Source: Streptococcus oralis
Lineage (GTDB): Bacteria; Bacillota; Bacilli; Lactobacillales; Streptococcaceae
Length of the DNA stretch: 64,000 nucleotides
Direction: 5' to 3'
Assembly (NCBI RefSeq): GCF_001578935.1
Contig: NZ_KQ969521.1
Location: forward strand, 789,777 to 853,776
This document shows positions 1-64,000 of the stretch, in pieces. How positions within the stretch are numbered: position 1 is the stretch's first letter; each line of letters begins with the position of its first letter. A model generated the notes under the pieces. It ran no database searches and was not told where the DNA came from. It saw only the letters and a program-made list of their open reading frames with translations. A program made the translations under genes and the position numbers.

Positions 1-212
1 TTCCTGGTGCTGTCGCCCGTACTTCTACTACCGCCCTAACTAATGTCACTCTTCCTTATATCGAGGCATTGGCTGGCAAAGGATTCACACAAGCAATTGC
101 TGAAGATGAGGGCTTACGTCAAGGTGTGACCACTTATCAAGGTTACTTGACCAGCCTCCCAGTTGCTCAAGGACTCGATAAAGAGCACACTTCTATCGAC
201 GAACTTGTTTAA
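1..212 (+). CDS. ald: alanine dehydrogenase, C-terminal fragment (5' end outside window)
   Basis: Reading frame open from the first base to a TAA at 210-212, giving about 70 residues. It begins PGAVARTSTTALTNVTLPYI, which matches the conserved segment near the C-terminus of alanine dehydrogenase (PGAVPxTST.ALTNxTLPY); the enzyme makes pyruvate and ammonia from L-alanine with NAD. The catalytic and most of the Rossmann region lies to the left of the window. A strong hairpin terminator follows after about 20 bases, so this is the last gene of its transcript and converges on phoH. The family call rests on this one motif-rich stretch. Confidence 0.85.
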   Translation, partial: PGAVARTSTTALTNVTLPYIEALAGKGFTQAIAEDEGLRQGVTTYQGYLTSLPVAQGLDKEHTSIDELV

Positions 213-230
213 AGCTAGACACTCATTAAA

Positions 231-260
231 AAAAAGCAGTTCACATCTGAACTGCTTTTT
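231..260. terminator. bidirectional terminator between ald and phoH
   Basis: A 13-bp arm (A-rich then GCAGTTCA) pairs with TGAACTGC plus a T-run across a CATC loop. The flanking A-run and T-run make it usable in both directions, ending ald on the plus strand and phoH on the minus strand. Confidence 0.85.
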
Positions 261-262
261 TG

Positions 263-1249
263 CTATTCTTTTTCTTGGTTCTTTTCTTCAACCTTAACTG
301 GAGCTAGTTCATAAGCTCGGATGATTTGAGCGACAACTGGATGACGAACCACATCCTTGGCTGAAAAGTGAACAAAGTCGATTTGGTGAATGTTCTTGAG
401 TTTTTCTTGGGCATCAATCAAACCGGACTTGATGTTACGCGGAAGGTCAATCTGACTGATATCCCCATTGACAATCATCTTAGAATTAAAGCCTAAACGA
501 GTCAAGAACATCTTCATCTGCATGATGGTCGTATTTTGTGCCTCATCGAGAATGACAAAGGCATCATCCAAGGTCCGTCCACGCATGTAAGCAAGGGGCG
601 CGATTTCAATAATTTCACGCTCCATGAGACGGGTCGTTTGATCTTTTCCCAGAATCTGATACAGGGCATCGTAAACTGGTCGAAGGTAAGGATCCACCTT
701 CTCTTTAAGATCACCCGGAAGAAATCCTAGACTCTCACCTGCTTCGACTGCTGGTCGAGTGAGGATAATCCGCTTGACTTGCCCACGTTTAAGGGCTGTC
801 ACTGCCAAGGTCACTGCAAGAAAGGTCTTCCCCGTACCTGCAGGTCCGATTCCAAAGGTCACATCATGCTGTTTGACACTGTCCACATAAAGCTTTTGAC
901 CCAAGGTTTTGACACGGATCGGTTTCCCAGTATTGTCTTTGATAATTTCTTCTTCGTAAAGGGCGACAAACTTGTCGATTTCATCGTTTTTGACCATGCT
1001 AATCGCAGTCACCACATCTGGCGTGCCAACCGTCATTCCTCGATTCACCAAGACCATCAAAGCCTGAATAATCTGACGTGCTTCCTCACAGGCAGTCTCT
1101 TCGCCCAAAACCTGGACAATCTCCGTACGGGCATGAATCACCACATCGAGCTCTTCTTCCATCAAACGAAGATGGCGCTCATTGGAACCAAAAAGATGGA
1201 ACAAGTCATCTGGGTGACTTAGTTGAATGTCTATTGAATGTTCCTTCAA
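263..1249 (-). CDS. phoH: PhoH-like P-loop ATPase
   Basis: 328 residues, normal length for the PhoH/YbeZ family of cytoplasmic P-loop ATPases linked to RNA metabolism. Walker A GPAGTGKT is at residues 135-142 and Walker B VILDEAQ at 232-238, followed by the family's NTT and the NGDISQIDLP segment; an N-terminal KH-like region of about 100 residues precedes the ATPase domain. The start is a TTG at 1249-1247 with AGAGAGG eight bases upstream; no ATG with a better ribosome site is near. The 84-base gap to yozE holds its own extended -10 promoter, so it seems to be transcribed alone. The RNA target is not known from the sequence. Confidence 0.93.
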   Translation of the reverse strand: MKEHSIDIQLSHPDDLFHLFGSNERHLRLMEEELDVVIHARTEIVQVLGEETACEEARQIIQALMVLVNRGMTVGTPDVVTAISMVKNDEIDKFVALYEEEIIKDNTGKPIRVKTLGQKLYVDSVKQHDVTFGIGPAGTGKTFLAVTLAVTALKRGQVKRIILTRPAVEAGESLGFLPGDLKEKVDPYLRPVYDALYQILGKDQTTRLMEREIIEIAPLAYMRGRTLDDAFVILDEAQNTTIMQMKMFLTRLGFNSKMIVNGDISQIDLPRNIKSGLIDAQEKLKNIHQIDFVHFSAKDVVRHPVVAQIIRAYELAPVKVEEKNQEKE

Positions 1250-1283
1250 ATAAAGAACCTCTCTAATCCGTTTATTTCTTTTT

Positions 1284-1292
1284 ATTATAGCA
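1284..1292 (-). promoter_or_regulatory. phoH extended -10 promoter element
   Basis: TGCTATAAT on the minus strand, a perfect -10 with extended TGN, about 35 bases before the phoH start. I see no good -35. Confidence 0.6.
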
Positions 1293-1329
1293 AAGAGAAC
1301 AATAAAATACTAGCCTCATCTCATTGTCT

Positions 1330-1545
1330 CTAGTGTTCTAAGTATTCTTGCCAGATGGCGTCAAAGTCTCCTAGGTTAAAAGAGAAGCTGGCATGCTCCT
1401 CCAAAAAGCGACTCACCTCATCAAAATCATCCGTGTGTTTTGGGAAGGCTGACTCTTCAAAAGCGAGGTCTGCCAAAATGGCTTTAGGGCTATTACTTTT
1501 CGGATTGCGCTCAGTCATGAGCCAAGTGTAAAATGATTTTCTCAT
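1330..1545 (-). CDS. yozE: YozE/UPF0346 family small protein
   Basis: 71 residues beginning [15 protein letters not shown], the hallmark opening of the YozE (UPF0346) family, with the typical acidic middle ([16 protein letters not shown]) and a FDAIWQEYL end. The family is a small helical bundle of unknown role found across Firmicutes. It lies 8 bases downstream of cvfB on the same strand and is probably co-transcribed with it. Full length; nothing odd. Confidence 0.88.
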
Positions 1546-1553
1546 AAGCCTCC

Positions 1554-2408
1554 CTAAATCAACTCTGTCCCAAACTGGTCTTGCTTGATTTTGCCAGCCT
1601 TCATCAAGCCACCGAGTGCTTTCTTGAACTGACCTTTAGAGATACCAAAGGTTGCCTTGATGTCCTCAGGAGACGACTTATCATTCAAGGTCATGAAACC
1701 GCCATTGCTTTCCAAGTAGGTCAAAATCATCTGGGCATCATTTTCCAACATCTCAAAAGAACGTGGTTTGAGGGATAGATTCAAGGTACGGTCCACTTCA
1801 CGGAAACCAATGACACGCGCATCTAACACTTGCCCCAAACGTGGCTCTGCGTAGCGCTCACTTGGGTGGATAAAACCAAGCATGTTATTTTCTGGTAGGT
1901 AAACAAAGGTTCCTGACAGCTTGAGACGGTAAACAATGGCTGGCCAGTTTTGGTTCTGCATGTTGTTGTAAGCAGGACGAGCCAGACGTTGGAAGTCTTC
2001 CTGATAGGCCAAAAGTCCCCAGATTCGGTCTTTCTTGCCCACTTCAAGGCGGATGTAAAGTTTATCACCTTTCTTAGGCCAGAGTTCCTTGAGCTCAGGG
2101 AGGATATCGAGTGACACAACGATTTCCTTATCAGGTAGACCTGTATCCACAAAGACACCCAAGTCCTTACGAACTTCTGTTACGGTTCCCCAACCAAATT
2201 GTTCCTGAGTAGCAGTCACTTCTATAGTGGTCAAGCGGAGTTTCTGCTTCATATCGGTATAGGCAAAACCTTTGACCGTGTCACCTACTGTATGCTGACC
2301 TTCTTCCTTGGCAAGAGCATAGGTCTGACCATCCTTTTGCACAAAGTAAAAACGGTCATTTTCATCGATGATGAGTCCAACGATAAAACTTGCAAGATTT
2401 GTATTCAT
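1554..2408 (-). CDS. cvfB: CvfB, S1-domain RNA-binding virulence regulator
   Basis: 284 residues from the ATG at 2408, which has GAAGGA a few bases upstream; a longer frame runs to 2447 but those residues (MALLAEFYSKEGN) lie within the frr terminator and lack a ribosome site. Family architecture is three S1-like RNA-binding domains and a C-terminal winged helix; the last about 60 residues ([20 protein letters not shown]...) are the winged-helix part. CvfB was described in Staphylococcus aureus as an RNA-binding regulator of virulence gene expression. yozE follows 8 bases downstream. Confidence 0.88.
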
Positions 2409-2425
2409 ATTTCCTTCTTTCGAAT

Positions 2426-2457
2426 AAAACTCAGCCAGCAATGCCAACTGAGTTTTT
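2426..2457. terminator. terminator after frr
   Basis: AAACTCAG pairs with CTGAGTTT around a 13-base loop, with T-runs on both sides. It ends the pyrH-frr transcript 10 bases after the frr stop and lies just upstream of the cvfB start. Confidence 0.75.
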
Positions 2458-2467
2458 CTGTTTATTT

Positions 2468-3025
2468 TTAGACTTCCAAAAGTTCTTTTTCTTTATTGGC
2501 AGTCATGTCGTCGATGTGTTTGACAGCATCATCTGTTACTTTTTGAATATCTTTTTCAAGAGTCTTCAATTCGTCTTCAGTGATTTCTTTGGCTTTTTCT
2601 TGTTTCTTAGCTTCGTCCATAGCATCGCGACGGATATTGCGGACAGCCACTTTAGCATTTTCACCGACCTTCTTCACTTCTTTAGCAAGGTCACGACGAG
2701 TTTCTTCTGTAAGAGCAGGGATAACCAAGCGGATTACAGAACCGTCATTAGCTGGTGTGATACCTAGGTCAGAAGCGTTCAAGGCACGTTCGATGTCTTT
2801 CAACGAAGACTTGTCAAATGGTGTTACCAACAAGACACGCGCTTCTGGAATGGTAATAGAAGCGATTTGGTTAAGGGGAGTTTCAACTCCATAGTATTCT
2901 ACGTGGATACGGTCTAGCAAGCTTGCGTTGGCACGACCAGCACGGATACCACCAAATTCACGAGCAAGTGATTGGTGAGACTGGGTCATTCTCTCTTTAG
3001 CTTTTTCTACAATTGCGTTAGCCAT
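2468..3025 (-). CDS. frr: ribosome recycling factor
   Basis: 185 residues starting [16 protein letters not shown], the standard RRF length. RRF, with EF-G, splits the post-termination ribosome. Diagnostic segments are present: [13 protein letters not shown] near residue 30, [12 protein letters not shown], and the C-terminal [20 protein letters not shown]. An upstream in-frame methionine at 3094 lies inside pyrH and would add 23 unsupported residues, so the ATG at 3025 with AAGGAA upstream is preferred. Seven bases separate it from the pyrH stop; the pyrH-frr pair is an ancient operon. Confidence 0.97.
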
Positions 3026-3032
3026 AATTTTC

Positions 3033-3770
3033 TTATTCCTTTTCTTCGATATTATTTGAAACTGTTGTTCCGATATTTTCACCAAATACGACACGTTTGA
3101 TGTTGCCTGGTTGGTTCATGTTAAAGACAACTAAGTCAATGTCGTTATCCATAGAGAGGGTTGAGGCCGTTGAGTCCATGATACGAAGACCTTTGTTGAT
3201 AACGTCACGGTGGGTCAATTCTTCAAACTTAACGGCAGTCTTGTCTTTCTTAGGATCGGCATTGTAAACACCGTCTACGCCATTTTTAGCCATAAGGATG
3301 GCATCCGCTTCGATTTCAGCTGCACGAAGGGCTGCTGTTGTATCTGTTGAGAAGTATGGTGAACCAATTCCGGCACCAAAGATAACGATACGACCCTTTT
3401 CAAGGTGGCGAAGAGCACGTCCACGTACGTAAGGTTCTGCCACTTGTTGCATAGCAATAGCTGTTTGTACACGCGTATCGACACCAACTTGTTGCAATGA
3501 ATCTGCCATCACAAGAGCATTCATCACGGTCCCAAGCATTCCAGTATAATCTGCCTGAACACGGTCCATTCCTGCTTCTGCAGCAGGTTCTCCACGCCAG
3601 AGATTTCCTCCACCAATAACAAGGGCAATTTCGATACCTAAGCTATGAACTTCTTGAATCTCTTTTGCGATTGTTTGAACTGTCTGGATATCAATCCCTA
3701 CGCCACGTTCACCGGCAAGGGCTTCACCTGATAACTTGATTAAAATACGTTTATACTTGGGGTTCGCCAT
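3033..3770 (-). CDS. pyrH: uridylate kinase
   Basis: 245 residues. Phosphorylates UMP to UDP in de novo pyrimidine synthesis and links to the pyr genes at 27-34 kb. Amino-acid-kinase fold motifs visible: [14 protein letters not shown] at the N-terminus, [21 protein letters not shown], and the C-terminal [13 protein letters not shown]. Followed by frr after seven bases. The upstream 83-base gap should hold the promoter; only a weak TAAAAT -10 is visible there. Confidence 0.97.
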
Positions 3771-3853
3771 TTTTACTCTCCTTTTTTTATCCTACCTATT
3801 TTATCACAATTTCTAAGATTTTTATAGTGCCATGAGCAATTCTTTCAAAAAAA

Positions 3854-5188
3854 TTAGACCGTTAAAAATTCCTCTAAATCGTTAAGGGCACGCTCTGCAA
3901 TTTTTTCATAACGAGCTTTTTTATCACGGATACGCTCGCCTTCCAACTCCTTGATAATCCCGAAATTGACGTTCATTGGTTGGAAATGTTTGCTATCAGC
4001 GTGAGTGATGTAATGAGCCAGACTTCCAATCGCTGTGGTCTCTGGGAAGATAGCTTCACTTTCACCCTTGAAGAGTCGAGCGGCATTAATACCTGCAACT
4101 AAGCCTGATGCTGCTGACTCAACATAGCCTTCTACACCCGTCATCTGACCAGCAAAGAAGAGATTTGGCTGTTTCTTAGAACGATAGGTCTGTTCAAGAA
4201 GATTTGGTGAATCCATGTAAGAATTGCGGTGCATGACCCCATAACGAACAAACTCCGCATTTTCAAGACCTGGAATCATTTGGAAGACACGCTTTTGTTC
4301 TCCCCATTTGAGGTGGGTCTGGAAACCGACGATATTGTAGAGGCTACCAGCCGCATTGTCCTGACGAAGTTGAACAACCGCATAAGGGGTTTTGAACTCT
4401 CCATCACGAGGCCCTGTATAGTCATCTGGATACTCAAGTCCCACTGGTTTCATAGGACCATAAAGCATGGTTTTAATGCCACGTTTGGCCATGACTTCGA
4501 TAGGCATACATCCTTCAAAGTACTTTTCTTTTTCAAACGAATTGAGCGGTGCTTCTTCCGCATTGACCAAGGCTTCATGGAAATCCATAAATTCTTGCTT
4601 GGTCATTGGAGCGTTGAGGTAGGCCGCCTCTCCCTTGTCATAACGAGATTTGAGATAAACTTTGCTCATATCGATGGTGTTGACATCGATAATCGGCGCT
4701 GCCGCGTCGTAGAAATAGAAGCCATCACCGTCATTAAGGGCATGAATCTTCTCAGCTAGGGCATCACTGGTCAAAGGACCAGTAGCGACAACTGTAATAA
4801 CATCTATCGGCAATTCTGTAATTTCATCACGAACCACTTCAATCAAGGGGTGATTGGCTACTTTTTCGGTCACCATTTGAGAGAAACCATCGCGGTCCAC
4901 CGCAAGAGCTCCACCAGCAGGAACACGTGTAGCTTCAGCAGATTCTAAGATAACAGAACCCAAGCGACGCATTTCTTCCTTAAGAAGCCCGACAGCATTG
5001 GTCAAAGCATCTCCACGTAAGGAGTTAGAACAAACTAACTCAGCAAAATTGTCTGTTTTGTGCTGGGGTGTAGGCTTTACACCACGCATTTCATAAAGTT
5101 TAACTGGAATACCACGTTCTGCGATTTGGTAGGCTGCTTCAGAACCTGCCAAACCAGCACCTATAACATTGATATAAGATTGAGACAC
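3854..5188 (-). CDS. trmFO: tRNA (uracil-54-C5) methyltransferase, folate/FAD-dependent
   Basis: 444 residues from a GTG at 5188 with AGAGG nine bases upstream; the frame runs on to 5260 but the extra residues are non-conserved and 444 is the usual length. TrmFO makes m5U54 in tRNA using methylene-tetrahydrofolate and FADH2. The N-terminal FAD site is [12 protein letters not shown] (residues 10-21). The redox cysteines are visible as CSNSLRG (Cys53) and GCMPIE around residue 225. The C-terminal GAxxSG-like FAD segment [15 protein letters not shown] is present. Monocistronic, with its promoter overlapping the terminator of rsmI. Confidence 0.95.
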
Positions 5189-5283
5189 GACACTAATACC
5201 TCTTTGGGTGGAAACTAAGTCCAAATAAAAACAAGCTACTAGACTATTTGACACCCACAAATCTTTCTATTTTTTCTTCTACT

Positions 5284-5311
5284 AGTATAACAAAAAAAGG
5301 GAAGAAGGCAA
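5284..5311 (-). promoter_or_regulatory. trmFO promoter inside the rsmI terminator
   Basis: TTGCCT (-35, 5306-5311), 16-base spacer, TATACT (-10, 5284-5289). The -35 and spacer lie in the hairpin that terminates rsmI. Confidence 0.55.
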
Positions 5312-5318
5312 ACTTCCC
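5292..5318 (-). terminator. rsmI terminator
   Basis: GGGAAG / CTTCCC stem with an 8-base loop followed on the minus strand by seven Ts, four bases after the rsmI stop. Confidence 0.85.
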
Positions 5319-5321
5319 TGT

Positions 5322-6191
5322 TTAGTCATTTTCTTCCCAATCGTGGTAGGCAGCGTAGAGCTTGCTTTTATTCCACTGGTAGAGTTTCGCAACTTCCTTG
5401 ATAGCTTGATTTTTCTTCACACCTTGCTGGATACGAGATTGGATTTCTGAAAACAAGTCCTCCTCGTCCTTTTCCTCCACATCCTGACTGGCACCTTCAA
5501 CGATGAGAAGGCATTCACCCTTGAGTGGCGTTTCAGCGATGCTTTCTAGTAGCTCTGAGATTTTTCCTCGTTGGTATTCTTCATAGATTTTGGTTAATTC
5601 TCTAACCAAGACTACCGAGCGGTCACCGTAGACTTCTAGCATATTTTCCAATGTATCTGCCACACGATGAGGTGATTCGTAGAAAATCTGAGTTTCTGGA
5701 TAGTCTTTTTTTGAGTCGAAGAATTGCTTTTGCTGGCCTGATTTTCTTGGTAAGAAACCGTAAAAGATATGTGGTTGTGGAGCTAAACCACTGGCAATCA
5801 AAGCAGAAATCCCTGCAGAGGCACCCGGAACTGTCACTACTGCAATTTCTTCCTCAATAGCTGCCTTAACCAAATCATGACCAGGGTCCGAGATACTAGG
5901 CAGACCCGCATCGGATACCTGAGCAATACTTTGTCCTGATTTCAAAAAATCAATCAAATCAGGAATTTTTTCCTTGGCATTATGCTCGTGAAAACTGATC
6001 TGTTTGGTTGAAATATCAAAATGCTTGAGTAAAAGCCCTGTGTTACGGGTGTCCTCAGCTGCAATCCAATCCACCTCTTTCAAGGTCTGGATGGCACGAA
6101 AAGTCATATCGTCTAGATTGCCAATCGGTGTTGCTACTAGGTAAAGCTTGCCATAGGGAGATTGTCCCTTAAAACTTTTTTGAATCTGCAT
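5322..6191 (-). CDS. rsmI: 16S rRNA (cytidine-1402-2'-O)-methyltransferase
   Basis: 289 residues, family length. SAM-dependent tetrapyrrole-methylase fold enzyme that 2'-O-methylates C1402 in the decoding centre. Conserved pieces are visible in order: YLVATPIGNLDD, AAEDTRNTGLLLKHF, SFHEHNAKEKI, the strongly conserved VSDAGLPSISDPG, VPGASAGISALIASG, FYGFLPRKSGQ, FYESPHRVADTL. It lies two bases after yabA, and continues the tmk-holB-yabA-rsmI string. Confidence 0.96.
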   Translation of the reverse strand: MQIQKSFKGQSPYGKLYLVATPIGNLDDMTFRAIQTLKEVDWIAAEDTRNTGLLLKHFDISTKQISFHEHNAKEKIPDLIDFLKSGQSIAQVSDAGLPSISDPGHDLVKAAIEEEIAVVTVPGASAGISALIASGLAPQPHIFYGFLPRKSGQQKQFFDSKKDYPETQIFYESPHRVADTLENMLEVYGDRSVVLVRELTKIYEEYQRGKISELLESIAETPLKGECLLIVEGASQDVEEKDEEDLFSEIQSRIQQGVKKNQAIKEVAKLYQWNKSKLYAAYHDWEEND

Positions 6192-6193
6192 GC

Positions 6194-6511
6194 TTACTCC
6201 CTGTATAACAACTCATCACAGAACATACATTCCTCGTCCTGCTCTCGGCGTTGTCCATAAAAATCATTACATACGTGAAATCCGTCTTTATAGATTCGAC
6301 GGACGCTTTCACGAACATGCTTGGCCTTGACGGGAGTATCTGCTTCCACCTCACCTAAGCGTTCGCGCAACTTACTATTTTCCAAGCGAAGAGCTGTATT
6401 TTCCTCTACCAGGCTCTTGAGATTTTTCTTGATAGCTTCTACATCGGCCAAGGTCACTAGTAGCTGTTGGGAAAAATCGTCTAGTGCATCAAATAATTCT
6501 TTTTTGTCCAT
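6194..6511 (-). CDS. yabA: replication initiation control protein YabA
   Basis: 105 residues. YabA tethers DnaA to the DnaN clamp and limits over-initiation. The N-terminal half is a leucine-rich coiled coil (residues about 10-55, ending [13 protein letters not shown]). The C-terminal Zn-binding part carries HVCNDFYG and CMFC, the family's H-C-C-C set. Its position between holB and rsmI is standard for Firmicutes. Confidence 0.95.
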
Positions 6512-6547
6512 AAACCAGCCCTTTCCTTTCTTAATCCTTCTTTGAGT

Positions 6548-7438
6548 TTACATTTCTTTCAAGACCAGGTATTCCATGGCGTTTTGAAAGCTGACATTAG
6601 CTTGCCACATTTTTCTAGCTTCTAGCAAATCTTGTAGAATCTGTCGAATCCTTGCTTGCAAGAGATCCTGCCCACAGAGCACTTCGAGAATCCGTAAAAC
6701 CTGATCTTGTTTTTCCTTATCGTCTGCCAAGCTGGCTAATTTAGCAACTTGGAGATAACTTTCTTTTTTCTTAGCTAATAACCAGGTCAGCAGGCGCTCA
6801 CTTTCATCCACCAAGGTCCAAAAACTTGCCTGATTTGCCAATTTTTCAGCTTCAGCTCGTGACTGACAAAACTGGGCTAAAAGAGTCGCCTTTTTCTTAA
6901 CCAGTCCCATTTGTTCTAAGAGCAAGATGAGCTTTTCTTCTTGCTTTTTAAAGTGGAAAATCTGCGTCCGACTTCGGATGGTCGGTAATATCTTTTCCTC
7001 ATCGCTGGTCAAGAAGAAAATGTAAACTTCACTCTGGGGTTCTTCGATGACCTTGAGCAGAGAATTGGCTGCATTGGGATGCATTTTCTCCGCCTGCTCG
7101 ATAATAAAAACCTGCTGCTGACCTTCAATCCCTGCTTGGGAAAACTGACCCACCAATTCCCGAATGCGTTCTGTCTTGATGACCTGATTGACTGGCTTGA
7201 TTAAAGTAACATCAGGAAATTCTTCCTGCTCAATCAGCTTGCAGTTTCGGCATTTCTCACACGGCAAAACGCCTACTTTATCCGTACAAAAGAGGCTCTT
7301 AGCCAAAAACTGCGCCATTTCCAAGCTTCCAAAGAAACCCGAAAAGAGATAGGCATGATTGAGCTGGTCTTGTTCTAGGATACGGACAAAGCGATCAAAC
7401 TGGTCTGGTTGCCAAGCTTTTAGTTGTTCTTGTTTCAT
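6548..7438 (-). CDS. holB: DNA polymerase III delta' subunit
   Basis: 296 residues. Clamp-loader subunit delta'. The zinc finger cysteines are at 51, 60, 63 and 66 ([16 protein letters not shown]). The P-loop position ([11 protein letters not shown]) is degenerate, as expected because delta' does not hydrolyse ATP, whereas the sensor SRTQIFHF is kept. The start overlaps the tmk stop by four bases, so translation is coupled. A 36-base gap separates it from yabA. Confidence 0.95.
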
Positions 7439-8073
7439 TTATCCAAGCCCATTCTGTCAAACAAGACAGCCTTGGTCGTTTCCACAACTTGCTCCAAAGG
7501 AAGACTCGCATCAATCTTGACCATGCGATTTCCTTCTTTGTCCAGAAGAGAAAGGTAACCTTGGCGAACTTTCTTGTGCAAGTCCAAGCCTTCTAAATCC
7601 AAACGATTGACCTCGCGATCACTATTAGCAGCAATGCGAGCCAGCCCCTCTTCCACCTCAATGTCAAAATAAAGTGTCAAATCAGGTTTGAGGCCATCTG
7701 TCGCAAATTGATTGAGCCAATCAATGGCATCGATGTCCAAGCCACGACCAAATCCCTGATAAGCAAGGGAACTATCGATGAAACGATCCATAATGACCAA
7801 TTTGCCAGCTTCAAGTGCTGGAAGAACTTTTTCCACCAGGTGCTGTCTGCGACTGGCGATATAGAGAAGGAGTTCCGTTTTAGGATCCATTTGAGTATGA
7901 CTTGGATCCAAAATCACTTGACGAATTTTCTCCCCAATCAAGACTCCGCCAGGTTCACGGGTCGTCAGCACCTCTACTCCTTTTTCCTCTAAAATTGGGA
8001 GCAGAGCCTCTAAAACACTGGTCTTGCCTGCTCCCTCCGGTCCCTCAAGAGAGACTAAAAATCCTTTTGACAT
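7435..8073 (-). CDS. tmk: thymidylate kinase
   Basis: 212 residues. Converts dTMP to dTDP. P-loop GPEGAGKTS at residues 10-18, DR(F/Y) motif as [13 protein letters not shown] near 96, and the lid region. Starts [14 protein letters not shown]. First gene of the tmk-holB-yabA-rsmI string; a TAGAAT -10 lies about 30 bases upstream but with a poor 19-base spacing to TTGTCA. Confidence 0.97.
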
Positions 8074-8160
8074 GTCTAACTCATTTCTTTTTTACTACTT
8101 CTATTCTATCAAAAAAATAGGGGTTTGTGACAATCTTTTTGTCTTCTTATTCCATGCACC

Positions 8161-8186
8161 ATAAAAGAGGCAGTCAAAGCCACCTC
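8161..8186 (-). terminator. proBAC operon terminator
   Basis: AAGAGG / CCTCTT stem with extra inner pairs, followed on the minus strand by TTTTAT, directly after the proC stop. Confidence 0.65.
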
Positions 8187-8984
8187 TTATTTACCTAATT
8201 CTTGTGTTCGTTTATAGGCTTGATGAACTGCCTCCATGACCGTTCCTCGAAAAGCATGCTCTTCTAAGCTCGCCACACCAGCGATAGTCGAACCGCCTGG
8301 GCTACAAACTTGGTCTTTCAAAACTCCAGGATGTTGCTGGCTTTCGAGAACCATTTGCCCAGCGCCGACTACTGTTTGGGCTGCCATTTTCAAGGCCCTT
8401 TCTCGTGGCAATCCAGTCTGAACACCTGCATCTGCCAAAGCCTCTATAAAGAGGTAGACAAAAGCTGGTCCACATCCTGCAAGACCTGTCGCTGCGTCAA
8501 TTAAGCCATCCCCAAGTTCAACCAAGAGACCAGCCTTGGCTAAAAGTTGACAAAAGAGTTCCCTGTCCTCAGCACGACAATTTGCTGACATGGCATAACT
8601 AATCACTCCTTGACCGATAGCCACTGGTGTATTGGGCATGATGCGAATAATCCGGTGTTGACTTGGGATAAGACTAGCTAGTTTTTCCAAGGTCAATCCA
8701 GCCGCCATGGAAATCAAAAGAAGGCTCTCTCGTTTTTCAAGAATGGTCTGATATTGAGAAAGCAGTTCAGAAAACTGAGCAGGCTTAACTCCTAGAAAAA
8801 TCACATCTGCTTCTGCAAAAATTTCTTCATTGCTGGAAGCCTGACCGCCGAAATTAGTGGTGAAAGCATCTACTTTCACTTGACTACGATTGGCAAGAAG
8901 AATCTGAACACCCGTCTTGCCCTGCAAGACAGCCTTGGCCAAGCTAGCACCCATATTCCCCAAACCGATAAATCCAATCTTCAT
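8187..8984 (-). CDS. proC: pyrroline-5-carboxylate reductase
   Basis: 265 residues. Last step of proline synthesis: reduces P5C to proline with NAD(P)H. N-terminal Rossmann motif GFIGLGNMGASLAKA; signature segment near the C-terminus QVCSPGGSTIAGVASLEEH. It follows proA by three bases and is the final gene of the proB-proA-proC operon, which is complete here and gives a full glutamate-to-proline route. Confidence 0.97.
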   Translation of the reverse strand: MKIGFIGLGNMGASLAKAVLQGKTGVQILLANRSQVKVDAFTTNFGGQASSNEEIFAEADVIFLGVKPAQFSELLSQYQTILEKRESLLLISMAAGLTLEKLASLIPSQHRIIRIMPNTPVAIGQGVISYAMSANCRAEDRELFCQLLAKAGLLVELGDGLIDAATGLAGCGPAFVYLFIEALADAGVQTGLPRERALKMAAQTVVGAGQMVLESQQHPGVLKDQVCSPGGSTIAGVASLEEHAFRGTVMEAVHQAYKRTQELGK

Positions 8985-8987
8985 CTC

Positions 8988-10250
8988 TTACCCCCTTATC
9001 TGTCCGTCACCAGTAACCACATACTTGTAGCTGGTCAACTCTTTCAAGCCCATAGGTCCACGCGCGTGCAATTTCTGGGTAGAAATTCCCATTTCACATC
9101 CAAGACCAAATTGCCCACCATCGGTGAAACGAGTTGAAGCATTGACATAGACTGCTGCAGAGTCCACTTGATCTGTAAAGTAAGCTGCAGCTTCAGCATT
9201 TTCCGTCACAATCGCATCCGAATGATGGGTACTGTGAGTTTCAATATGCACAACCGCTTCTTCTAAACTGCTCACAACCTTAACCGCTAGGATATAATCT
9301 AAAAACTCGGTGTCAAAGTCTTGTGCCTCGGCTGCTCGACCTGAAACAAACTGACTTGCTGTGCTATCCAAACGAAATTGAATTGGTTCCAGTCCAGCTT
9401 CTTTTCGATCTGCAACCAGCATTTGCTCCAAGCGAGGAAGGAAGCTTGCTGCCTTGTCTTCATGAACCAGCAAGACCTCCATAGCATTGCAGACAGAAGG
9501 ACGGCTGGTTTTAGCATTGTTGATGATCGATAGAGCCTTGTCTTCATCTGCATCCTTATCGACATAGACATGGACAATCCCAGTTCCTGTCTCAATAACA
9601 GGCACGATAGCATTTTCAACCACAGCATTGATCAAACCAGCGCCTCCACGAGGTATGAGAAGGTCTAGATAGCCCTTGGCCTTCATCATAGCATAGCTAC
9701 TTTCACGACTGGTATCTTCCACTAGTTGAATCACCTCTGGATGAATGGCAGTTGTCTCCAAGCCCTTCTTCAAGGCTGTGACAATAGCATGAGCTGTTTG
9801 ATAGGCATCCTTCCCACTACGAAGAACGACCGCATTCCCACTCTTGAGAGCCAAAGCAGCTGCGTCAGACGTCACATTTGGACGGCTTTCATAGATAATC
9901 CCAATAACCCCCATGGCCACACGCTTCTTAGTAATAACCAAGCCATTTTCAAGCTGACTTGTCTCTAGGACTTCGCCAATGGGATCTGGTAAAGCAACCA
10001 CTTCACGAATCCCTCTTGCCATCGCTTCTATACGCCCTGCATCCAAATAAAGACGGTCTAGCATAACATCTGAGATTTTCCCCTTAGCCGCTGCCATATC
10101 GAGGGCATTGGCTGCTAAAATCTCCTCAGTAGCTGCCAATAAATGATCAGCCATGGCTAGCAATGCTTGGTTTTTCACTGCTTCACTAGCAGTATTGATT
10201 GATTTTTTAACAGTTTGTACCTGTTCAAATTGTTCTTGTGTACTTACCAT
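8988..10250 (-). CDS. proA: gamma-glutamyl phosphate reductase
   Basis: 420 residues. Reduces gamma-glutamyl phosphate to glutamate semialdehyde. Aldehyde-dehydrogenase-like fold; the motifs [10 protein letters not shown] and [10 protein letters not shown] (catalytic Cys) and [16 protein letters not shown] are present. Nine bases separate it from proB. The opening [17 protein letters not shown] is the usual start. Confidence 0.97.
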
Positions 10251-10259
10251 CGTTCACCT

Positions 10260-11369
10260 CTAAAATTCTGTAAAGAGCAGCTGGATTTCAGGAGTGATTG
10301 AAATCCAGTCATCACGGTGAATCAAGACTCCCTTAGCTTTTTGAGAACGGAGCATATCTTCTAGGGCTGAGACACCAAATTGGACACGTCCCTTTCCAAG
10401 AGATTGACCTGTTTCTTTATCTGCTACTGTGACAATATCGTGGTAGGAGAAGTTTCCTTCCACTTCTACCACGCCTGATAAAAGGAGACTTTTCCCGTTT
10501 TTTGAAAGTGCCTCTGCAGCTCCACCATCTACCCAAATCGTTCCCTGACTTTGAGCATAGAAGGCCAGCCATTGTTTCTGGGTACGAAGTCCCTTCTCTT
10601 GCGCAACAAAGAAGGAACCATCCTTGGTCTCCTCCGCTGCCTCAATCAAGGCATCAGATTTCAAGGAAGAGCAGATATAGACTGGTACACCCGACTCCGT
10701 CGCAATAGTTGCAGCTTTGATTTTTGTCAGCATACCCCCAGTACCGTTTGACGAACCTGCTCCACCAGCCATATCAATAATCTCACGATTGATAGTCTCG
10801 ATTTTCTCAAGACGTTTGGCTGTTGGATCCGAATTAGGATTGCCAGTATAGAGACCGTCCACATCCGTCAAGAGAACCAAAAGATCCGCCTGAACCATCG
10901 CCGCTACCTGGGCACTCAGGGTGTCATTATCACCCACCTTGAGTTCGTCAATGACGACACTATCATTTTCATTGATGATAGGAATTGCACCACGATGAAG
11001 CAATACAGACAAGGCCTGATGGGCATTTTTATAACGGCGCTTATCTACAAAGTCATCCTGGGTCAGCAAGATTTGTGCAGAGACGATCTGGCGCATGAGG
11101 AGGTTGGTTGTGTATTCCTCCAACAAAAGTCCCTGACCAACTGCAGCCGAAGCTTGTTTATCTGCAATCTTGGTCGGACGTTTTTTAAAACCCAAAGCTC
11201 CAAATCCAGCGGCTACTGCCCCAGATGACACTAAAATCAACTCATGTCCTGCTTCATGCAGCATAGCCAATTGCTGGGTAATTGCCTTTACTTTGCTTCT
11301 TGATAAACTCCCGTCTTCATTTGTTAAGGAGGAGGTCCCTACCTTAAAGACGATTCGTTTGTACTTCAT
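10260..11369 (-). CDS. proB: glutamate 5-kinase
   Basis: 369 residues from the ATG at 11369 preceded by GGAGTGAG; a further seven residues upstream (MKNRSEN) cover this ribosome site and are discounted. Kinase domain [15 protein letters not shown]..., phosphate-binding [10 protein letters not shown], substrate loop [23 protein letters not shown]-terminal PUA domain (about residues 270-365). ProB is normally feedback-inhibited by proline. First gene of the pro operon. Confidence 0.97.
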
Positions 11370-11439
11370 ATTCTCACTCCGATTCTTCATATTTATCCAT
11401 TATAACATGAATGCTTTAAAATAGAAAAGACTTGAAATG

Positions 11440-11466
11440 AAAAAGGTTGAGACTAGGCATCTCAAC
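11440..11466 (-). terminator. terminator after rluD
   Basis: GTTGAGA / TCTCAAC seven-bp stem, 7-base loop, then CTTTTTC on the minus strand. It ends the cpsY-lspA-rluD string five bases after the stop. Confidence 0.75.
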
Positions 11467-11470
11467 TCTT

Positions 11471-12370
11471 TTATCTATTCTCAGTTTTACGCAATCTTTC
11501 CAGCGTTTCTTTAAAAATCTCTGGAATATCTGCTGTGAATTCCAAGGTTTCACCTGTTCTCGGATGAGTAAAACCTAGAGTCTTAGCATGGAGGAATTGC
11601 CCACGTCCCTTAAGTGTCTTACGAGGACCATAGACTTCATCACCAGCGACTGGATGGCCAATATAAGCCATATGAACACGGATTTGGTGGGTACGTCCTG
11701 TTTCCAGTTGCAACTCTAGCAAACTATAATCTCCAAAGCGTTCCAAGACGTGAAAGCGTGTTACGGCAGGCTTTCCTTTAGCAGTCACAGCCTGTTTCTT
11801 ACGGTCTTTTTCACTACGACCAATCGGCGCTTCAATGACACCACGATCATTGGGAAGATTGCCATGAACAATCGCCCAATATTTGCGGAGAGACTTCTTA
11901 GCCTTGAGTTCTTGGGCAAGTGCTAAGTGGGCCTCATCATTCTTAGCAATCATAAGGAGACCAGACGTGTCCTTGTCAATGCGGTGAACAATGCCCGGAC
12001 GGAGAACCCCATTGATACCTGACAAGTCCTTGATATGGTACATGAGGGCATTGACCAAGGTTCCGCTAGTATGACCAGCACTCGGATGCACCACCATCCC
12101 CTGAGGTTTGTTAACAACGGCTACATCCTCATCTTGGTAGATGATGTCTAGCGGAATATCTTCAGCCACATACTCTAAAACCTCTGGTTCTGGCACATGA
12201 TAGGTGACGATATCCCCCTCTTGGACAGTGTATTTTGCTTTCTTGACTTGCCCATTCACCAAAACTTGTCCAGCCTTGATTTGTTCATTCGCGAGACTGC
12301 GTGACAATTCTGTCAGGTCCGACAAAGCCTTGTCTAGACGTTGCCCACCAGTTTCAATTTTTATTTCCAT
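11471..12370 (-). CDS. rluD: RluD-type 23S rRNA pseudouridine synthase
   Basis: 299 residues. N-terminal S4 RNA-binding domain (residues 10-60, [15 protein letters not shown]) and RluA-family catalytic domain with HRIDKDTSG at 129-137, whose Asp132 is the nucleophile, and GRTHQIRVH. Firmicute members beside lspA are usually called RluD (positions 1911/1915/1917), but the exact target cannot be read from sequence. Start overlaps the lspA 3' end by 17 bases. Confidence 0.9.
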
Positions 12371-12821
12371 TTACTTCCTCTTTAAGCATTGCAATCAATA
12401 GAATAATCACACCAACTGTCAAATAGCTGTCAGCAACATTGAAAATCGCAAAGTTGATAAAGTCTAGGTGAAACATATCCACCACAAAACCCTGACTCAT
12501 TCTGTCGATAAAGTTGCCCAGACCTCCCGCGATTATCAGGGTCAGTCCGAAAACCATCCAGAGAGAGTCCTCCATGTGTTTATGTAAATACCAAATGGCT
12601 CCTACCATGACGACCAGTGTAATGACAGCAAATAACCACTGCTGATCTTGCAGCATGGAGAAAGCTGCCCCTCGATTTTGCAGGTAGGTCAAGCTAACGA
12701 GATTGGGAATCCACGAACGCACTTCACCCAGTGGAATCTGCTGGACAACATAGGCTTTAACCCACTGATCCAACCCAATCAAAAGCAGTATAATGACTGC
12801 TACTATTCCTCTTTTTTTCAT
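12354..12821 (-). CDS. lspA: signal peptidase II (prolipoprotein signal peptidase)
   Basis: 155 residues with four predicted membrane helices. Cleaves lipoprotein signal peptides before the lipidated Cys; the 14-kb lipoprotein is a likely client. Catalytic aspartates sit in VVDMF (Asp115) and NVADS (Asp131), with NRGAAFS and GGLGNFIDR also conserved. Coupled by four-base overlap to the LysR gene upstream and by 17 bases to rluD downstream. Confidence 0.96.
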
Positions 12822-13726
12822 GATTTCCTCTTTTGATCAAAATATTCTTGCATGACCTCAACGAAAAGAGTCCCAGCTTGGCTAAGCTCCACTTCCTCAC
12901 GTTTGACGTAGACCATGCGGTTATCTAGATTGTCCTTGAGACGAATGACTGTGATACCATTAACACTGTCACTATCTAAAAACCCAGATCCAGTCGCATA
13001 AGCATCCGTCCGCTCCAAAATACCATTCAAAGTAGCACGGTCGGTCACATTGAACATCTGGGAGCTCGCGCTGGTGTCGACAAAGTTCTCTGAATAGTAA
13101 AGATACTCATCCTTTTCCTGAGTGAAACGAACCGTTGGCAGATCCGCTAGATCCTCCATGACCAATTCCTCTTTCTGTGCTAAAGGATGCCCTTCACGAA
13201 GATAAATGTGAGTCTGGAAAGGAATTAGTTCAATAACTTCTAAACCAAGCTTTTCAACCCGTTGCATGATGCCCTTTTTATTTTGATTGTTGAGGTAAAT
13301 AATCCCAATCTCACTATGTCCTTGGGCCACTTCGTCTAATATTTGAACTGTAGTAGACTCAAAAATACGAAAGTTCTTATAATCAGGATAACGTTCTGAA
13401 AAAGCCGTAATGGTTGGTGGCAAGAAGTCATAGTGCTGACTGGCAATGGAAAATTCATCCTTTTCTTCCTCAGGATTGGCATACTGATTTTGAAAAACAT
13501 CAAAGCCTTTGACCAACTCCTGCGCTTTCTCATAAAATTCCATCCCACGACGGGTCAAGAAAGTCCCCGAACTCGTCCGACGGAAAATCTTAAAGCCTAG
13601 CTCTTTTTCCAAATCGCGTACAGAAATAGACAGACTCGGCTGACTAACATACATCTTTTCAGCAGCTTCACGGAAAGTACCACTATTGGCAATGGCCACA
13701 ACATAGCGTAATTGTTGAATGTTCAT
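12818..13726 (-). CDS. cpsY: LysR-family regulator, CpsY/MtaR type
   Basis: 302 residues. N-terminal winged helix-turn-helix (residues 1-60, [20 protein letters not shown]...[13 protein letters not shown]) and a C-terminal effector-binding domain. Sequence and position upstream of lspA match streptococcal CpsY/MtaR regulators, which control methionine supply and wall/capsule-related genes; that role is family knowledge. The mmuP-mmuM genes at 54-57 kb are in principle possible targets, but I see no binding site evidence. Its own promoter lies at 13755-13783. Confidence 0.82.
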
Positions 13727-13754
13727 CTTTTACCCCCAACTTCTCTATCTGTTC

Positions 13755-13783
13755 ATTATATCATATTTTAGAAGTTTTCCAAA
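13755..13783 (-). promoter_or_regulatory. cpsY-lspA-rluD promoter
   Basis: TTTGGA (-35), 17-base spacer, perfect TATAAT (-10) on the minus strand, about 30 bases before the start. Confidence 0.6.
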
Positions 13784-13887
13784 AAGGAAAAAGTATGGAA
13801 ATTTTCAAGACTCAATGAAGACTCTAACATCCCAATCCAAGAATTAGAATAATGTCTTTTTTCAGTCCTTATCTGATTTCAAGCAAA

Positions 13888-13919
13888 TAAAAACAGTAAA
13901 TCTTTTTGATTTACCGTTT
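13888..13919 (-). terminator. terminator after the lipoprotein gene
   Basis: AAACGGTAAATC / GATTTACTGTTT 12-bp stem with one mismatch, A-rich loop, then TTTTTATTT on the minus strand. The rest of 13727-13956 shows nothing beyond the cpsY promoter. Confidence 0.75.
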
Positions 13920-13956
13920 ATAATATGGCCTCTAACATTTTCTTTTGACCTATAAA

Positions 13957-14367
13957 TCAACTAGAAAAAGCCTCTTCAATCCTATTAGCTATATCTGGAT
14001 TTACTTCCCAAATACCGGCATAAGGTTGTTCAATATACTGTTTTTCCTTCATAGTATAGAGATAGGCTACACTATCACTTTCTTCATTTTGATGCAAAAA
14101 TTTGATAATGATGTGATCTTTAACATTTATCGGTTGATCATTTACACTCTCCAAAGTTGTAAATTTTGATTGTTTCTGCAACTCCTTAATCAATTTTGAG
14201 ATATCATCTTTCTTATTCATAATTTTAACATCTCCAGAGATACTTTTCTGCAAATAAATTCCTGATATCGTTTCTGGTTCAGGAAGAATAAGTTTTTTGT
14301 TACTAACGCAAGCAGATAGAACAAGAAAAGAGATTGAACAGACTATAACTGTGATAATTTTTTTCAT
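13957..14367 (-). CDS. small lipoprotein, possibly DUF5301 family
   Basis: 136 residues with a lipoprotein signal peptide: MKKIITV, hydrophobic core, and lipobox LSAC with Cys20. The mature part is a soluble domain of about 115 residues with a YLQKSISGDVKI strand and a conserved-looking end IWEVNPDIANRIEEAF. It resembles small streptococcal DUF5301 lipoproteins, a call made from memory at modest confidence; function unknown. It stands alone between its own promoter and terminator. AT content is higher than in its neighbours. Confidence 0.6.
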   Translation of the reverse strand: MKKIITVIVCSISFLVLSACVSNKKLILPEPETISGIYLQKSISGDVKIMNKKDDISKLIKELQKQSKFTTLESVNDQPINVKDHIIIKFLHQNEESDSVAYLYTMKEKQYIEQPYAGIWEVNPDIANRIEEAFSS

Positions 14368-14416
14368 ATAGGTTCACTTCCTTTCATTCTTCTTACTTCT
14401 TCTTTTAGATACAATT

Positions 14417-14445
14417 ATAATATCAAATATTAGCAATTTTTACAA
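14417..14445 (-). promoter_or_regulatory. promoter of the lipoprotein gene
   Basis: TTGTAA, 17-base spacer, TATTAT on the minus strand, about 50 bases before the start codon. AAAGGAAGTGA gives the ribosome site. Confidence 0.5.
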
Positions 14446-14574
14446 TATCTTATTCCCTTATAAAATTCATTACTGAAAAAGCTTCACATGCTACTATTTT
14501 ATAATTTTACAACAAAAGATAAAATAGTTTATAAGTTCGCAAGCTATATAGGATTTTAAATATGGGTATCAAAA

Positions 14575-14613
14575 CAAAAAAATAGGCTCTCCGAAAACTC
14601 GGAAAGCCTTATT
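14575..14613. terminator. rplU-prp-rpmA operon terminator
   Basis: A 14-bp stem (AATAAGGCTTTCCGA with its complement, two imperfections) followed on the minus strand by seven Ts. Confidence 0.85.
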
Positions 14614-14631
14614 TAATGCTACTTAGAGCGA

Positions 14632-14925
14632 TTATTTTGCGATTGGGTAAACAGAAACTTGTTTTTTATCGCGTCCTTTACGTTCAAAGCGTACTACGCC
14701 TTCAACTTTAGCGAACAAAGTATCGTCTCCACCACGTCCAACGTTTACACCTGGATAGATGTGTGTACCACGTTGACGGTAAAGGATTGATCCACCTGTT
14801 ACAGTTTGTCCATCAGCTGCTTTAGCTCCAAGACGTTTCGCTTGTGAATCACGTCCGTTTGATGTAGAACCTCCACCTTTTTTGTGGGCGAAAAGTTGCA
14901 AGTTGTTAAGAGTCATTTTTAACAT
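14632..14925 (-). CDS. rpmA: ribosomal protein L27, with Prp-cleaved N-terminal extension
   Basis: 97 residues. The N-terminus reads [14 protein letters not shown]: the Firmicute extension that the cysteine protease Prp removes between Phe and Ala to expose the mature AHKKGGGST start, which reaches toward the peptidyl-transferase centre. The processing protease is encoded immediately upstream. Last gene of rplU-prp-rpmA. Confidence 0.97.
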
Positions 14926-14941
14926 AATGTTTTCCTCCGTG

Positions 14942-15295
<354 letters not shown>

Positions 15296-15302
15296 TTAAA
15301 AA

Positions 15303-15617
15303 TTAAGCGTTGATCGCGTTGATGACAACTTTTGTATATGGTTGACGGTGACCTTGTTTACGGTGGCTACCTTTTTTAGGTTTGTACTTGTAAGTAACAA
15401 CTTTCTTTTGTTTTCCTTGTTTTTCAACAGTTCCAACTACAGTAGCTCCAGCAACAAGTGGAGTTCCGACAACAGTGTTTTCACCACCAACAAGAACAAC
15501 TTCGTTAAAAGTAACTTCTTGACCAGCTTCAACGTTCAATTTTTCAACGTAAACTGCTTGACCAACTTCAACTTTAACTTGTTTTCCGCCAGTTTTGATA
15601 ATTGCGTATGTGCTCAT
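15303..15617 (-). CDS. rplU: ribosomal protein L21
   Basis: 104 residues starting [17 protein letters not shown], with the conserved C-terminal [16 protein letters not shown]. First gene of the rplU-prp-rpmA operon; ribosome site AGGAGG directly upstream. Expression is probably controlled through the leader at 15618-15785. Confidence 0.98.
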
Positions 15618-15785
15618 TATGCACCTCCTATGATTTTTAGGGTTTCCCCGTATTTTTGTGAAGACTCGCCTAGCATCGTGGGACGAACCACTTAAAAGAA
15701 GAACTCTAAGTATAACAAAGTTTAAATTTGTTATACGACGAGCAAACGATGTTCGTGCGGTTGCACAGGACTGTGCATAGTCAAC
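15618..15785 (-). promoter_or_regulatory. L21 leader (5' UTR regulatory RNA)
   Basis: About 168 transcribed bases separate the promoter from rplU. The leader contains a perfect 10-bp inverted repeat (GTATAACAAA / TTTGTTATAC, arms 15710-15719 and 15727-15736) plus further short hairpins. Position and size fit the known Firmicute L21 leader class; assignment is by context rather than a covariance match. Confidence 0.6.
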
Positions 15786-15791
15786 TCTTCA

Positions 15792-15820
15792 AGTATAGCA
15801 TATCTTCTTTTTTCTTACAA
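15792..15820 (-). promoter_or_regulatory. rplU operon promoter
   Basis: TTGTAA, exact 17-base spacer, TATACT with an extended TGC on the minus strand. Confidence 0.75.
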
Positions 15821-15826
15821 GTAAAA

Positions 15827-16522
15827 TCAATCGAATTTAAGCTTTTTCTTTCCTTTTTTTCTCCAAGAAGCAAAAAGCATACTGAAGTAAAAGATACTCA
15901 TCATAAGAGGAACACCTAGAATTGTCTTCTCCTGATAGTAAATCGTCAAATAAGCTGAAAAAACAACTCCGAAGACAAAACTGCTAAGCAAGCTAACAAA
16001 AATCAAGCCCTCTCGTAGGAAAGGCGTATGCTTGGTCCGGAAATAATCTCCAAAAGCCAACATGGTACGTTTGATATTCCCTGTCATAAAAGCATTATTA
16101 TAGGCAATCCCTGACACTTCTCCAAAGGCTGTTGTCACCAGTCCCATACAAAAGGCTAAGGGCGGTACGAGATAGATATTATCAACCGTTTGCGGCACAA
16201 ATCCAATAATGATTGATAAGATTGCTAAAGGAATCAATGACAGAATAGGTTTTTTAACAATTCTCAATTTCTCCTTATAAATCGTTAGTAAAAAGACCCC
16301 CATCATAAAAGCTAGTAAGGTCATTACTTTGGCACTGGCATCTGACACATTATGTTGAATGAGCCCCACTGATAGAAAGACGACATTTCCAGTTTGTCCA
16401 GCTACAAGAGTATTCCCTCGCACAATAAAAGTATAGGCGTCCACATATCCTGCGCAAAAAGTCAAAAAAAGCGCTAGCCTCTTAGACTGACGTGATATTT
16501 TTCTTATAGGTAGTAACCTCAT
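15827..16522 (-). CDS. YoaK/DUF1275 family membrane protein
   Basis: 231 residues with about six hydrophobic helices. The opening FLTFCAGYVDAYTFIVRG and the segment AGQTGNVVFLSVGL are diagnostic for the DUF1275 (YoaK) family; VTTAFGEVSGIAYNNAFMTGN is also typical. Transport or other function is not established. I place the start at the ATG at 16522, which has GGGAGGG four bases upstream; an ATG 12 bases earlier would overlap that ribosome site. Confidence 0.82.
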   Translation of the reverse strand: MRLLPIRKISRQSKRLALFLTFCAGYVDAYTFIVRGNTLVAGQTGNVVFLSVGLIQHNVSDASAKVMTLLAFMMGVFLLTIYKEKLRIVKKPILSLIPLAILSIIIGFVPQTVDNIYLVPPLAFCMGLVTTAFGEVSGIAYNNAFMTGNIKRTMLAFGDYFRTKHTPFLREGLIFVSLLSSFVFGVVFSAYLTIYYQEKTILGVPLMMSIFYFSMLFASWRKKGKKKLKFD

Positions 16523-16610
16523 TTTCCCTCCCATTTCATTTACTCATCTCATTATTGTACCACTTTCTTTGGGAAAGTCCTAGTAGCTTATTTGAATTTT
16601 TTACTCCCTG

Positions 16611-16640
16611 TTGGATAGTCAGGTCTTTCTATGTTATAAT
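16611..16640 (+). promoter_or_regulatory. promoter of the oxidoreductase-helicase pair
   Basis: TTGGAT, 18-base spacer, perfect TATAAT, 27 bases before the ATG at 16668; AAAGGAG is the ribosome site. Confidence 0.6.
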
Positions 16641-16667
16641 GAAGGAAGAATCGGAAAAGGAGTATCT

Positions 16668-17645
16668 ATGCTTAAATTAGGTGTTATCGGAACAGGCGCT
16701 ATCAGCCATCATTTCATAGAAGCAGCCCATGCTAGCGGAGAATACCAACTGGTCGCAGTCTATTCTAGAAAGCTAGAAACAGCCGCAACCTTTGCTTCTC
16801 GGTATCAGGATATCCAACTCTTTGATCAATTAGAAGACTTCTTTAAGTCTTCCTTTGATGTAGTCTATATCGCCAGTCCAAACTCCTTGCATTTTGTTCA
16901 GGCACAAGCTGCCTTGTCTGCGGGTAAACATGTTATTCTTGAAAAGCCAGCTGTCACTCAGCCACAAGAATGGCTGGATTTGAGACAGACAGCTGAGAAA
17001 AATAATTGTTTTATCTTTGAAGCAGCTCGTAATTACCACGAGGAATCTTTTACCACTATCAAGAATTTTTTGGCAGACAAGCAAGTGTTGGGAGCTGATT
17101 TCAACTATGCCAAGTATTCATCCAAGATGCCGAACTTGTTGGCTGGGCAGACACCAAATGTCTTTTCAGACCGTTTTTCTGGTGGAGCCCTTATGGATTT
17201 GGGGATTTATCCTCTCTACGCTGCCGTTCACCTCTTTGGAAAGGCTCAAGACGCGATTTATCAAGCTCAACAGCTTGACAATAGCATTGACCTAAATGGA
17301 GACGGTATCCTCTTCTACCTTGACTTTCAAGTTCATATCAAGGCTGGGAAAAACATCACTTCCAATCTTCCTTGCGAGATTTATACGACAGATGGAACCC
17401 TGACGCTCAACACGATTGAACATGTCCGCTCAGCTATTTTTAGCGACCACCAAGGAAATCAAGTTCAGCTACCTATCCAACAAGCTCCCTATACGATGAC
17501 TGAGGAAGTTGCTGCATTTGCACACATGATCCAGCAACCAGACCAGACGCTTTACCTGACTTGGCTGGATGATGCAGGCTCTGTTCATGATTTACTCTAT
17601 ACCATGCGCCAGACTGCTGGCATTAGATTTGAGGCAGAAAAATGA
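16668..17645 (+). CDS. Gfo/Idh/MocA-family NAD(P)-dependent oxidoreductase
   Basis: 325 residues from the ATG at 16668 (AAAGGAG seven bases upstream); the frame extends to 16611 but that part covers the promoter. Rossmann fold N-terminus MLKLGVIGTGAISHHFIEAA, then the family signature EKP (HVILEKPAVTQPQ, around residue 95) and a C-terminal alpha/beta domain with GGALMDLGIYPLY. Substrate unknown; family members act on sugars and inositols. The stop overlaps the start of the helicase gene (ATGA), so the two are translationally coupled. Confidence 0.88.
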   Translation: MLKLGVIGTGAISHHFIEAAHASGEYQLVAVYSRKLETAATFASRYQDIQLFDQLEDFFKSSFDVVYIASPNSLHFVQAQAALSAGKHVILEKPAVTQPQEWLDLRQTAEKNNCFIFEAARNYHEESFTTIKNFLADKQVLGADFNYAKYSSKMPNLLAGQTPNVFSDRFSGGALMDLGIYPLYAAVHLFGKAQDAIYQAQQLDNSIDLNGDGILFYLDFQVHIKAGKNITSNLPCEIYTTDGTLTLNTIEHVRSAIFSDHQGNQVQLPIQQAPYTMTEEVAAFAHMIQQPDQTLYLTWLDDAGSVHDLLYTMRQTAGIRFEAEK

Positions 17646-18724
17646 AAACCAAACTACCCACTGAATGGCAGAAATTGAGCAACCAACTCGGTTTCCAAGA
17701 ATTTACCCCCATTCAAACTCAACTATTTGAGCCTATACTTGCTGGAGAAAACCTCCTAGGAGTAAGCCCTACAGGAACTGGTAAGACCCTCGCTTATCTC
17801 TTACCTAGTCTTCTCAGACTGAAAAAGAAAAAAGCGCAGCAACTCTTGATTCTAGCACCAAATACGGAGCTTGCTGGACAGATTTTTGACGTATGTAAAT
17901 CGTGGGCTGAAGCTATCGGCTTGACTGCTCAGCTCTTCCTATCAGGTTCAAGTCAGAAACGCCAGATCGAACGCCTTAAAAAAGGACCAGAAATTCTGAT
18001 TGGAACCCCTGGCCGTATCTTTGAGTTGATTAAATTAAAAAAAATCAAGATGATGAATGTGGAAACCATCATTCTGGATGAATTTGACCAATTGCTCGAT
18101 GATTCTCAGATTCACTTTGTCGAGAAAATCACTCACTATGCACCTCGTGACCAGCAACTCATCTACATGAGTGCGACGACCAAGTTTGACCAAGAAAAGA
18201 TTGCACCTAATACACGTACCATTGATCTCTCTGGTCAAAGACTGGACAACATCCAACATTTCTACATGCAGGTAGACCAACGTCACCGAGTGGATATGCT
18301 ACGAAAACTAGCTCATGTAGAGGATTTCCGTGGCCTGGTCTTCTTTAACAGCTTGTCAGATCTTGGAAGTGCGGAGGAAAAACTACAGTATCGCGATATC
18401 TTGGCTGTCTCCCTCGCTAGTGATGTCAATGTTAAATTTCGAAAAGTCATCTTAGAAAAGTTTAAAGACAAACAGTTAACCCTGCTCCTTGCAACTGACC
18501 TTTTGGCACGTGGAATTGATATCGATAGCCTAGAATGTGTCGTAAACTTTGATGTTCCTAGAGACATGGAAACTTACACTCACCGCGCTGGCCGCACAGG
18601 TCGCATGGGTAAAGAGGGCTATGTTATCACTCTAGTTACCCATCCTGAAGAACTTAAAAAACTCAAGAAATTCGCAAGTGTTCGTGAAATTGTTCTAAAA
18701 AATCAAGAACTCTATATCAAATAA
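17642..18724 (+). CDS. DEAD-box-type RNA helicase (DEFD variant)
   Basis: 360 residues, a minimal two-RecA-domain helicase with no C-terminal extension. Q motif GFQEFTPIQTQ, motif I SPTGTGKT (42-49), motif Ia, GTPGR, motif II DEFD (146-149) in place of DEAD, motif III SAT (177-179), and motif VI HRAGRTGRMG. Smaller than CshA/CshB. Third residue of the DEAD box differs, but the catalytic D-E and final D are kept, so activity is likely. A clean terminator follows the stop. Confidence 0.9.
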   Translation: MKTKLPTEWQKLSNQLGFQEFTPIQTQLFEPILAGENLLGVSPTGTGKTLAYLLPSLLRLKKKKAQQLLILAPNTELAGQIFDVCKSWAEAIGLTAQLFLSGSSQKRQIERLKKGPEILIGTPGRIFELIKLKKIKMMNVETIILDEFDQLLDDSQIHFVEKITHYAPRDQQLIYMSATTKFDQEKIAPNTRTIDLSGQRLDNIQHFYMQVDQRHRVDMLRKLAHVEDFRGLVFFNSLSDLGSAEEKLQYRDILAVSLASDVNVKFRKVILEKFKDKQLTLLLATDLLARGIDIDSLECVVNFDVPRDMETYTHRAGRTGRMGKEGYVITLVTHPEELKKLKKFASVREIVLKNQELYIK

Positions 18725-18747
18725 GGTTGGCATTCGCCAACCTTTTT
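18724..18747 (+). terminator. terminator after the helicase gene
   Basis: AGGTTGGC / GCCAACCT with an ATTC loop and a T-run; convergent with the DUF1934 gene. Confidence 0.88.
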
Positions 18748-18748
18748 C

Positions 18749-19126
18749 TTATCCCCAAGTAATTTCTAATCGATAGCTGGCAAAGGGTTGTCCCTCTTGA
18801 TTTTGCAGTTGATAGGCGAGCTCAATCTTTTGCCCATCCAATTTGTAGTGATTCGTTTGAATGATGAACTCCTGCATCCCCATTGGTGTAGGAATATAGG
18901 CCAAACTATCACTATCCTTTAGAAAACGCATGATGGTTTTGGGACTCGAGAAACGGGTCATCACCAGTTCTTGACTATGAAACTTGAGAACCACTTTTTC
19001 CTTTTCCTCATTATAAAAGAGTAAATAGCTAAAATCCCCTTTTTCGCGCACTTCAACGTCATAAAGCTGGTCAATGACTTCCAACTGCTCATCAAACTGA
19101 ATCCTATTTCGCATCCGAATCTTCAC
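18749..19126 (-). CDS. DUF1934 (YwiB-like) protein
   Basis: 125 residues, beta-rich, starting MKIRMRNRIQFDEQLE; the set KVVLKFHSQELVMTRFSSPKTIMRF and MGMQEFIIQTNHYKL fits the DUF1934/YwiB calycin-like family of Firmicutes. Function unknown. Ribosome site AGAGGA precedes the start. Divergent from the HD gene with about 70 bases between. Confidence 0.8.
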   Translation of the reverse strand: MKIRMRNRIQFDEQLEVIDQLYDVEVREKGDFSYLLFYNEEKEKVVLKFHSQELVMTRFSSPKTIMRFLKDSDSLAYIPTPMGMQEFIIQTNHYKLDGQKIELAYQLQNQEGQPFASYRLEITWG

Positions 19127-19182
19127 ATCAAATCCTCTTTCATGTCTCTTGTCCTACTATTTTACCAAAAAGAGCAGGATTT

Positions 19183-19191
19183 TGCTATAAT
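19183..19191 (+). promoter_or_regulatory. extended -10 directly before the HD gene start
   Basis: TGCTATAAT ends only six bases before the ATG at 19198, which puts the predicted transcription start on the start codon itself. No ribosome site is present. Confidence 0.65.
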
Positions 19192-19197
19192 GGTCAT

Positions 19198-20505
19198 ATG
19201 AACGAAAAAGTATTCCGTGACCCAGTTCACAACTATATACATGTTAATAATCAGGTCATCTATGACTTGATCAATACAAAAGAATTTCAACGTCTGCGCC
19301 GTATCAAACAGCTAGGAACTTCCAGCTATACCTTCCATGGTGGCGAGCACAGTCGCTTTTCCCACTGTTTGGGGGTCTATGAGATTGCACGACGCATCAC
19401 AGAGATTTTTGAAGAAAAATATCCTGAAGAATGGGATCCTGCTGAATCTCTCTTGACCATGACAGCTGCGCTCCTACATGACCTCGGGCATGGTGCCTAC
19501 TCCCATACTTTTGAACATCTCTTTGATACAGATCATGAGGCCATTACCCAGGAAATCATCCAAAGTCCTGAGACAGAGATTCACCAAGTCCTGCTACAAG
19601 TGGCACCTGATTTCCCCAAAAAGGTAGCCAGTGTCATTGACCATACCTATCCTAACAAGCAGGTCGTGCAACTCATTTCCAGTCAGATTGATGCGGACCG
19701 CATGGACTATCTCTTGCGCGACTCCTATTTTACAGGAGCATCTTATGGAGAATTTGACCTGACTCGCATCCTACGGGTGATTCGACCTGTCGAAAATGGG
19801 ATCGCCTTTCAGCGCAATGGCATGCATGCCATCGAAGACTATGTTCTCAGTCGCTACCAGATGTATATGCAGGTTTATTTCCACCCAGCAACACGGGCCA
19901 TGGAGGTTCTCCTACAGAATCTTCTCAAACGCGCCAAGGAACTCTATCCTGAGGATAAGGATTTCTTTGCACGCACTTCTCCACATCTCCTCCCTTTCTT
20001 TGAAAAAAATGTGACCTTGTCTGACTATCTAGCTCTGGATGATGGCGTGATGAATACCTACTTTCAACTCTGGATGACCAGTCCTGACAAGATACTAGCC
20101 GACTTGTCGCAACGTTTTGTCAACCGCAAGGTCTTTAAATCCATTACTTTTTCAGAAAAAGACCAAGACCAACTCGCAACCATGAGACAACTGGTTGAAG
20201 AAATCGGTTTTGATCCCGACTACTATACTGCTATTCATAAGAATTTTGACCTCCCTTATGATATCTATCGTCCCGAATCTGAAAATCCACGGACTCAGAT
20301 TGAGATTCTACAGAAAAATGGTGAACTGGCAGAACTATCTAGCCTGTCCCCTATCGTCCAATCCCTTGCTGGCAGCCGCCACGGAGACAATCGTTTCTAT
20401 TTTCCAAAAGAAATGTTGGACCAAAACAGCATCTTCGCAAGCATTACCCAGCAATTTTTACACTTAATTGAGAACGATCATTTTACCCCAAATAAGAACG
20501 AATAG
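19198..20505 (+). CDS. HD-domain phosphohydrolase (YwfO-like)
   Basis: 435 residues. dGTPase-like HD superfamily protein: metal-binding His in HSRFSHCLG (51-59), the HD pair in LLHDLGHGAYSH (94-95), and DADRMDYLLRDSYFTG further on. Relatives hydrolyse dNTPs or other nucleotides; the substrate here is not known. The start MNEKVFRDPVHNYIHV is conserved in the family, which supports it although there is no Shine-Dalgarno sequence; the -10 position implies a leaderless mRNA. The HAD gene follows after nine bases. Confidence 0.88.
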   Translation: MNEKVFRDPVHNYIHVNNQVIYDLINTKEFQRLRRIKQLGTSSYTFHGGEHSRFSHCLGVYEIARRITEIFEEKYPEEWDPAESLLTMTAALLHDLGHGAYSHTFEHLFDTDHEAITQEIIQSPETEIHQVLLQVAPDFPKKVASVIDHTYPNKQVVQLISSQIDADRMDYLLRDSYFTGASYGEFDLTRILRVIRPVENGIAFQRNGMHAIEDYVLSRYQMYMQVYFHPATRAMEVLLQNLLKRAKELYPEDKDFFARTSPHLLPFFEKNVTLSDYLALDDGVMNTYFQLWMTSPDKILADLSQRFVNRKVFKSITFSEKDQDQLATMRQLVEEIGFDPDYYTAIHKNFDLPYDIYRPESENPRTQIEILQKNGELAELSSLSPIVQSLAGSRHGDNRFYFPKEMLDQNSIFASITQQFLHLIENDHFTPNKNE

Positions 20506-20514
20506 AGGAAATTT

Positions 20515-21321
20515 ATGAGTATTAAACTAATCGCCGTCGATATCGATGGTACCCTAGTCAACAGTAAAAAGGAAATCACTCCTGAAGTCTTTTCTGCCAT
20601 CCAAGATGCCAAAGAAGCTGGTGTCAAAGTCGTGATTGCAACGGGTCGTCCTATCGCAGGCGTTGCCAAACTTCTGGACGACTTACAGTTGAGAGACCAA
20701 GGTGACTATGTCGTGACCTTCAACGGTGCCCTTGTCCAAGAAACGGCTACTGGCCATGAGATTATCAGTGAATCCTTGACCTATGAGGATTATCTAGATA
20801 TGGAATTTCTCAGTCGCAAACTCGGTGTCCACATGCACGCTATTACTAAGGACGGTATCTATACTGCCAATCGCAATATCGGAAAATACACAGTGCGCGA
20901 ATCGACCCTCGTCAACATGCCCATTTTCTACCGCACACCTGAAGAAATGGCTGACAAGGAAATCGTCAAGTGTATGTTTATCGATGAACCAGAGATTCTC
21001 GATGCTGCCATTGAAAAGATACCAGCCGAATTTTACGAACACTACTCCATCAGCAAATCTGCTCCTTTCTACCTCGAACTCCTTAAAAAGAATGTAGACA
21101 AGGGTTCAGCTATTACCCATCTAGCTGAAAAACTCGGATTGACTAAAGAGGAAACCATGGCTATCGGGGACGAAGAAAATGACCGCTCCATGCTGGAAGT
21201 CGTTGGAAATCCCGTTGTCATGGAAAATGGAAATCCTGAACTCAAAAAAATCGCCAAATACATCACCAAAACAAATGACGAATCTGGCGTTGCCCATGCC
21301 ATCCGTACATGGGTATTGTAA
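20515..21321 (+). CDS. Cof-type HAD phosphatase (YidA-like)
   Basis: 268 residues. HAD motif I DIDGTLVNS (residues 9-17), motif II ATGRP, motif III lysine in the KGSAITHLA region, motif IV GDEENDRSML, with the C2B cap between. Cof-type enzymes dephosphorylate sugar phosphates; the specific substrate is not evident. GAGGAAATTT is the ribosome site. Ends at a strong terminator. Confidence 0.9.
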   Translation: MSIKLIAVDIDGTLVNSKKEITPEVFSAIQDAKEAGVKVVIATGRPIAGVAKLLDDLQLRDQGDYVVTFNGALVQETATGHEIISESLTYEDYLDMEFLSRKLGVHMHAITKDGIYTANRNIGKYTVRESTLVNMPIFYRTPEEMADKEIVKCMFIDEPEILDAAIEKIPAEFYEHYSISKSAPFYLELLKKNVDKGSAITHLAEKLGLTKEETMAIGDEENDRSMLEVVGNPVVMENGNPELKKIAKYITKTNDESGVAHAIRTWVL

Positions 21322-21335
21322 AAGGAAAGAATAGA

Positions 21336-21363
21336 CGAAAACCGCTCAGCAGAGCGGTTTTTG
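21336..21363. terminator. bidirectional terminator between the HAD gene and tRNA-Arg
   Basis: AAAACCGCTC / GAGCGGTTTT with an AGCA loop and flanking A and T runs. Confidence 0.85.
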
Positions 21364-21376
21364 ATGTCTAATTACA

Positions 21377-21448
21377 TGCCCCCTGCCGGAATCGAACCAG
21401 CAACTACTCCTTAGGAGGGAGTTGTTATATCCATTGAACTAAGGGGAC
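21377..21448 (-). tRNA. tRNA-Arg (anticodon CCU)
   Basis: 72 bases on the minus strand fold as a full cloverleaf: acceptor GTCCCCT / AGGGGGC, D arm GTTC..., anticodon stem ACTCC/GGAGT with loop CTCCTAA giving anticodon CCT, T arm GCTGG-TTCGATT-CCGGC. CCA is not encoded. It reads AGG codons. It begins six bases after the rplS terminator and has no visible promoter of its own. Confidence 0.96.
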
Positions 21449-21449
21449 T

Positions 21450-21480
21450 TAAAAGAGGCAAAAGATTTCTCTTAGCCTCT
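21450..21480 (-). terminator. rplS terminator-like hairpin
   Basis: AGAGGC / GCCTCT stem, 15-base loop, then TTTTAAG on the minus strand. The T-run is short and the tRNA gene begins at once, so partial read-through is likely. Confidence 0.6.
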
Positions 21481-21489
21481 CAAGTCGAA

Positions 21490-21837
21490 TTAACGACGAA
21501 TTTCTTTGATACGAGCTGCTTTACCTTGAAGCGCACGCAAGTAGTACAATTTCGCACGACGTACTTTACCGTAACGAACAACTTCGATCTTTTCAACACG
21601 TGGAGTGTGGATTGGGAAGATACGTTCTACACCAACACCGTTAGAGATTTTACGAACTGTGTAGTTTTCTGAGATGCCAGCACCTTTACGTGCGATAACA
21701 ACACCTTCAAAAATCTGGATACGTTCACGGTTACCTTCGACAACTTTCGCGTGTACACGAACAGTGTCACCAGGACGGAATGATGGGATATCTGTACGAA
21801 GTTGACCTTCAGTCAAGCTTTGGATTAATGGATTCAT
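21490..21837 (-). CDS. rplS: ribosomal protein L19
   Basis: 115 residues, starting [20 protein letters not shown], with the conserved [19 protein letters not shown] and [16 protein letters not shown] ends. Bridges the 30S and 50S subunits. Expressed from a promoter about 100 bases upstream through a structured leader. Confidence 0.98.
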
Positions 21838-21950
21838 TTTATTCTCCTATCTTTGTCAATCTTGAGGAACCTTCCTCAGCGGATAAACTGTATTTTTGTG
21901 CGTCCATTACACACAAAATACAGTTTACCAAATTTCCACCTAAAAGTAAA
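21838..21950 (-). promoter_or_regulatory. rplS promoter and leader
   Basis: TTTACT (21945-21950), 17-base spacer, TAAACT (21922-21927). A long imperfect inverted repeat AAACTGTATTTT...CACAAAATACAGTTT (21885-21926) overlaps the -10 and could end crcB or shape the leader, and a second hairpin GAGGAA/TTCCTC follows. Matches the place of the known L19 leader; not verified by a model. Confidence 0.5.
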
Positions 21951-21955
21951 GAAAT

Positions 21956-22285
21956 TTATAGCAGAATTCCTAAAAAAATCGCTAGAAAACCGCCTATGTA
22001 AGTTAAGAGAAAATAGCTATAAAATACCTTCTTGTCACTTAACAGTCTTTGCAGCTCGTCATTCAAGGTTGAAAATGTCGTTAATCCTCCACAAAAACCT
22101 GTCGCTAGGATAGCATAGACTTCCTTGGACTCCACATGATTGTAGAGTAGGCCGATCAAAAAACATCCTAGAAGATTGGCTATGAGAGTTCCTAGAGGTA
22201 ATTTTGAAGCTTGATTATAGCGGGAAAAGAAATAACGCACCAGGGCTCCAAACCCGCAGGCGATTGCAAGATAAACGATTACCAT
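21956..22285 (-). CDS. crcB: CrcB/Fluc fluoride channel subunit 1
   Basis: 109 residues, four membrane helices. Fluoride exporter of the CrcB (Fluc) family; the conserved segments GALVRYFFSRYN, GTLIANLLGCFLIG and GFCGGLTTFSTL are present. Overlaps the second crcB copy by seven bases, as in many Firmicutes where the two subunits probably form a heterodimer with opposite membrane orientations. No fluoride riboswitch is seen upstream of the cluster. Confidence 0.93.
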   Translation of the reverse strand: MVIVYLAIACGFGALVRYFFSRYNQASKLPLGTLIANLLGCFLIGLLYNHVESKEVYAILATGFCGGLTTFSTLNDELQRLLSDKKVFYSYFLLTYIGGFLAIFLGILL

Positions 22286-22653
22286 TTCTTCCTCCCTAGA
22301 ACATAAGCCAAGAGTAGACCTCCACCAATGCTCAAAAGTAAGTAAATGCCTAAACTAAGATAACGCCCGGTATCAAGCAGTTTCACGGCATCAAGCATTA
22401 GGCTAGAAAAAGTTGTCAAGCCACCACAAAATCCTGTCCCCAGCGCCAAAACCAAGCCTTTGCTGGTTCCCTTATAGGCCAGATAGCCTTTTAGCAGATA
22501 GACCAGGCAGAATATTCCCAGATAGTTGACGAGAAGGGTCCCCCAAGGAAAGTCGGGACTGGCTGGTAACCAAGTGGAAACCAGATAGCGGACAAGGCCT
22601 CCCACCATTGCAGTCAGAAAAATTCCTAGCGGATAAAACTGTTCTTTTTTCAT
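22279..22653 (-). CDS. crcB: CrcB/Fluc fluoride channel subunit 2
   Basis: 124 residues, four membrane helices, with GGLVRYLVSTWL, GTLLVNYLGIFCL and GFCGGLTTFSSL. Paralogue of the downstream crcB copy and the likely dimer partner. Its start overlaps the chorismate mutase stop (ATGA), so the three genes form one tight unit. Confidence 0.93.
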   Translation of the reverse strand: MKKEQFYPLGIFLTAMVGGLVRYLVSTWLPASPDFPWGTLLVNYLGIFCLVYLLKGYLAYKGTSKGLVLALGTGFCGGLTTFSSLMLDAVKLLDTGRYLSLGIYLLLSIGGGLLLAYVLGRKKW

Positions 22654-22916
22654 TTGATGTTTTGATCCTGATAATCACGCGAACGTTTGAGAATGTCTGA
22701 AAAAGTCGCAACAATGGTCTCCTGATAGCGCTTATCTTCTACTCGATTTTTGACTTTTTCAAAAATAACTTCTTCTCTCTTAGAATCTAAGATTGGCTTA
22801 CCAGATGCTTTCTTATAAGTGATAACCCCTTCAACTAGGTGCATCCGTTCTTCCAGGAGCTTGACGATTTGATCGTCGATTTGATCAATTTCTTGCCGAA
22901 TAATATCTAAATCCAT
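22650..22916 (-). CDS. chorismate mutase (AroQ class)
   Basis: 88 residues, an all-helical monofunctional AroQ-type mutase that turns chorismate into prephenate for Phe/Tyr synthesis. Active-site pattern visible: R in IRQEIDQIDDQIVKLLEERM, K in YKKASGKPILDSKREE, and the third helix. Its position at the head of a fluoride-channel operon is unexplained but seems stable in streptococci. Ribosome site GGAGGAG precedes it. Confidence 0.9.
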   Translation of the reverse strand: MDLDIIRQEIDQIDDQIVKLLEERMHLVEGVITYKKASGKPILDSKREEVIFEKVKNRVEDKRYQETIVATFSDILKRSRDYQDQNIK

Positions 22917-22990
22917 AGTGTCTCCTCCTTTATTTGAATTATTGTATCAAAAAGCCTCTAAATAGGCTAGTAAAATCCAAAAAAACTAAT

Positions 22991-23021
22991 AAAAAAAGCA
23001 CTGACTTCTTCCAGTCAGCGC
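22991..23021 (-). terminator. flavodoxin terminator
   Basis: GCGCTGACT / AGTCAGTGC stem, 6-base loop, then seven Ts on the minus strand. Confidence 0.85.
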
Positions 23022-23031
23022 AGTTTGATTC

Positions 23032-23475
23032 TTATCCTACTTTTGCAGCCAATTCTTCTGCGAATTGTTCCAAACGTTCGATGTCTTCTTCTTCGGCAGA
23101 AAGATCAACTTTAACACACTCCGAACCTTTTTCTGCTCCTGTCGCTACAAAAACGCGATCAAAGTCATCAACAGCCTTACAGAATTCGTCGTAGAAGGTA
23201 TCTCCTGAACCGACCACTCCGTAGATTTTGCCATTCAAGTTGAGATCTGCTAGGTCTTCGTAGAAGTCCATCATCTCATCAGGCAATTCTCCATCACCGT
23301 AAGTATAAGTCGCAACGATTGCGATGTCCGCCTCCAAGAAGTCTGAAGCGTCAACCGTCGTACATTCATCCACATCGACATCCAAGCCCAAGTCACGCAA
23401 TTTGTCTGCTACAATATCTGCAATTTCTTCGGTATTACCGGTCATACTGGCAAATACAATTTTTGCTAATGCCAT
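23032..23475 (-). CDS. flavodoxin
   Basis: 147 residues. Short-chain flavodoxin, FMN-binding electron carrier. Phosphate loop SMTGNTEEIA (residues 10-19), flavin loops TYTYGDGELPDEM and GSGDTFYDEFC. Strongly acidic, as usual. Own ribosome site GGAGGA and own terminator; monocistronic. Confidence 0.94.
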   Translation of the reverse strand: MALAKIVFASMTGNTEEIADIVADKLRDLGLDVDVDECTTVDASDFLEADIAIVATYTYGDGELPDEMMDFYEDLADLNLNGKIYGVVGSGDTFYDEFCKAVDDFDRVFVATGAEKGSECVKVDLSAEEEDIERLEQFAEELAAKVG

Positions 23476-23543
23476 ATCGTCCTCCTCAATTTATCTTTCT
23501 CCATTATATCATATCTTTTTCATTTTAAAAATAAAAATTCTTG

Positions 23544-23552
23544 TGCTACAAT
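23544..23552 (+). promoter_or_regulatory. extended -10 of the pde2 gene
   Basis: TGCTACAAT, 26 bases before the ATG at 23579. Confidence 0.5.
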
Positions 23553-23578
23553 GAAATGAGAAAGAATTGAGGTTATTT

Positions 23579-24523
23579 ATGGAAATTTGCCAGCAAATAT
23601 TAGAGAAAATCAAAGAATACGATACCATTATCATTCATCGTCATATGAAACCAGACCCTGATGCCTTGGGAAGTCAGGTAGGCTTGAAAACTCTTCTTAC
23701 ACACCATTTTCCAGAAAAGACTATCAAAGCAGTCGGTTTTAACGAACCAACTCTAACTTGGATGGCGGAAATGGATACTGTCCAAGACAGTGACTACCAA
23801 GGAGCTCTTGCTATTATTTGTGATACAGCGAATCGTCCTCGTATCGATGATAAACGCTACGATCAAGCTGCTTTCACCATCAAAATTGATCACCATCCAA
23901 ATGATGATATCTATGGTGACCTATCTTGGGTGGATACAAGTTCAAGCAGTGCCAGTGAGATGATTGCATTATTTGCTCAAGAAAATCAGCTAGCTTTATC
24001 TAGTGAAGCGGCACGACTTCTCTATGCAGGAATTGTCGGGGACACAGGGCGTTTTCTCTACCCGTCAACTAGTGCCCGTACCTTTAGAGTAGCTGGCCAG
24101 CTCCGAGAAGCTGATTTTGACTTTGCTGGATTGTCTCGTCAAATGGATACCATGAGCTTCAAGATTGCAAAACTGCAAGGGTATGTTTATAACCACTTAG
24201 AAGTTGATGAGAATGGAGCTGCACGCGTTCTGCTTACTCAAGACATCTTGGAAAAATATAAGGTTACGGATGCTGAAACAGCTGCGATTGTCGGAGCACC
24301 AGGTCGAATTGATACTATTAAGGCTTGGGCTATCTTTGTTGAACAAGCTGATGGGCACTTCCGTGTGCGAATGCGCAGTAAAATCATCCCTATCAATGAA
24401 ATTGCCAAACGACACGATGGAGGAGGGCATCCATTAGCCAGTGGTGCCAATTCCTATAGTCTAGAAGAAAACGAACAAATATACCAAGAACTGAAAGAGG
24501 CTCTACAGATTCACCAAGGCTAA
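23579..24523 (+). CDS. pde2: DHH/DHHA1 phosphoesterase, Pde2/NrnA type
   Basis: 314 residues from the ATG at 23579, preceded by TTGAGG; an in-frame TTG twelve bases earlier overlaps that site. DHH family: HRHMKPDPDALGS, DHH near residue 105, and the C-terminal DHHA1 signature GGGHPLASGA. Stand-alone DHH-DHHA1 proteins cut pApA (from cyclic di-AMP) to AMP and also degrade nanoRNA and pAp; in pneumococcus the homologue next to flavodoxin and L31 is Pde2. Acts in the cytoplasm downstream of the membrane enzyme Pde1/GdpP, which is not in this window. Confidence 0.85.
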   Translation: MEICQQILEKIKEYDTIIIHRHMKPDPDALGSQVGLKTLLTHHFPEKTIKAVGFNEPTLTWMAEMDTVQDSDYQGALAIICDTANRPRIDDKRYDQAAFTIKIDHHPNDDIYGDLSWVDTSSSSASEMIALFAQENQLALSSEAARLLYAGIVGDTGRFLYPSTSARTFRVAGQLREADFDFAGLSRQMDTMSFKIAKLQGYVYNHLEVDENGAARVLLTQDILEKYKVTDAETAAIVGAPGRIDTIKAWAIFVEQADGHFRVRMRSKIIPINEIAKRHDGGGHPLASGANSYSLEENEQIYQELKEALQIHQG

Positions 24524-24545
24524 GAAAGAATTTTCTTGGCCTTTT
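24516..24545 (+). terminator. pde2 terminator
   Basis: AAGGC(T)AAGAA pairs with TTCTTGGCCTT and is followed by TTTT; the left arm overlaps the last codons of the gene. Confidence 0.75.
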
Positions 24546-24571
24546 ATATGCTAGATTCTTAAAATATACGG

Positions 24572-24600
24572 TTTCTTTGTACCTCAGTTTATGGTATAAT
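24572..24600 (+). promoter_or_regulatory. promoter of the acidic-tail membrane protein gene
   Basis: TTTCTT, 17-base spacer, perfect TATAAT, 30 bases before the ATG. AAAGGAG is the ribosome site. Confidence 0.6.
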
Positions 24601-24630
24601 AAATCAAACTGAATAAAAGGAGACATAATA

Positions 24631-25401
24631 ATGGAAAAAAATCGTTTGTTTATCCTCATTTCTGCTGGAGTAGCAATCCTTGGTTCACTCTTGCCATGGG
24701 CTAGTTTAAATGCAGGTGCTTTTGGATCCTATAGTGTGAATGGTTACCAAGGAGATGGGTGGTTTGTCATTATCGCGGCTATTGTGTCTATTGTTCTTGC
24801 GTGCTTGAATAATATGAATAAAGCAATGCCTAAAGGGTTCTCAATTGGTGTCATTGTTGCGGGTGCAATTGCAACTCTCGTCACACTAAATAGTCTCTTT
24901 AATGTAAATAAATACATGTCTAACTTTGGTGGATATGGCATTTCAATCGGCTTTGGTTTGATTTTAGCTATTCTTGCTAGCATTGCACTAGTTGTAACTG
25001 GTCTCTTGGCAATGTCAGGTGGTAAAATTACCAAAGAATCATTTACTGAATTAGCTGAGTCTAGTAAAGATTTTGCTCAAACTGTCGGACGTGTAACAAG
25101 CTCTACCGTTAAAACTGCGGTCGAAGAAATCAAAAAAGAATCTCAAGAACGTAAAAAAGAAGAAGCTAAGGAACCAGCTAATGTAGAAGCTGAATCAGCA
25201 GCAGAAAACGCAGAACCAGTAAAAGAAGAAACTACTGAATCTGAAACAAAAACAGAAGCTGAGCCAGTAAACGAACCAACAGAAACAGAAACTACTGAAT
25301 CTGAAAAAGAAGCTGAATCAGCAGCAGAAAACGTAGAACCAGTAAAAGAAACAGAAGTAAAAAATCAACAAGAAGAAAAAGCTCCAAATCAAGAGAACTA
25401 A
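24631..25401 (+). CDS. four-helix membrane protein with repetitive Glu/Lys-rich tail
   Basis: 256 residues, not a family I can name. Residues 5-130 hold about four membrane helices, with short polar links (SLNAGAFGSYSVNGYQGDGW between helices 1 and 2). From about residue 136 it is a long hydrophilic, alanine-glutamate-lysine-rich tail, probably disordered or coiled, with two near-copies of ESAAEN(A/V)EPVKE and two of TETTESE-like segments. No cell-wall sorting motif. Own promoter and terminator. The repeats suggest tail length may vary among strains. Localisation is an inference from hydrophobicity only. Confidence 0.65.
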   Translation: MEKNRLFILISAGVAILGSLLPWASLNAGAFGSYSVNGYQGDGWFVIIAAIVSIVLACLNNMNKAMPKGFSIGVIVAGAIATLVTLNSLFNVNKYMSNFGGYGISIGFGLILAILASIALVVTGLLAMSGGKITKESFTELAESSKDFAQTVGRVTSSTVKTAVEEIKKESQERKKEEAKEPANVEAESAAENAEPVKEETTESETKTEAEPVNEPTETETTESEKEAESAAENVEPVKETEVKNQQEEKAPNQEN

Positions 25402-25415
25402 TCATTCTTCTACCC

Positions 25416-25446
25416 TCACTCCAGTAAACACTGGAGTGATTTTTTA
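25416..25446 (+). terminator. terminator after the membrane protein
   Basis: Perfect TCACTCCAGT / ACTGGAGTGA stem, AAAC loop, seven Ts. Confidence 0.92.
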
Positions 25447-25477
25447 TCAAGATTTTTAATAAAATCAGGGAAAATAC

Positions 25478-25506
25478 TTGCCAAACTTATCAGAATCTGA
25501 TAGACT
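25478..25506 (+). promoter_or_regulatory. rpmE2 promoter with palindrome in the spacer
   Basis: TTGCCA (25478-25483), exactly 17 bases, TAGACT (25501-25506). The spacer contains TATCAG-AAT-CTGATA (25488-25502), a perfect 6-bp inverted repeat overlapping the -10, which looks like a repressor site. Confidence 0.55.
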
Positions 25507-25564
25507 AGTATGGTAACAATCTATGGCTCGCAAAGAGACCATGGCAGAAAGGAAATATTGCAAA

Positions 25565-25807
25565 ATGAAAAAAGATATCCATCCAGAATATCGCCCAGTT
25601 GTCTTCATGGACACAACTACTGGTTACAAATTCCTTAGCGGTTCAACAAAACGCTCTAACGAAACTGTTGAGTTCGAAGGCGAAACTTACCCATTGATCC
25701 GTGTGGAAATTTCATCAGACTCACACCCATTCTACACTGGACGTCAAAAGTTCACTCAAGCAGATGGACGCGTGGATCGTTTCAACAAAAAATACGGTCT
25801 CAAATAA
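25565..25807 (+). CDS. rpmE2: ribosomal protein L31, type B (zinc-free)
   Basis: 80 residues from [14 protein letters not shown]. The upstream in-frame codons to 25523 are not conserved. It has no cysteines, so it is the C-minus form of L31 that does not bind zinc; the [15 protein letters not shown] and [14 protein letters not shown] segments mark type B. In many bacteria this form is induced in zinc shortage; streptococci seem to use it as their main L31. Ribosome site GAAAGGA. Confidence 0.95.
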
Positions 25808-25811
25808 TAAG

Positions 25812-25841
25812 AAAAAGAACAGTTACCACTGTTCTTTTTTT
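25812..25841 (+). terminator. rpmE2 terminator
   Basis: AAAGAACAGT / ACTGTTCTTT stem with TACC loop and T-run. Confidence 0.9.
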
Positions 25842-25922
25842 GTACTTCTTTTTATGAACCAACCACTACTACTTTCTATTTGTCAACCTTCACGCTGACA
25901 CTATAATTGATTTCAAACGAGT

Positions 25923-27257
25923 TTAAAAAATATCGAAAAGAAGCTTGATATTGAGAATGGTCAAGATGATTGAAACTGCGTAACCTAGGATTGTATTCCA
26001 CTTGGCATTGGTAAATTCTCCCATCAGTGACTTCTTAGAGGTCAGATAGATTAAGGGGAAGATTGAAAACGGAAGAGCGATTGACAGAAATACCTGTGAA
26101 TAGACCAATAACTGATCCAAAGTTTTTTCTTGGTGCCCAAACAAAACGGCAACAATAATCACAGGGAGTAAGGCAAAAATCCGTGTACCGATACGGATAA
26201 TCCACTGAGGCAATTTCAGATGTAAGAAGCCTTCCATGACAATCTGTCCTGTTAAGGTACCTGTAATGGTCGAATTCTGCCCACTTGCTAAGAGGGCTAG
26301 GGCAAATAAAGTTGATAGAGTTGAGCTGGCTATCACTCCTGCTATTGTCGAATCCTGTAAAGCATTGTACATTTGGGAGAAAGCTGAAATTTCAGATGCA
26401 TGCCCAAAAAAGAGAGATGCCCCTAAAATAAGAAGCAAGGAATTGACAATAAAGGCTAGAGACAGCTGAATATTTGAATCCCAGGTCATAAAACGCACGG
26501 CTTTTCGAACATCCTTCTTATCTTTGTGATTGATTTTCCTTGTTTGGGATAGGGAGGAATGGAGATAGAGATTATGGGGCATGACTGTCGCACCTACAAT
26601 CCCTAGAGCCAAGGTCAATTGGCTTTCATGACCTGGTAATGGTGTTTCAAATAATGTTGGAGTCGGTAAATAACCACCAAAAATACCCTGAATACTTGGA
26701 TTGGATAAAGCTACCAGATAGGTAAAGATGGCTAATATGGTTAAAATAAGGGTCGTAACAATGGCTTCAATTTTTTTGAAGCCGAATTTCATCAACAATA
26801 ACAAAAGAAATACATCTAAAACGGTTAGGAGGATAGCGACCATAATCGGTATTTTAAATAAAAGATTTAAGGCAATCGCTGAGCCTAAAACCTCGGCTAA
26901 GTCTGTCGCCATTAAAGCTAATTCTAAAATCAGCCACAAACTATAGCGAAGCCACTTGGGAGCATGATGAGCTGTTGCCTGTGCTAGGTCCATCCTAGTC
27001 ACGATACCGAGCTTTCCAGCCATCTGTTGTAACTGCATAGCAATAATGGATGAAATCAAAATAACAAATAAAAGACTATATTTGTAGGAAGCACCACCAA
27101 CCACACTGGTAATCCAGTTTCCAGGATCCATGTAGCCAACTGCTACAAGAGCTCCAGGTCCTAAAAAAGCTTTTAGATTTTGCCAAAAATGATTGTTATT
27201 GGGAGTTTCAATAGATTGGTTGATCTCAGAAAGAGAGACTTTTTTGTAAGAAGACAT
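25923..27257 (-). CDS. mntH: NRAMP-family Mn(2+)/H(+) symporter
   Basis: 444 residues, 11 hydrophobic helices. Metal-binding motif DPGNW at residues 44-48 in helix 1, and MPHNLYLHS in helix 6 (about residue 228) supplying the Met/Pro-His pair, both as in MntH. Imports Mn(2+), possibly Fe(2+), with protons. Stands alone between the rpmE2 and carB terminators, on the opposite strand to rpmE2. The ribosome site is weak (GAAAGTG) and the UTR is about 90 bases. No yybP-ykoY riboswitch is seen. Not universal in mitis streptococci, so it may be an accessory insertion. Confidence 0.92.
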   Translation of the reverse strand: MSSYKKVSLSEINQSIETPNNNHFWQNLKAFLGPGALVAVGYMDPGNWITSVVGGASYKYSLLFVILISSIIAMQLQQMAGKLGIVTRMDLAQATAHHAPKWLRYSLWLILELALMATDLAEVLGSAIALNLLFKIPIMVAILLTVLDVFLLLLLMKFGFKKIEAIVTTLILTILAIFTYLVALSNPSIQGIFGGYLPTPTLFETPLPGHESQLTLALGIVGATVMPHNLYLHSSLSQTRKINHKDKKDVRKAVRFMTWDSNIQLSLAFIVNSLLLILGASLFFGHASEISAFSQMYNALQDSTIAGVIASSTLSTLFALALLASGQNSTITGTLTGQIVMEGFLHLKLPQWIIRIGTRIFALLPVIIVAVLFGHQEKTLDQLLVYSQVFLSIALPFSIFPLIYLTSKKSLMGEFTNAKWNTILGYAVSIILTILNIKLLFDIF

Positions 27258-27352
27258 CGGAATTTTACACTTTCTAATCTGTCTTTACCTATTTTCTTAA
27301 TAGAGTTTTTGAAAATATCATGAAAATAGTTTCCCATTTCCAATTCTTTCTT

Positions 27353-27381
27353 ATTATATCACATTTTAAAATGATTCTTAA
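27353..27381 (-). promoter_or_regulatory. mntH promoter
   Basis: TTAAGA, 17-base spacer, TATAAT on the minus strand. The -35 lies in the palindrome TTCTTAAGAA and the spacer contains ATTTTAAAAT; either could be a metal-regulator site, but neither matches a box I know. Confidence 0.5.
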
Positions 27382-27420
27382 GAAAAGCATGATAGTTGAA
27401 ATAAGTAACATCAGTATTAT

Positions 27421-27450
27421 AAAAGCCAGCGATTTCTGACGCTGGCTTTA
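27421..27450 (-). terminator. carB terminator
   Basis: AAAGCCAGCG / CGCTGGCTTT stem, 8-base loop, TTTTA on the minus strand, 24 bases after the carB stop. Confidence 0.88.
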
Positions 27451-27473
27451 AAACTGGGAAAAATTTTTCTCAA

Positions 27474-30400
27474 CTAGATCGCTTCTGTGACAAAGCTAAG
27501 GCTTTCTAGCACCTTGAGCATAGCATTAGCTGTATCTAGGGCTGTAAAGAGGGGCACACCGTGTTCAATGGCTGAACGACGGATTTGCTCACCATCTTCG
27601 TCAGCAGTTCGTTTGGTTCCGACAGTATTGATGATCGCTTGGATTTTCCCTTTGCGGACAAAGCTTGGGATATCCTGTTCATCGTCACCAATCTTACCAA
27701 CAAGTTGGGCTTGAAGTCCATGACTGGCAAAGAAGGCTGCTGTCCCTTCTGTCGCAAGGATACCATAACCGATATTTTGGAAACGACGAGCCAAGTCCAA
27801 GGCTTCATCTTTGGCATCATCAGCAATGGTAAAGACCACATTCCCAAAGGTTGGCAAGTGTAGGTAGGAAGCTTCAAAGGCCTTGTAGAGAGCTTTTTCA
27901 AGAGTAGTATCAGAACCCATAACTTCCCCTGTTGACTTCATTTCAGGACCGAGTAAGCTATCTACCTTAGCTAGTTTCGTAAAGGAGAAGACTGGTGCCT
28001 TGATATGAACGCGAGTGCTTTCTGGATAAAGTCCATCTTGGTAACCCAGTTCTTCAAGACTCTGCCCAAGAATGAGCTTAGTCGCTACCTGAGCCATAGG
28101 AATATTAGTTACCTTAGAAAGGAATGGCACCGTACGGCTGGCACGTGGATTGACCTCAATAACGTAGACTTTTTCATCCTTGATGACAAACTGGATGTTC
28201 ATCATTCCAAGACAGTTAAGACCGATTGCTAGACGTTTGGTATAGTCAGCGATTGTTTCCTGCACCTTTTGCGACAAGGTTTGTGGTGGATAAACGGCCA
28301 TTGAGTCACCTGAGTGGACACCGGCACGTTCGATATGTTCCATAATACCAGGGATGAGAACATTTTCCCCATCTGAGATGGCATCAACTTCACACTCTTG
28401 CCCAACGATGTAAGAGTCAACAAGGACTGGGTGGTCTGGACTGGCCTTAACAGCGGTACGCATGTAAGAACGAAGATCTTCTTCGTTTTCGACGATTTCC
28501 ATAGCACGTCCACCCAAGACATAAGATGGGCGAACGAGGACTGGGAATCCAATCTTGCGAGCTGCAAGTACGGCTTCTTCTTCATTGGTAGCCGTTTGAC
28601 CTGGTGGCTGTGGAATATCCAAGTCTTTAAGGGCTTGCTCGAAGAGGTCACGGTCTTCGGCACGGTCTAAGTCAGCGACTTGCGTACCAAGGATGGTCAC
28701 ACCTGCTTTTGCCAATGGCTCGGCAAGGTTGATAGCTGTTTGACCACCGAACTGAACGATAACGCCTTTTGGTTGCTCCAAATCGATAACATTCATGACA
28801 TCTTCGAATGTTAACGGCTCAAAGTAAAGTTTGTCTGATACCGAGAAGTCGGTTGAAACGGTCTCTGGGTTTGAGTTCATGATGATGGCTTCATAACCAG
28901 CTGCTTGGATCGCCTTAACAGAGTGAACGGTTGCGTAGTCAAATTCAACCCCTTGTCCGATACGGATTGGACCTGAACCTAGGACTAGGACGGATTCCTT
29001 ATCAGACTTGATAGACTCATTTTCCCATCCATAGGTTGAATAGAAGTATGGTGTTTCAGAGTCAAATTCTGCCGCACAGGTATCGACCATCTTGTAAACT
29101 GGGACAATCTTGTTTTCCAAGCGAAGTTGGCGAACTTGCTCAGCTGTCGTTTTCCAGAGTTCAGCAATCTTACGGTCTGAAAATCCATTGAGTTTAGCTG
29201 TTTTCAAGACTTCTAGATCTTGTGGATGGGCACCTAATTCTTGCTCAATTTCAAAGATGTGCAAGAGTTTATCAAGATAAAAGATATCAATTTTCGTAAG
29301 CTCAGCGATTTCTTCTGGCGTGTAGCCACGGCGAATGGCTTCTGATACGTAGAAGAGACGGTCATCTTGGGCCTTGACAACTTTTTCAATCAAGGCATCG
29401 TCAGAAACGGTTGCCAGTTCAGGCATTTCATTGTGGTGAACGCCAATTTCAAGTGAACGACATGCCTTAAGAAGTGATTCCTCTATATTACGACCAATGG
29501 CCATGACTTCTCCAGTCGCCTTCATCTGAGTTCCAAGACGACGCTCACCTTTTTCAAACTTGTCAAATGGGAAACGTGGAATTTTCGCAACCACATAGTC
29601 AAGGGCTGGTTCAAACATGGCATAAGTTGAGCCCGTAACGGGGTTAATAACCTCATCTAAGGTCAAACCTACTGCAATCTTGGCAGCCAATTTGGCAATC
29701 GGATAACCTGTCGCCTTAGAAGCGAGTGCTGACGAACGCGATACACGAGGGTTTACTTCGATAACATAGTACTTGAAGCTATGCGGATCAAGGGCCAGCT
29801 GAACGTTACACCCACCTTCAATCTTGAGAGCGCGGATAATGCTCAAGCTCGCGTCACGTAGCATTTGGTTTTCATAGTCTGACATGGTTTGCGCAGGAGC
29901 AAACACGATAGAATCCCCTGTATGAATCCCCACTGGGTCAAAGTTTTCCATGTTACAAACAACCAAAGCATTGTCAGCTGAGTCACGCATGACTTCGTAC
30001 TCGATTTCCTTGAAACCAGCAATGGAACGCTCAATCAAACACTGGGTAACAGGTGACAGTTTCAACCCATTTTCAGCAATTTCACGTAGTTCTTCCTCAT
30101 TGGCACACATACCACCACCAGTACCACCAAGGGTAAAGGCTGGACGAACGATAACTGGGTAACCAATTGACGCCGCAAAGGCAACAGCTTCTTCCACTGT
30201 GTTGACAATTTCAGATTCTGGGATTGGCTGCTCAAGCTCTTCCATCAATTGTTTAAAGAGGTCACGGTCCTCCGCTTGGTCGATGGCAGACAATTTAGTA
30301 CCGAGAAGTTCTACTCCCAATTCATCTAGAATACCATTTTTAGACAATTCCATGGCCATGTTCAGACCCGTCTGACCACCAAGTGTGGGGAGCAAGGCAT

Positions 30401-30650
30401 CTGGACGTTCCTTACGGAGGATACGAGTCACAAACTCCAGTGTAATCGGTTCGATGTAGACCTTGTCCGCAATCTCCTTATCTGTCATGATGGTGGCAGG
30501 ATTTGAGTTCACCAAGACAACCTCATAACCTTCCTCCTTCAAAGACAAGCAGGCCTGGGTCCCCGCGTAGTCAAACTCAGCAGCCTGACCAATAATAATC
30601 GGACCAGAACCAATCACCATAATTTTTTGAATATCAGTACGTTTAGGCAT
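27474..30650 (-). CDS. carB: carbamoyl phosphate synthase, large subunit
   Basis: 1058 residues, full length. Two homologous halves, each an ATP-grasp domain: the first starting [20 protein letters not shown], the second [20 protein letters not shown] (about residue 555). An oligomerisation domain and a C-terminal allosteric MGS-like domain ([13 protein letters not shown]) follow. With CarA it makes carbamoyl phosphate for pyrimidines and arginine. Unusually it is separated from carA by 447 non-coding bases and its own start lacks a clear ribosome site. Confidence 0.98.
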
Positions 30651-30786
30651 AGTTTATGATACAAAGCCCGTAAAGAACATAGTGAAAATAGGAAACTCGG
30701 TGCAGACACCTTTAGCGTCAAGACGATGTTTATCTTTTTCACACAGTTCTTAGGGCGTGTTCACTTCCGCGAACAATGTATCTTCT

Positions 30787-30824
30787 CCTTTCTATTCGGC
30801 AACTCTCAGGTTGCCATTAAATAA
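30787..30824 (-). repeat. 38-bp direct repeat, copy 1
   Basis: Matches 30923-30960 at 37 of 38 positions (one C/A difference). Contains the hairpin GGCAAC-CTGAGA-GTTGCC and the motif GAATAGAAAGG. Confidence 0.85.
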
Positions 30825-30836
30825 ATTCTCCGACGA
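30821..30836. repeat. 16-bp direct repeat, copy 1
   Basis: ATAAATTCTCCGACGA, identical to 31068-31083. Confidence 0.8.
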
Positions 30837-30922
30837 TTTTTTAGAGAAACGATATTTTTCGATAAAAAATCTAGTGCAGGGAGTTTTTAGTTCGCCCGAT
30901 AGCGACTAAAAGAAACGACCTG

Positions 30923-30960
30923 CCTTTCTATTCGGCAACTCTCAGGTTGACATTAAATAA
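30923..30960 (-). repeat. 38-bp direct repeat, copy 2
   Basis: Second copy of the repeat at 30787-30824, 136 bp away. The single change breaks one pair of its hairpin. Confidence 0.85.
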
Positions 30961-30966
30961 GATACA

Positions 30967-31056
30967 AAGGACGAATAGAAAGCGATTGAATTTTAGGAGA
31001 CCAAGGAAGGATTGACAATCCAAGTTGGTTTCTCTAAATTCCGAGCTTTCCGTCCG
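30967..31056. repeat. imperfect inverted repeat of about 90 bp
   Basis: Core GGATTG-A-CAATCC, then ACCAA/TTGGT, GAG/CTC, GAATTT/AAATTC and outward GAAAGC/GCTTTC and GGACG/CGTCC pairings with small bulges. Could fold as a long RNA stem on either strand, or be a miniature palindromic element. Confidence 0.6.
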
Positions 31057-31067
31057 TGTTCAGTTAC

Positions 31068-31083
31068 ATAAATTCTCCGACGA
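31068..31083. repeat. 16-bp direct repeat, copy 2
   Basis: Identical to 30821-30836. Confidence 0.8.
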
Positions 31084-31097
31084 GCTTTTACTCGTTC

Positions 31098-32177
31098 TTA
31101 GTTTGATTGTTTAAAAGCTTCCATCATCTCGATAAATTCATCAAAGAGGTAGCTAGCGTCGTGTGGACCAGGAGCTGCATCTGGGTGGAATTGAACAGAA
31201 AAACCTGGTTGGTATCTGTGACGAACTCCTTCAACTGATTTGTCATTGATTTCTTCGTGGGTAATGATCAAATGCTCTGGCAAGTCCTCACGACTGACTG
31301 CATAACCGTGGTTTTGGCTAGTAAAGTCTACACGGCCTGTAGCAATCTCACGTACCGCGTGGTTAAATCCACGATGACCAAATTTCATCTTGTAGGTTTT
31401 AGCACCGTTTGCCATGGCAAAGAGTTGGTGTCCCATACAAATACCGAAAATTGGAATTTTCCCTTGCACACCACGAATCATGTCCAGTGCTTCTGGAACG
31501 TCTTCTGGGTTACCTGGACCATTTGACAACATAACTCCATCAGGATTTAGGTGGAGAATTTCTTCTGCCGTTGTTGAATACGGAACAACCGTCACGTTAC
31601 AGTTACGCTTAGAAAGTTCACGTAGGATTGAGTGTTTGAGACCAAAGTCTACTAAGACCACACTCAAACCAACTCCAGGAGCTGGATAGGAAGTTTTAGT
31701 GGAAACCTGCTTGATATTATCTGTTGGCAAGACTGTTGCTTGTAGCTGGTCCGTCACATGGTCCATACTGTCTCCAACATGGGTCAAGGTTGCACGCATC
31801 GTACCATGCTTACGGATAATCTTAGTAAGGGCACGCGTATCAATCCCTGAGATACCTGGAATTTTCTTGGCTTTCAAGAATTCGTCCAAGGTCATTTGGT
31901 TGCGCCAGTTGCTAGCTCGACGCGCCTCTTCGAAAACGACAACTCCCTTACAAGTTGGAATGATGGATTCATAATCATCACGGTTAATTCCATAATTTCC
32001 CACCAAAGGATAGGTAAAGGTCAAGATTTGTCCATTATAAGACTGGTCTGTAATGGATTCTTGGTAGCCGGTCATCCCTGTGTTAAAGACGATTTCACCT
32101 GTTACATCAATATCTGCTCCGAAGGCCTTGCCTTCAAAAACTGTGCCATCTTCTAATACTAGAAGTCTTTTTGTCAT
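31098..32177 (-). CDS. carA: carbamoyl phosphate synthase, small (glutaminase) subunit
   Basis: 359 residues. N-terminal domain [17 protein letters not shown]..., C-terminal class I glutamine amidotransferase with nucleophile in FGICMGHQ (Cys about 245) and the His-Glu pair in the [15 protein letters not shown] end (His plus Asp/Glu region). Supplies ammonia to CarB. Third gene of pyrR-pyrB-carA-carB, 49 bases after pyrB. Confidence 0.97.
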
Positions 32178-32226
32178 ATTTTCACCTCTCGTGGACGCTC
32201 ACTGGCGTCTTTTAACGTCTTGTGTT

Positions 32227-33150
32227 TTAGTTGGCGTTTCTACTCGCCAATACGGATTCTAAAATTGCCATTCGAACAAAGACACCGTTGGTCATTTGTT
32301 GGACAATGCGTGATTTTGGAGCTTCAACCAAGTGGTCAGCAATTTCCACATCTCGATTAACTGGAGCAGGATGCATAATGATTGCTGTTTCTTTTAAGCG
32401 ATTATAGCGTTCTTGGTTCAAGCCATGTTGGGCATGGTAGTCTTCTTTTGAAAAAACGGCTCCACTTTCGTGGCGTTCATGTTGAACTCGGAGTAACATC
32501 AAAACATCCACCTGATCAACAATCTCATCAATAGTTACAAACTGTCCATAGTCCGCAAACTCTTGACTTCTCCATTCCTCAGGTCCTGCAAAGAAAAGTT
32601 CAGCTTCCAAGCGTTTCAAAATCTGCATATTGGATTTGGCAACGCGTGAGTGGTCCAAGTCACCTGCAATAGCGACCTTGAGCCCCTCAAAGTGACCAAA
32701 TTCCTCATAAATAGTCATCAAATCAAGCAAGCTCTGACTAGGATGTTGTCCCGAACCATCCCCACCATTGATGATGGAAGTCGTAATCGATGGACTCGCA
32801 AGCAACTCTCTGTAATAGTCGACCTCTGGGTGACGAATCACACAGACGTCCACTCCTAGAGCAGATAGGGTCAAGATGGTATCATACAGTGTTTCACCCT
32901 TATTGACCGAACTAGTCTTCACATCAAAGTCTAGTCGCTCCAACCCTAGCTTAATCTCTGCCACTTCAAAGGACTTATGTGTCCGTGTAGAATCTTCAAA
33001 GAAGAGATTCGATACGATAGGTTTGTTCTCGTAGGGAAGTTGGGCTCCGTTTTTAAACTCGATACCTCGTTTAATCAATTTCATCACTTGATCAACTGTA
33101 AGGTCTTCCATGGAAACCACATGGTTCAATGCTTGGTGATTTTCTGACAT
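32227..33150 (-). CDS. pyrB: aspartate carbamoyltransferase, catalytic chain
   Basis: 307 residues. Joins carbamoyl phosphate and aspartate. Carbamoyl phosphate motif [16 protein letters not shown] (STRT), plus [17 protein letters not shown] and [11 protein letters not shown]. No regulatory chain gene is nearby, as is usual in Firmicutes. 18 bases downstream of pyrR. Confidence 0.98.
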
Positions 33151-33168
33151 AGCTACTCCTTCAGCTTT

Positions 33169-33690
33169 CTAAGCTTCTTCAGTAATCAGAACTCTGTCTT
33201 GACCATCAAGTTCTGTCATCTCTACGATGATTTCTTCAGAACGGCTGGTTGGGATATTTTTCCCAACGTAATCTGGACGGATTGGCAATTCTCTATGTCC
33301 ACGGTCAACTAGCACCGCAAGACTCACGCGCGCAGGACGACCATGGCCAACAATATTATCGATAGCAGCACGGATGGTACGGCCTGTATAGAGTACATCA
33401 TCCACCAAGATAACTTCACGGTCAGTGACATCAACAGAAATCAAAGAAGTATCTTCTCCGCTTTTAACATCATCACGGAAAGGCTTGGTGTCCAATTCCA
33501 CAACAGGAACAGTGATATTTTCCAACTGCTCCAAGCGTTCTTTGATACGATGAGCGATGAAAACACCACGCGTTTTTATCCCCGCTAGGATAATTTTATT
33601 CAAATCTTTATTGCGCTCAATAATCTCATAAGTAATTCGCGTGATCGCTCGTTTGACAGTCAATTCGTCTACAACTTCTTTTGTCTTCAT
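33169..33690 (-). CDS. pyrR: pyr operon attenuator protein / uracil phosphoribosyltransferase
   Basis: 173 residues from the ATG at 33690 with GGAGG eight bases upstream; frame positions before this lie in the attenuator. PRPP-binding motif [14 protein letters not shown]. PyrR binds UMP and then the binding loop in pyr leader RNAs, causing termination. Its own leader (33701-33831) carries that loop, so it is autoregulated, and the uracil permease leader at 40.7 kb carries a second. Confidence 0.97.
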
Positions 33691-33700
33691 GACAAACCTC

Positions 33701-33831
33701 CAAAAAGAAAAGTCTCCTTCTACAAGGAGACTTGAAATGTATAGCCAAGCGAGCCTTACTGTATACAGTATAGACTTCACCCTTCTACTTTATCGCGCTC
33801 CTTGCCTGCCTCACGGGACAGGATTAAAGGA
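33701..33831 (-). promoter_or_regulatory. PyrR-dependent attenuator of the pyr operon
   Basis: Minus strand: PyrR binding loop at 33799-33831, with core GTCCCGTGAGGCAGG flanked by TCCTT and AAGGA, followed by a terminator: AAGTCTCCTT / AAGGAGACTT (33710-33733) and a nine-base T-rich run. Classic order for UMP-PyrR-controlled termination. The anti-terminator would have to form from the sequence between. Confidence 0.92.
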
Positions 33832-33848
33832 CTATTTAGTTATCATTT

Positions 33849-33877
33849 ACTATAGCACAAAGCACCCTTAAAATCAA
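33849..33877 (-). promoter_or_regulatory. pyrR operon promoter
   Basis: TTGATT, exact 17-base spacer, TATAGT with extended TGC on the minus strand. Confidence 0.8.
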
Positions 33878-33900
33878 GCAAAAACTTTTTCAGAGTCCCC

Positions 33901-34530
33901 TTAAACGTTACTAAAATCATACAGTTGGGGATAGTGATCGCATTCTGGATTTTTGGGATGACAGATAGCTCGTCCAAAGTAAATCATGGCCTGGTGGGCT
34001 GCTAACCATTCTTCTGGTGGTAGGATGTCCATGACACGTTTTTCTACCTCAAGTGGCGTAGCTGATTTTTTAACGATATCGTGATGCTTGCAGATACGCT
34101 CCACATGGGTGTCCACTGCAAAAGCAGGAATTCCAAAGCCCACGCTCATGACGACATTTGCTGTTTTACGACCAACACCAGCTAAACTTTCTAATTCCTC
34201 TCGAGTCTGAGGCACTTGACCGTCAAAATCGTCTAGTAACTGTTGGGCACATTTTTTAAGAAATTTAGCCTTATTTCGATACAGTCCCAGGCGAGAAATG
34301 TGCGAAGCAATTTCACTCTCAGTAGCCACAGACATGGCTTGTGGCGTTGGAAAAGCAGCAAATAGACCTGGCGTGGCCTTATTTACCGCTGCATCTGTTG
34401 TCTGGGCTGATAGCATCACTGCAACCAAGAGTTCAAAGTGATTGGTAAAATCAAGACTAGGCTTAGCATCTGGAAAGAGGGCAATAATTTCCTCTATGAC
34501 ATGACGGGCACGTTTCTTAGATAAAACCAT
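33901..34530 (-). CDS. nth: endonuclease III-like DNA glycosylase lacking two Fe-S cysteines
   Basis: 209 residues. Removes oxidised pyrimidines and nicks the AP site. Helix-hairpin-helix LAGVGRKTANVV with catalytic Lys122 and Asp140 in VDTHVERIC. The usual 4Fe-4S ligands follow Cys-x6-Cys-x2-Cys-x5-Cys; here Cys190 and Cys197 are present but the third and fourth positions are Tyr200 and Phe206, so a normal cluster cannot form. The gene starts one base after the DUF177 stop and is probably co-transcribed with it. Confidence 0.93.
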   Translation of the reverse strand: MVLSKKRARHVIEEIIALFPDAKPSLDFTNHFELLVAVMLSAQTTDAAVNKATPGLFAAFPTPQAMSVATESEIASHISRLGLYRNKAKFLKKCAQQLLDDFDGQVPQTREELESLAGVGRKTANVVMSVGFGIPAFAVDTHVERICKHHDIVKKSATPLEVEKRVMDILPPEEWLAAHQAMIYFGRAICHPKNPECDHYPQLYDFSNV

Positions 34531-35073
34531 CTACTCGTCTCCATCAAATAGTCCTTGCAAGCCAGCAAAAGGACTGCTTTCTTCTTTCTTGACTGCTTGT
34601 TGGGCTTGATATTCGTCTTCAGTCATGATTTGCCAGTCATTTCCAGACACAAAACCTTGGCCCGCCTCTTCTTCTGCCGTCAAGACCTTGATTGGGATAT
34701 TGAGCAAGATATTATCTGCTACGCTCTCAGCAAGGTCGATTTCCCCATTTTCGATAGGCAAGACTAAGTCATCGTCTAGAACTTCCTGGTCCAGTTGGTT
34801 GATCGCTTCTTCCATGAAAACTTCTGTGACTGGATAAGACTCAGCCAACTCAACTGGCTCCATACTGCGGCTGGAAGCAAGAACAATAGTATATGACAAC
34901 TGATAGTCTAAAAAATACAGACGGTCTTCGTACTGCACCTTTCCCACTGCTAAGATATCTTTGACATCTAAAATCTCTTGGTTCCGTTTACGCAAGTCTG
35001 CTGCCAGATCTAAAGCTTGTTCAAAGTGCAAGCCTTCAGGTTGCTTACGAATTTCTTGAATATTTAACTTCAT
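34531..35073 (-). CDS. DUF177/YceD family protein
   Basis: 180 residues, acidic. N-terminal KLNIQEIRKQPEGLHFEQ and the middle segment VQYEDRLYFLDYQLSYTIVLASSRSMEPVE mark the YceD/DUF177 family, which in many bacteria is linked to 23S rRNA maturation and L32; no rpmF lies beside it here. Directly upstream of nth with no spacing. A TATAAT -10 is at 35102-35107. Function remains inferred. Confidence 0.82.
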   Translation of the reverse strand: MKLNIQEIRKQPEGLHFEQALDLAADLRKRNQEILDVKDILAVGKVQYEDRLYFLDYQLSYTIVLASSRSMEPVELAESYPVTEVFMEEAINQLDQEVLDDDLVLPIENGEIDLAESVADNILLNIPIKVLTAEEEAGQGFVSGNDWQIMTEDEYQAQQAVKKEESSPFAGLQGLFDGDE

Positions 35074-35174
35074 ATTTCCTCCATAAAGATGTACTCACTT
35101 GATTATACCATGAAAAGGCTATAAGTCAGCCTCCCAAACTTTGAGATTAAAATCTCATTTTTAACATATTTACC

Positions 35175-35203
35175 ATGACAAATTCCCCTATAAGTGCTAT
35201 ACT
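35175..35203 (+). promoter_or_regulatory. promoter of the immunity protein gene
   Basis: ATGACA, 17-base spacer, TATACT with extended TGC; AAGGAGG is the ribosome site of the gene at 35241. Confidence 0.65.
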
Positions 35204-35240
35204 ATAGGCAAGAATACATCAGAGCAAGGAGGATGCTCAT

Positions 35241-35570
35241 ATGGAAGATAAAGAACTCATCACTGAAGCTTACCAACTCCTTTCCGAGTTAAATAAAAGC
35301 TACCAAAGCTGTAAACAAGGAACTGCCGATGATCTTCGACTGCAAGAGTTGCTGAACACCACTCTTAAGGAACTAAAAAAAGCAGAAAAGCTGGACAACA
35401 GTATCTTAATCGACCTTGAGAAATTTTACCAACGTACCAGTCTACTGATTGGACTGGGTAGCCTAAAACTAAACAATCAAGCTCGTACTGCTTGGCGCAA
35501 CTATGACAAGTTCCACTACGAACATGTCAAACACATATTGACTCTCTATGGGCCTGTTTTTGGTTTTTAG
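35241..35570 (+). CDS. bacteriocin immunity protein (enterocin A immunity family)
   Basis: 109 residues, all-helical, no signal peptide. Start MEDKELITEAYQLLSELNKS and the C-terminal LKLNNQARTAWRNYDKFHYEHVKHILTLYG (given here only as an overall pattern of helix 4 and an amphipathic end) fit the EntA-immunity family that protects pediocin-like bacteriocin producers. No bacteriocin structural gene is adjacent, so it may give cross-immunity to others. Preceded by AAGGAGG. The ABC-F leader promoter begins right after the stop. Confidence 0.7.
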   Translation: MEDKELITEAYQLLSELNKSYQSCKQGTADDLRLQELLNTTLKELKKAEKLDNSILIDLEKFYQRTSLLIGLGSLKLNNQARTAWRNYDKFHYEHVKHILTLYGPVFGF

Positions 35571-35593
35571 AGCTTGAAATTACTTGTTTTCTG

Positions 35594-35622
35594 TTGACAA
35601 AATTTCCTTAAAGGTATAGGAT
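35594..35622 (+). promoter_or_regulatory. promoter of the ABC-F leader transcript
   Basis: Perfect TTGACA, 17-base spacer, TAGGAT. Predicted transcript start about 35629, some 300 bases before the ABC-F gene. Confidence 0.65.
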
Positions 35623-35644
35623 AAAGGTACTAATACTCGGAGGT

Positions 35645-35665
35645 ATGGGAGACATGAACAACTAA
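35645..35665 (+). CDS. leader peptide (MGDMNN or MNN) upstream of the ABC-F gene
   Basis: CGGAGG ends at 35643. Two in-frame ATGs follow: at 35645 (spacing 1, too short) and at 35654 (spacing 10). Either way the frame ends at TAA 35663-35665, coding MGDMNN or MNN. The stop codon overlaps the first base of the terminator stem, so a ribosome held on this ORF would block the hairpin. Predicted from layout only. Confidence 0.55.
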   Translation: MGDMNN

Positions 35666-35707
35666 TCTATCAAATAAAGAACTTTATTTAGTAGATCTTG
35701 TTTTTGT
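35665..35707 (+). terminator. leader terminator 1 (attenuator)
   Basis: ATCTA(TC)AAATAAAG pairs with CTTTATTT(AG)TAGAT across an AA loop, followed by CTTGTTTTTGTC. Stem is AT-rich but 13 bp long. Confidence 0.65.
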
Positions 35708-35751
35708 CTCTTTTTGTGTGCTCTTTTTATACTAGATTTTCTAGTATCTTG

Positions 35752-35843
35752 TCCTCATTGAAAATCAAAAAACTGGAAAGTTATGCTTCTCTTGAGTTAG
35801 GGTAGGTATTTCCAAGCTAGTTTGACGAGCTTTTCAACGAGGA
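35752..35843. repeat. 92-bp MITE-like element with 13-bp inverted ends
   Basis: TCCTCATTGAAAA (35752-35764) and TTTTCAACGAGGA (35831-35843) are inverted at 12 of 13 positions; inner ACTGGAAA / TTTCC...AGT extends the symmetry. The left end resembles the end of pneumococcal BOX C (ATTGAAAATCAAA), but the body does not match BOX as I remember it. Confidence 0.5.
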
Positions 35844-35869
35844 TAATAGAGTTTTGACAGTGACTTTGG

Positions 35870-35896
35870 GCTCTACTAGGTAAAGTAGAGCTTTTT
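35870..35896 (+). terminator. leader terminator 2 (attenuator)
   Basis: GCTCTACT / AGTAGAGC perfect stem, 6-base loop, TTTTT; lies 36 bases upstream of the ABC-F start codon, so it must be bypassed for expression. Confidence 0.85.
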
Positions 35897-35932
35897 GTTA
35901 TGCACTATCGACATTCTAGAAAGGGCGATAAT

Positions 35933-37459
35933 ATGATAAACATCAATCATCTAACCATCACTCAAAACAAAGATTTGCGGGACCTTGTATCTGACCTAAG
36001 CATGACCATCCAAGACGGAGAAAAGGTTGCTATTATTGGTGAAGAAGGAAATGGTAAATCGACTTTACTAGGAGCTTTAATGGGAGAAGAATTGCCTGAT
36101 TTTACTATCAAGGGCGACATCCAGTCTGACCTTCAATCACTAGCCTACATTCCACAAAAGATAGCTGAGAACCTGAAAAAGAAAACTCTACATGACTACT
36201 TCTTTTTGGATTTTGCTGATTTAGACTACAGTATCCTCTATCGCTTAGCTGAGGAGTTACACTTTGATAGCGACCGTTTTGCTAGCGACCAAGAAATTGG
36301 CAGCCTCTCGGGGGGTGAAGCTTTGAAAATTCAACTCATCCATGAATTAGCCAAACCCTTTGAGATTCTATTTTTAGATGAACCTTCAAATGACCTAGAC
36401 CTTGAAACAGTTGATTGGCTAAAAAGGAAGATACAGAAGATGAGGCAAACTGTTATTTTCATTTCTCATGATGAAGACTTTCTTTCTGAAACGGCAGATA
36501 CGATTGTCCACCTGAAACAGGTCAAGCACCGGAAAGAAGCAGAAACACTAGTCGAGCATGTAGGCTATGAACGCTATAGTGAGCAGAGAAAGGCTAATTT
36601 TGCTAGACAAAGCCAGCAAGCTGCCAACGACCAGAGACTCTATGACAAAACCATAGAAAAGCATCGCCGCGTCAAGCAAAATGTAGAAACTGCCTTACGT
36701 AACACTAAAAATGATGTTGCTGGTCGCCTATTGGCTAAAAAGATGAAAACTGTTCTCTCTCAAGAAAAACGCTTTGAAAAGGAAGCTCAGTCCATGACCA
36801 AAAAGCCACTTGAAGAGGAACAAATCCAACTTTTCTTTTCAGACATCCAACCATTACCGGCTTCTAAAGTCTTATTCCAACTGGAAAAAGAAAATTTGTC
36901 CATTGGCCAGCGCATTTTAGCTCAGGAGTTACAACTAACGGTCCGTGGCCAAGATAAAATCGGTATCATAGGGCCAAATGGTGTTGGAAAATCAACTCTG
37001 TTAGCCAAGTTGCAACAACTGCTCAGCGCCAAAAGAGAGATTTCGCTTGATTTTATGCCACAAGATTACCATAAAAAACTGCAATTGGATCTATCTCCAG
37101 TAGCCTATCTCAGAAAAACTGGGGAAAAAGAGGAACTACAGAAAATCCAATCTCACCTAGCCAGTCTTAATTTCAGCTATCCAGAGATGCACCACCAAAT
37201 CCGCTCCCTATCTGGCGGGCAACAAGGTAAACTCCTACTTTTGGATTTAGTGTTGCGCAAACCAAACTTTCTCCTTCTGGATGAGCCTACACGAAACTTT
37301 TCTCCCACTTCTCAACCCGAAATCAGAAAACTCTTTGCCTCTTATCCTGGCGGTCTCATCACTGTTTCCCATGACAGACGCTTCTTAAAAGAGGTCTGTA
37401 CGAGTATCTATCGTTTGACAGAAAATGGTTTGGAGGTCGTCGATTTACAAGATTTATAA
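35933..37459 (+). CDS. ABC-F family ATPase, possible ribosome-protection / antibiotic resistance factor
   Basis: 508 residues from the ATG at 35933 (AAAGGGCG upstream); the frame extends to 35900 but begins right behind the terminator. Two ABC domains and no membrane segments, hence ABC-F. Domain 1: Walker A GEEGNGKST, signature SLSGGE, Walker B LFLDEPSNDLDLE. Domain 2: Walker A GPNGVGKST, signature SLSGGQ, Walker B LLLDEPTRNFSP. The linker (about residues 205-290) is charged and helical, as in factors that reach into the ribosome. The attenuator leader is a feature shared with resistance ABC-Fs. Target drug unknown. Confidence 0.85.
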   Translation: MININHLTITQNKDLRDLVSDLSMTIQDGEKVAIIGEEGNGKSTLLGALMGEELPDFTIKGDIQSDLQSLAYIPQKIAENLKKKTLHDYFFLDFADLDYSILYRLAEELHFDSDRFASDQEIGSLSGGEALKIQLIHELAKPFEILFLDEPSNDLDLETVDWLKRKIQKMRQTVIFISHDEDFLSETADTIVHLKQVKHRKEAETLVEHVGYERYSEQRKANFARQSQQAANDQRLYDKTIEKHRRVKQNVETALRNTKNDVAGRLLAKKMKTVLSQEKRFEKEAQSMTKKPLEEEQIQLFFSDIQPLPASKVLFQLEKENLSIGQRILAQELQLTVRGQDKIGIIGPNGVGKSTLLAKLQQLLSAKREISLDFMPQDYHKKLQLDLSPVAYLRKTGEKEELQKIQSHLASLNFSYPEMHHQIRSLSGGQQGKLLLLDLVLRKPNFLLLDEPTRNFSPTSQPEIRKLFASYPGGLITVSHDRRFLKEVCTSIYRLTENGLEVVDLQDL

Positions 37460-37470
37460 ATGTTGAACAT

Positions 37471-37565
37471 AGCAAAAATCCAGAGAGATTTCTCTGGATA
37501 TTTTACATACGCCTTTCTTAGGACAATTGATGCACAGAGCGCTGCTGGCATCATCTACGTGACAT
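37471..37565 (-). pseudogene. fragment of the htpX 3' end (duplicated, internally deleted)
   Basis: 37471-37510 matches 38324-38365 (htpX stop and terminator), and 37512-37554 matches 38430-38472 inside htpX, including a 20-base identity AGAGCGCTGCTGGCATCATC. About 64 bases between the two segments are missing in this copy. It therefore marks a former htpX end, now lying on the other side of the CPBP gene. Confidence 0.75.
37478..37504 (+). terminator. weak terminator after the ABC-F gene
   Basis: ATCCAGAGA / TCTCTGGAT perfect stem, GATT loop, then ATTTTA. Part of the duplicated htpX-end segment. Confidence 0.55.
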
Positions 37566-37648
37566 ATTATGCTCTGGCTTTTGTTTAAATTGTATAAACT
37601 AGAAATCATTTTTTACTATTTTACAGCTCAAAGCATTCTAATGCAGCA

Positions 37649-38248
37649 TTATCTCATATACAAAAAGCAAAACGCAACCAGATTATTGAGGACATGCAAA
37701 AGAATGGAATTCCATAGGTTGTCAGAAGTCTTATACCTTATCCCAAATGCAAATCCCATACCTAAATAGGTGATAAAGCTAGGAATAGTATAGGGACCAT
37801 GCAGATAAGCAAAAAGAAGCGATGTAGCAAACAAGCCAAAATATGTATTCTTAAATACTATCCCCTGTAACATACCTCGCATAAAGATTTCTTCCGTGAC
37901 AGGCGCCAAAACACAGAGATCCACAAAAAGTACAGACCAGGAAAGTGATAAACTTTGCACAGTTTGAATTGTCTCTGATTGGGTAGAGCCTAAAAAATTG
38001 ATCAAAATATAAAAGAGGAAAAGCAAGGCGTATGAAAGAAAACATTTAAGAATATCTTTTAGGCGGATTTTCCGAATGTGAAACATGTCATACTTTTTTC
38101 CTACATATAAAAATATTGCAAGTTCAACAAGTGTAAAAAGGATTGATAGCGGCAATGAATTTATTCGCATGATTTTCTCTGCTATACTCAAATGAATCGG
38201 CAAAAAAATCAAAATCAAGAAAAACGTCATCCAGCGCTTATACATCAT
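37649..38248 (-). CDS. CPBP-family intramembrane metalloprotease homologue
   Basis: 199 residues with about six membrane helices. CPBP (Abi) motif EEIFMRG for the paired glutamates and arginine, then AYLHGPY and LLHVLNN for the histidine motifs. Members process bacteriocins, give bacteriocin self-immunity or act in other membrane roles; nearby immunity and lactococcin genes make a bacteriocin link possible but unproven. AT-rich compared with its neighbours and bracketed by htpX sequence, which suggests insertion. Confidence 0.82.
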   Translation of the reverse strand: MMYKRWMTFFLILIFLPIHLSIAEKIMRINSLPLSILFTLVELAIFLYVGKKYDMFHIRKIRLKDILKCFLSYALLFLFYILINFLGSTQSETIQTVQSLSLSWSVLFVDLCVLAPVTEEIFMRGMLQGIVFKNTYFGLFATSLLFAYLHGPYTIPSFITYLGMGFAFGIRYKTSDNLWNSILLHVLNNLVAFCFLYMR

Positions 38249-38326
38249 TCACCTCAATTATATAGAATTACATATATTATACTATTTCCCGGTGAGATAA
38301 CAAGTTAAAAGCGAGATACTGAAAGC

Positions 38327-38354
38327 AAAAATCCAGAGCCGATCTCTGGATTTT
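38327..38354. terminator. lemA-htpX terminator
   Basis: AAAATCCAGAG / CTCTGGATTTT stem with a 5-base loop and T-runs, directly after the htpX stop. Confidence 0.88.
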
Positions 38355-38356
38355 GT

Positions 38357-39256
38357 TTACATGTGTTTCAAGCGTTCGATTCGTTCTGAGATAGGTGGGT
38401 GGGTATAAAAGAGTTTTTGAAGTCCCCCACCTTTCTTAGGATCATTGATATAAAGAGCGCTGCTGGCATCATCGACATGGTGGTGCATCGGCTCGCTATT
38501 GTCCAACTTACGCAAGGCATTGATCATCCCTTGAGGATTGCGAGTCAGCTCCACACTGGATGCATCCGCCAAAAATTCCCTCTGACGGGAAATGGCTAGT
38601 TGCACTAAGGTTGCTGCGAGAGGTGCTAGAACAATGGCTAAGAGAGAGATAACAAGCATGATAATCTCCAAACCATTTCCATCACGATCATTATCACTCC
38701 GTCTTCGACCTGCGCCACCCCACCACATCATCCGTCCTGCCATACTAGACAGAAGGGTAATGGCACTGGCAAGGGCGACAGCAATGGTCGAAATGCGGAT
38801 ATCGTAGTTTCGGATATGACTGACTTCATGCCCCATAACAGCTTCTAGTTCTTCACGATTCGTGATTGCTAGAAGACCTGACGTCGCAGCAACCGCTGCG
38901 TTTTGAGGGTTAGAACCTGTCGCAAAGGCATTTAAAGAAGAATCCTCAATGATGAAAACACGCGGCATGGGAATCTGAGCGACCATAGCCATATCTTCCA
39001 CTACATGGTAGAGGTCTGGTGCCGTTTGCTCATCAACCTCACGCGCCCCATTCATAGACATGACAATCTCTGTCGATTGAAAGATCATAGTTAAAGCGTA
39101 GATAAAGCCGATAATCAGTGCGATAACCAAGCCACCAAGACCAGACCGCATAAAGAGGTAACCAACCGCATAGCCAACCAAGGCCAAGAGTAGGAAGAAA
39201 ACCAGCAACAAAATCCAGGTTCTTCGTTTATTGCTTGCAATTTGATCAAACAACAT
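38357..39256 (-). CDS. htpX: HtpX membrane zinc metalloprotease
   Basis: 299 residues from [14 protein letters not shown] at 39256, preceded by AGGTGA; a start nine bases earlier would overlap the lemA stop. Two N-terminal membrane helices, zinc motif HEVSH near residue 140, two more helices (residues about 155-220), and the third zinc ligand Glu in [13 protein letters not shown]. Degrades misfolded membrane proteins. Coupled to lemA. Confidence 0.96.
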
Positions 39257-39257
39257 C

Positions 39258-39818
39258 TTAGTCACCTAAACCACTAAAATCAACTTTAGGAACTATCTTT
39301 TCCTCTTCAGGTGTTTGAAGGAAATCTGCAGCTTTAAATCCAAATAGTCCTGCGATGATGTTGCTTGGGAAACTTTCAAGTTTTACATTGTAGTTGCTGA
39401 CAACACTGTTGTAGAGTTGGCGAGAGTAAGAAATTTTATTTTCTGTATTGGTCAATTCCTCTTGCAATTTAACAAAGTTGGCACTGGCTTTCAAGTCTGG
39501 GTAGCTTTCTGCAACTGCAAAAATACCTGAAACCTGACGAGTGAGGGCATCACTAGCTTTCATAGCTTCTGCTGGTGAAGTCGCTGCCGCCACTTGATTA
39601 CGCAGTTCTGCCACCTTTTCAAGGGTAGAACCTTCATACTTCGCATAGCCTTTGACTGTTTCAATCAAGTTTGGGAGGAGATCATTACGACGTTTCAACT
39701 GAACATCAATTTGGCTCCAAGCCTCCTTGGTCTGCATACGATTTTTAACCAAACCGTTATAGCTAACAATCACAAAAATAACAACAAGAGCCAAAACTCC
39801 AAGAATAATCCAAGTCAT
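39258..39818 (-). CDS. lemA: LemA family protein
   Basis: 186 residues. One N-terminal membrane helix ([20 protein letters not shown]) then a cytoplasmic helical bundle starting [23 protein letters not shown]; ends FNIIAG-like [17 protein letters not shown]. Function is unclear; the pairing with HtpX is conserved. One base separates its stop region from the htpX ATG. Confidence 0.93.
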
Positions 39819-39911
39819 GATATAAGTCCTTTCTGCTTTTAGATTACTACCAGTATATCAAATTTTTAATGATTGTGGTAAAATAAGATGATACTAAAGA
39901 AGGAAATAACT

Positions 39912-40625
39912 ATGAAACCAGAAACATTTTACAACTTGCTTGCCGAGCAAAATCTTCCACTTTCGGACCAGCAAAAGAACCAATTTGAACGCTATTTTGA
40001 GGTCTTGGTCGAATGGAATGAAAAGATTAACCTGACCGCTATTACAGACAAGGAAGAAGTTTATCTCAAACATTTTTATGATTCAATTGCACCTATTCTG
40101 CAAGGCTTGATTTCAAATGAAACTATCAAACTTCTTGATATCGGGGCGGGGGCAGGATTTCCTAGTCTACCCATGAAAATCCTCTATCCTCAGTTAGATG
40201 TGACCATCATTGATTCGCTAAATAAGCGCATCAACTTCCTTCAGCTTTTGGCTCAAGAGCTGGATTTGGACGGAGTTCATTTCTACCATGGGCGGGCAGA
40301 AGACTTTGCCCAAGACAAAAACTTCCGTGCTCAATATGACTTTGTAACAGCTCGTGCGGTTGCTCGTATGCAGGTTTTGTCTGAGCTGACCATTCCCTAT
40401 CTTAAAGTCGGCGGAAAACTATTGGCACTCAAGGCCAGCAATGCCCCAGAGGAATTGTTAGAAGCCAAGAATGCCCTCAACCTCCTCTTTAGTAAGGTAG
40501 AGGACAACCTCAGCTATGCCCTACCAAATGGAGATCCGCGCTACATCACTGTCGTCGAAAAGAAAAAGGAGACCCCAAACAAATATCCACGTAAGGCTGG
40601 CATGCCCAACAAACGCCCACTTTAA
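39912..40625 (+). CDS. rsmG: 16S rRNA (guanine-527-N7)-methyltransferase
   Basis: 237 residues from [15 protein letters not shown] with AAGGAA upstream; codons before 39912 are not conserved. SAM-binding motif [17 protein letters not shown], then [14 protein letters not shown] and [11 protein letters not shown]. Loss gives low-level streptomycin resistance in other species. A terminator that overlaps the uraA promoter follows. Confidence 0.97.
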
Positions 40626-40668
40626 ACAATTTACAAAATCAACCTCGCTCTCGCATTTCTGGGCTCGG

Positions 40669-40697
40669 GAAAAAATGATTTACAAAATCATTTTTTT
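40669..40697 (+). terminator. rsmG terminator overlapping the uraA promoter
   Basis: AAAAAATGATT / AATCATTTTTT stem, TACAA loop. The right arm is the spacer of the uraA promoter. Confidence 0.7.
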
Positions 40698-40707
40698 CTG
40701 CTATACT
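40679..40707 (+). promoter_or_regulatory. uraA promoter
   Basis: TTTACA, exact 17-base spacer, TATACT with extended TGC. Confidence 0.75.
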
Positions 40708-40719
40708 ATCCTAAGCAAA

Positions 40720-40842
40720 GGTTTTTAATGTCATCCTGTGAGGTGACGAAGGCGCAGATTTATATAAATTTTTAAAAGATAGCTATTTTTTAAAAAGTCT
40801 TACTCTGAGGGCCTATTGCTGCAAAATAATGGGCTCTTTTTT
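40720..40842 (+). promoter_or_regulatory. PyrR-dependent attenuator of the uracil permease gene
   Basis: PyrR binding loop at 40720-40753 (core GTCATCCTGTGAGGTGAC with flanking AAGG), then an A/T-rich stretch, then a terminator around 40807-40842 (GAG..CC..ATT pairing with AATGGGCTC and six Ts). Matches the pyrR leader in plan; the terminator stem has a GG bulge. Confidence 0.82.
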
Positions 40843-40864
40843 GGTGCCCAAAAGTGAGGTTTTT

Positions 40865-42148
40865 ATGAAACAGGAATCAACTGTTGACTTGTTACTAGAC
40901 ATTGATCAACGTCCTTCTGCTGGTAAAGGCATTCTTCTAAGCTTCCAGCACGTGTTTGCTATGTTTGGTGCAACCATTCTCGTTCCCTTAATTTTGGGAA
41001 TGCCCGTATCGGTTGCTCTCTTCGCATCCGGTATTGGAACACTGATCTACATGATTTCTACTGGCTTTAAGGTTCCAGTTTACCTAGGTTCTTCATTCGC
41101 CTTTATCACGGCTATGTCACTAGCCATGAAAGAAATGGGGGGCGATGTATCTGCTGCTCAAACTGGGGTTATTTTGACTGGTTTTGTCTATGTCCTTGTA
41201 GCAGCAAGTGTTCGTTTTGCAGGTACAAAATGGATTGACAAACTCTTGCCCCCAATCATTATCGGACCAATGATCATCGTTATCGGTCTTGGTCTTGCTG
41301 GTTCTGCTGTAACGAATGCTGGACTTGTAGCAGACGGAAACTGGAAAAACGCTCTTGTAGCTGTCGTGACGTTCTTGATTGCCGCCTTTATCAATACAAA
41401 AGGAAAAGGTTTCCTCCGTATCATTCCTTTCCTCTTTGCCATCATCGGTGGTTATATCTTCGCTATGATGCTTGGTTTGGTTGACTTTACCCCAGTCCTT
41501 CAAGCCAATTGGTTTGAAATTCCTGGTTTCTACTTGCCATTTAGCACTGGTGGAGCCTTTAAAGAGTACAACTTGTACTTCGGTCCTGAAACAATCGCTA
41601 TCTTGCCAATTGCAATCGTAACAATTTCAGAACACATCGGAGACCACACAGTTTTGAGTCAAATCTGTGGCCGTCAATTCTTGAAAGATCCAGGTCTTCA
41701 CCGTACGCTTCTCGGTGACGGTATCGCAACATCTGTATCGGCCTTCCTCGGTGGACCAGCTAATACGACTTACGGAGAAAATACAGGAGTTATCGGGATG
41801 ACTCGTATCGCTTCTGTCTCTGTTATCCGTAACGCGGCCTTCATCGCCATTGCTCTTAGCTTCCTAGGTAAATTCACTGCCTTGATTTCAACCATTCCAA
41901 ATGCTGTGCTCGGTGGCATGTCCATCCTTCTCTACGGAGTTATCGCCAGCAATGGTTTGAAAGTTTTGATTAAGGAACGCGTTGACTTCAGCCAGATGCG
42001 TAACCTCATCATCGCAAGTGCCATGTTGGTACTTGGACTTGGTGGAGCTATCCTCAAACTTGGCCCAGTTACACTTTCAGGTACTGCTCTATCAGCCATG
42101 ACAGGAATTATCTTAAACTTGATTTTGCCACACGAAAATAAAGACTAA
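40865..42148 (+). CDS. uraA: uracil permease
   Basis: 427 residues from MKQESTVDLLLDIDQRP. NCS2 (nucleobase:cation symporter 2) family with about 14 membrane segments; GFxxPVYLGSSFAFI and the conserved SEHIGDHTVLSQICGR motif carrying the glutamate and histidine are present, and QTGVILTGFVYVL. Imports uracil for salvage; its PyrR leader ties uptake to the same signal as de novo synthesis. Also called pyrP. Confidence 0.95.
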   Translation: MKQESTVDLLLDIDQRPSAGKGILLSFQHVFAMFGATILVPLILGMPVSVALFASGIGTLIYMISTGFKVPVYLGSSFAFITAMSLAMKEMGGDVSAAQTGVILTGFVYVLVAASVRFAGTKWIDKLLPPIIIGPMIIVIGLGLAGSAVTNAGLVADGNWKNALVAVVTFLIAAFINTKGKGFLRIIPFLFAIIGGYIFAMMLGLVDFTPVLQANWFEIPGFYLPFSTGGAFKEYNLYFGPETIAILPIAIVTISEHIGDHTVLSQICGRQFLKDPGLHRTLLGDGIATSVSAFLGGPANTTYGENTGVIGMTRIASVSVIRNAAFIAIALSFLGKFTALISTIPNAVLGGMSILLYGVIASNGLKVLIKERVDFSQMRNLIIASAMLVLGLGGAILKLGPVTLSGTALSAMTGIILNLILPHENKD

Positions 42149-42164
42149 TCATCTATACACACAA

Positions 42165-42190
42165 AATCCACTCGATTGAGTGGATTATTT
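42165..42190. terminator. uraA terminator
   Basis: AATCCACTC / GAGTGGATT, GATT loop, then ATTTTATT; convergent with the DMT transporter gene. Confidence 0.8.
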
Positions 42191-42192
42191 TA

Positions 42193-43098
42193 TTACTTAC
42201 TCTTTATTTCCAGCAGTAAATCTTTCAATGAAATAATGGTCACGGCTAGTAAAATCATGGCCATGCCGACAAAATCAATCGCATAAAACTGTTCCTTCAT
42301 AATCAGAAAGGCAAAGAAAACGGCTGAAATTGGCTCTATGGAAGCAAATAAACTAGACTTAACAGGACCTATCAGACTAGCTCCTTTTAGGAAAGCGGTA
42401 TAGGCAAAGACCGTTCCGATGATGATAATCCCAGCAAATGCAAAGAGAAAATCTAAGCTGGTCGGTATACTGGCTTGCAAAACCCCTGTAAAGGGAATAG
42501 CGCCTACACCAGAAATAACCATGCCCACACCAATCACCAAAATACTGCCCCATTTCTTAATCAGAGTGATTGGAAGAATAATATAAAGAGCATAGGTCAA
42601 GGCTGAAAAGAGGCCCCAGAACAGACCTAGGGGTGTGATAGACAACTGGTCAACTTTCCCGTGCGTCGCGATCAGAAAAGTTCCTCCTATGGCCAATCCA
42701 ATCGAAATAATCTCAGCCAGTGTCGGAGCTACCTTATCTTTCATACAGGTATAAACCAAAATCCCAACGGGGCACACATATTGGAGAACTGTCGCCGTTC
42801 CAGCATTGGTTTCCTGAATGGCAGAAAGATAGGCAAACTGGTTTAAGAAAAGTCCAAACAAGGCAAATAACAACAGAGATAAAAGGCTTTTTCTGTCTTT
42901 TAAAAAAGAAAGGAGTTTATCCTTTGAAGTCACATAGGATAAGACTACCAGTGCCAAACCTGCAATGATAAGTCGCAAATTGGTCAAGACTAGAGCGGAA
43001 ATCCCGTGTGCCATCAGGTATTGACCACTAGTTCCAGACAAGCCCCAAGCAATCCCTGCCACTACTGTATATAGAGTTCCTTTTACGGTTTTTGACAT
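42193..43098 (-). CDS. EamA/DMT-family transporter
   Basis: 301 residues, ten membrane helices in two EamA repeats. N-terminal repeat begins GTLYTVVAGIAWGLSGTSGQ, the second around residue 150 (GLFWGLFSALTYALYI); the SLIGPVKSSLFASIEPISAVFF segment is typical. Likely exports or imports a small metabolite; substrate not evident. Nine bases after the serine hydrolase on the same strand, so part of the cppA unit. Confidence 0.85.
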   Translation of the reverse strand: MSKTVKGTLYTVVAGIAWGLSGTSGQYLMAHGISALVLTNLRLIIAGLALVVLSYVTSKDKLLSFLKDRKSLLSLLLFALFGLFLNQFAYLSAIQETNAGTATVLQYVCPVGILVYTCMKDKVAPTLAEIISIGLAIGGTFLIATHGKVDQLSITPLGLFWGLFSALTYALYIILPITLIKKWGSILVIGVGMVISGVGAIPFTGVLQASIPTSLDFLFAFAGIIIIGTVFAYTAFLKGASLIGPVKSSLFASIEPISAVFFAFLIMKEQFYAIDFVGMAMILLAVTIISLKDLLLEIKSK

Positions 43099-43107
43099 GC
43101 TTCACCC

Positions 43108-44043
43108 CTACTCTTCCCTACGAATCATATCCATCACTTGATTCCGATCGATTATCCACTGAGCACGCTCATCCCTCTCATAGGTTCGATTGGATAAAAA
43201 GATAGCAGCTTCTTGTTTCTCTCGATTCCACATGATAAAGGTACCCGTATAGCCCGTATGGTCGAGCCAAGCCCCTTCCAGATTCCAGGCTAGAGAACGC
43301 TCCTTATCATCTAAGGGAGAAAAATTTCGGCACAAACCTACAGCGAAATCATCTTTCAAGTAATGTTCCAGAAAGATCTGCAAATCCTTAACAGTCGAAA
43401 ACAAACCAGCACTTCCAGCGTGCTTCCCTAATAGACGGGCTTTGGGATCGTGAATGATTCCGGCCTCCGCTCCTCTCACTGTTGGTACAGCAACCTCAAC
43501 GGGACCAAACTTGGTCTCTTTCATCCCCCATGGTTTCAAAACTTGTTCTTCTATAATCTGATCCAAGTCTTGGTTAAAGATTTTTTCCAAAAGAAAGCCC
43601 AAGAGTAAAAAGTGAACGTCCGAGTATAGGAAGGCTGGCTGATTTCGTCTATTGAGGTGAAACATGGCTTCTCTTAATTTCTCTGCACTTAACTTGTCTC
43701 GATTGGGAATAAAGGGGTCCAAGTCTGTGGCATGGGTCAAAAGTTGCCGTATAGTGATATCAGGATAATCACACTCCGATAAAAAATCCGTCACCGGTCG
43801 ATCAATATCGAATTTGTCCTGCTGCCACAAGAAGGTAAAAACCGTCCCCACTCCCACGACCTTACTCACACTCGCCAAATCATAAACCAAACCGCTCTCT
43901 GTCTTTAAGCCCCGTTCTGGATCACTCAATCCTAGATAAGATTCTTTCCATTCACCATCCTTATAATACGCAAAAGAGGCTCCGGGATAAATCCCTGCCT
44001 CGATTTGATTTTCTATTTTTCTTAGAATTTTTTCCAACTTCAT
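43108..44043 (-). CDS. serine hydrolase of the beta-lactamase/PBP-like family
   Basis: 311 residues. Class C beta-lactamase-like fold with SVSK (58-61) as the SxxK motif, YSD as the Tyr-x-Asn-like motif around residue 140, and HTG near 262. No signal peptide, so it acts in the cytoplasm or is not secreted by Sec; probably an esterase or peptidase, not a resistance enzyme. Start overlaps the cppA stop as ATGA. Confidence 0.85.
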   Translation of the reverse strand: MKLEKILRKIENQIEAGIYPGASFAYYKDGEWKESYLGLSDPERGLKTESGLVYDLASVSKVVGVGTVFTFLWQQDKFDIDRPVTDFLSECDYPDITIRQLLTHATDLDPFIPNRDKLSAEKLREAMFHLNRRNQPAFLYSDVHFLLLGFLLEKIFNQDLDQIIEEQVLKPWGMKETKFGPVEVAVPTVRGAEAGIIHDPKARLLGKHAGSAGLFSTVKDLQIFLEHYLKDDFAVGLCRNFSPLDDKERSLAWNLEGAWLDHTGYTGTFIMWNREKQEAAIFLSNRTYERDERAQWIIDRNQVMDMIRREE

Positions 44044-44765
44044 GCTTCTTCAAACCACAATTCAATGTTATTGGTATCTTTACCAAGGAAGAATTTTTCA
44101 GACTTAGGGACAAAGTAGCCTGTCTTTTCAAATTTCTGACGAAGACTGGTTAGATCAAAATTCTTGACTAAAAATTTCAACATCGTCAGGTCCCAAGTGA
44201 CATTATTTTCAACAGCCAAATCTGCTCCTTGCCCTTTAGTAAAGGTGATTGCTGGCGCTACTCCTTCAGGATCAAGTAAACTCTCTATCCCTTCAGGTAA
44301 ACGCAACTCCATAGAAACCTCAAATTGACTCACGTATTTTATACTTGTATTTGAATAAAATTCAGGAACGGTTTCCAGTGGAACCAAATCTCTTATATCA
44401 TTTTCTGCATGAACAAGGATCACATCCTCTTCAGGAGAGACAATCTCAAAAGCATACCCACGGTTACCTTTAAATAGGCGAGGAAGAGACTTCATCTGAG
44501 AAAGAAGACCCTCGATTTCAGAAGGATTCTCAACCTTTATCAAGAGTCTAGCTAGCTTCTTAAGTCCTTCAACTCTGCGTGTTCGCATGCTTGGAGACTC
44601 TTCTAAAATCAATCTCTCCGTACCTGTCTGATCACCTAGAGAAATAAAGGCAGACTCTTCCAGCAAAGGTTTCATCCCCAGGGTTTCAATGTAAAATCTT
44701 TCATTTAATTTTCGATTATTAACTTTTAAAGTCGGAACGATCCGAACAATCTCATTCACATTCAT
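44040..44765 (-). CDS. cppA: CppA-family protein (glyoxalase-fold)
   Basis: 241 residues from MNVNEIVRIVPTLKVNNRK; four residues upstream (MEEF) overlap the ribosome site and are dropped. Streptococcal CppA has an N-terminal glyoxalase/bleomycin-like half (NRKLNERFYIETLGMKPLLEESAFISLGD) and a C-terminal half ending NNIELWFEEA. It was first described as a C3-degrading proteinase, but no protease motif is visible and the protein lacks a signal peptide, so that role is doubtful. Confidence 0.82.
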   Translation of the reverse strand: MNVNEIVRIVPTLKVNNRKLNERFYIETLGMKPLLEESAFISLGDQTGTERLILEESPSMRTRRVEGLKKLARLLIKVENPSEIEGLLSQMKSLPRLFKGNRGYAFEIVSPEEDVILVHAENDIRDLVPLETVPEFYSNTSIKYVSQFEVSMELRLPEGIESLLDPEGVAPAITFTKGQGADLAVENNVTWDLTMLKFLVKNFDLTSLRQKFEKTGYFVPKSEKFFLGKDTNNIELWFEEA

Positions 44766-44846
44766 AAATTCCTCCAACTCTTTTATTTTAAAGGATTTTC
44801 GAATATTTTACAAGCCCTATCTATTTTATTTTAGAAATTTATCAAC

Positions 44847-44870
44847 AAAAAAACTGGGATTTCCCAGTTT
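44847..44870 (-). terminator. glpF terminator
   Basis: AAACTGGGA / TCCCAGTTT stem with a two-base loop and seven Ts on the minus strand. Confidence 0.9.
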
Positions 44871-44876
44871 CATTTC

Positions 44877-45746
44877 TTATAGGTAAAGTAGTTTAAATAA
44901 TGCTACTGCTGCAATACCCGCTGCAATTGGAGCTACAACTGGAACCCATGCATACCACCATTTTGAATCACCCTTGTGTTGACCAAGAACTGATTTTGGA
45001 AGGAGTTCGTGAAGAAGACGTGGTCCAAAGTCACGAGCTGGGTTCAAACCAGGTCCAGTAGGTCCACCAAGTGAAGTTACCAAGGCCATCACTAGGAAAC
45101 CAAGTGCCAAGTGCGCAACTGAAATCCCAGCAGCTGTATGTGGAGCTACTTGAGCTTTCACTGCCAATTCACTTAAATCAACAGTTTGTCCAGCTTGAGT
45201 AGCCATTTGTTTCATGTATTGAAGAACCTCAGCACCAAAGAAGTTTTTAGTCAAACCAAGTGCTGCAAAGAAAAGAACAAATGAACCTACAAACTCATTG
45301 AGGAATCCGTTAATAGTAGCTGCAAAACGTGATTCTTTTGTACCGTGGTCGATGCTTGAAATTGTTGAGAAGGTACCCAAGATATTGTTAGGGTTTTCTG
45401 TCTTCAAGTAGTAAGGACGGTGAGTCGCTACAACCAAAGCTTGACCGAAGATTGCTCCCAAAACTTGTGCTAGGATGTAATATGGTACTTGCTCCCAAGA
45501 GAAAAGTCCACTAACAGCAAGTCCAAGAGTGAAAGCTGGGTTGATGTGGTTACCAGATACATTACCAAACATCAAAGCTGGGATCATAACCCCCATACCA
45601 TAACCAACCGCGATAACGAGCCAGCCACTTTGGTGACCTTTCGTACCTTTAAGTTCAACGTTAGCAACTGCACCATTACCAAGAATGATCAAAATAGCAG
45701 TTCCCAAGAATTCTGTGGCATATTTAATAGCCCATGTAAAATCCAT
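44877..45746 (-). CDS. glpF: glycerol facilitator / aquaglyceroporin
   Basis: 289 residues, six membrane helices. The two half-helix motifs are HINPAF (first NPA) and GLNPARDFGPR (second NPA plus the Asp after Arg typical of glycerol facilitators). Longer than E. coli GlpF by an insertion between helices 3 and 5 (about residues 120-200), as in other lactic acid bacteria. No glpK or glpO neighbour, so it is on its own. A cre-like site lies upstream of its promoter. Confidence 0.93.
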   Translation of the reverse strand: MDFTWAIKYATEFLGTAILIILGNGAVANVELKGTKGHQSGWLVIAVGYGMGVMIPALMFGNVSGNHINPAFTLGLAVSGLFSWEQVPYYILAQVLGAIFGQALVVATHRPYYLKTENPNNILGTFSTISSIDHGTKESRFAATINGFLNEFVGSFVLFFAALGLTKNFFGAEVLQYMKQMATQAGQTVDLSELAVKAQVAPHTAAGISVAHLALGFLVMALVTSLGGPTGPGLNPARDFGPRLLHELLPKSVLGQHKGDSKWWYAWVPVVAPIAAGIAAVALFKLLYL

Positions 45747-45783
45747 TTGATAGATTCTCCTTAAATTTTTTTAGACATTCCTT

Positions 45784-45812
45784 ATTCTATCAATTTTTAG
45801 GCCTTTTAGCAA
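45784..45812 (-). promoter_or_regulatory. glpF promoter
   Basis: TTGCTA, exact 17-base spacer, TAGAAT on the minus strand; AAGGAGAA is the ribosome site. Confidence 0.7.
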
Positions 45813-45834
45813 TATCTTTTCTAAAAGAATCTAT

Positions 45835-45848
45835 GGAAAACGCTTTAT
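45835..45848. promoter_or_regulatory. possible cre (CcpA) site upstream of glpF
   Basis: GGAAAACGCTTTAT resembles the palindromic consensus TGAAAACGCTTTCA at 11 of 14 positions, centred about 30 bases upstream of the -35. Weak evidence. Confidence 0.3.
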
Positions 45849-45863
45849 TTAACTTATCTTTAA

Positions 45864-45902
45864 GAATAGGATGAAAGGAGTCAAACTCCTTTCATCCTAT
45901 TC
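45864..45902. terminator. 17-bp perfect inverted repeat after the ATP-grasp gene
   Basis: GAATAGGATGAAAGGAG and its exact complement around a TCAAA loop, one base from the stop codon. A very stable hairpin but without a good T-run, so it may act as a terminator or protect the mRNA 3' end. Confidence 0.65.
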
Positions 45903-45903
45903 G

Positions 45904-47070
45904 TTATTCTTGACGTTGACCAAAGTCTACAATCATCTGCTCCATCTTTTGGCGACTCGGAGTAGTCAGCATATAAAGGTAGTCCCCTTGTAGCTCTGCA
46001 AAGGCTGCGGGCATGATTTTTTTGACCTTGAATTGCTGGCTGTACTTAGCAAGCAAGTCTTCTTCTGAATAGGCATAGTTTGTATTGGCACGACGTGATG
46101 TAGCTAAACAGTATTGTGGTTCAAACTCTGATGCTGGGAACTCTTCACCTGCAACAATCGTCGCATAACCTCGATAGAGGTCCAAGGAGTGAGCGAAGTT
46201 ATAAACATCAATGGTAAAACCACCTGCAGGACGGTTATTGTACTCAATGGCAATGTAGTCGTCCCCGTCACGGAAGAACTCGATATGGAAAAAGCGTTCT
46301 CTCATTCCAAATTCCTTGACTATGGCCTCACCATACTTGCGCAGTTTGGGATCCATATCCTTGAGTACATAGTAGGAATTGTCCATCTTATAAATCATGA
46401 GATCAAGTGGTGTATGGGCGTAGTCAAAAGTCGTTGAAAAGACGATATTACCATCCTTGTCCACAAGTCCGTCAAAGGTACAGATTTCGCTAGAAGTGAC
46501 AAATTTCTCAAAGAAATACACGGTTGAATGGTCCCATTCAGCCTTAAAGTGATTTACATCGTCTTCTGTCTCAAGCTTAAAGGTCGCTGCTGCTCCCACT
46601 CCATTGTCAGGTTTGGCAATCATTGGTAGACCGATTTCGTTCACAGCTTTATTCACATCTGCTTCCGTCTGGATAACAGCACCAGGTACCACAGGGACGC
46701 CTGCTTTTTTGAAAAGTTTCTTCATCTCAGACTTATATTTCGTCTTTTTGAGATCCTCTGGTTTGGCACCAAAAACATTGAATTGCTCTCTGAGTGTTGC
46801 GTCCAGCTCAAGCCAGTATTCATTGTGAGATTCGATGCGGTCGATTGGTCCATGCTTGTAGAACAGAAAGGCAACTGCACGCTTGACTTCGTCTATGTTC
46901 TCAAGATTGTCTACACGGAAATACTCGGTTAGGCTATTGCGCAAAGGTTCATCTAGTTGCTCGTAAGGCTCCTGACCAATTCCCAAAACGGTGATGCCTT
47001 TATTGGCTAGCTCGATGGTAAATTGTTGGAAGTTTTGCGGATAGTAGGGAGAAATAACAAGGTAATTCAT
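45904..47070 (-). CDS. ATP-grasp carboxylate-amine ligase of unknown product
   Basis: 388 residues from MNYLVISPYYPQNFQ at 47070 (AAAGGAG, seven bases upstream). PreATP-grasp Rossmann-like N-terminus (residues 1-105), then ATP-grasp: KKLFKKAGVPVVPG, MIAKPDNGVGAAATFKL, EIC...FDGLVDKDG, and the metal-binding VE-like end HIEFFRDGDDYIAIEYNNRPAG (E..E.N.R). Such enzymes join a carboxylate to an amine via an acyl phosphate. Third gene of an operon with two esterase-like hydrolases; no family function is known to me. Confidence 0.82.
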   Translation of the reverse strand: MNYLVISPYYPQNFQQFTIELANKGITVLGIGQEPYEQLDEPLRNSLTEYFRVDNLENIDEVKRAVAFLFYKHGPIDRIESHNEYWLELDATLREQFNVFGAKPEDLKKTKYKSEMKKLFKKAGVPVVPGAVIQTEADVNKAVNEIGLPMIAKPDNGVGAAATFKLETEDDVNHFKAEWDHSTVYFFEKFVTSSEICTFDGLVDKDGNIVFSTTFDYAHTPLDLMIYKMDNSYYVLKDMDPKLRKYGEAIVKEFGMRERFFHIEFFRDGDDYIAIEYNNRPAGGFTIDVYNFAHSLDLYRGYATIVAGEEFPASEFEPQYCLATSRRANTNYAYSEEDLLAKYSQQFKVKKIMPAAFAELQGDYLYMLTTPSRQKMEQMIVDFGQRQE

Positions 47071-47824
47071 AGGCAACTCCTTTTATAGATACAGGTGTCC
47101 AAAGAAAATAGGGCATTTGTTTGCGCCACCATTCCCAGTCGTGGGCGACATCGTGTCCCCATTCAGCAAACCAGGCTGGAATTTGTTTCTGGTCAAAGGC
47201 TTCTTTAAGCTTGTAGAAAGATGGTAGACCGTCTTGTTCCCAGGCACCAAGTCCCGTACAAACGACGATTTCTGCCTGACGGTAACGATCAATAAACCAG
47301 CCGTCGTTTTGATTCCAGATATAATCAACAGGTGAGTTTTGGTAAATTGCATCGTCATTGTAGTAATCACCAACGAAGAAACGTGCGTCGTAAACACCAC
47401 TGAGGGCAATCACCTTGGTAAAGACATCTGGATGCTGGAGAAAGAAATTGAGTGCATGGTAAGCCCCCATCGAGCAACCTGTCGTCATCATTCCGTCAAA
47501 CCAACCTGTCTTATGCTTGATAAAAGGAATGGCCTCCTCAATCACATAGCGTTCGTAGGCACGATGCATCTCCGCTTGGTCATGACCATTTTTCCAAGTG
47601 GCTAGCCAGCTCTCACTGTCTACGCTGGAGAGAGTAAAGAACTGGACGCGTCCCTCCTCGATAAAGGAAGCACAGGCATCTATCATACCAAAATCATAGT
47701 ATTCGTTGTGACTGCCACCAGATGAAGCAAAAACAACAACTGGAATCCCAGCATGTCCATAACGGTTGAGGTACATTTCACGGTTGAGATTGCCACTCCA
47801 GTGGCTGAGGTTTTCAATATGCAT
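47000..47824 (-). CDS. esterase-like alpha/beta hydrolase, 3' end apparently frameshifted
   Basis: 274 residues as the frame now reads, overlapping the next gene by 71 bases. Esterase-D-type fold with nucleophile elbow GCSMG (about residue 118) and the Asp and His of the triad in the C-terminal third (WGHDVAHDWEWW). After QMPYFL the frame runs on into unrelated residues; dropping one base near 47099-47106 would give PYFLGHLYL and a stop at 47083, 12 bases before the next ATG. Lies 18 bases after the other esterase gene. Confidence 0.75.
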   Translation of the reverse strand: MHIENLSHWSGNLNREMYLNRYGHAGIPVVVFASSGGSHNEYYDFGMIDACASFIEEGRVQFFTLSSVDSESWLATWKNGHDQAEMHRAYERYVIEEAIPFIKHKTGWFDGMMTTGCSMGAYHALNFFLQHPDVFTKVIALSGVYDARFFVGDYYNDDAIYQNSPVDYIWNQNDGWFIDRYRQAEIVVCTGLGAWEQDGLPSFYKLKEAFDQKQIPAWFAEWGHDVAHDWEWWRKQMPYFLWTPVSIKGVAYELPCYFSLLSAKLPTIYHRASQ

Positions 47825-47842
47825 ATTTTCTCCTTTCTTAAC

Positions 47843-48667
47843 TTACCATTTCTCTGCAAAAAATCGGAGACAGTCTGGCAAATTTTCCGACCAAGGGATT
47901 TCACTATGGATGGCACCAGACTGAACTTTCAAGACAAGATTATCCAAGCCTACTCCACCCGCAATCAAATCACGGTAATAGCGAAGCGACGAGTCGATAT
48001 AGGCTTGCTTGATGTTGTCAGCCATCAAGGTCTTGTCCGTATCGTCTGCTTCTTCTGTTCCTACATAGATGAAAATGCGCTGTTCAGGCGACAATTTCTT
48101 ACGCTCGATATAGCGGTTAAAGGCTTCTTGGTGAAGCCAATTGGCAGATGAGAAGATACCTAGACAACCAATTCGGTCTTGGTACTCTAGTCCGATAAAC
48201 TGGGTGATATTGCCTCCTAGCGACGAACCAATCATAGCCGTGTGCTGGCGATCAGCTTTGGTACGATAGGTTTCATCGATAAAAGGCTTGACCACCTCCA
48301 TGACAAACTCGGCATACTCCACACCCTTACCACCAAACTGCTGACCTGGGATAGGAGATTCTTGAAACTTCCAAGCTGCATACTCATTCATCCGCCCCAT
48401 ACCATCATTATCTATGGCAACGACAATCATGCGACTGATATCAGGATTCCGCTTAATGGCCGGAATAATCTTCCAAGAGTGCCCGATATAAGACTCCTTG
48501 CTGTAAAAGACATTTTGCCCATCATGAAAGTAAACTACAGGATAAAAACGGTCTGTGTCTTTCTCGTAGTCCTTAGGCAGAAGAACACGCACACGACGCT
48601 CTTTTCCAGTATAAGGAACCTTGAGTTTGTGTTCTTTCATTTTTAAATAAAAGTAGGAATGATTCAT
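47843..48667 (-). CDS. esterase-D family alpha/beta hydrolase
   Basis: 274 residues from MNHSYFYLKMKEHKLKVPY; an in-frame TTG at 48691 and a later ATG at 48640 are alternatives. Putative esterase fold: PVVYFHDGQNVF, VVAIDNDG, nucleophile elbow IGSSLGG (GSSLG), then a C-terminal His in SGAIHSEIPW. No signal peptide, so cytoplasmic. Relatives include acetyl esterases and enterochelin-esterase-like proteins. First gene of the esterase-esterase-ATP-grasp unit. Product not known. Confidence 0.82.
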   Translation of the reverse strand: MNHSYFYLKMKEHKLKVPYTGKERRVRVLLPKDYEKDTDRFYPVVYFHDGQNVFYSKESYIGHSWKIIPAIKRNPDISRMIVVAIDNDGMGRMNEYAAWKFQESPIPGQQFGGKGVEYAEFVMEVVKPFIDETYRTKADRQHTAMIGSSLGGNITQFIGLEYQDRIGCLGIFSSANWLHQEAFNRYIERKKLSPEQRIFIYVGTEEADDTDKTLMADNIKQAYIDSSLRYYRDLIAGGVGLDNLVLKVQSGAIHSEIPWSENLPDCLRFFAEKW

Positions 48668-48720
48668 TGTCAGAAAACTCTCTATATTCAAAATTTTATC
48701 TTATTATACCATAAAAATAG

Positions 48721-48765
48721 AAAAAAAGTCAGTTAATGTCCATTTTAAGGATAAATAACTAACTT
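48721..48765 (-). terminator. thiI terminator
   Basis: AAAGTTAGTTA pairs with TAACTGACTTT around an 20-odd-base loop, then a seven-base T-run on the minus strand. Confidence 0.65.
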
Positions 48766-48803
48766 TCTTCATTTGTTTTTCTGAATTCTTCTGGATTTTC
48801 TGA

Positions 48804-50018
48804 TTAGAGGAGATTGTCAATTAACTCATCGACAGCATCTTTTTCAACCTGGGGAGTGATTTCAGTAATCATAATCCCAGCCACTGCTCGCTCAACCAAG
48901 CCTTCAACATCCATGCGTTTTTCATACTGCTCTGCATTCTCTATCTTAGGATTGGTCTTAGGACGGTCAGGTGCAAAAATAGTACAGCAGTCCTCAAAAG
49001 GCTGGATTGAAATTTCAAAGGTATCGATTTCCTGCGCGATATCAATGATTTCCAACTTGTCCATGGTAACCACGGGACGAATGATAGGAGTGCTGGTCAC
49101 AGCGTTGATAGTCTGCATGCTTTCCAAGGTCTGGCTGGCTACTTGACCAAGACTTTCCCCATTAATGATAATTAAACCATTTCGTATCTCACGAATACGG
49201 TCGGTAATCCGCATCATAAAACGACGCGTCAAGGTCATGAGGTAGGCTTCTGGCGCTTTAGCCTTGATTTCCTCTTGAATCTCTGTGAAAGGCACCTCGA
49301 TAAACTGGATATTGCCGCCAAACTTGGTCAATTTACGGGTCAAATCTTGGGCTTTCTTAAGGGCACCAGGACTCGTGTATGGCGGACTGGCAAAGTGAAC
49401 CGCCTCAATATCTACCCCTCGTTTAAGAGCAAGATAACCTGCCACAGGTGAGTCAATCCCTCCTGACAACATGAGTATACCTTTACCAGAAGTTCCCACA
49501 GGCAAGCCACCTGCTCCACGAATAGTTTCATAAGAAAGATAAGCCGCTTCCTCACGAATCTCCACCTGAAGATTGATATCAGGATTTTTCATTTGAGCTT
49601 GGACATTTGGAATAGCTTCGAATACTGCTCCACCGAGAGTTTGATTGAGTTCACGACTGTCAAGTTCAAAGTTGTGGTCGCTACGCTTACTAGAAATCTT
49701 AAAGGTCATACCTTCCTTGTAGATATCTGTCATAATCTCTTGGACAGAAGACTTCAGAATTTCCACAGACTTTTCTACCTTATAAACAGGAGAAAAGTTT
49801 TGAATTCCAAAGACTTGTTTTAGTGATTCTGCAACTGCTATGTAGTCGGCTCCATTCAGGTAAGCGTGAGCACGGTCGCGATCAGCTGTCACCTTAACTT
49901 GGGGATAGATAGACAAAACGTCCGAGATATTATTACGAAGTTTGTTGATGAAACGCATACGGTTTTTGCCCTTGGTTGACAACTCTCCGTAGCGAATCAT
50001 AATTTCTGAATACTGCAT
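48804..50018 (-). CDS. thiI: tRNA 4-thiouridine synthase ThiI (short form)
   Basis: 404 residues. N-terminal ferredoxin-like and THUMP domains (to about 165) and a PP-loop ATPase domain with [18 protein letters not shown]. It lacks the C-terminal rhodanese domain of E. coli ThiI, as in Bacillus, where a dedicated desulfurase passes sulfur directly. That partner lies immediately upstream (8 bases). Makes s4U8 in t[15 protein letters not shown] near the C-terminus holds the only paired cysteines. Confidence 0.95.
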
Positions 50019-50026
50019 GGATACTC

Positions 50027-51169
50027 CTATCTTACTTTTCTAGTTTGATTGTAAATTAATTTTAGCTTGGTCAAGAACTGCTCAACCTGACTCATATCAT
50101 TTTCAAGGTCCAGACTGAGACGTACGGCGGACTGAGCCTTGTCATTATTCACTCCCATAGCGATCAAGGTTCCCGCAGGTTTCCCTGCCTTGGACGAGCA
50201 AGCAGAGGTCGTGGAAATGAAAATATCGTAGTCTTCAAAAGCGTGAACAATGACTTCACCACGCACGCCCTTGATCCCAAAAGTCAGGATATGAGGGGCA
50301 AACTCCTCCTCATCCGAAAAGACCAAAATATCGGGATAATCGAAAAGAGCTTGGCGAATAACGGCCTTCATCTGGGCTGTCTTGCTCGCGAACAAGTCCT
50401 GTTTCTCCATAGCCAAACGAAGAGCCTTAGCCGTAGCAGCAATCCCAGCGACATTTTCAGTCGTCGAACGATAATCACGCTCCTGACCGCCACCCGTTAA
50501 CAAAGGCGTAATTTTCTTGCCAGACTTAACATAGACAAAGCCAACACCACGGACACCATGAAATTTGTGGCTAGAGAAAGTAGCAAAATCTACTCGGTCC
50601 GTCAAATACTTGTCTGTCGGGATCTTAGCCAGAGCTTGAACGCCATCAACGTGGAAAGAAATGGTCGGCTTATCTGCCAAAAGTTCTGAGATAGCCTTGA
50701 TAGGTTGAATAGAGCCGATTTCATTGTTTACTGCCATGATAGAAACGAGGGTCGTATCAGGGCGAATCAAACTTCCTAACGCCTCCACATCCACAAATCC
50801 CTTATCATCTACTGGAGCAAAGTCCACCTCAAAACCTTGACTTTTCAGCCAAAGAGCTGACTCCTTGACCGCAGGATGTTCAATAGCTGATACGATAATG
50901 TGCTTGCCAAACTGGGCTTTTTCAAAGGCCACACCTTTGATGACCCAGTTATCTCCTTCTGTTCCACCAGAGGTAAAGAAGATTTCCTCACTCTTCTTGC
51001 CAATCAAATCTGCAATTTGCTGCCGGGAAGCATCTAAAATTCGTGTTGCCTGATCTCCCAAACGATGGAGACTAGACGGATTTCCTACAATTTTTGAAGC
51101 GACCTGCATGTAAGTTTCAAGTGCTTCAGGATAAGGCTTGGTTGTCGCCGAATTATCAAAGTAGATCAT
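50027..51169 (-). CDS. cysteine desulfurase (NifS/IscS-like, NifZ type)
   Basis: 380 residues, aminotransferase class V. PLP lysine in FSSHKFHG, opening [18 protein letters not shown], and the catalytic Cys in the loop [13 protein letters not shown]. Generates persulfide sulfur from cysteine. Co-transcribed with the short ThiI and so most likely its sulfur donor, as NifZ is in Bacillus subtilis; the general Suf desulfurase is elsewhere. Confidence 0.93.
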
Positions 51170-51201
51170 GTTTTCTCACGCTTTCTAAAATCACTCCCTC
51201 T

Positions 51202-51230
51202 ATTGTATCACGAAAAGAGACCTGCGACAA
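51202..51230 (-). promoter_or_regulatory. promoter of the desulfurase-thiI operon
   Basis: TTGTCG, exact 17-base spacer, TACAAT on the minus strand. Confidence 0.65.
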
Positions 51231-51263
51231 GAAAGGGCAATGTTTACATTAATCTGAATAACA

Positions 51264-51296
51264 TAAAATACTCTTGATACCATCACCAAGAGTATT
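51264..51296 (-). terminator. terminator after the bacteriocin gene
   Basis: AATACTCTTG / CAAGAGTATT perfect stem, 10-base loop, TTTTA on the minus strand. Confidence 0.8.
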
Positions 51297-51329
51297 CTGT
51301 TTCATTCTATCTAACTTTGATTATCTCTA

Positions 51330-51708
51330 TTAAAAATCTAAAGAAAAGTAATGTTGTCCGCCCCAGAGATTAACCGCTCCCCAAGGAGAATTGACTCCTA
51401 CACCTATCTGGACTGTACCATTTGCACGTTGACCATAGGGAATCGAACTTTTCCAAGTGGAACGATTGCTGATCGTATTAGGAAACCAAGCCCAGTCAGT
51501 GAAATACATATTTGACACACTGCCACTATAAGCATAAGAATAGCCAGAAGCATGAAAAGTCACATTAAGAACATTCAAACCTACCAAACTATACCCATCT
51601 AAAGAACTAGATTTACTGACATATCCTGCATGTACCTGATTTGAGAATGTTACCAATAGGCTAGTAAACACCGCTACAATGATTTTCTTTATTATCTTCT
51701 TGTTTCAT
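51330..51708 (-). pseudogene. lactococcin-972-like bacteriocin with a one-base frameshift at its start
   Basis: The mature region (GYVSKSSSLDGYSL ... WGGQHYFSLDF, about 95 residues, Trp/Tyr/Ser/Gly-rich with no cysteines) fits the lactococcin 972 family of cell-wall-synthesis-blocking bacteriocins. The ATG at 51708 has GAGGTG seven bases upstream but is out of frame and ends after 15 codons. In the bacteriocin frame the upstream codons read KKIIKKIIVAVFTSLLVTF, then NQVHA: a full signal peptide, preceded by TGA. Deleting one base (for example the C at 51702) gives MKKKIIKKIIV and restores the gene. An internal GTG start would lose the signal n-region. Confidence 0.8.
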
Positions 51709-51750
51709 GATGACACCTCATCCATTCTTTCGGATAGTATCCACCACTGT

Positions 51751-53802
51751 TTACCTACAAGTTGTGGATATAGGAAGTAAGCCACTGATGATCAGTACTG
51801 AAACTGATAAGCCAATTAAAGTGAAAACGGAAGTTAGATAGAATTGAAAAACAGCAGAGATTTCCAATTGAAGCACTTGAATGGCTAAAATGGAAAGAAT
51901 AACGAGAACACAACTTGCTAAGAGCGAAATCGTTTTACTATAACCGATTAATTCTTTTAAGAAAAGCCAAACAATATTCTGAGTACTGTATCCTAAAGAT
52001 TTTAAAATCCCTACTTCAAAGCGTCGAGGACGATTGAGCAAAAAGAAAACAAAGGACAATACTGCGATGACAAGGATGAGAAGGACTAGGGAGAGTAGCA
52101 TTAAAAATTGCCTTATATAGGTGAGTCCTTTATTAAATTCTTCATAGTTTTCATATGAGGATAGAATGGTAATTTGTGGAGAGATGGCTCTTATCCTGCT
52201 CAATTCTTCAGGAATAGCACCGCTATCCTTTAGCAACACATGAACAGCACTCGGCATCCATGATTTCAAAGGAAAACCATCCAAAGTCATCTTCGTCATG
52301 GGATGCTGTTGAATTGCTTTATTTTGCAATTCTTCCATTTCAGCAATATTCATAAATAGGGTGTTCCCATGAGGGGAATATTCAAACGGATAACTTTTTT
52401 TAACGATGCCTAAAACAGGATAGGTTTTCTCCACTTTGACAAATAAATCGCCATCTCCTTTCAATACATTCCCCTCTTTCTCTATACTGGATTCATATAA
52501 AGAAATTGGAATGTAAAAAGTCAGTGTCACGGTAGAACCCGATACGATATTGGGTAGTTTTTCATCTGAAATGAACTGCTCAGATAGATAAATCCCTTTT
52601 TCATTGCTCCTATCAAAATACTCTATCTGCCTCTGTGTTGTATTTGTCTGATACAAGGGTTGAATTGAAAAATTTCTTGTCAAACTTCTGGTCTGACCAT
52701 CAATCGTCAAAGTTGGCTGAAAGTTCTTTTGAAGTTGTGAATAGTCTTTTGAATTATCAAACGTCATCCCTAAAGAGAGAAACTCTATATAAGGCTTAAC
52801 GGTTTGAATATTCTGACTTGTGCTAATTGAGGTGATTTCCTCCTTATCAAAACTGAGAAAATCATCCAATACTTTTGTAGTTTTTAAATGAAGCGAATCA
52901 TGAATCACCAAGAAGCCATTTTCGAGTGAGTTGTTCACCAGTTGGTGATACTTATCTGCAAATAAGGACTGAAAATGAATAGAAGTGACTGCTATAGCAA
53001 CTACAAATGCGATAAAAAATGCTAATAATCTAGGTAAAAAAGGTCTTCTATGCTTCAAAACGGATAATTTTGTGTGAGAAGGTAACAAATGGGAAGACCA
53101 TTTTTTAGAATCCTTTCTCCCTTCATCAGAATTCAAAATATGACCATTCCCAACTAATTGATGGTCTTTAAAATGAAGCTGAACATCTCCTTTTTCAATC
53201 ATCGCCTCATCATGTGAAACAATCAATACAATTTTATGATATTTGTGAGCTAGATCAATCAACAAAGAGGAGACTTTTTCTCTATTTTCTTTATCCAAGG
53301 AACTTGTTGGTTCATCAGCTAGGATGAGAGTCTTTTCTGTAACTAAGGCTCTTGCGATTGCCACTCGTTGTTCTTCACCACCGGATAAATCTTCTGGATA
53401 AGCATGCTTTAAAGAAGAAATCTGTAAATCCGCCAATACTGTATCAATTTTGCTTTCTATTTCATCTGGACCCAAGTCATAAAAGTTTAAAGCTAGTCTT
53501 AAATTTTCATATACGGCCAAATCATTTATTAGATTTTGACCTTGAAATACAAAGGCGATTTCTTCAGCTATAAAGGCAGAGACTGATTTCTTATTTTCGG
53601 TATCAATCTCTTTTCCATCAAAGAAATAGGAAACACTAGGGTCACTAGCAGAGATTAAACCAATTTTATTTAGTAAAGAAGATTTTCCTACGCCCGACTT
53701 CCCATATATTGTATATACTTTTCCCCTTTCAAATATCAAATCTGTCGGCTCTAGCAACTGCCTACCTGTAAAAGAAAGACTCAAGTTTCTGATTTCGAAC
53801 AT
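51751..53802 (-). CDS. ABC transporter, fused ATPase and FtsX/MacB-like permease
   Basis: 683 residues. ATPase domain 1-225: Walker A GKSGVGKSS (34-42), signature LSGGEEQRV, Walker B LILADEPTSSLD. Then a MacB-like permease: one helix at about 258-278, a large outer domain (to about 560), and three helices near the C-terminus (RRFEVGILKSLGYS precedes the second). Lies 42 bases upstream of the bacteriocin gene in the same direction. Lactococcin-972 loci normally carry an ABC ATPase and a membrane protein as immunity/export functions; here one polypeptide seems to combine them. Confidence 0.82.
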   Translation of the reverse strand: MFEIRNLSLSFTGRQLLEPTDLIFERGKVYTIYGKSGVGKSSLLNKIGLISASDPSVSYFFDGKEIDTENKKSVSAFIAEEIAFVFQGQNLINDLAVYENLRLALNFYDLGPDEIESKIDTVLADLQISSLKHAYPEDLSGGEEQRVAIARALVTEKTLILADEPTSSLDKENREKVSSLLIDLAHKYHKIVLIVSHDEAMIEKGDVQLHFKDHQLVGNGHILNSDEGRKDSKKWSSHLLPSHTKLSVLKHRRPFLPRLLAFFIAFVVAIAVTSIHFQSLFADKYHQLVNNSLENGFLVIHDSLHLKTTKVLDDFLSFDKEEITSISTSQNIQTVKPYIEFLSLGMTFDNSKDYSQLQKNFQPTLTIDGQTRSLTRNFSIQPLYQTNTTQRQIEYFDRSNEKGIYLSEQFISDEKLPNIVSGSTVTLTFYIPISLYESSIEKEGNVLKGDGDLFVKVEKTYPVLGIVKKSYPFEYSPHGNTLFMNIAEMEELQNKAIQQHPMTKMTLDGFPLKSWMPSAVHVLLKDSGAIPEELSRIRAISPQITILSSYENYEEFNKGLTYIRQFLMLLSLVLLILVIAVLSFVFFLLNRPRRFEVGILKSLGYSTQNIVWLFLKELIGYSKTISLLASCVLVILSILAIQVLQLEISAVFQFYLTSVFTLIGLSVSVLIISGLLPISTTCR

Positions 53803-53931
53803 AAAACGCCCTCCTTTTTGTAACCGCTTTCTTAATTTTACTTTATCATAAATTATATTTATTTCAACTAAGACTACTGAAGTTCGTGTAGAAAAATCTC
53901 CTTCTTTTAAGATTTTTTTAAAGAAATGAGG

Positions 53932-53937
53932 TATAAT
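53932..53937 (+). promoter_or_regulatory. -10 element of the small anchored protein gene
   Basis: Perfect TATAAT 24 bases before the ATG at 53962, preceded by TGAGG; no good -35. AAAGGAGAG is the ribosome site. Confidence 0.5.
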
Positions 53938-53961
53938 AAATCATAATCAAAGGAGAGTATC

Positions 53962-54387
53962 ATGTCTAACTATCGTAGAACTTCAAGTTCAAAACCTAAA
54001 GCAAAAACAGAACACATCAAAAAGGGATTTACTGTCTTTCAAAAAACGATTGCTACCATCGGTAGTATCCTAGGTCTAATCACCGCTACTATCACCATTA
54101 TGAACGCCATGAATAAAAATCAGGATAAACAGAAGGACAACTCAACGCCCCAAACGACGATTGTCAAGGAAATTCAGAAAGAAGTCCCTCAGGAAAATAC
54201 CACTGCCAATCAAGGAAGTGACCTTAGTCAAGAAAAGACAACAGAAGAAACTCCTGCTTCTAGTAGCAAAAATGAGCAAAAATCAGATGCTAATACCCAA
54301 ACGACTGCCTCAGAAACTCTGGCATCTAATAGCCAGAATACAGATACAAGTTCAACTCCAAGTACGGGAAACAGCACTAATCCATAA
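53962..54387 (+). CDS. small membrane-anchored protein with Ser/Thr-rich tail (possibly DUF6556)
   Basis: 141 residues. Basic N-terminus (MSNYRRTSSSKPKAKTEHIKK), one membrane helix at about 29-48 (IATIGSILGLITATITIM), then a low-complexity outer tail rich in Thr, Ser, Gln and Asn, ending GNSTNP. The N-terminal 50 residues look conserved in streptococci (I recall DUF6556); the tail looks variable. No sorting signal. Function unknown. Ends with a terminator and converges on mmuM. Confidence 0.68.
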   Translation: MSNYRRTSSSKPKAKTEHIKKGFTVFQKTIATIGSILGLITATITIMNAMNKNQDKQKDNSTPQTTIVKEIQKEVPQENTTANQGSDLSQEKTTEETPASSSKNEQKSDANTQTTASETLASNSQNTDTSSTPSTGNSTNP

Positions 54388-54416
54388 AAAGAACCACCGC
54401 AACCACGGTGGTTTTT
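54387..54416 (+). terminator. terminator between the anchored protein and mmuM
   Basis: AACCACCG / CGGTGGTT stem, 6-base loop, TTTTT. Confidence 0.88.
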
Positions 54417-54418
54417 CG

Positions 54419-55363
54419 TTATTCAAACAGAGCTTTGCGCAAATTGGCAATATCTGCTGGTCTGGTTCTGCAACAGCCGCCTAAGAGTTGTACACCGGAT
54501 TTGATCCACGTTTGACTATTTTCAACTAAACTACCTTCTTCTGCTGGTGCCTCATGCCAGCATTTTAGTTCCCCATCATAAATCTCGCCTGAGTTTGGAT
54601 AGGCTAACAAGGGTTTCTTAGTGACAATTGACAGCTTCTCTAACAATGGAGTGATGTGACGTGGTGCTGTGCAATTGAGGCCAACCGCCACGAGGTTTTC
54701 TACTGACTCACAAAGTTGACCGACTTCCTCGATGGGAGTGCCATCTGAAATCCTTTTGCCATCCTGGGAGCAAAAAGAAATATAGGCATCTACTTGTGGA
54801 AATTTATCCAGGAGCGAGAGCAAAACTTCAGTCTCAAGCTTATTTGGAATGGTTTCAAGAGCCAGATAGTCCGCTCCTGCTTCGACAAGCAGTTCCATCC
54901 TTTCCAGATGAAATGCCTCCAGTTCCTTGCGACCGATTGGATAATGCCCCGTGTATTCAGACCCATCTGCCAGATAGGCTGCGTAAGGTCCGATACTGGC
55001 TCCGACCAGTGGATAGATGCGCTTCTCTTTCTCCTTCTCAGGTAAGTGTGACCAGGCTCTTTCGATTCCTTGTCGTGCTAAACCAATCGTTGAAGTCAGA
55101 GCTGCCTTGGCTGCTTCTAAACTCAAGCCTTCCTCCAAAAATCCTGTTAGGCTGGCTTGGTAGCTTGCACTGGTAATTAAGTCGCTACCCGCTGCCACAT
55201 ACTGGGCATGGAGATCCACTAAAACGCTAGGATCGCCTACCAGATATTTGGCAGACCAGAGTTTTCCAGAGATGTCATGTCCCTGCAACTCCAGTTCTGT
55301 TCCTAGTGCTCCATCTAAAAGGAGCACTTGCTTTTTTTCTAAGAGTTCTTTTAAAATTCCCAT
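54419..55363 (-). CDS. mmuM: homocysteine S-methyltransferase
   Basis: 314 residues from MGILKELLEKKQVLL. Uses S-methylmethionine to methylate homocysteine to methionine. Zinc cysteines in GLNCTAP and GGCCRT; LLDGALGTELE opens the barrel. Start lies four bases after the mmuP stop, so the two are coupled. Together they let the cell import S-methylmethionine and recover methionine. Confidence 0.95.
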   Translation of the reverse strand: MGILKELLEKKQVLLLDGALGTELELQGHDISGKLWSAKYLVGDPSVLVDLHAQYVAAGSDLITSASYQASLTGFLEEGLSLEAAKAALTSTIGLARQGIERAWSHLPEKEKEKRIYPLVGASIGPYAAYLADGSEYTGHYPIGRKELEAFHLERMELLVEAGADYLALETIPNKLETEVLLSLLDKFPQVDAYISFCSQDGKRISDGTPIEEVGQLCESVENLVAVGLNCTAPRHITPLLEKLSIVTKKPLLAYPNSGEIYDGELKCWHEAPAEEGSLVENSQTWIKSGVQLLGGCCRTRPADIANLRKALFE

Positions 55364-55367
55364 AGTA

Positions 55368-56756
55368 TCACCACTTTTTATGAACAAGATAATAGTAAAG
55401 ATAGGTTACAGCCATAAAGGGCAAACCAAAGTAAAGCCCAGGTCGTTGCGATTCATCCAAGGCAATTCCAATAATCGAAACAATCAATAACAAGATGGTC
55501 ACATAAGGCAAGTATGGGTTAAAAGGGGTCTTATAAGCAAGTTCATTCTCGCTATGCTCTTTGAGCCATTCTTTTCGGAAGCGAATTTGAGCGAGGGGAA
55601 TGGAGAGCCAAACCACTACTACAGCAAATCCTGCGATGGAAACCAAGGCAAGAAAGACAGTGTCAGCTGCATAGATGCTGGCAAAGAGTGCTAGAACTGC
55701 CCCAATCATGGACAGGAGGAGAGCCCGCATCGGCACCCCATGTTGATTGATTTTCACGACTTTCTTGCTAATCATGCCTTCATTTGCCAAGGACCAGAGC
55801 ATGCGACTAGAGGCGTAAAGTCCAGAATTTCCCGCAGATAAAATCGAGGTTAAAATGACAAAGTTCATGATATCAGCAGCATAGGGAATCCCGATTTTAT
55901 CAAACACGGTCACAAAGGGAGCTTGGGTTACACCAGCCTCCTCTAAAGGTAAAAGAGAAGCCAAAACCAAAATGGTCAAGACAAAGAAAATAACCAAGCG
56001 CCCAATTGTAGTTTTGATGGCTCGCGGAACCGCTTCTTTAGGATTATCTGTCTCGCCAGCTGCAATCCCAATCAGCTCAGTTCCTGAAAAAGCATAATTA
56101 ACAGCTAACATAACCGAAACGACAGCCATGATTCCATTAGGAAAGGCTCCATGACTAATTAGATTGCTGAAATAGGGAGCTTCAGACTGACCAGCTAAGG
56201 GAAGGACACCAAAGATGGCACCAAGTCCCAAGAGAATAAAGAGAACAATAGCGATTACTTTGATGCTAGAAAAATAAAACTCTGCCTCTGCAAAAAATCG
56301 CACACTAAGGGCATTTAACCCAAAAATGACAAGGGCAAAGATGGTCGCGAAAATCCAAGCAGGAATATCCGGAAACCAACGGCCCATCAAAAGTCCTGCT
56401 CCCAAAAATTCCGTCCCCAGAGCTACCGTCCAGCAAAGCCAGTAAAGCCACGCTACGGTAAAACCAGTTCCGGGACTGATAAATTTGGTCGCATAGGTAT
56501 GAAATGAGCCTGTCACCGGCATAGCTACTGCTAGTTCACCTAGCGACAACATAACCAAATAAACAACGACTGCTCCGACCAAATAGGACAAAATAGCTCC
56601 TAAGGGACCTGCTTGGGCAATGGTATAGCCTGAACTTAGGAACAAGCCCGTTCCAATAACGCCTCCTAGGGAAAGCATAAAGAGATGACGACTGGTCATC
56701 TTGCGTTGAAATTCGCCTTCACCCTCAAACTGATGATTTTCAATCTTTTCTGACAT
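55368..56756 (-). CDS. mmuP: S-methylmethionine permease (APC family)
   Basis: 462 residues from [19 protein letters not shown] with AAGGAGG upstream; nine codons before it are discounted. Twelve helices; APC family: [54 protein letters not shown]. Specificity is inferred from the mmuM partner directly downstream. No S-box or T-box leader is apparent. Confidence 0.88.
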
Positions 56757-56848
56757 AAATTCCTCCTTTTCATATTCTTTCATTTTATCATGAAACTGCC
56801 TGCTCTTTCATATATTTTCTCTATCGCTCTGATAAAGAAAACCTATCA

Positions 56849-56878
56849 CAAAAACTTCTCTCCTGAGTGGAAAGAAGT
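56849..56878 (-). terminator. ftsK terminator
   Basis: ACTTCTTTCC / GGAGAGAAGT (one mismatch), 5-base loop, TTTTTG on the minus strand. Confidence 0.75.
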
Positions 56879-56888
56879 CTTTTAAGGC

Positions 56889-59195
56889 TTATTGCTGCAA
56901 AACTTTTCTAGGTTTGGTTCCTTCAGCTGGTCCGATAACACCAGCTAATTCCAGTTCTTCCATAAGGCGGGTTGCACGGTTAAAACCGACTGACAAACGA
57001 CGCTGAATCATGGAGGCACTAGCTTTCTGGGTTTCGATAACCAAAGCCTTAGCTTCTTCAAAAAGCGGATCGCCACCAGCTTCACCATCAGAAAAATCTC
57101 CTTCATTTTCAGGAACATCTCCTGGGTCAAAGCTTTCATCGTAGTCCGCATCTGCCTGAGCCTTGATGAAGTTTACGATACGTTCAACATCATCATCCGA
57201 GATAAAGGAGCCTTGCAGACGGACTGGATGATTTTCATCAATTGGTTTAAAGAGCATATCTCCTCGACCGAGCAGTTTTTCTGCTCCATTCTCATCCAAG
57301 ATGGTTCGTGAATCTGTACCTGATGAAACTGCAAAAGCCACACGTGATGGAACATTGGCCTTGATAAGACCAGAGATGACATCAACCGATGGGCGCTGCG
57401 TTGCGAGAATCATGTGAATCCCTGCAGCACGTGCCTTCTGCCCGAGACGGATGATAGCATCTTCCACTTCCTTGCTGGCCACCATCATAAGGTCAGCCAA
57501 CTCGTCCACAATGACAACAATCAAAGGCAGGGGCACTTGTTTGTACTCAGATTGGCTATTAAATTCCTCGACCTTGGCATTGTAACCAGCGATATTTCGT
57601 ACTCCAACCTTAGCAAAGAGTTCGTAACGATTTTCCATCTCATCCACAACCTTTTGCAGAGCCTTGCTGGCCTTGCGTGGATTGGTCACAACTGGAATCA
57701 AGAGGTGAGGAATGTCGTTGTAAACAGATAACTCAACCATCTTTGGATCCACCATCATAAACTTGACCTGGTCTGGTCTTGCTTTCATGAGAATGCTCGC
57801 GATAATACCATTAACTGCAACTGATTTCCCTGATCCCGTCGAACCTGCAACGAGTAGGTGGGGCATCTTGGAAAGGTCAAAGGTTCGAGCAGTTCCATTG
57901 ACAGCCTTACCTAGAGGTATTTCAAGGAGATTTTCTGGTTTAGTCTGAGACTGTTCCCAGAGTTCACGGAAGGAAACGGTCGCAATCTCAGAGTTGGGCA
58001 CTTCAATTCCGACTAAGGATTTACCAGGAATCGGAGCCTCAATCCGAACATCCTTTGCTGCTAGAGCCAGCGCTAAGTCATCTGCAAGATTGGAAATGCG
58101 GTTAACCCGTACACCGACTGCTGGTTTGACTTCATACTTGGTAACTGATGGTCCAATTTCAGCTCGTTCCACCGTCACCTTGATACCAAAGCTAGCAAAG
58201 GTTTCTTCTAGGATTTTGATATTTTCTCGAACAATCTTCTTTTCCTTGGACTGATCTTTGGGTTTATCTGGCGCAAAGAGTTGCAAGCTTGGTAGCTTGT
58301 ATTCGAGGGCTTCCTTGGCAGAAAAATCAACCTGCACCTCTTCATCCTCAAAGTCTTCTTCCACATCTGGAACGTCAAAATCAGTTTGAGGGAGGATAAT
58401 CTCCGGTTCGATCCATTCTTCCTCAGGAGTTGGGGGGAAATCGTAGTCTGGTACCTCTGATAAGATTTCTCCCGTTTCAGGATCTACAGGAGGAAGCGGT
58501 AATGCATCCTGTTCTTCTTGTTCTCTCTGAATTCTGGCTGCTTCTTCAGCTTCTTGACGAGCCTTCTCTTCTTCTCTCTTGATGAAGCGTTCCTGTTTTC
58601 TCTGTTCCTGTTTTTCCATGAAGGATCTGAACTGAGCTCCAATAAAGGCTGCGACATCATAAATAGACCAAGGACTAACCAAGAGTGCCCCAACTAGAAT
58701 CAAGAGAACTCCAATAAAGTACGATCCGATATTGGAGAAAAGAAAGGATATGGGGATATAGAGTCCAACACCAAGCAAGCCTCCACCGGCGAAGCTAGTC
58801 ACCCGCATACCAGTCAGGTCCGTCATAACTTGAGACAGGGTCCCTTTTAGAACTGACTGCTCCAAGCCATATTTCCATACCAAGTAGGCCTCAAAAATCA
58901 AGAGCAAGCCAGCAAAGATACAGAGAAATCCTGACAGAAGCCCTTCCTGCTTGCGGATCCATTTAAATAGAAAAAGATAAATGAGAAGGGCACCAATGGC
59001 CACATAGGCCAAACTTCCGACCACCAGTCGAATGAGATTGTAAAGTGTGACACCTGCCGCGCCGAGTTTGAGGGCTGCAATAATCAACAATAAGGCAATT
59101 CCTAAGGAAATCAACATCCTCTGGATAGCCTGTTTTCTTTCGAGTTCTGCTTTAGACGGTCTCCGTCTTGTTTTTGTAGTATTCTTGTTTGCCAT
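56889..59195 (-). CDS. ftsK: DNA translocase FtsK/SpoIIIE
   Basis: 768 residues from [17 protein letters not shown] at 59195; the frame reaches 59261 but those residues cover the promoter region. N-terminal membrane part of about five helices (residues 30-180), acidic linker (about 200-320), then the motor: Walker [14 protein letters not shown], Walker [26 protein letters not shown], and the C-terminal gamma winged helix ([23 protein letters not shown]). Moves chromosomes through the closing septum. Confidence 0.97.
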
Positions 59196-59227
59196 TCTTT
59201 TATTATACCATATTTCACAGCCATTTC

Positions 59228-59272
59228 GAATAGAGAAAAAGATTGCACCAAATGGTAACAATCTTTCTATTC
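59228..59272 (-). terminator. fru operon terminator
   Basis: AGAAAGATTG pairs with CAATCTTTTTCT around a 13-base loop on the minus strand, 10 bases after the fruA stop. Overlaps the ftsK upstream region. Confidence 0.65.
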
Positions 59273-59281
59273 TAATCCATT

Positions 59282-61234
59282 TTATGCTTGTGGTTTGCGT
59301 AGGTAACCATAAACCACACCACTTACAATTGCGCCAACCAAGACAGAGGCAAGGTAAAGAAGGGCATTTGAAGTTAGAGCGATAACGAAGATTCCTCCGT
59401 GTGGTGCCATGAGTTTGATTCCTGCAAGACCAACGAGTCCGCCCGCTACTGCTGATCCAAGAATGAAGCTTGGAATCGCACGAGCTGGGTCTGCTGCACC
59501 AAATGGGATCGCTCCCTCAGTGATGAATGACAAGCCCATGATGATGTTTGTCAAACCAGAGTTACGTTCTTCTTTGGTAAATTTATCTTTAAAGAGAAGG
59601 GTTGCGACAAAGATGGCAAGTGGTGGAACCATTCCTCCAGCCATAACTGCTGCCATGGCTACAGAACCACCTGAAGAAACAGTCGCTGCAAGCGTACCTG
59701 TACCAAAGACATAAGCAGCTTTGTTGACTGGTCCACCCATGTCAACAGCCATCATGCCTCCAAGAACGATACCAAGAAGGACAGCTGAACCTCCTCCAAG
59801 ACCGCCTAGGAAGTCATTCATAGCAGTGTTGATTGCTGCCATCGGGATGTTAACAGCTAGCATGACGAATCCTGTCAAGATTGTTCCAAGAAGTGGCAAG
59901 AGAAGGATTGATTTAGCACCTTCAAGTGAACGAGGAACTTTTACGTATTTCTTGATAGCAAGAACCAAGGCACCTGCGATAAATCCACCAACAAGGGCAC
60001 CTAGGAAGCCAGATGAGACACCTGCAAGAGTTGAAGTTGCTTCACCACCTGCGGCATAAGGAATTTTACCAAAGGCAAAACCTTCTTTGGCAATAGCACC
60101 AGCCACGAAACCAGCTACCAAACCTGGTTTTTCAGCGATAGAGTAGGCAACATATCCTGCAAAGACTGGAAGCATCAAGCCAAAGGCTGCTCCACCAATT
60201 TTCATGAACATAGAAGCTAGTTCATGGTAGGATCCGAGATTGCCAAGACTATCCTGTGGCACACCAAAAGCACCGTCGATCAAGAAAGCAAGGGCAATCA
60301 TGATACCACCACCGATAACGAATGGTAACATTTGAGATACACCACTCATCAAGTGTTTGTAGAAAGCACCACCGATACTTTGTTTTTCATTAGATGCTGT
60401 CGCAGTTTTTGCTCCATTAGCCGCATGGTAAACTTCAGCATCTCCAGAAAGAGCCAAGTTGATCAGCTCTTCTGTCTTACGGATTCCGTCAGCAACTGGA
60501 CGATTAACCAATGGTTTGCCATCGAAACGATCCATCTCAACAGCCTTGTCAGCAGCGATGATAACAGCTTTAGCCTTGCGGATGTCCTCTGCAGTTAGTT
60601 GATTTCCAACACCGCTAGCACCATTGGTTTCAACCTTGATCCCAACACCCATTTCAGCAGCTACTTTTTGAAGGGCTTCTTGAGCCATGTAAGTGTGAGC
60701 GATACCTGTCGTACAAGCTGTAACAGCTACGATAAAGTCGCCAGATTCATTGGCAGGTGCTTGAACAGGCTCCTCAGCTTTTTCTGAAGCTTGGTCAAAA
60801 AGTTCGATAACTTGATCTGCAGATGTTACTTGGCGAAGTTTGTCAGCGAAACCATCTTTCATCAAATATTGAGACAATTCTGCAAGAGCTGCCAAGTGAG
60901 TATCGTTTGCTCCTTCTGGAGCTGCAATCATGAAGAAGAGGTCTGTTGGCTGTCCATCCAAGCTCTCATAATCCACGCCCTTGTTTGATTTTGCAAAAAG
61001 AACGGTTGCTTCCTTAACAGCTGTATTTTTACTGTGAGGCATAGCGATCCCTTCACCAAGCCCCGTTGAAGTAAGTGCTTCACGCGCTAAGATTCCTTCT
61101 TTAAAGGTTTCAAAATCCGTCACATAACCATGATCTACCAAGCTATGAATCATCTCTTCGATAGCTGCTGTTTTTTCAGTCGCCTGCAAATCCAGCAACA
61201 TGACATCTTTTCTCAATAGGTCTTGAATTTTCAT
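59282..61234 (-). CDS. fruA: PTS fructose-specific EIIABC
   Basis: 650 residues, domain order IIA-IIB-IIC. IIA phospho-His67 in [14 protein letters not shown] phospho-Cys174 in [21 protein letters not shown] membrane part from about 295 to the end with about ten helices. Imports fructose and delivers fructose 1-phosphate, the FruK substrate. Overlaps fruK by four bases. One protein carries all fructose-specific PTS domains; HPr and EI are elsewhere. Confidence 0.96.
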
Positions 61235-62142
61235 CGTTTTTCTACCTCAACTTTTTCATAAGTTTCTTTTATAAATGCTGCAGTTGCCAAGTCATCAGAG
61301 AAAGTAGTTGCTGTCCCACAAGCCACTCCCCATTTGAAGGCCTCTACTGCGTCTTTTGATTTGACAAATTCACCGGTAAATCCAGCAACCATAGAGTCAC
61401 CAGCTCCGACTGAATTTTTCACAGTTCCCTTGATAGGTTTGGCGAAGTATGCTCCCTCGGATGTTACAAGAAGGGCACCGTCGCCAGCCATGGAGATAAT
61501 GACGTTTTGAGCACCTTTAGCTAGTAACTCACGAGCATATTTCTCGATTTCATCTAAACTTTCAAGTTTTACTCCAAAGATAGCTCCAAGTTCGTGATTG
61601 TTTGGTTTAACCAAAAGTGGCTGGTAGTCTAAACTATCAATCAAGGTCTGTCCTTCAAAGTCACAAACCACTTGCGCACCAGTCTGGCGTGTCAAGGCAA
61701 TCAAATCTTTGTAAATAACATTACCTAGATTCTTAGCACTCGAACCCGCAAACACAACCGTATCTTCTGCTGTCAAACTAGATAAAATAGCTTTCAATTC
61801 TTCTAGCTGAGCTGGTTCCACAGTTGGACCTATTCCATTGATTTCTGTTTCTTGGTCCGCTTTAATCTTGACATTGATACGAGTATCTTCTGCTACTTGG
61901 ACAAAACGCGTCTCGATTTCCTCTTCTGCCAAAGTATCTGTGATAAATTTACCAGTAAATCCTCCGATAAATCCAGTCGCAGTATTAGGAATATCCAAGC
62001 GCTTCAAGACACGACTGACATTGATTCCTTTCCCACCAGCAAACTTATCATCACTGTCCATACGATTGACACTACCGACTTGGACTTGGTCCAAGCGCAC
62101 GATATAGTCAATAGATGGATTGAGTGTGACTGTATAAATCAT
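61231..62142 (-). CDS. fruK: 1-phosphofructokinase
   Basis: 303 residues, PfkB family. Converts fructose 1-phosphate to fructose 1,6-bisphosphate. GGKGINVSRVLKRL near residue 37 and the catalytic C-terminal motif NSVGAGDSMVAGF with the base Asp. Sandwiched by four-base overlaps with fruR and fruA. Start MIYTVTLNPSIDYIV is typical. Confidence 0.96.
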   Translation of the reverse strand: MIYTVTLNPSIDYIVRLDQVQVGSVNRMDSDDKFAGGKGINVSRVLKRLDIPNTATGFIGGFTGKFITDTLAEEEIETRFVQVAEDTRINVKIKADQETEINGIGPTVEPAQLEELKAILSSLTAEDTVVFAGSSAKNLGNVIYKDLIALTRQTGAQVVCDFEGQTLIDSLDYQPLLVKPNNHELGAIFGVKLESLDEIEKYARELLAKGAQNVIISMAGDGALLVTSEGAYFAKPIKGTVKNSVGAGDSMVAGFTGEFVKSKDAVEAFKWGVACGTATTFSDDLATAAFIKETYEKVEVEKR

Positions 62143-62879
62143 ACCTCTATTACCTCCGTTTTCTCCTTAATTGTCTGCAAGAGTTCATGCCCTTGACTTG
62201 TGATAACAATTGCTCGTTTGAGTGGAGCTACCTTGGCAAAGCAAGTTTGTCCAATTTTTGACGAATCCACCAAGACATAAGTCTGTTTAGCATTCTCCAA
62301 AATAGCTCGCTTTACAGCTCCCTCCTCCATATCAGGAGTCGTATAATAACCATCGTCGACGCCATTCATCCCGATAAAGGCACGGTTAAAGTGCAATTGA
62401 TTGATTTGGTTAAGAGCAACACCACCGATACATGCATCTGTTGCCATCTTGACACTCCCTCCAACCATGACAGTTGGAATCTGTTTTTCAACCAACTGAA
62501 CCGCATGATGAATGGAGTTGGTCACAACTGTAATATTCTTATTAACCAATTCCTTGATTAAAAAAGCAGTTGTCGTTCCAGCATCGATAAAGATAACATC
62601 TTGTTCCTTGATAAGAGAGGCTGCTTTCTGAGCCAGTAACTTCTTCTCTTGAAGGTTTTTGATAGATTTTTCTTGGATGGTTTCTTCTTCCTGCAAGGAG
62701 TGGGGTAATTCTGCTCCACCATGCACACGGCGAAGCTTGTTTTCCGCCTCCAACTCATCCAAATCTCTTCGTACCGTTGATTCTGATGTTTCTAATAGAC
62801 TAACCAATTTTTCTAGGGAAACTACATGATGTTGATTTAACTCTTCTAAAATCAGTTGCTTCCGCTCAGTTTTTAACAC
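62139..62879 (-). CDS. fruR: DeoR-family repressor of the fructose operon
   Basis: 246 residues from the GTG at 62879, which has AGGAGG seven bases upstream; a TTG one codon earlier is too close to it. N-terminal DeoR helix-turn-helix (LVSLLETSESTVRRDLDELE), C-terminal sugar-phosphate sensing domain (DAGTTTAFLIKEL). Fructose 1-phosphate is the expected inducer. Autoregulates fruR-fruK-fruA, probably via the two direct repeats upstream. Confidence 0.93.
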   Translation of the reverse strand: MLKTERKQLILEELNQHHVVSLEKLVSLLETSESTVRRDLDELEAENKLRRVHGGAELPHSLQEEETIQEKSIKNLQEKKLLAQKAASLIKEQDVIFIDAGTTTAFLIKELVNKNITVVTNSIHHAVQLVEKQIPTVMVGGSVKMATDACIGGVALNQINQLHFNRAFIGMNGVDDGYYTTPDMEEGAVKRAILENAKQTYVLVDSSKIGQTCFAKVAPLKRAIVITSQGHELLQTIKEKTEVIEV

Positions 62880-62891
62880 CAAATCACCTCC

Positions 62892-62905
62892 TGTTATCGT
62901 TTACA
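62892..62905 (-). promoter_or_regulatory. cre (CcpA) site in the fru leader
   Basis: TGTAAACGATAACA on the minus strand matches TGNAANCGNWNNCW at every fixed position. It lies between the -10 and the ribosome site, where CcpA would block elongation. Confidence 0.75.
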
Positions 62906-62911
62906 CTATTC

Positions 62912-62939
62912 ATTCTAGCACAATTTCTATCAAAGTCAA
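62912..62939 (-). promoter_or_regulatory. fru operon promoter
   Basis: TTGACT, 16-base spacer, TAGAAT with extended TGC on the minus strand. Confidence 0.75.
62921..62932 (-). promoter_or_regulatory. probable FruR operator 1
   Basis: TGATAGAAATTG within the promoter spacer; 11 of 12 identical to 62961-62972, same orientation, 40 bp apart. Confidence 0.5.
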
Positions 62940-62960
62940 GCATTTTTTGTCATTTTCTTT

Positions 62961-62972
62961 CAAATTCTATCA
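62961..62972 (-). promoter_or_regulatory. probable FruR operator 2
   Basis: TGATAGAATTTG upstream of the -35; direct repeat of operator 1, about four helical turns away. Confidence 0.5.
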
Positions 62973-62996
62973 TTTTTCTTATTTCCAAAATTTTTA

Positions 62997-63025
62997 TTGC
63001 AAGATAAGTGGCTTTATGGTAGACT
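62997..63025 (+). promoter_or_regulatory. tRNA-Ser promoter
   Basis: TTGCAA, exact 17-base spacer, TAGACT; 15 bases before the tRNA. Confidence 0.75.
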
Positions 63026-63040
63026 ATTTGAGTAAGTATT

Positions 63041-63128
63041 GGAAGATTACTCAAGAGGCTTAAGAGGCCGTGTTGGAAACGCGGTAGACGTGTAACAGCG
63101 TGCGTGGGTTCGAATCCCATGTCTTCCG
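63041..63128 (+). tRNA. tRNA-Ser (anticodon GGA)
   Basis: 88 bases with the long variable arm of a class II tRNA. Acceptor GGAAGAT / GTCTTCC, anticodon stem CCGTG/CGCGG with loop TTGGAAA giving GGA, T arm GTGGG-TTCGAAT-CCCAT, discriminator G as usual for Ser. CCA not encoded. Reads UCC and UCU. Confidence 0.96.
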
Positions 63129-63138
63129 TAGAAAAAAG

Positions 63139-63166
63139 AAAAACTGCACCTCAATGCAGTTTTTTA
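63139..63166 (+). terminator. tRNA-Ser terminator
   Basis: AAAAACTGCA / TGCAGTTTTT stem with a 6-base loop. Confidence 0.9.
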
Positions 63167-63254
63167 TCGTTCTAAGAACAATATCTAGAAATGAAAGGCT
63201 GAGTTACTCTAACTATCACACCACATTTTTGTATCCTACCCTATCCTAATTCAT

Positions 63255-63290
63255 AAAAAAACAAGTAGTTTATTGGACTACTTGTTTTTC
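63255..63290. terminator. terminator after the gene at 63306
   Basis: AAAAACAAGTAG / CTACTTGTTTTT stem, 9-10-base loop, T-runs on both sides; mainly serves the minus-strand gene. Confidence 0.85.
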
Positions 63291-63305
63291 TTTTAAATCT
63301 AAAGA

Positions 63306-64000
63306 TTAGATATTGCTTTTATCTTTTTTATCTGAAGATTTGTCTGTTGATTTATCAGAAGACTTGTCTGTTGATTTGTCATTAGACTTGGTTGAGTTTT
63401 TACGGACAATTTTATCATAACCTTCTGTATCATCAAGCAACTCTGTCGCCAAAGTACGGTAATCTTCTTGAGAAATCAGCCAGTTTCCATCCTTATCCTT
63501 TGTTAATTTGATTTCAGTATCAAAATCTCCAGTAGTGAAAGGTGTATGAGCTAAGTTAGGGTCAACGTCACTGTAGGTTGAGAAATCTTTCTTGAATAGA
63601 TGCTCAAAAATCCAGTAAGAAACCAATGTTTGGTAACGCTTGATGTCAACGTTTGAACCAGCTTGGTTGTATTTACCTAGGTTATCAACACCTCCAATAA
63701 GAGTAGTGAGAACTTCCCTTGTAGATGAAGCCAATCCTTTAGAGTGTAACTTCTTAGAGTTGAAAGTAACAGTCGCTGTATTTCCTGATTCATCAACCTT
63801 CACGTCTTTAACAGTGTAAGAACCGATATCTTGATATAATCTACGTCTCATCTTCAAGAAACCTGAAATGGTTTCTTCTGGAGTTTCTACAGGGAAATCT
63901 TTGTGCCATTGTACTGAATAGGTAGATGCAGGTGAAAGACCTTCTTCTTTGATTTTTTCACTTGTTTGTACAGCAAATACTGCCTCAGTCCATTTTTCAT
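63306..64000 (-). CDS. unidentified protein, C-terminal part (N-terminus outside window)
   Basis: The minus frame is open from the right edge to TAA at 63306 (about 231 residues visible, starting EKWTEAVFAVQTSEKIKEEG). A methionine at 63851 is internal, not a start. The visible part is a mixed alpha/beta domain with a strand-rich region (YTVKDVKVDESGNTATVTF, GNWLISQEDYRTLATELL) like the NTF2-like or DUF-type outer domains of streptococcal lipoproteins, and a terminal S/T-D-K repeat (KSTDKSSDKSTDKSSDK). Family not recognised. Surface location is only a guess, since the N-terminus is missing. Confidence 0.6.
   Translation of the reverse strand, partial: EKWTEAVFAVQTSEKIKEEGLSPASTYSVQWHKDFPVETPEETISGFLKMRRRLYQDIGSYTVKDVKVDESGNTATVTFNSKKLHSKGLASSTREVLTTLIGGVDNLGKYNQAGSNVDIKRYQTLVSYWIFEHLFKKDFSTYSDVDPNLAHTPFTTGDFDTEIKLTKDKDGNWLISQEDYRTLATELLDDTEGYDKIVRKNSTKSNDKSTDKSSDKSTDKSSDKKDKSNI

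What the first reader, a model, noticed from the sequence alone, without database searches (positions are those of the whole stretch)
35594..35932. ABC-F gene behind a two-terminator leader with a tiny upstream ORF
In order: a TTGACA promoter, a GGAGG-led ORF coding MNN (or MGDMNN), a long hairpin plus T-run whose first base is the last base of the ORF stop codon, about 160 bases, then a second textbook terminator 36 bases before the ABC-F start. A ribosome paused at the end of the ORF would cover the left arm of terminator 1 and let transcription through. Established knowledge: ribosome-mediated attenuation through very short uORFs controls several resistance ABC-F genes (Listeria lmo0919 is the case I recall). 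Inference: this gene is an antibiotic-inducible ribosome protection factor, and the leader is a drug sensor. The second terminator suggests a second layer.
Basis: partly seen in the sequence, partly recalled or inferred. Interest (0 to 1): 0.75.

Follow-up and report, generated by a model that had tools for sequence, protein, structure and literature searches.

The report
Two-terminator RNA switch before ABC-F gene
Ahead of a streptococcal gene resembling known ribosome-protecting, antibiotic-resistance genes lies an RNA switch in which a ribosome halted on a three-codon reading frame should release two transcription stop signals at once; its first half has been catalogued for years as a small RNA.

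Summary
Hairpin 1 lies in Rfam SpF43_sRNA, the Northern-listed pneumococcal RNA F43 (PMC3395615). It runs 35649-35710, with the whole M-N-N uORF in its left arm and TTTTTG after it. A ribosome held on the uORF should block terminator 1 and free segment 2 to capture segment 3, disabling terminator 2: one key for two locks, not two layers. The 2:3 helix shows 29 double compensatory events in 10 of 11 pairs on a tree of 32 streptococci; column-shifted controls give 2, 1 and 2. Folding with the uORF blocked forms 2:3 in 172 of 175 genomes; a block elsewhere does so in 9. The logic is that of Bacillus vmlR (uORF MIN; anti-antiterminator, antiterminator, terminator); the differences are that the anti-antiterminator is itself terminator-like and that its product was filed as an sRNA. 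Switch anatomy is well supported. The inducing drug and the protein's resistance function are inferred.

The parts
35594..35622 (+). promoter, TTGACA-17-TAGGAT; start of transcription inferred near 35629
   Evidence: promoter-like pair in 164 of 185 genomes; Rfam F43 model starts at 35629
35639..35643 (+). Shine-Dalgarno sequence GGAGG of the uORF
   Evidence: GGAGGT before the uORF in the 132 leaders parsed of 136 (the parser required it)
35654..35665 (+). uORF ATG AAC AAC TAA (M-N-N)
   Evidence: three sense codons in 128 of 132 parsed leaders; 160 of 175 in the wider set, with a parser that preferred that length
35629..35725 (+). SpF43_sRNA (RF02436): leader up to and just past terminator 1
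   Evidence: 103.8 bits, E 5e-24
35649..35715 (+). hairpin 1 = anti-antiterminator and terminator 1 (stem 35649-35710, U tract 35711-35715)
   Evidence: -20.6 kcal/mol; basal GAGACA/TGTCTC is GAGATA/TATCTC in another species group
35666..35679 (+). segment 1, TCTATCAAATAAAG: upper left arm of hairpin 1, just after the uORF stop
35682..35695 (+). segment 2, CTTTATTTAGTAGA: right arm of hairpin 1 and 5' half of the antiterminator
35716..35867 (+). variable spacer that folds on itself; replaced by other inserts, some BOX-like by recall, in relatives
   Evidence: 35735-35860 has one match in its own genome
35872..35885 (+). segment 3, TCTACTAGGTAAAG: left arm plus loop of terminator 2 and 3' half of the antiterminator
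   Evidence: 2:3 duplex -16.1 kcal/mol
35868..35897 (+). terminator 2 (stem 35868-35893, T run at its end)
   Evidence: -13.0 kcal/mol
35933..37459 (+). ABC-F protein, 508 aa (by position the ortholog of SP1282), nearest solved relative VmlR2

Best explanation
A ribosome-mediated transcription attenuator of the 1:2 / 2:3 / 3:4 kind. Without a stalled ribosome, hairpin 1 (1:2) forms over the uORF. It ends most transcripts at its own U tract, leaving the F43 RNA, and it locks up segment 2, so RNA polymerase that slips through meets terminator 2 (3:4). When a drug that acts at the peptidyl transferase centre holds a ribosome on the M-N-N uORF, the left arm of hairpin 1 is covered and terminator 1 cannot form. 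Segment 2 then pairs with segment 3 as that is made, and terminator 2 cannot form. One stall lifts both terminators and the ABC-F is made. Shown here: anatomy, conservation, covariation of 2:3, energy order in the window (-20.6 for hairpin 1, -16.1 for 2:3, -13.0 for terminator 2) and the computed switch. Inferred: termination and read-through in vivo, drug induction, and that the ABC-F protects ribosomes from pleuromutilin, lincosamide or streptogramin A drugs.
For: Covariation of 2:3: 35 haplotypes by 11 pairs, 93.2% paired against a mean of 76.9% (maximum 81.8%) in 2000 partner shuffles, 62 both-side cells against 14.7. On an IQ-TREE tree of 32 ABC-F proteins, 29 double compensatory events in 10 of 11 pairs, 44 other changes; columns slid by 1, 2, 3 give 2, 1, 2 double events; 200 partner shuffles give mean 2.7, maximum 10 (a first run with 30 rows gave 25 in 9 of 11). 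Complementarity of terminator 2 with the upstream 420 nt exceeds all 20 first-order Markov shuffles in 161 of 184 genomes and the 99th percentile of all shuffles in 134 of 184. Switch: in the window with RNA ending at 35897, P(1:2 inner)=0.82, P(T2)=0.92, P(2:3)=0.00 without ribosome; with 35639-35669 blocked P(2:3)=0.98 and P(T2)=0.01; S. pneumoniae SMRU824 (L215) gives 0.95 and 0.04. Across 175 genomes with RNA ending after segment 3: 2:3 below 0.2 when free in 170, at least 0.5 with the uORF blocked in 172, at least 0.5 with a block in the spacer in 9. Start codon alternates ATG 166, TTG 7, GTG 2 among 175. F43 lies directly upstream of the ABC-F in 26 of 29 loci by coordinates and in 2 more by reading; the last runs off its contig. 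F43 is listed with Northern support in TIGR4 between SP1281 and SP1282 (PMC3395615, passages). Same logic shown by experiment for vmlR (PMC9226507, passages).
Against: Equilibrium: with all of terminator 2 present the blocked uORF pushes T2 below 0.2 in only 53 of 174 genomes, and in the window itself a longer RNA ending at 35945 goes back to T2 0.98 and 2:3 0.00 even when blocked. The model thus depends on 2:3 forming first and holding until polymerase has passed. In L215 with the ribosome at AUG the inner part of hairpin 1 still forms at 0.82 while terminator 1 is being made; it drops to 0.01 only with the third codon in the P site. Segments were found by complementarity and put in register by hand, which favours pairing; four of 40 rows did not fit 11 columns and were left out (G021, G106, G303, G307; the last two pair poorly), and four more had no protein for the tree. 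Terminator 2 finds its best complement in its own leader in only 11 of 64 representatives, since haplotypes are shared, though own exceeds the mean of others in 60 of 64. The count of basal stems over the uORF (172 of 175) is not evidence: 475 of 525 shuffled controls also have one; at 8 bp or more it is 157 of 175 against 310 of 525. Terminator 1 is not universal: 112 of 175 have 4 or more T in the 7 bases after that stem, and the main M-K-N group has none. The main text of the pneumococcal Ribo-RET paper holds no hit to this locus by gene tag, the coordinate prefixes tried or the uORF string (PMC9426450). No induction data were found.
Confidence: 0.84

Rival explanations
1. F43 is chiefly a trans-acting small RNA that pairs with mRNAs elsewhere; its place before the ABC-F gene is secondary.
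For: Annotated as sRNA in Rfam. A 2025 survey lists it as candidate M52 with matches in 385 of 385 pneumococcal genomes, with no sORF noted for it (PMC12323649, passages); that survey says it excluded known cis-regulators.
Against: Next to the ABC-F gene in 28 of 29 loci, the last off its contig; conserved uORF with SD and alternating start codons; segment 2 covaries with terminator 2, which is outside F43. F44, from the same 2012 screen, is called a PyrR site in that survey.
Confidence: 0.07
2. The uORF senses something other than drugs, such as asparagine shortage, slow termination or general translation stress; the switch is the same but the signal differs.
For: The third codon is Asn (AAC/AAT) in most three-codon uORFs: MNN 112, MKN 22, LKN 6, MIN 4, MRN 3 and single others among 160, while codon 2 varies. 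VmlR is induced by ribosome assembly defects (PMC9226507 abstract).
Against: The gene is an ABC-F nearest to VmlR2, and vmlR, cplR and ARE5 genes with tiny uORFs answer to peptidyl-transferase drugs (passages). Three codons give little room to sense one amino acid.
Confidence: 0.12
3. Two separate layers: terminator 1 under the uORF, terminator 2 under another signal.
For: Terminator 2 is stable by itself, and in many genomes stays favoured at equilibrium with the uORF blocked.
Against: Its left arm AND loop are conserved as the complement of segment 2, with 29 double compensatory events; the loop would have no reason to follow segment 2 otherwise.
Confidence: 0.05
4. Ordinary terminators of the upstream gene (35241-35570), no regulation.
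For: The upstream gene ends at 35570, close by.
Against: A promoter lies between them; 113 of 185 genomes show no match to that gene in the 600-900 nt held, and 100 of the 103 of these that were tested keep the switch.
Confidence: 0.02

Closest known systems
vmlR leader of Bacillus subtilis (uORF MIN; SL-1 anti-antiterminator, antiterminator, SL-3 terminator), PMC9226507, passages read
   Same: Tripeptide uORF inside the first hairpin; stalled ribosome frees an antiterminator that excludes the terminator; downstream gene an ABC-F; last uORF residue Asn as in most streptococcal ones.
   Different: In the passages read SL-1 is an anti-antiterminator with pause sites and SL-3 is the terminator. 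Here hairpin 1 carries its own U tract and its product is a known RNA. vmlR also has an SD-sequestering hairpin (SL-4); none was looked for here.
Listeria lmo0919/vgaL and Clostridioides cplR leaders (PMC10201436, passages; the Term-seq paper itself was not held, and is recalled)
   Same: Very short uORF (MR[I/M] for cplR), hairpin over the uORF, terminator before an ABC-F gene.
   Different: cplR's terminator also hides the ribosome-binding site; other uORF peptides. Leader sequences were not compared here.
SpF43_sRNA, RF02436, F43/Spd_sr63/M52
   Same: The same RNA.
   Different: Annotated as a stand-alone sRNA; here read as the terminated leader of SP1282.
ermK attenuator (recalled only, no call)
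   Same: As I recall, two truncated leader transcripts under one leader peptide.
   Different: rRNA methylase gene, longer leader peptide, macrolide inducer (recalled).
mefA/msrD leaders of streptococci (PMC10314930, passages)
   Same: Streptococcal ABC-F with uORF-driven attenuation.
   Different: Mobile elements, macrolide-arrest peptides, different leader.

Membership tests
ribosome-mediated transcription attenuator (AAT/AT/T type) | short uORF with SD in the leader | tested here: met
   Sequence and conservation only; translation itself not tested
ribosome-mediated transcription attenuator (AAT/AT/T type) | mutually exclusive anti-antiterminator, antiterminator and terminator | tested here: met
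   In silico; caveats (long RNA)
ribosome-mediated transcription attenuator (AAT/AT/T type) | inducer-dependent read-through | not testable with these tools
   needs RNA from treated cells
SpF43_sRNA (RF02436) | score above the Rfam gathering cutoff | tested here: met
   103.8 bits against 70
trans-acting sRNA | own function apart from its neighbour gene | not tested
   no target search made
ABC-F protein | two ABC domains joined by a helical linker, no membrane part | tested here: met
   PF00005 in 2 stretches; model pLDDT 87.6, linker helices 212-257 and 261-288; the best fold matches by E-value are ABC-F proteins
NCBIfam NF000355 ribosomal protection-like ABC-F | score above the curated cutoff | tested here: not met
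   299.1 bits against 380; also far below the Sal, Vga and Msr cutoffs
antibiotic-resistance ABC-F (ARE-ABCF) | intact ATPase glutamates and long interdomain linker | tested here: inconclusive
   DEPSNDLD and DEPTRNFSP present, key residues invariant in 22 sequences; aligned stretch collinear with VmlR2 (478 against 481 aa) and 19 aa longer than with YheS
antibiotic-resistance ABC-F (ARE-ABCF) | confers drug resistance by ribosome protection | not testable with these tools
   needs MIC and ribosome work

The most novel reading that the evidence does not exclude
A 'one key, two locks' attenuator conserved across Streptococcus. The anti-antiterminator is itself a terminator whose product has been taken for a small RNA, a single stalled ribosome opens both terminators, and the nearly fixed Asn before the stop of a three-codon uORF (M-x-N-stop, as in vmlR's MIN) is the drug-selective part of the sensor. 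Genes taken for trans sRNAs in other bacteria may hide the same design.
Probability: 0.4. Interest if true: 0.7.

Novelty: new variant of a known kind. Interest (0 to 1): 0.56.

Why it matters
If right, pneumococcus and most streptococci (protein at E <= 1e-120 in 224 of 284 genus genomes) carry an intrinsic, inducible ABC-F of the VmlR kind under a drug-sensing leader, which bears on tolerance to lincosamides and pleuromutilins such as lefamulin. It turns a catalogued sRNA (F43) into a cis-regulator with a precise, testable mechanism, and it gives a genus-wide natural series of three-codon uORFs for asking how PTC drugs pick stalling sites. No paper naming SP_1282 or F43 as an attenuator was found in the open library. 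Limits: most subscription papers are not in it; of two papers naming SP_1282 one could not be opened; and the TIGR4 term-seq study reports 162 early termination sites (PMC6296669, passages) whose supplementary list I could not read, so these ends may already be tabulated there.

Tried and rejected
MGDMNN as the uORF: rejected, not conserved. Hairpin 1 starting at the stop codon: rejected, the stem base is outside the uORF. Weak rli42 match over 35770-35898 (15.6 bits, cutoff 80): treated as chance. Spacer 35735-35860 as a repeat in its own genome: one match, itself. Plasmid copies of the protein: none at 1e-60. The 'base 1:2' column was off register and is not used. The tree held only 14 rows because a motif filter was too strict; replaced, whose script failed after the tree, then (30 of 40 typed haplotype rows; all 32 that had 11 columns and a protein). 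Other Lactobacillales ABC-F leaders have short uORFs such as MYTI but no streptococcal segment 2/3 by eye; not analysed further. Rows dropped: three loci off contig ends (L179, L189, L198); 10 of 185 genomes before the switch counts because terminator 2, a duplex score of 19 or the uORF was missing; 4 of 136 leaders not parsed. The uORF parser took only 2-8 sense codons and preferred three, so its length tally leans that way; one search did not. Of 224 genus genomes with the protein at 1e-120 (284 searched), leaders of 185 were taken.

Full report
WHAT IS THERE. The window is most likely from a mitis-group streptococcus (closest named relatives: S. oralis, S. mitis, S. infantis, S. pneumoniae, S. 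pseudopneumoniae). The promoter, SD, uORF, two hairpins and ABC-F gene are present. Hairpin 1 with its surroundings is Rfam RF02436, SpF43_sRNA, at 103.8 bits. In TIGR4 F43 lies between SP1281 and SP1282 and is listed with Northern support (PMC3395615, passages). A 2025 survey lists it as M52 = F43/Spd_sr63, with matches in 385 of 385 pneumococcal genomes and synteny kept, among candidate sRNAs (PMC12323649, passages).

THE MISSED FEATURE. The right arm of hairpin 1 (segment 2, CTTTATTTAGTAGA) is complementary to its own left arm and also to TCTACTAGGTAAAG (segment 3), which is the left arm plus loop of terminator 2. So 1:2, 2:3 and 3:4 are mutually exclusive, as in classic attenuators. The computed energies are ordered -20.6 (hairpin 1), -16.1 (2:3 duplex), -13.0 (terminator 2).

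CONSERVATION. The ABC-F is found at E <= 1e-120 in 224 of 284 genus genomes. I took leaders of 185. In the closer set, 132 of 136 leaders (some genomes twice) parsed with GGAGGT, a uORF and segment 2: 108 M-N-N, 20 M-K-N, 4 MYKKSIA. In the wider set of 175 genomes the uORF has 3 sense codons in 160, 5 in 10, 7 in 5; peptides are MNN 112, MKN 22, LKN (TTG start) 6, MIN 4, MRN 3 and others; three rows printed MET are parsing errors of MNN/MKN leaders. That parser preferred three codons. Starts are ATG 166, TTG 7, GTG 2: alternation of start codons at one place argues for translation rather than for a conserved RNA sequence only. RF02436 matches 29 of 98 genomes at E <= 0.001, all in the genus, 17 over the cutoff, and 0 of 14 control genomes. 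Of the 29 loci taken from that search, 26 have the ABC-F start just downstream by coordinates, 2 more by reading, and one runs off its contig.

COVARIATION OF 2:3. In distant species both halves differ and still match, for instance CCTTATTAAGC/GCTTAATAAGG, CTTTATCAAGT/ACTTGATAAAG and ACTTATTTGGT/ACCAATTAGGT (one mismatch). Over 35 haplotypes and 11 pairs, 93.2% of cells pair, against a mean of 76.9% and a maximum of 81.8% in 2000 partner shuffles. On a protein tree of 32 representatives there are 29 double compensatory events in 10 of 11 pairs and 44 other changes; columns slid by 1, 2 and 3 give 2, 1 and 2 double events; partner shuffles give mean 2.7, maximum 10 of 200 (25 events with 30 rows). 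Caveats: segments and register were chosen by complementarity, and four of 40 rows did not fit 11 columns, two of which (G303, G307) pair poorly. Two checks without that choice: the best complement of terminator 2 in the upstream 420 nt beats all 20 Markov shuffles in 161 of 184 genomes, and the 99th percentile of shuffles in 134; it beats the mean of other genomes' leaders in 60 of 64 representatives, but is best or tied in only 11 of 64.

THE SWITCH IN SILICO. In the window, unblocked RNA ending at 35897 has terminator 2 at 0.92 and 2:3 at 0.00. With a ribosome-sized block over the uORF, 2:3 is 0.98 and terminator 2 is 0.01. With RNA ending at 35945 the blocked form goes back to terminator 2 at 0.98, so the order of events matters. 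For the S. pneumoniae locus L215 the blocked values are 0.95 and 0.04 with AUG in the P site, and 0.77 and 0.20 with the third codon there; while terminator 1 is being made, the inner part of hairpin 1 still forms at 0.82 with AUG in the P site, and at 0.01 with the third codon there. In 175 genomes, with RNA ending just after segment 3, 2:3 is below 0.2 in 170 when free, at least 0.5 in 172 with the uORF blocked, and at least 0.5 in 9 with a block of the same size in the spacer. Against: with the whole of terminator 2 present, equilibrium puts it below 0.2 in only 53 of 174 blocked cases. There the antiterminator must win by forming first.

IS HAIRPIN 1 A TERMINATOR EVERYWHERE? In the window and its group the U tract follows the stem directly. 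Genus-wide, 4 or more of the 7 bases after a basal stem are T in 112 of 175, but the stem count itself (172 of 175) is not informative: 475 of 525 shuffled controls also give a stem of 6 bp; at 8 bp or more it is 157 of 175 against 310 of 525. The main M-K-N group lacks the T run. The core therefore seems to be 1:2/2:3/3:4, with termination at hairpin 1 added in part of the genus.

THE PROTEIN. 508 aa with two ABC domains. The best solved relative by sequence is VmlR2 (8buu, 1.8e-57), and by fold of an AlphaFold2 model, ranked by E-value, also VmlR2, then PoxtA and Sal(B); housekeeping EttA and YheS follow closely, and TM-scores do not separate them. It scores 299 bits to NF000355, below the cutoff of 380, so I do not file it as a proven ribosomal protection protein. 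No plasmid copy was found at 1e-60.

COMPARISON WITH WHAT IS KNOWN. vmlR of B. subtilis has a Met-Ile-Asn uORF inside SL-1 (anti-antiterminator), an antiterminator and an intrinsic terminator SL-3, shown by mutation and toeprints to answer to lincomycin (PMC9226507, passages). cplR, vmlR2, lsaA (PMC10201436, passages) and Streptomyces ARE5 genes (PMC12421871, passages) have tiny uORFs too. The word Streptococcus was not found in the main texts of PMC9226507, PMC10201436 and PMC10219788. The streptococcal leader works like these. It differs in that hairpin 1 carries its own U tract and corresponds to a known RNA, and in that one stall should lift two terminators. As I recall, with no call, ermK also gives two truncated leader transcripts. 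I therefore rate it a new variant of a known kind.

WHAT IS NOT SHOWN. Translation of the uORF, termination in vivo at each site, induction, the drug, and resistance. In the Ribo-RET paper's main text I found no hit for neighbouring gene tags, the coordinate prefixes tried or the uORF string (PMC9426450). I have not seen whether its filters would keep a three-codon ORF.

Noticed in passing
window 40728-40823 (+) and 33702-33834 (-): SpF44_sRNA (94.5 bits) and a PyrR binding site (55.4 bits) beside the locus; F44, from the same screen as F43, is called a PyrR site in PMC12323649, a precedent for F43 being a cis-regulator.
   Followed up: partly
window 15652-15772 (-): Ribosomal protein L21 leader, 40.2 bits.
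   Followed up: no
35654-35665 and relatives: uORF consensus M-x-N-stop: codon 2 varies (N, K, I, R, Y, L) while codon 3 stays Asn in most three-codon uORFs; vmlR's MIN fits too. Possible context-specific stalling.
   Followed up: partly
35716-35867 and relatives such as L001, L012, L125: The spacer between the two terminators is swapped between species for other inserts, some BOX-like by recall, with segment 2 to segment 3 distance from about 70 to 300 nt; the switch tolerates it.
   Followed up: partly
L279-L301 (other Lactobacillales): ABC-F homologs of 34-46% identity have other leaders, many with other short uORFs (MYTI, MDTI, MLTI type) seen by eye.
   Followed up: no
and rows such as G157, G236, G242, G243, G001, G109: Some species' ABC-F matches are flagged with one stop inside while the leader is kept; G157 is split in two frames.
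   Followed up: no
window 35241-35570 (+): Upstream 109-aa ORF (SP1281 by position) has no Pfam match; a match lies upstream in 72 of 185 leaders.
   Followed up: partly
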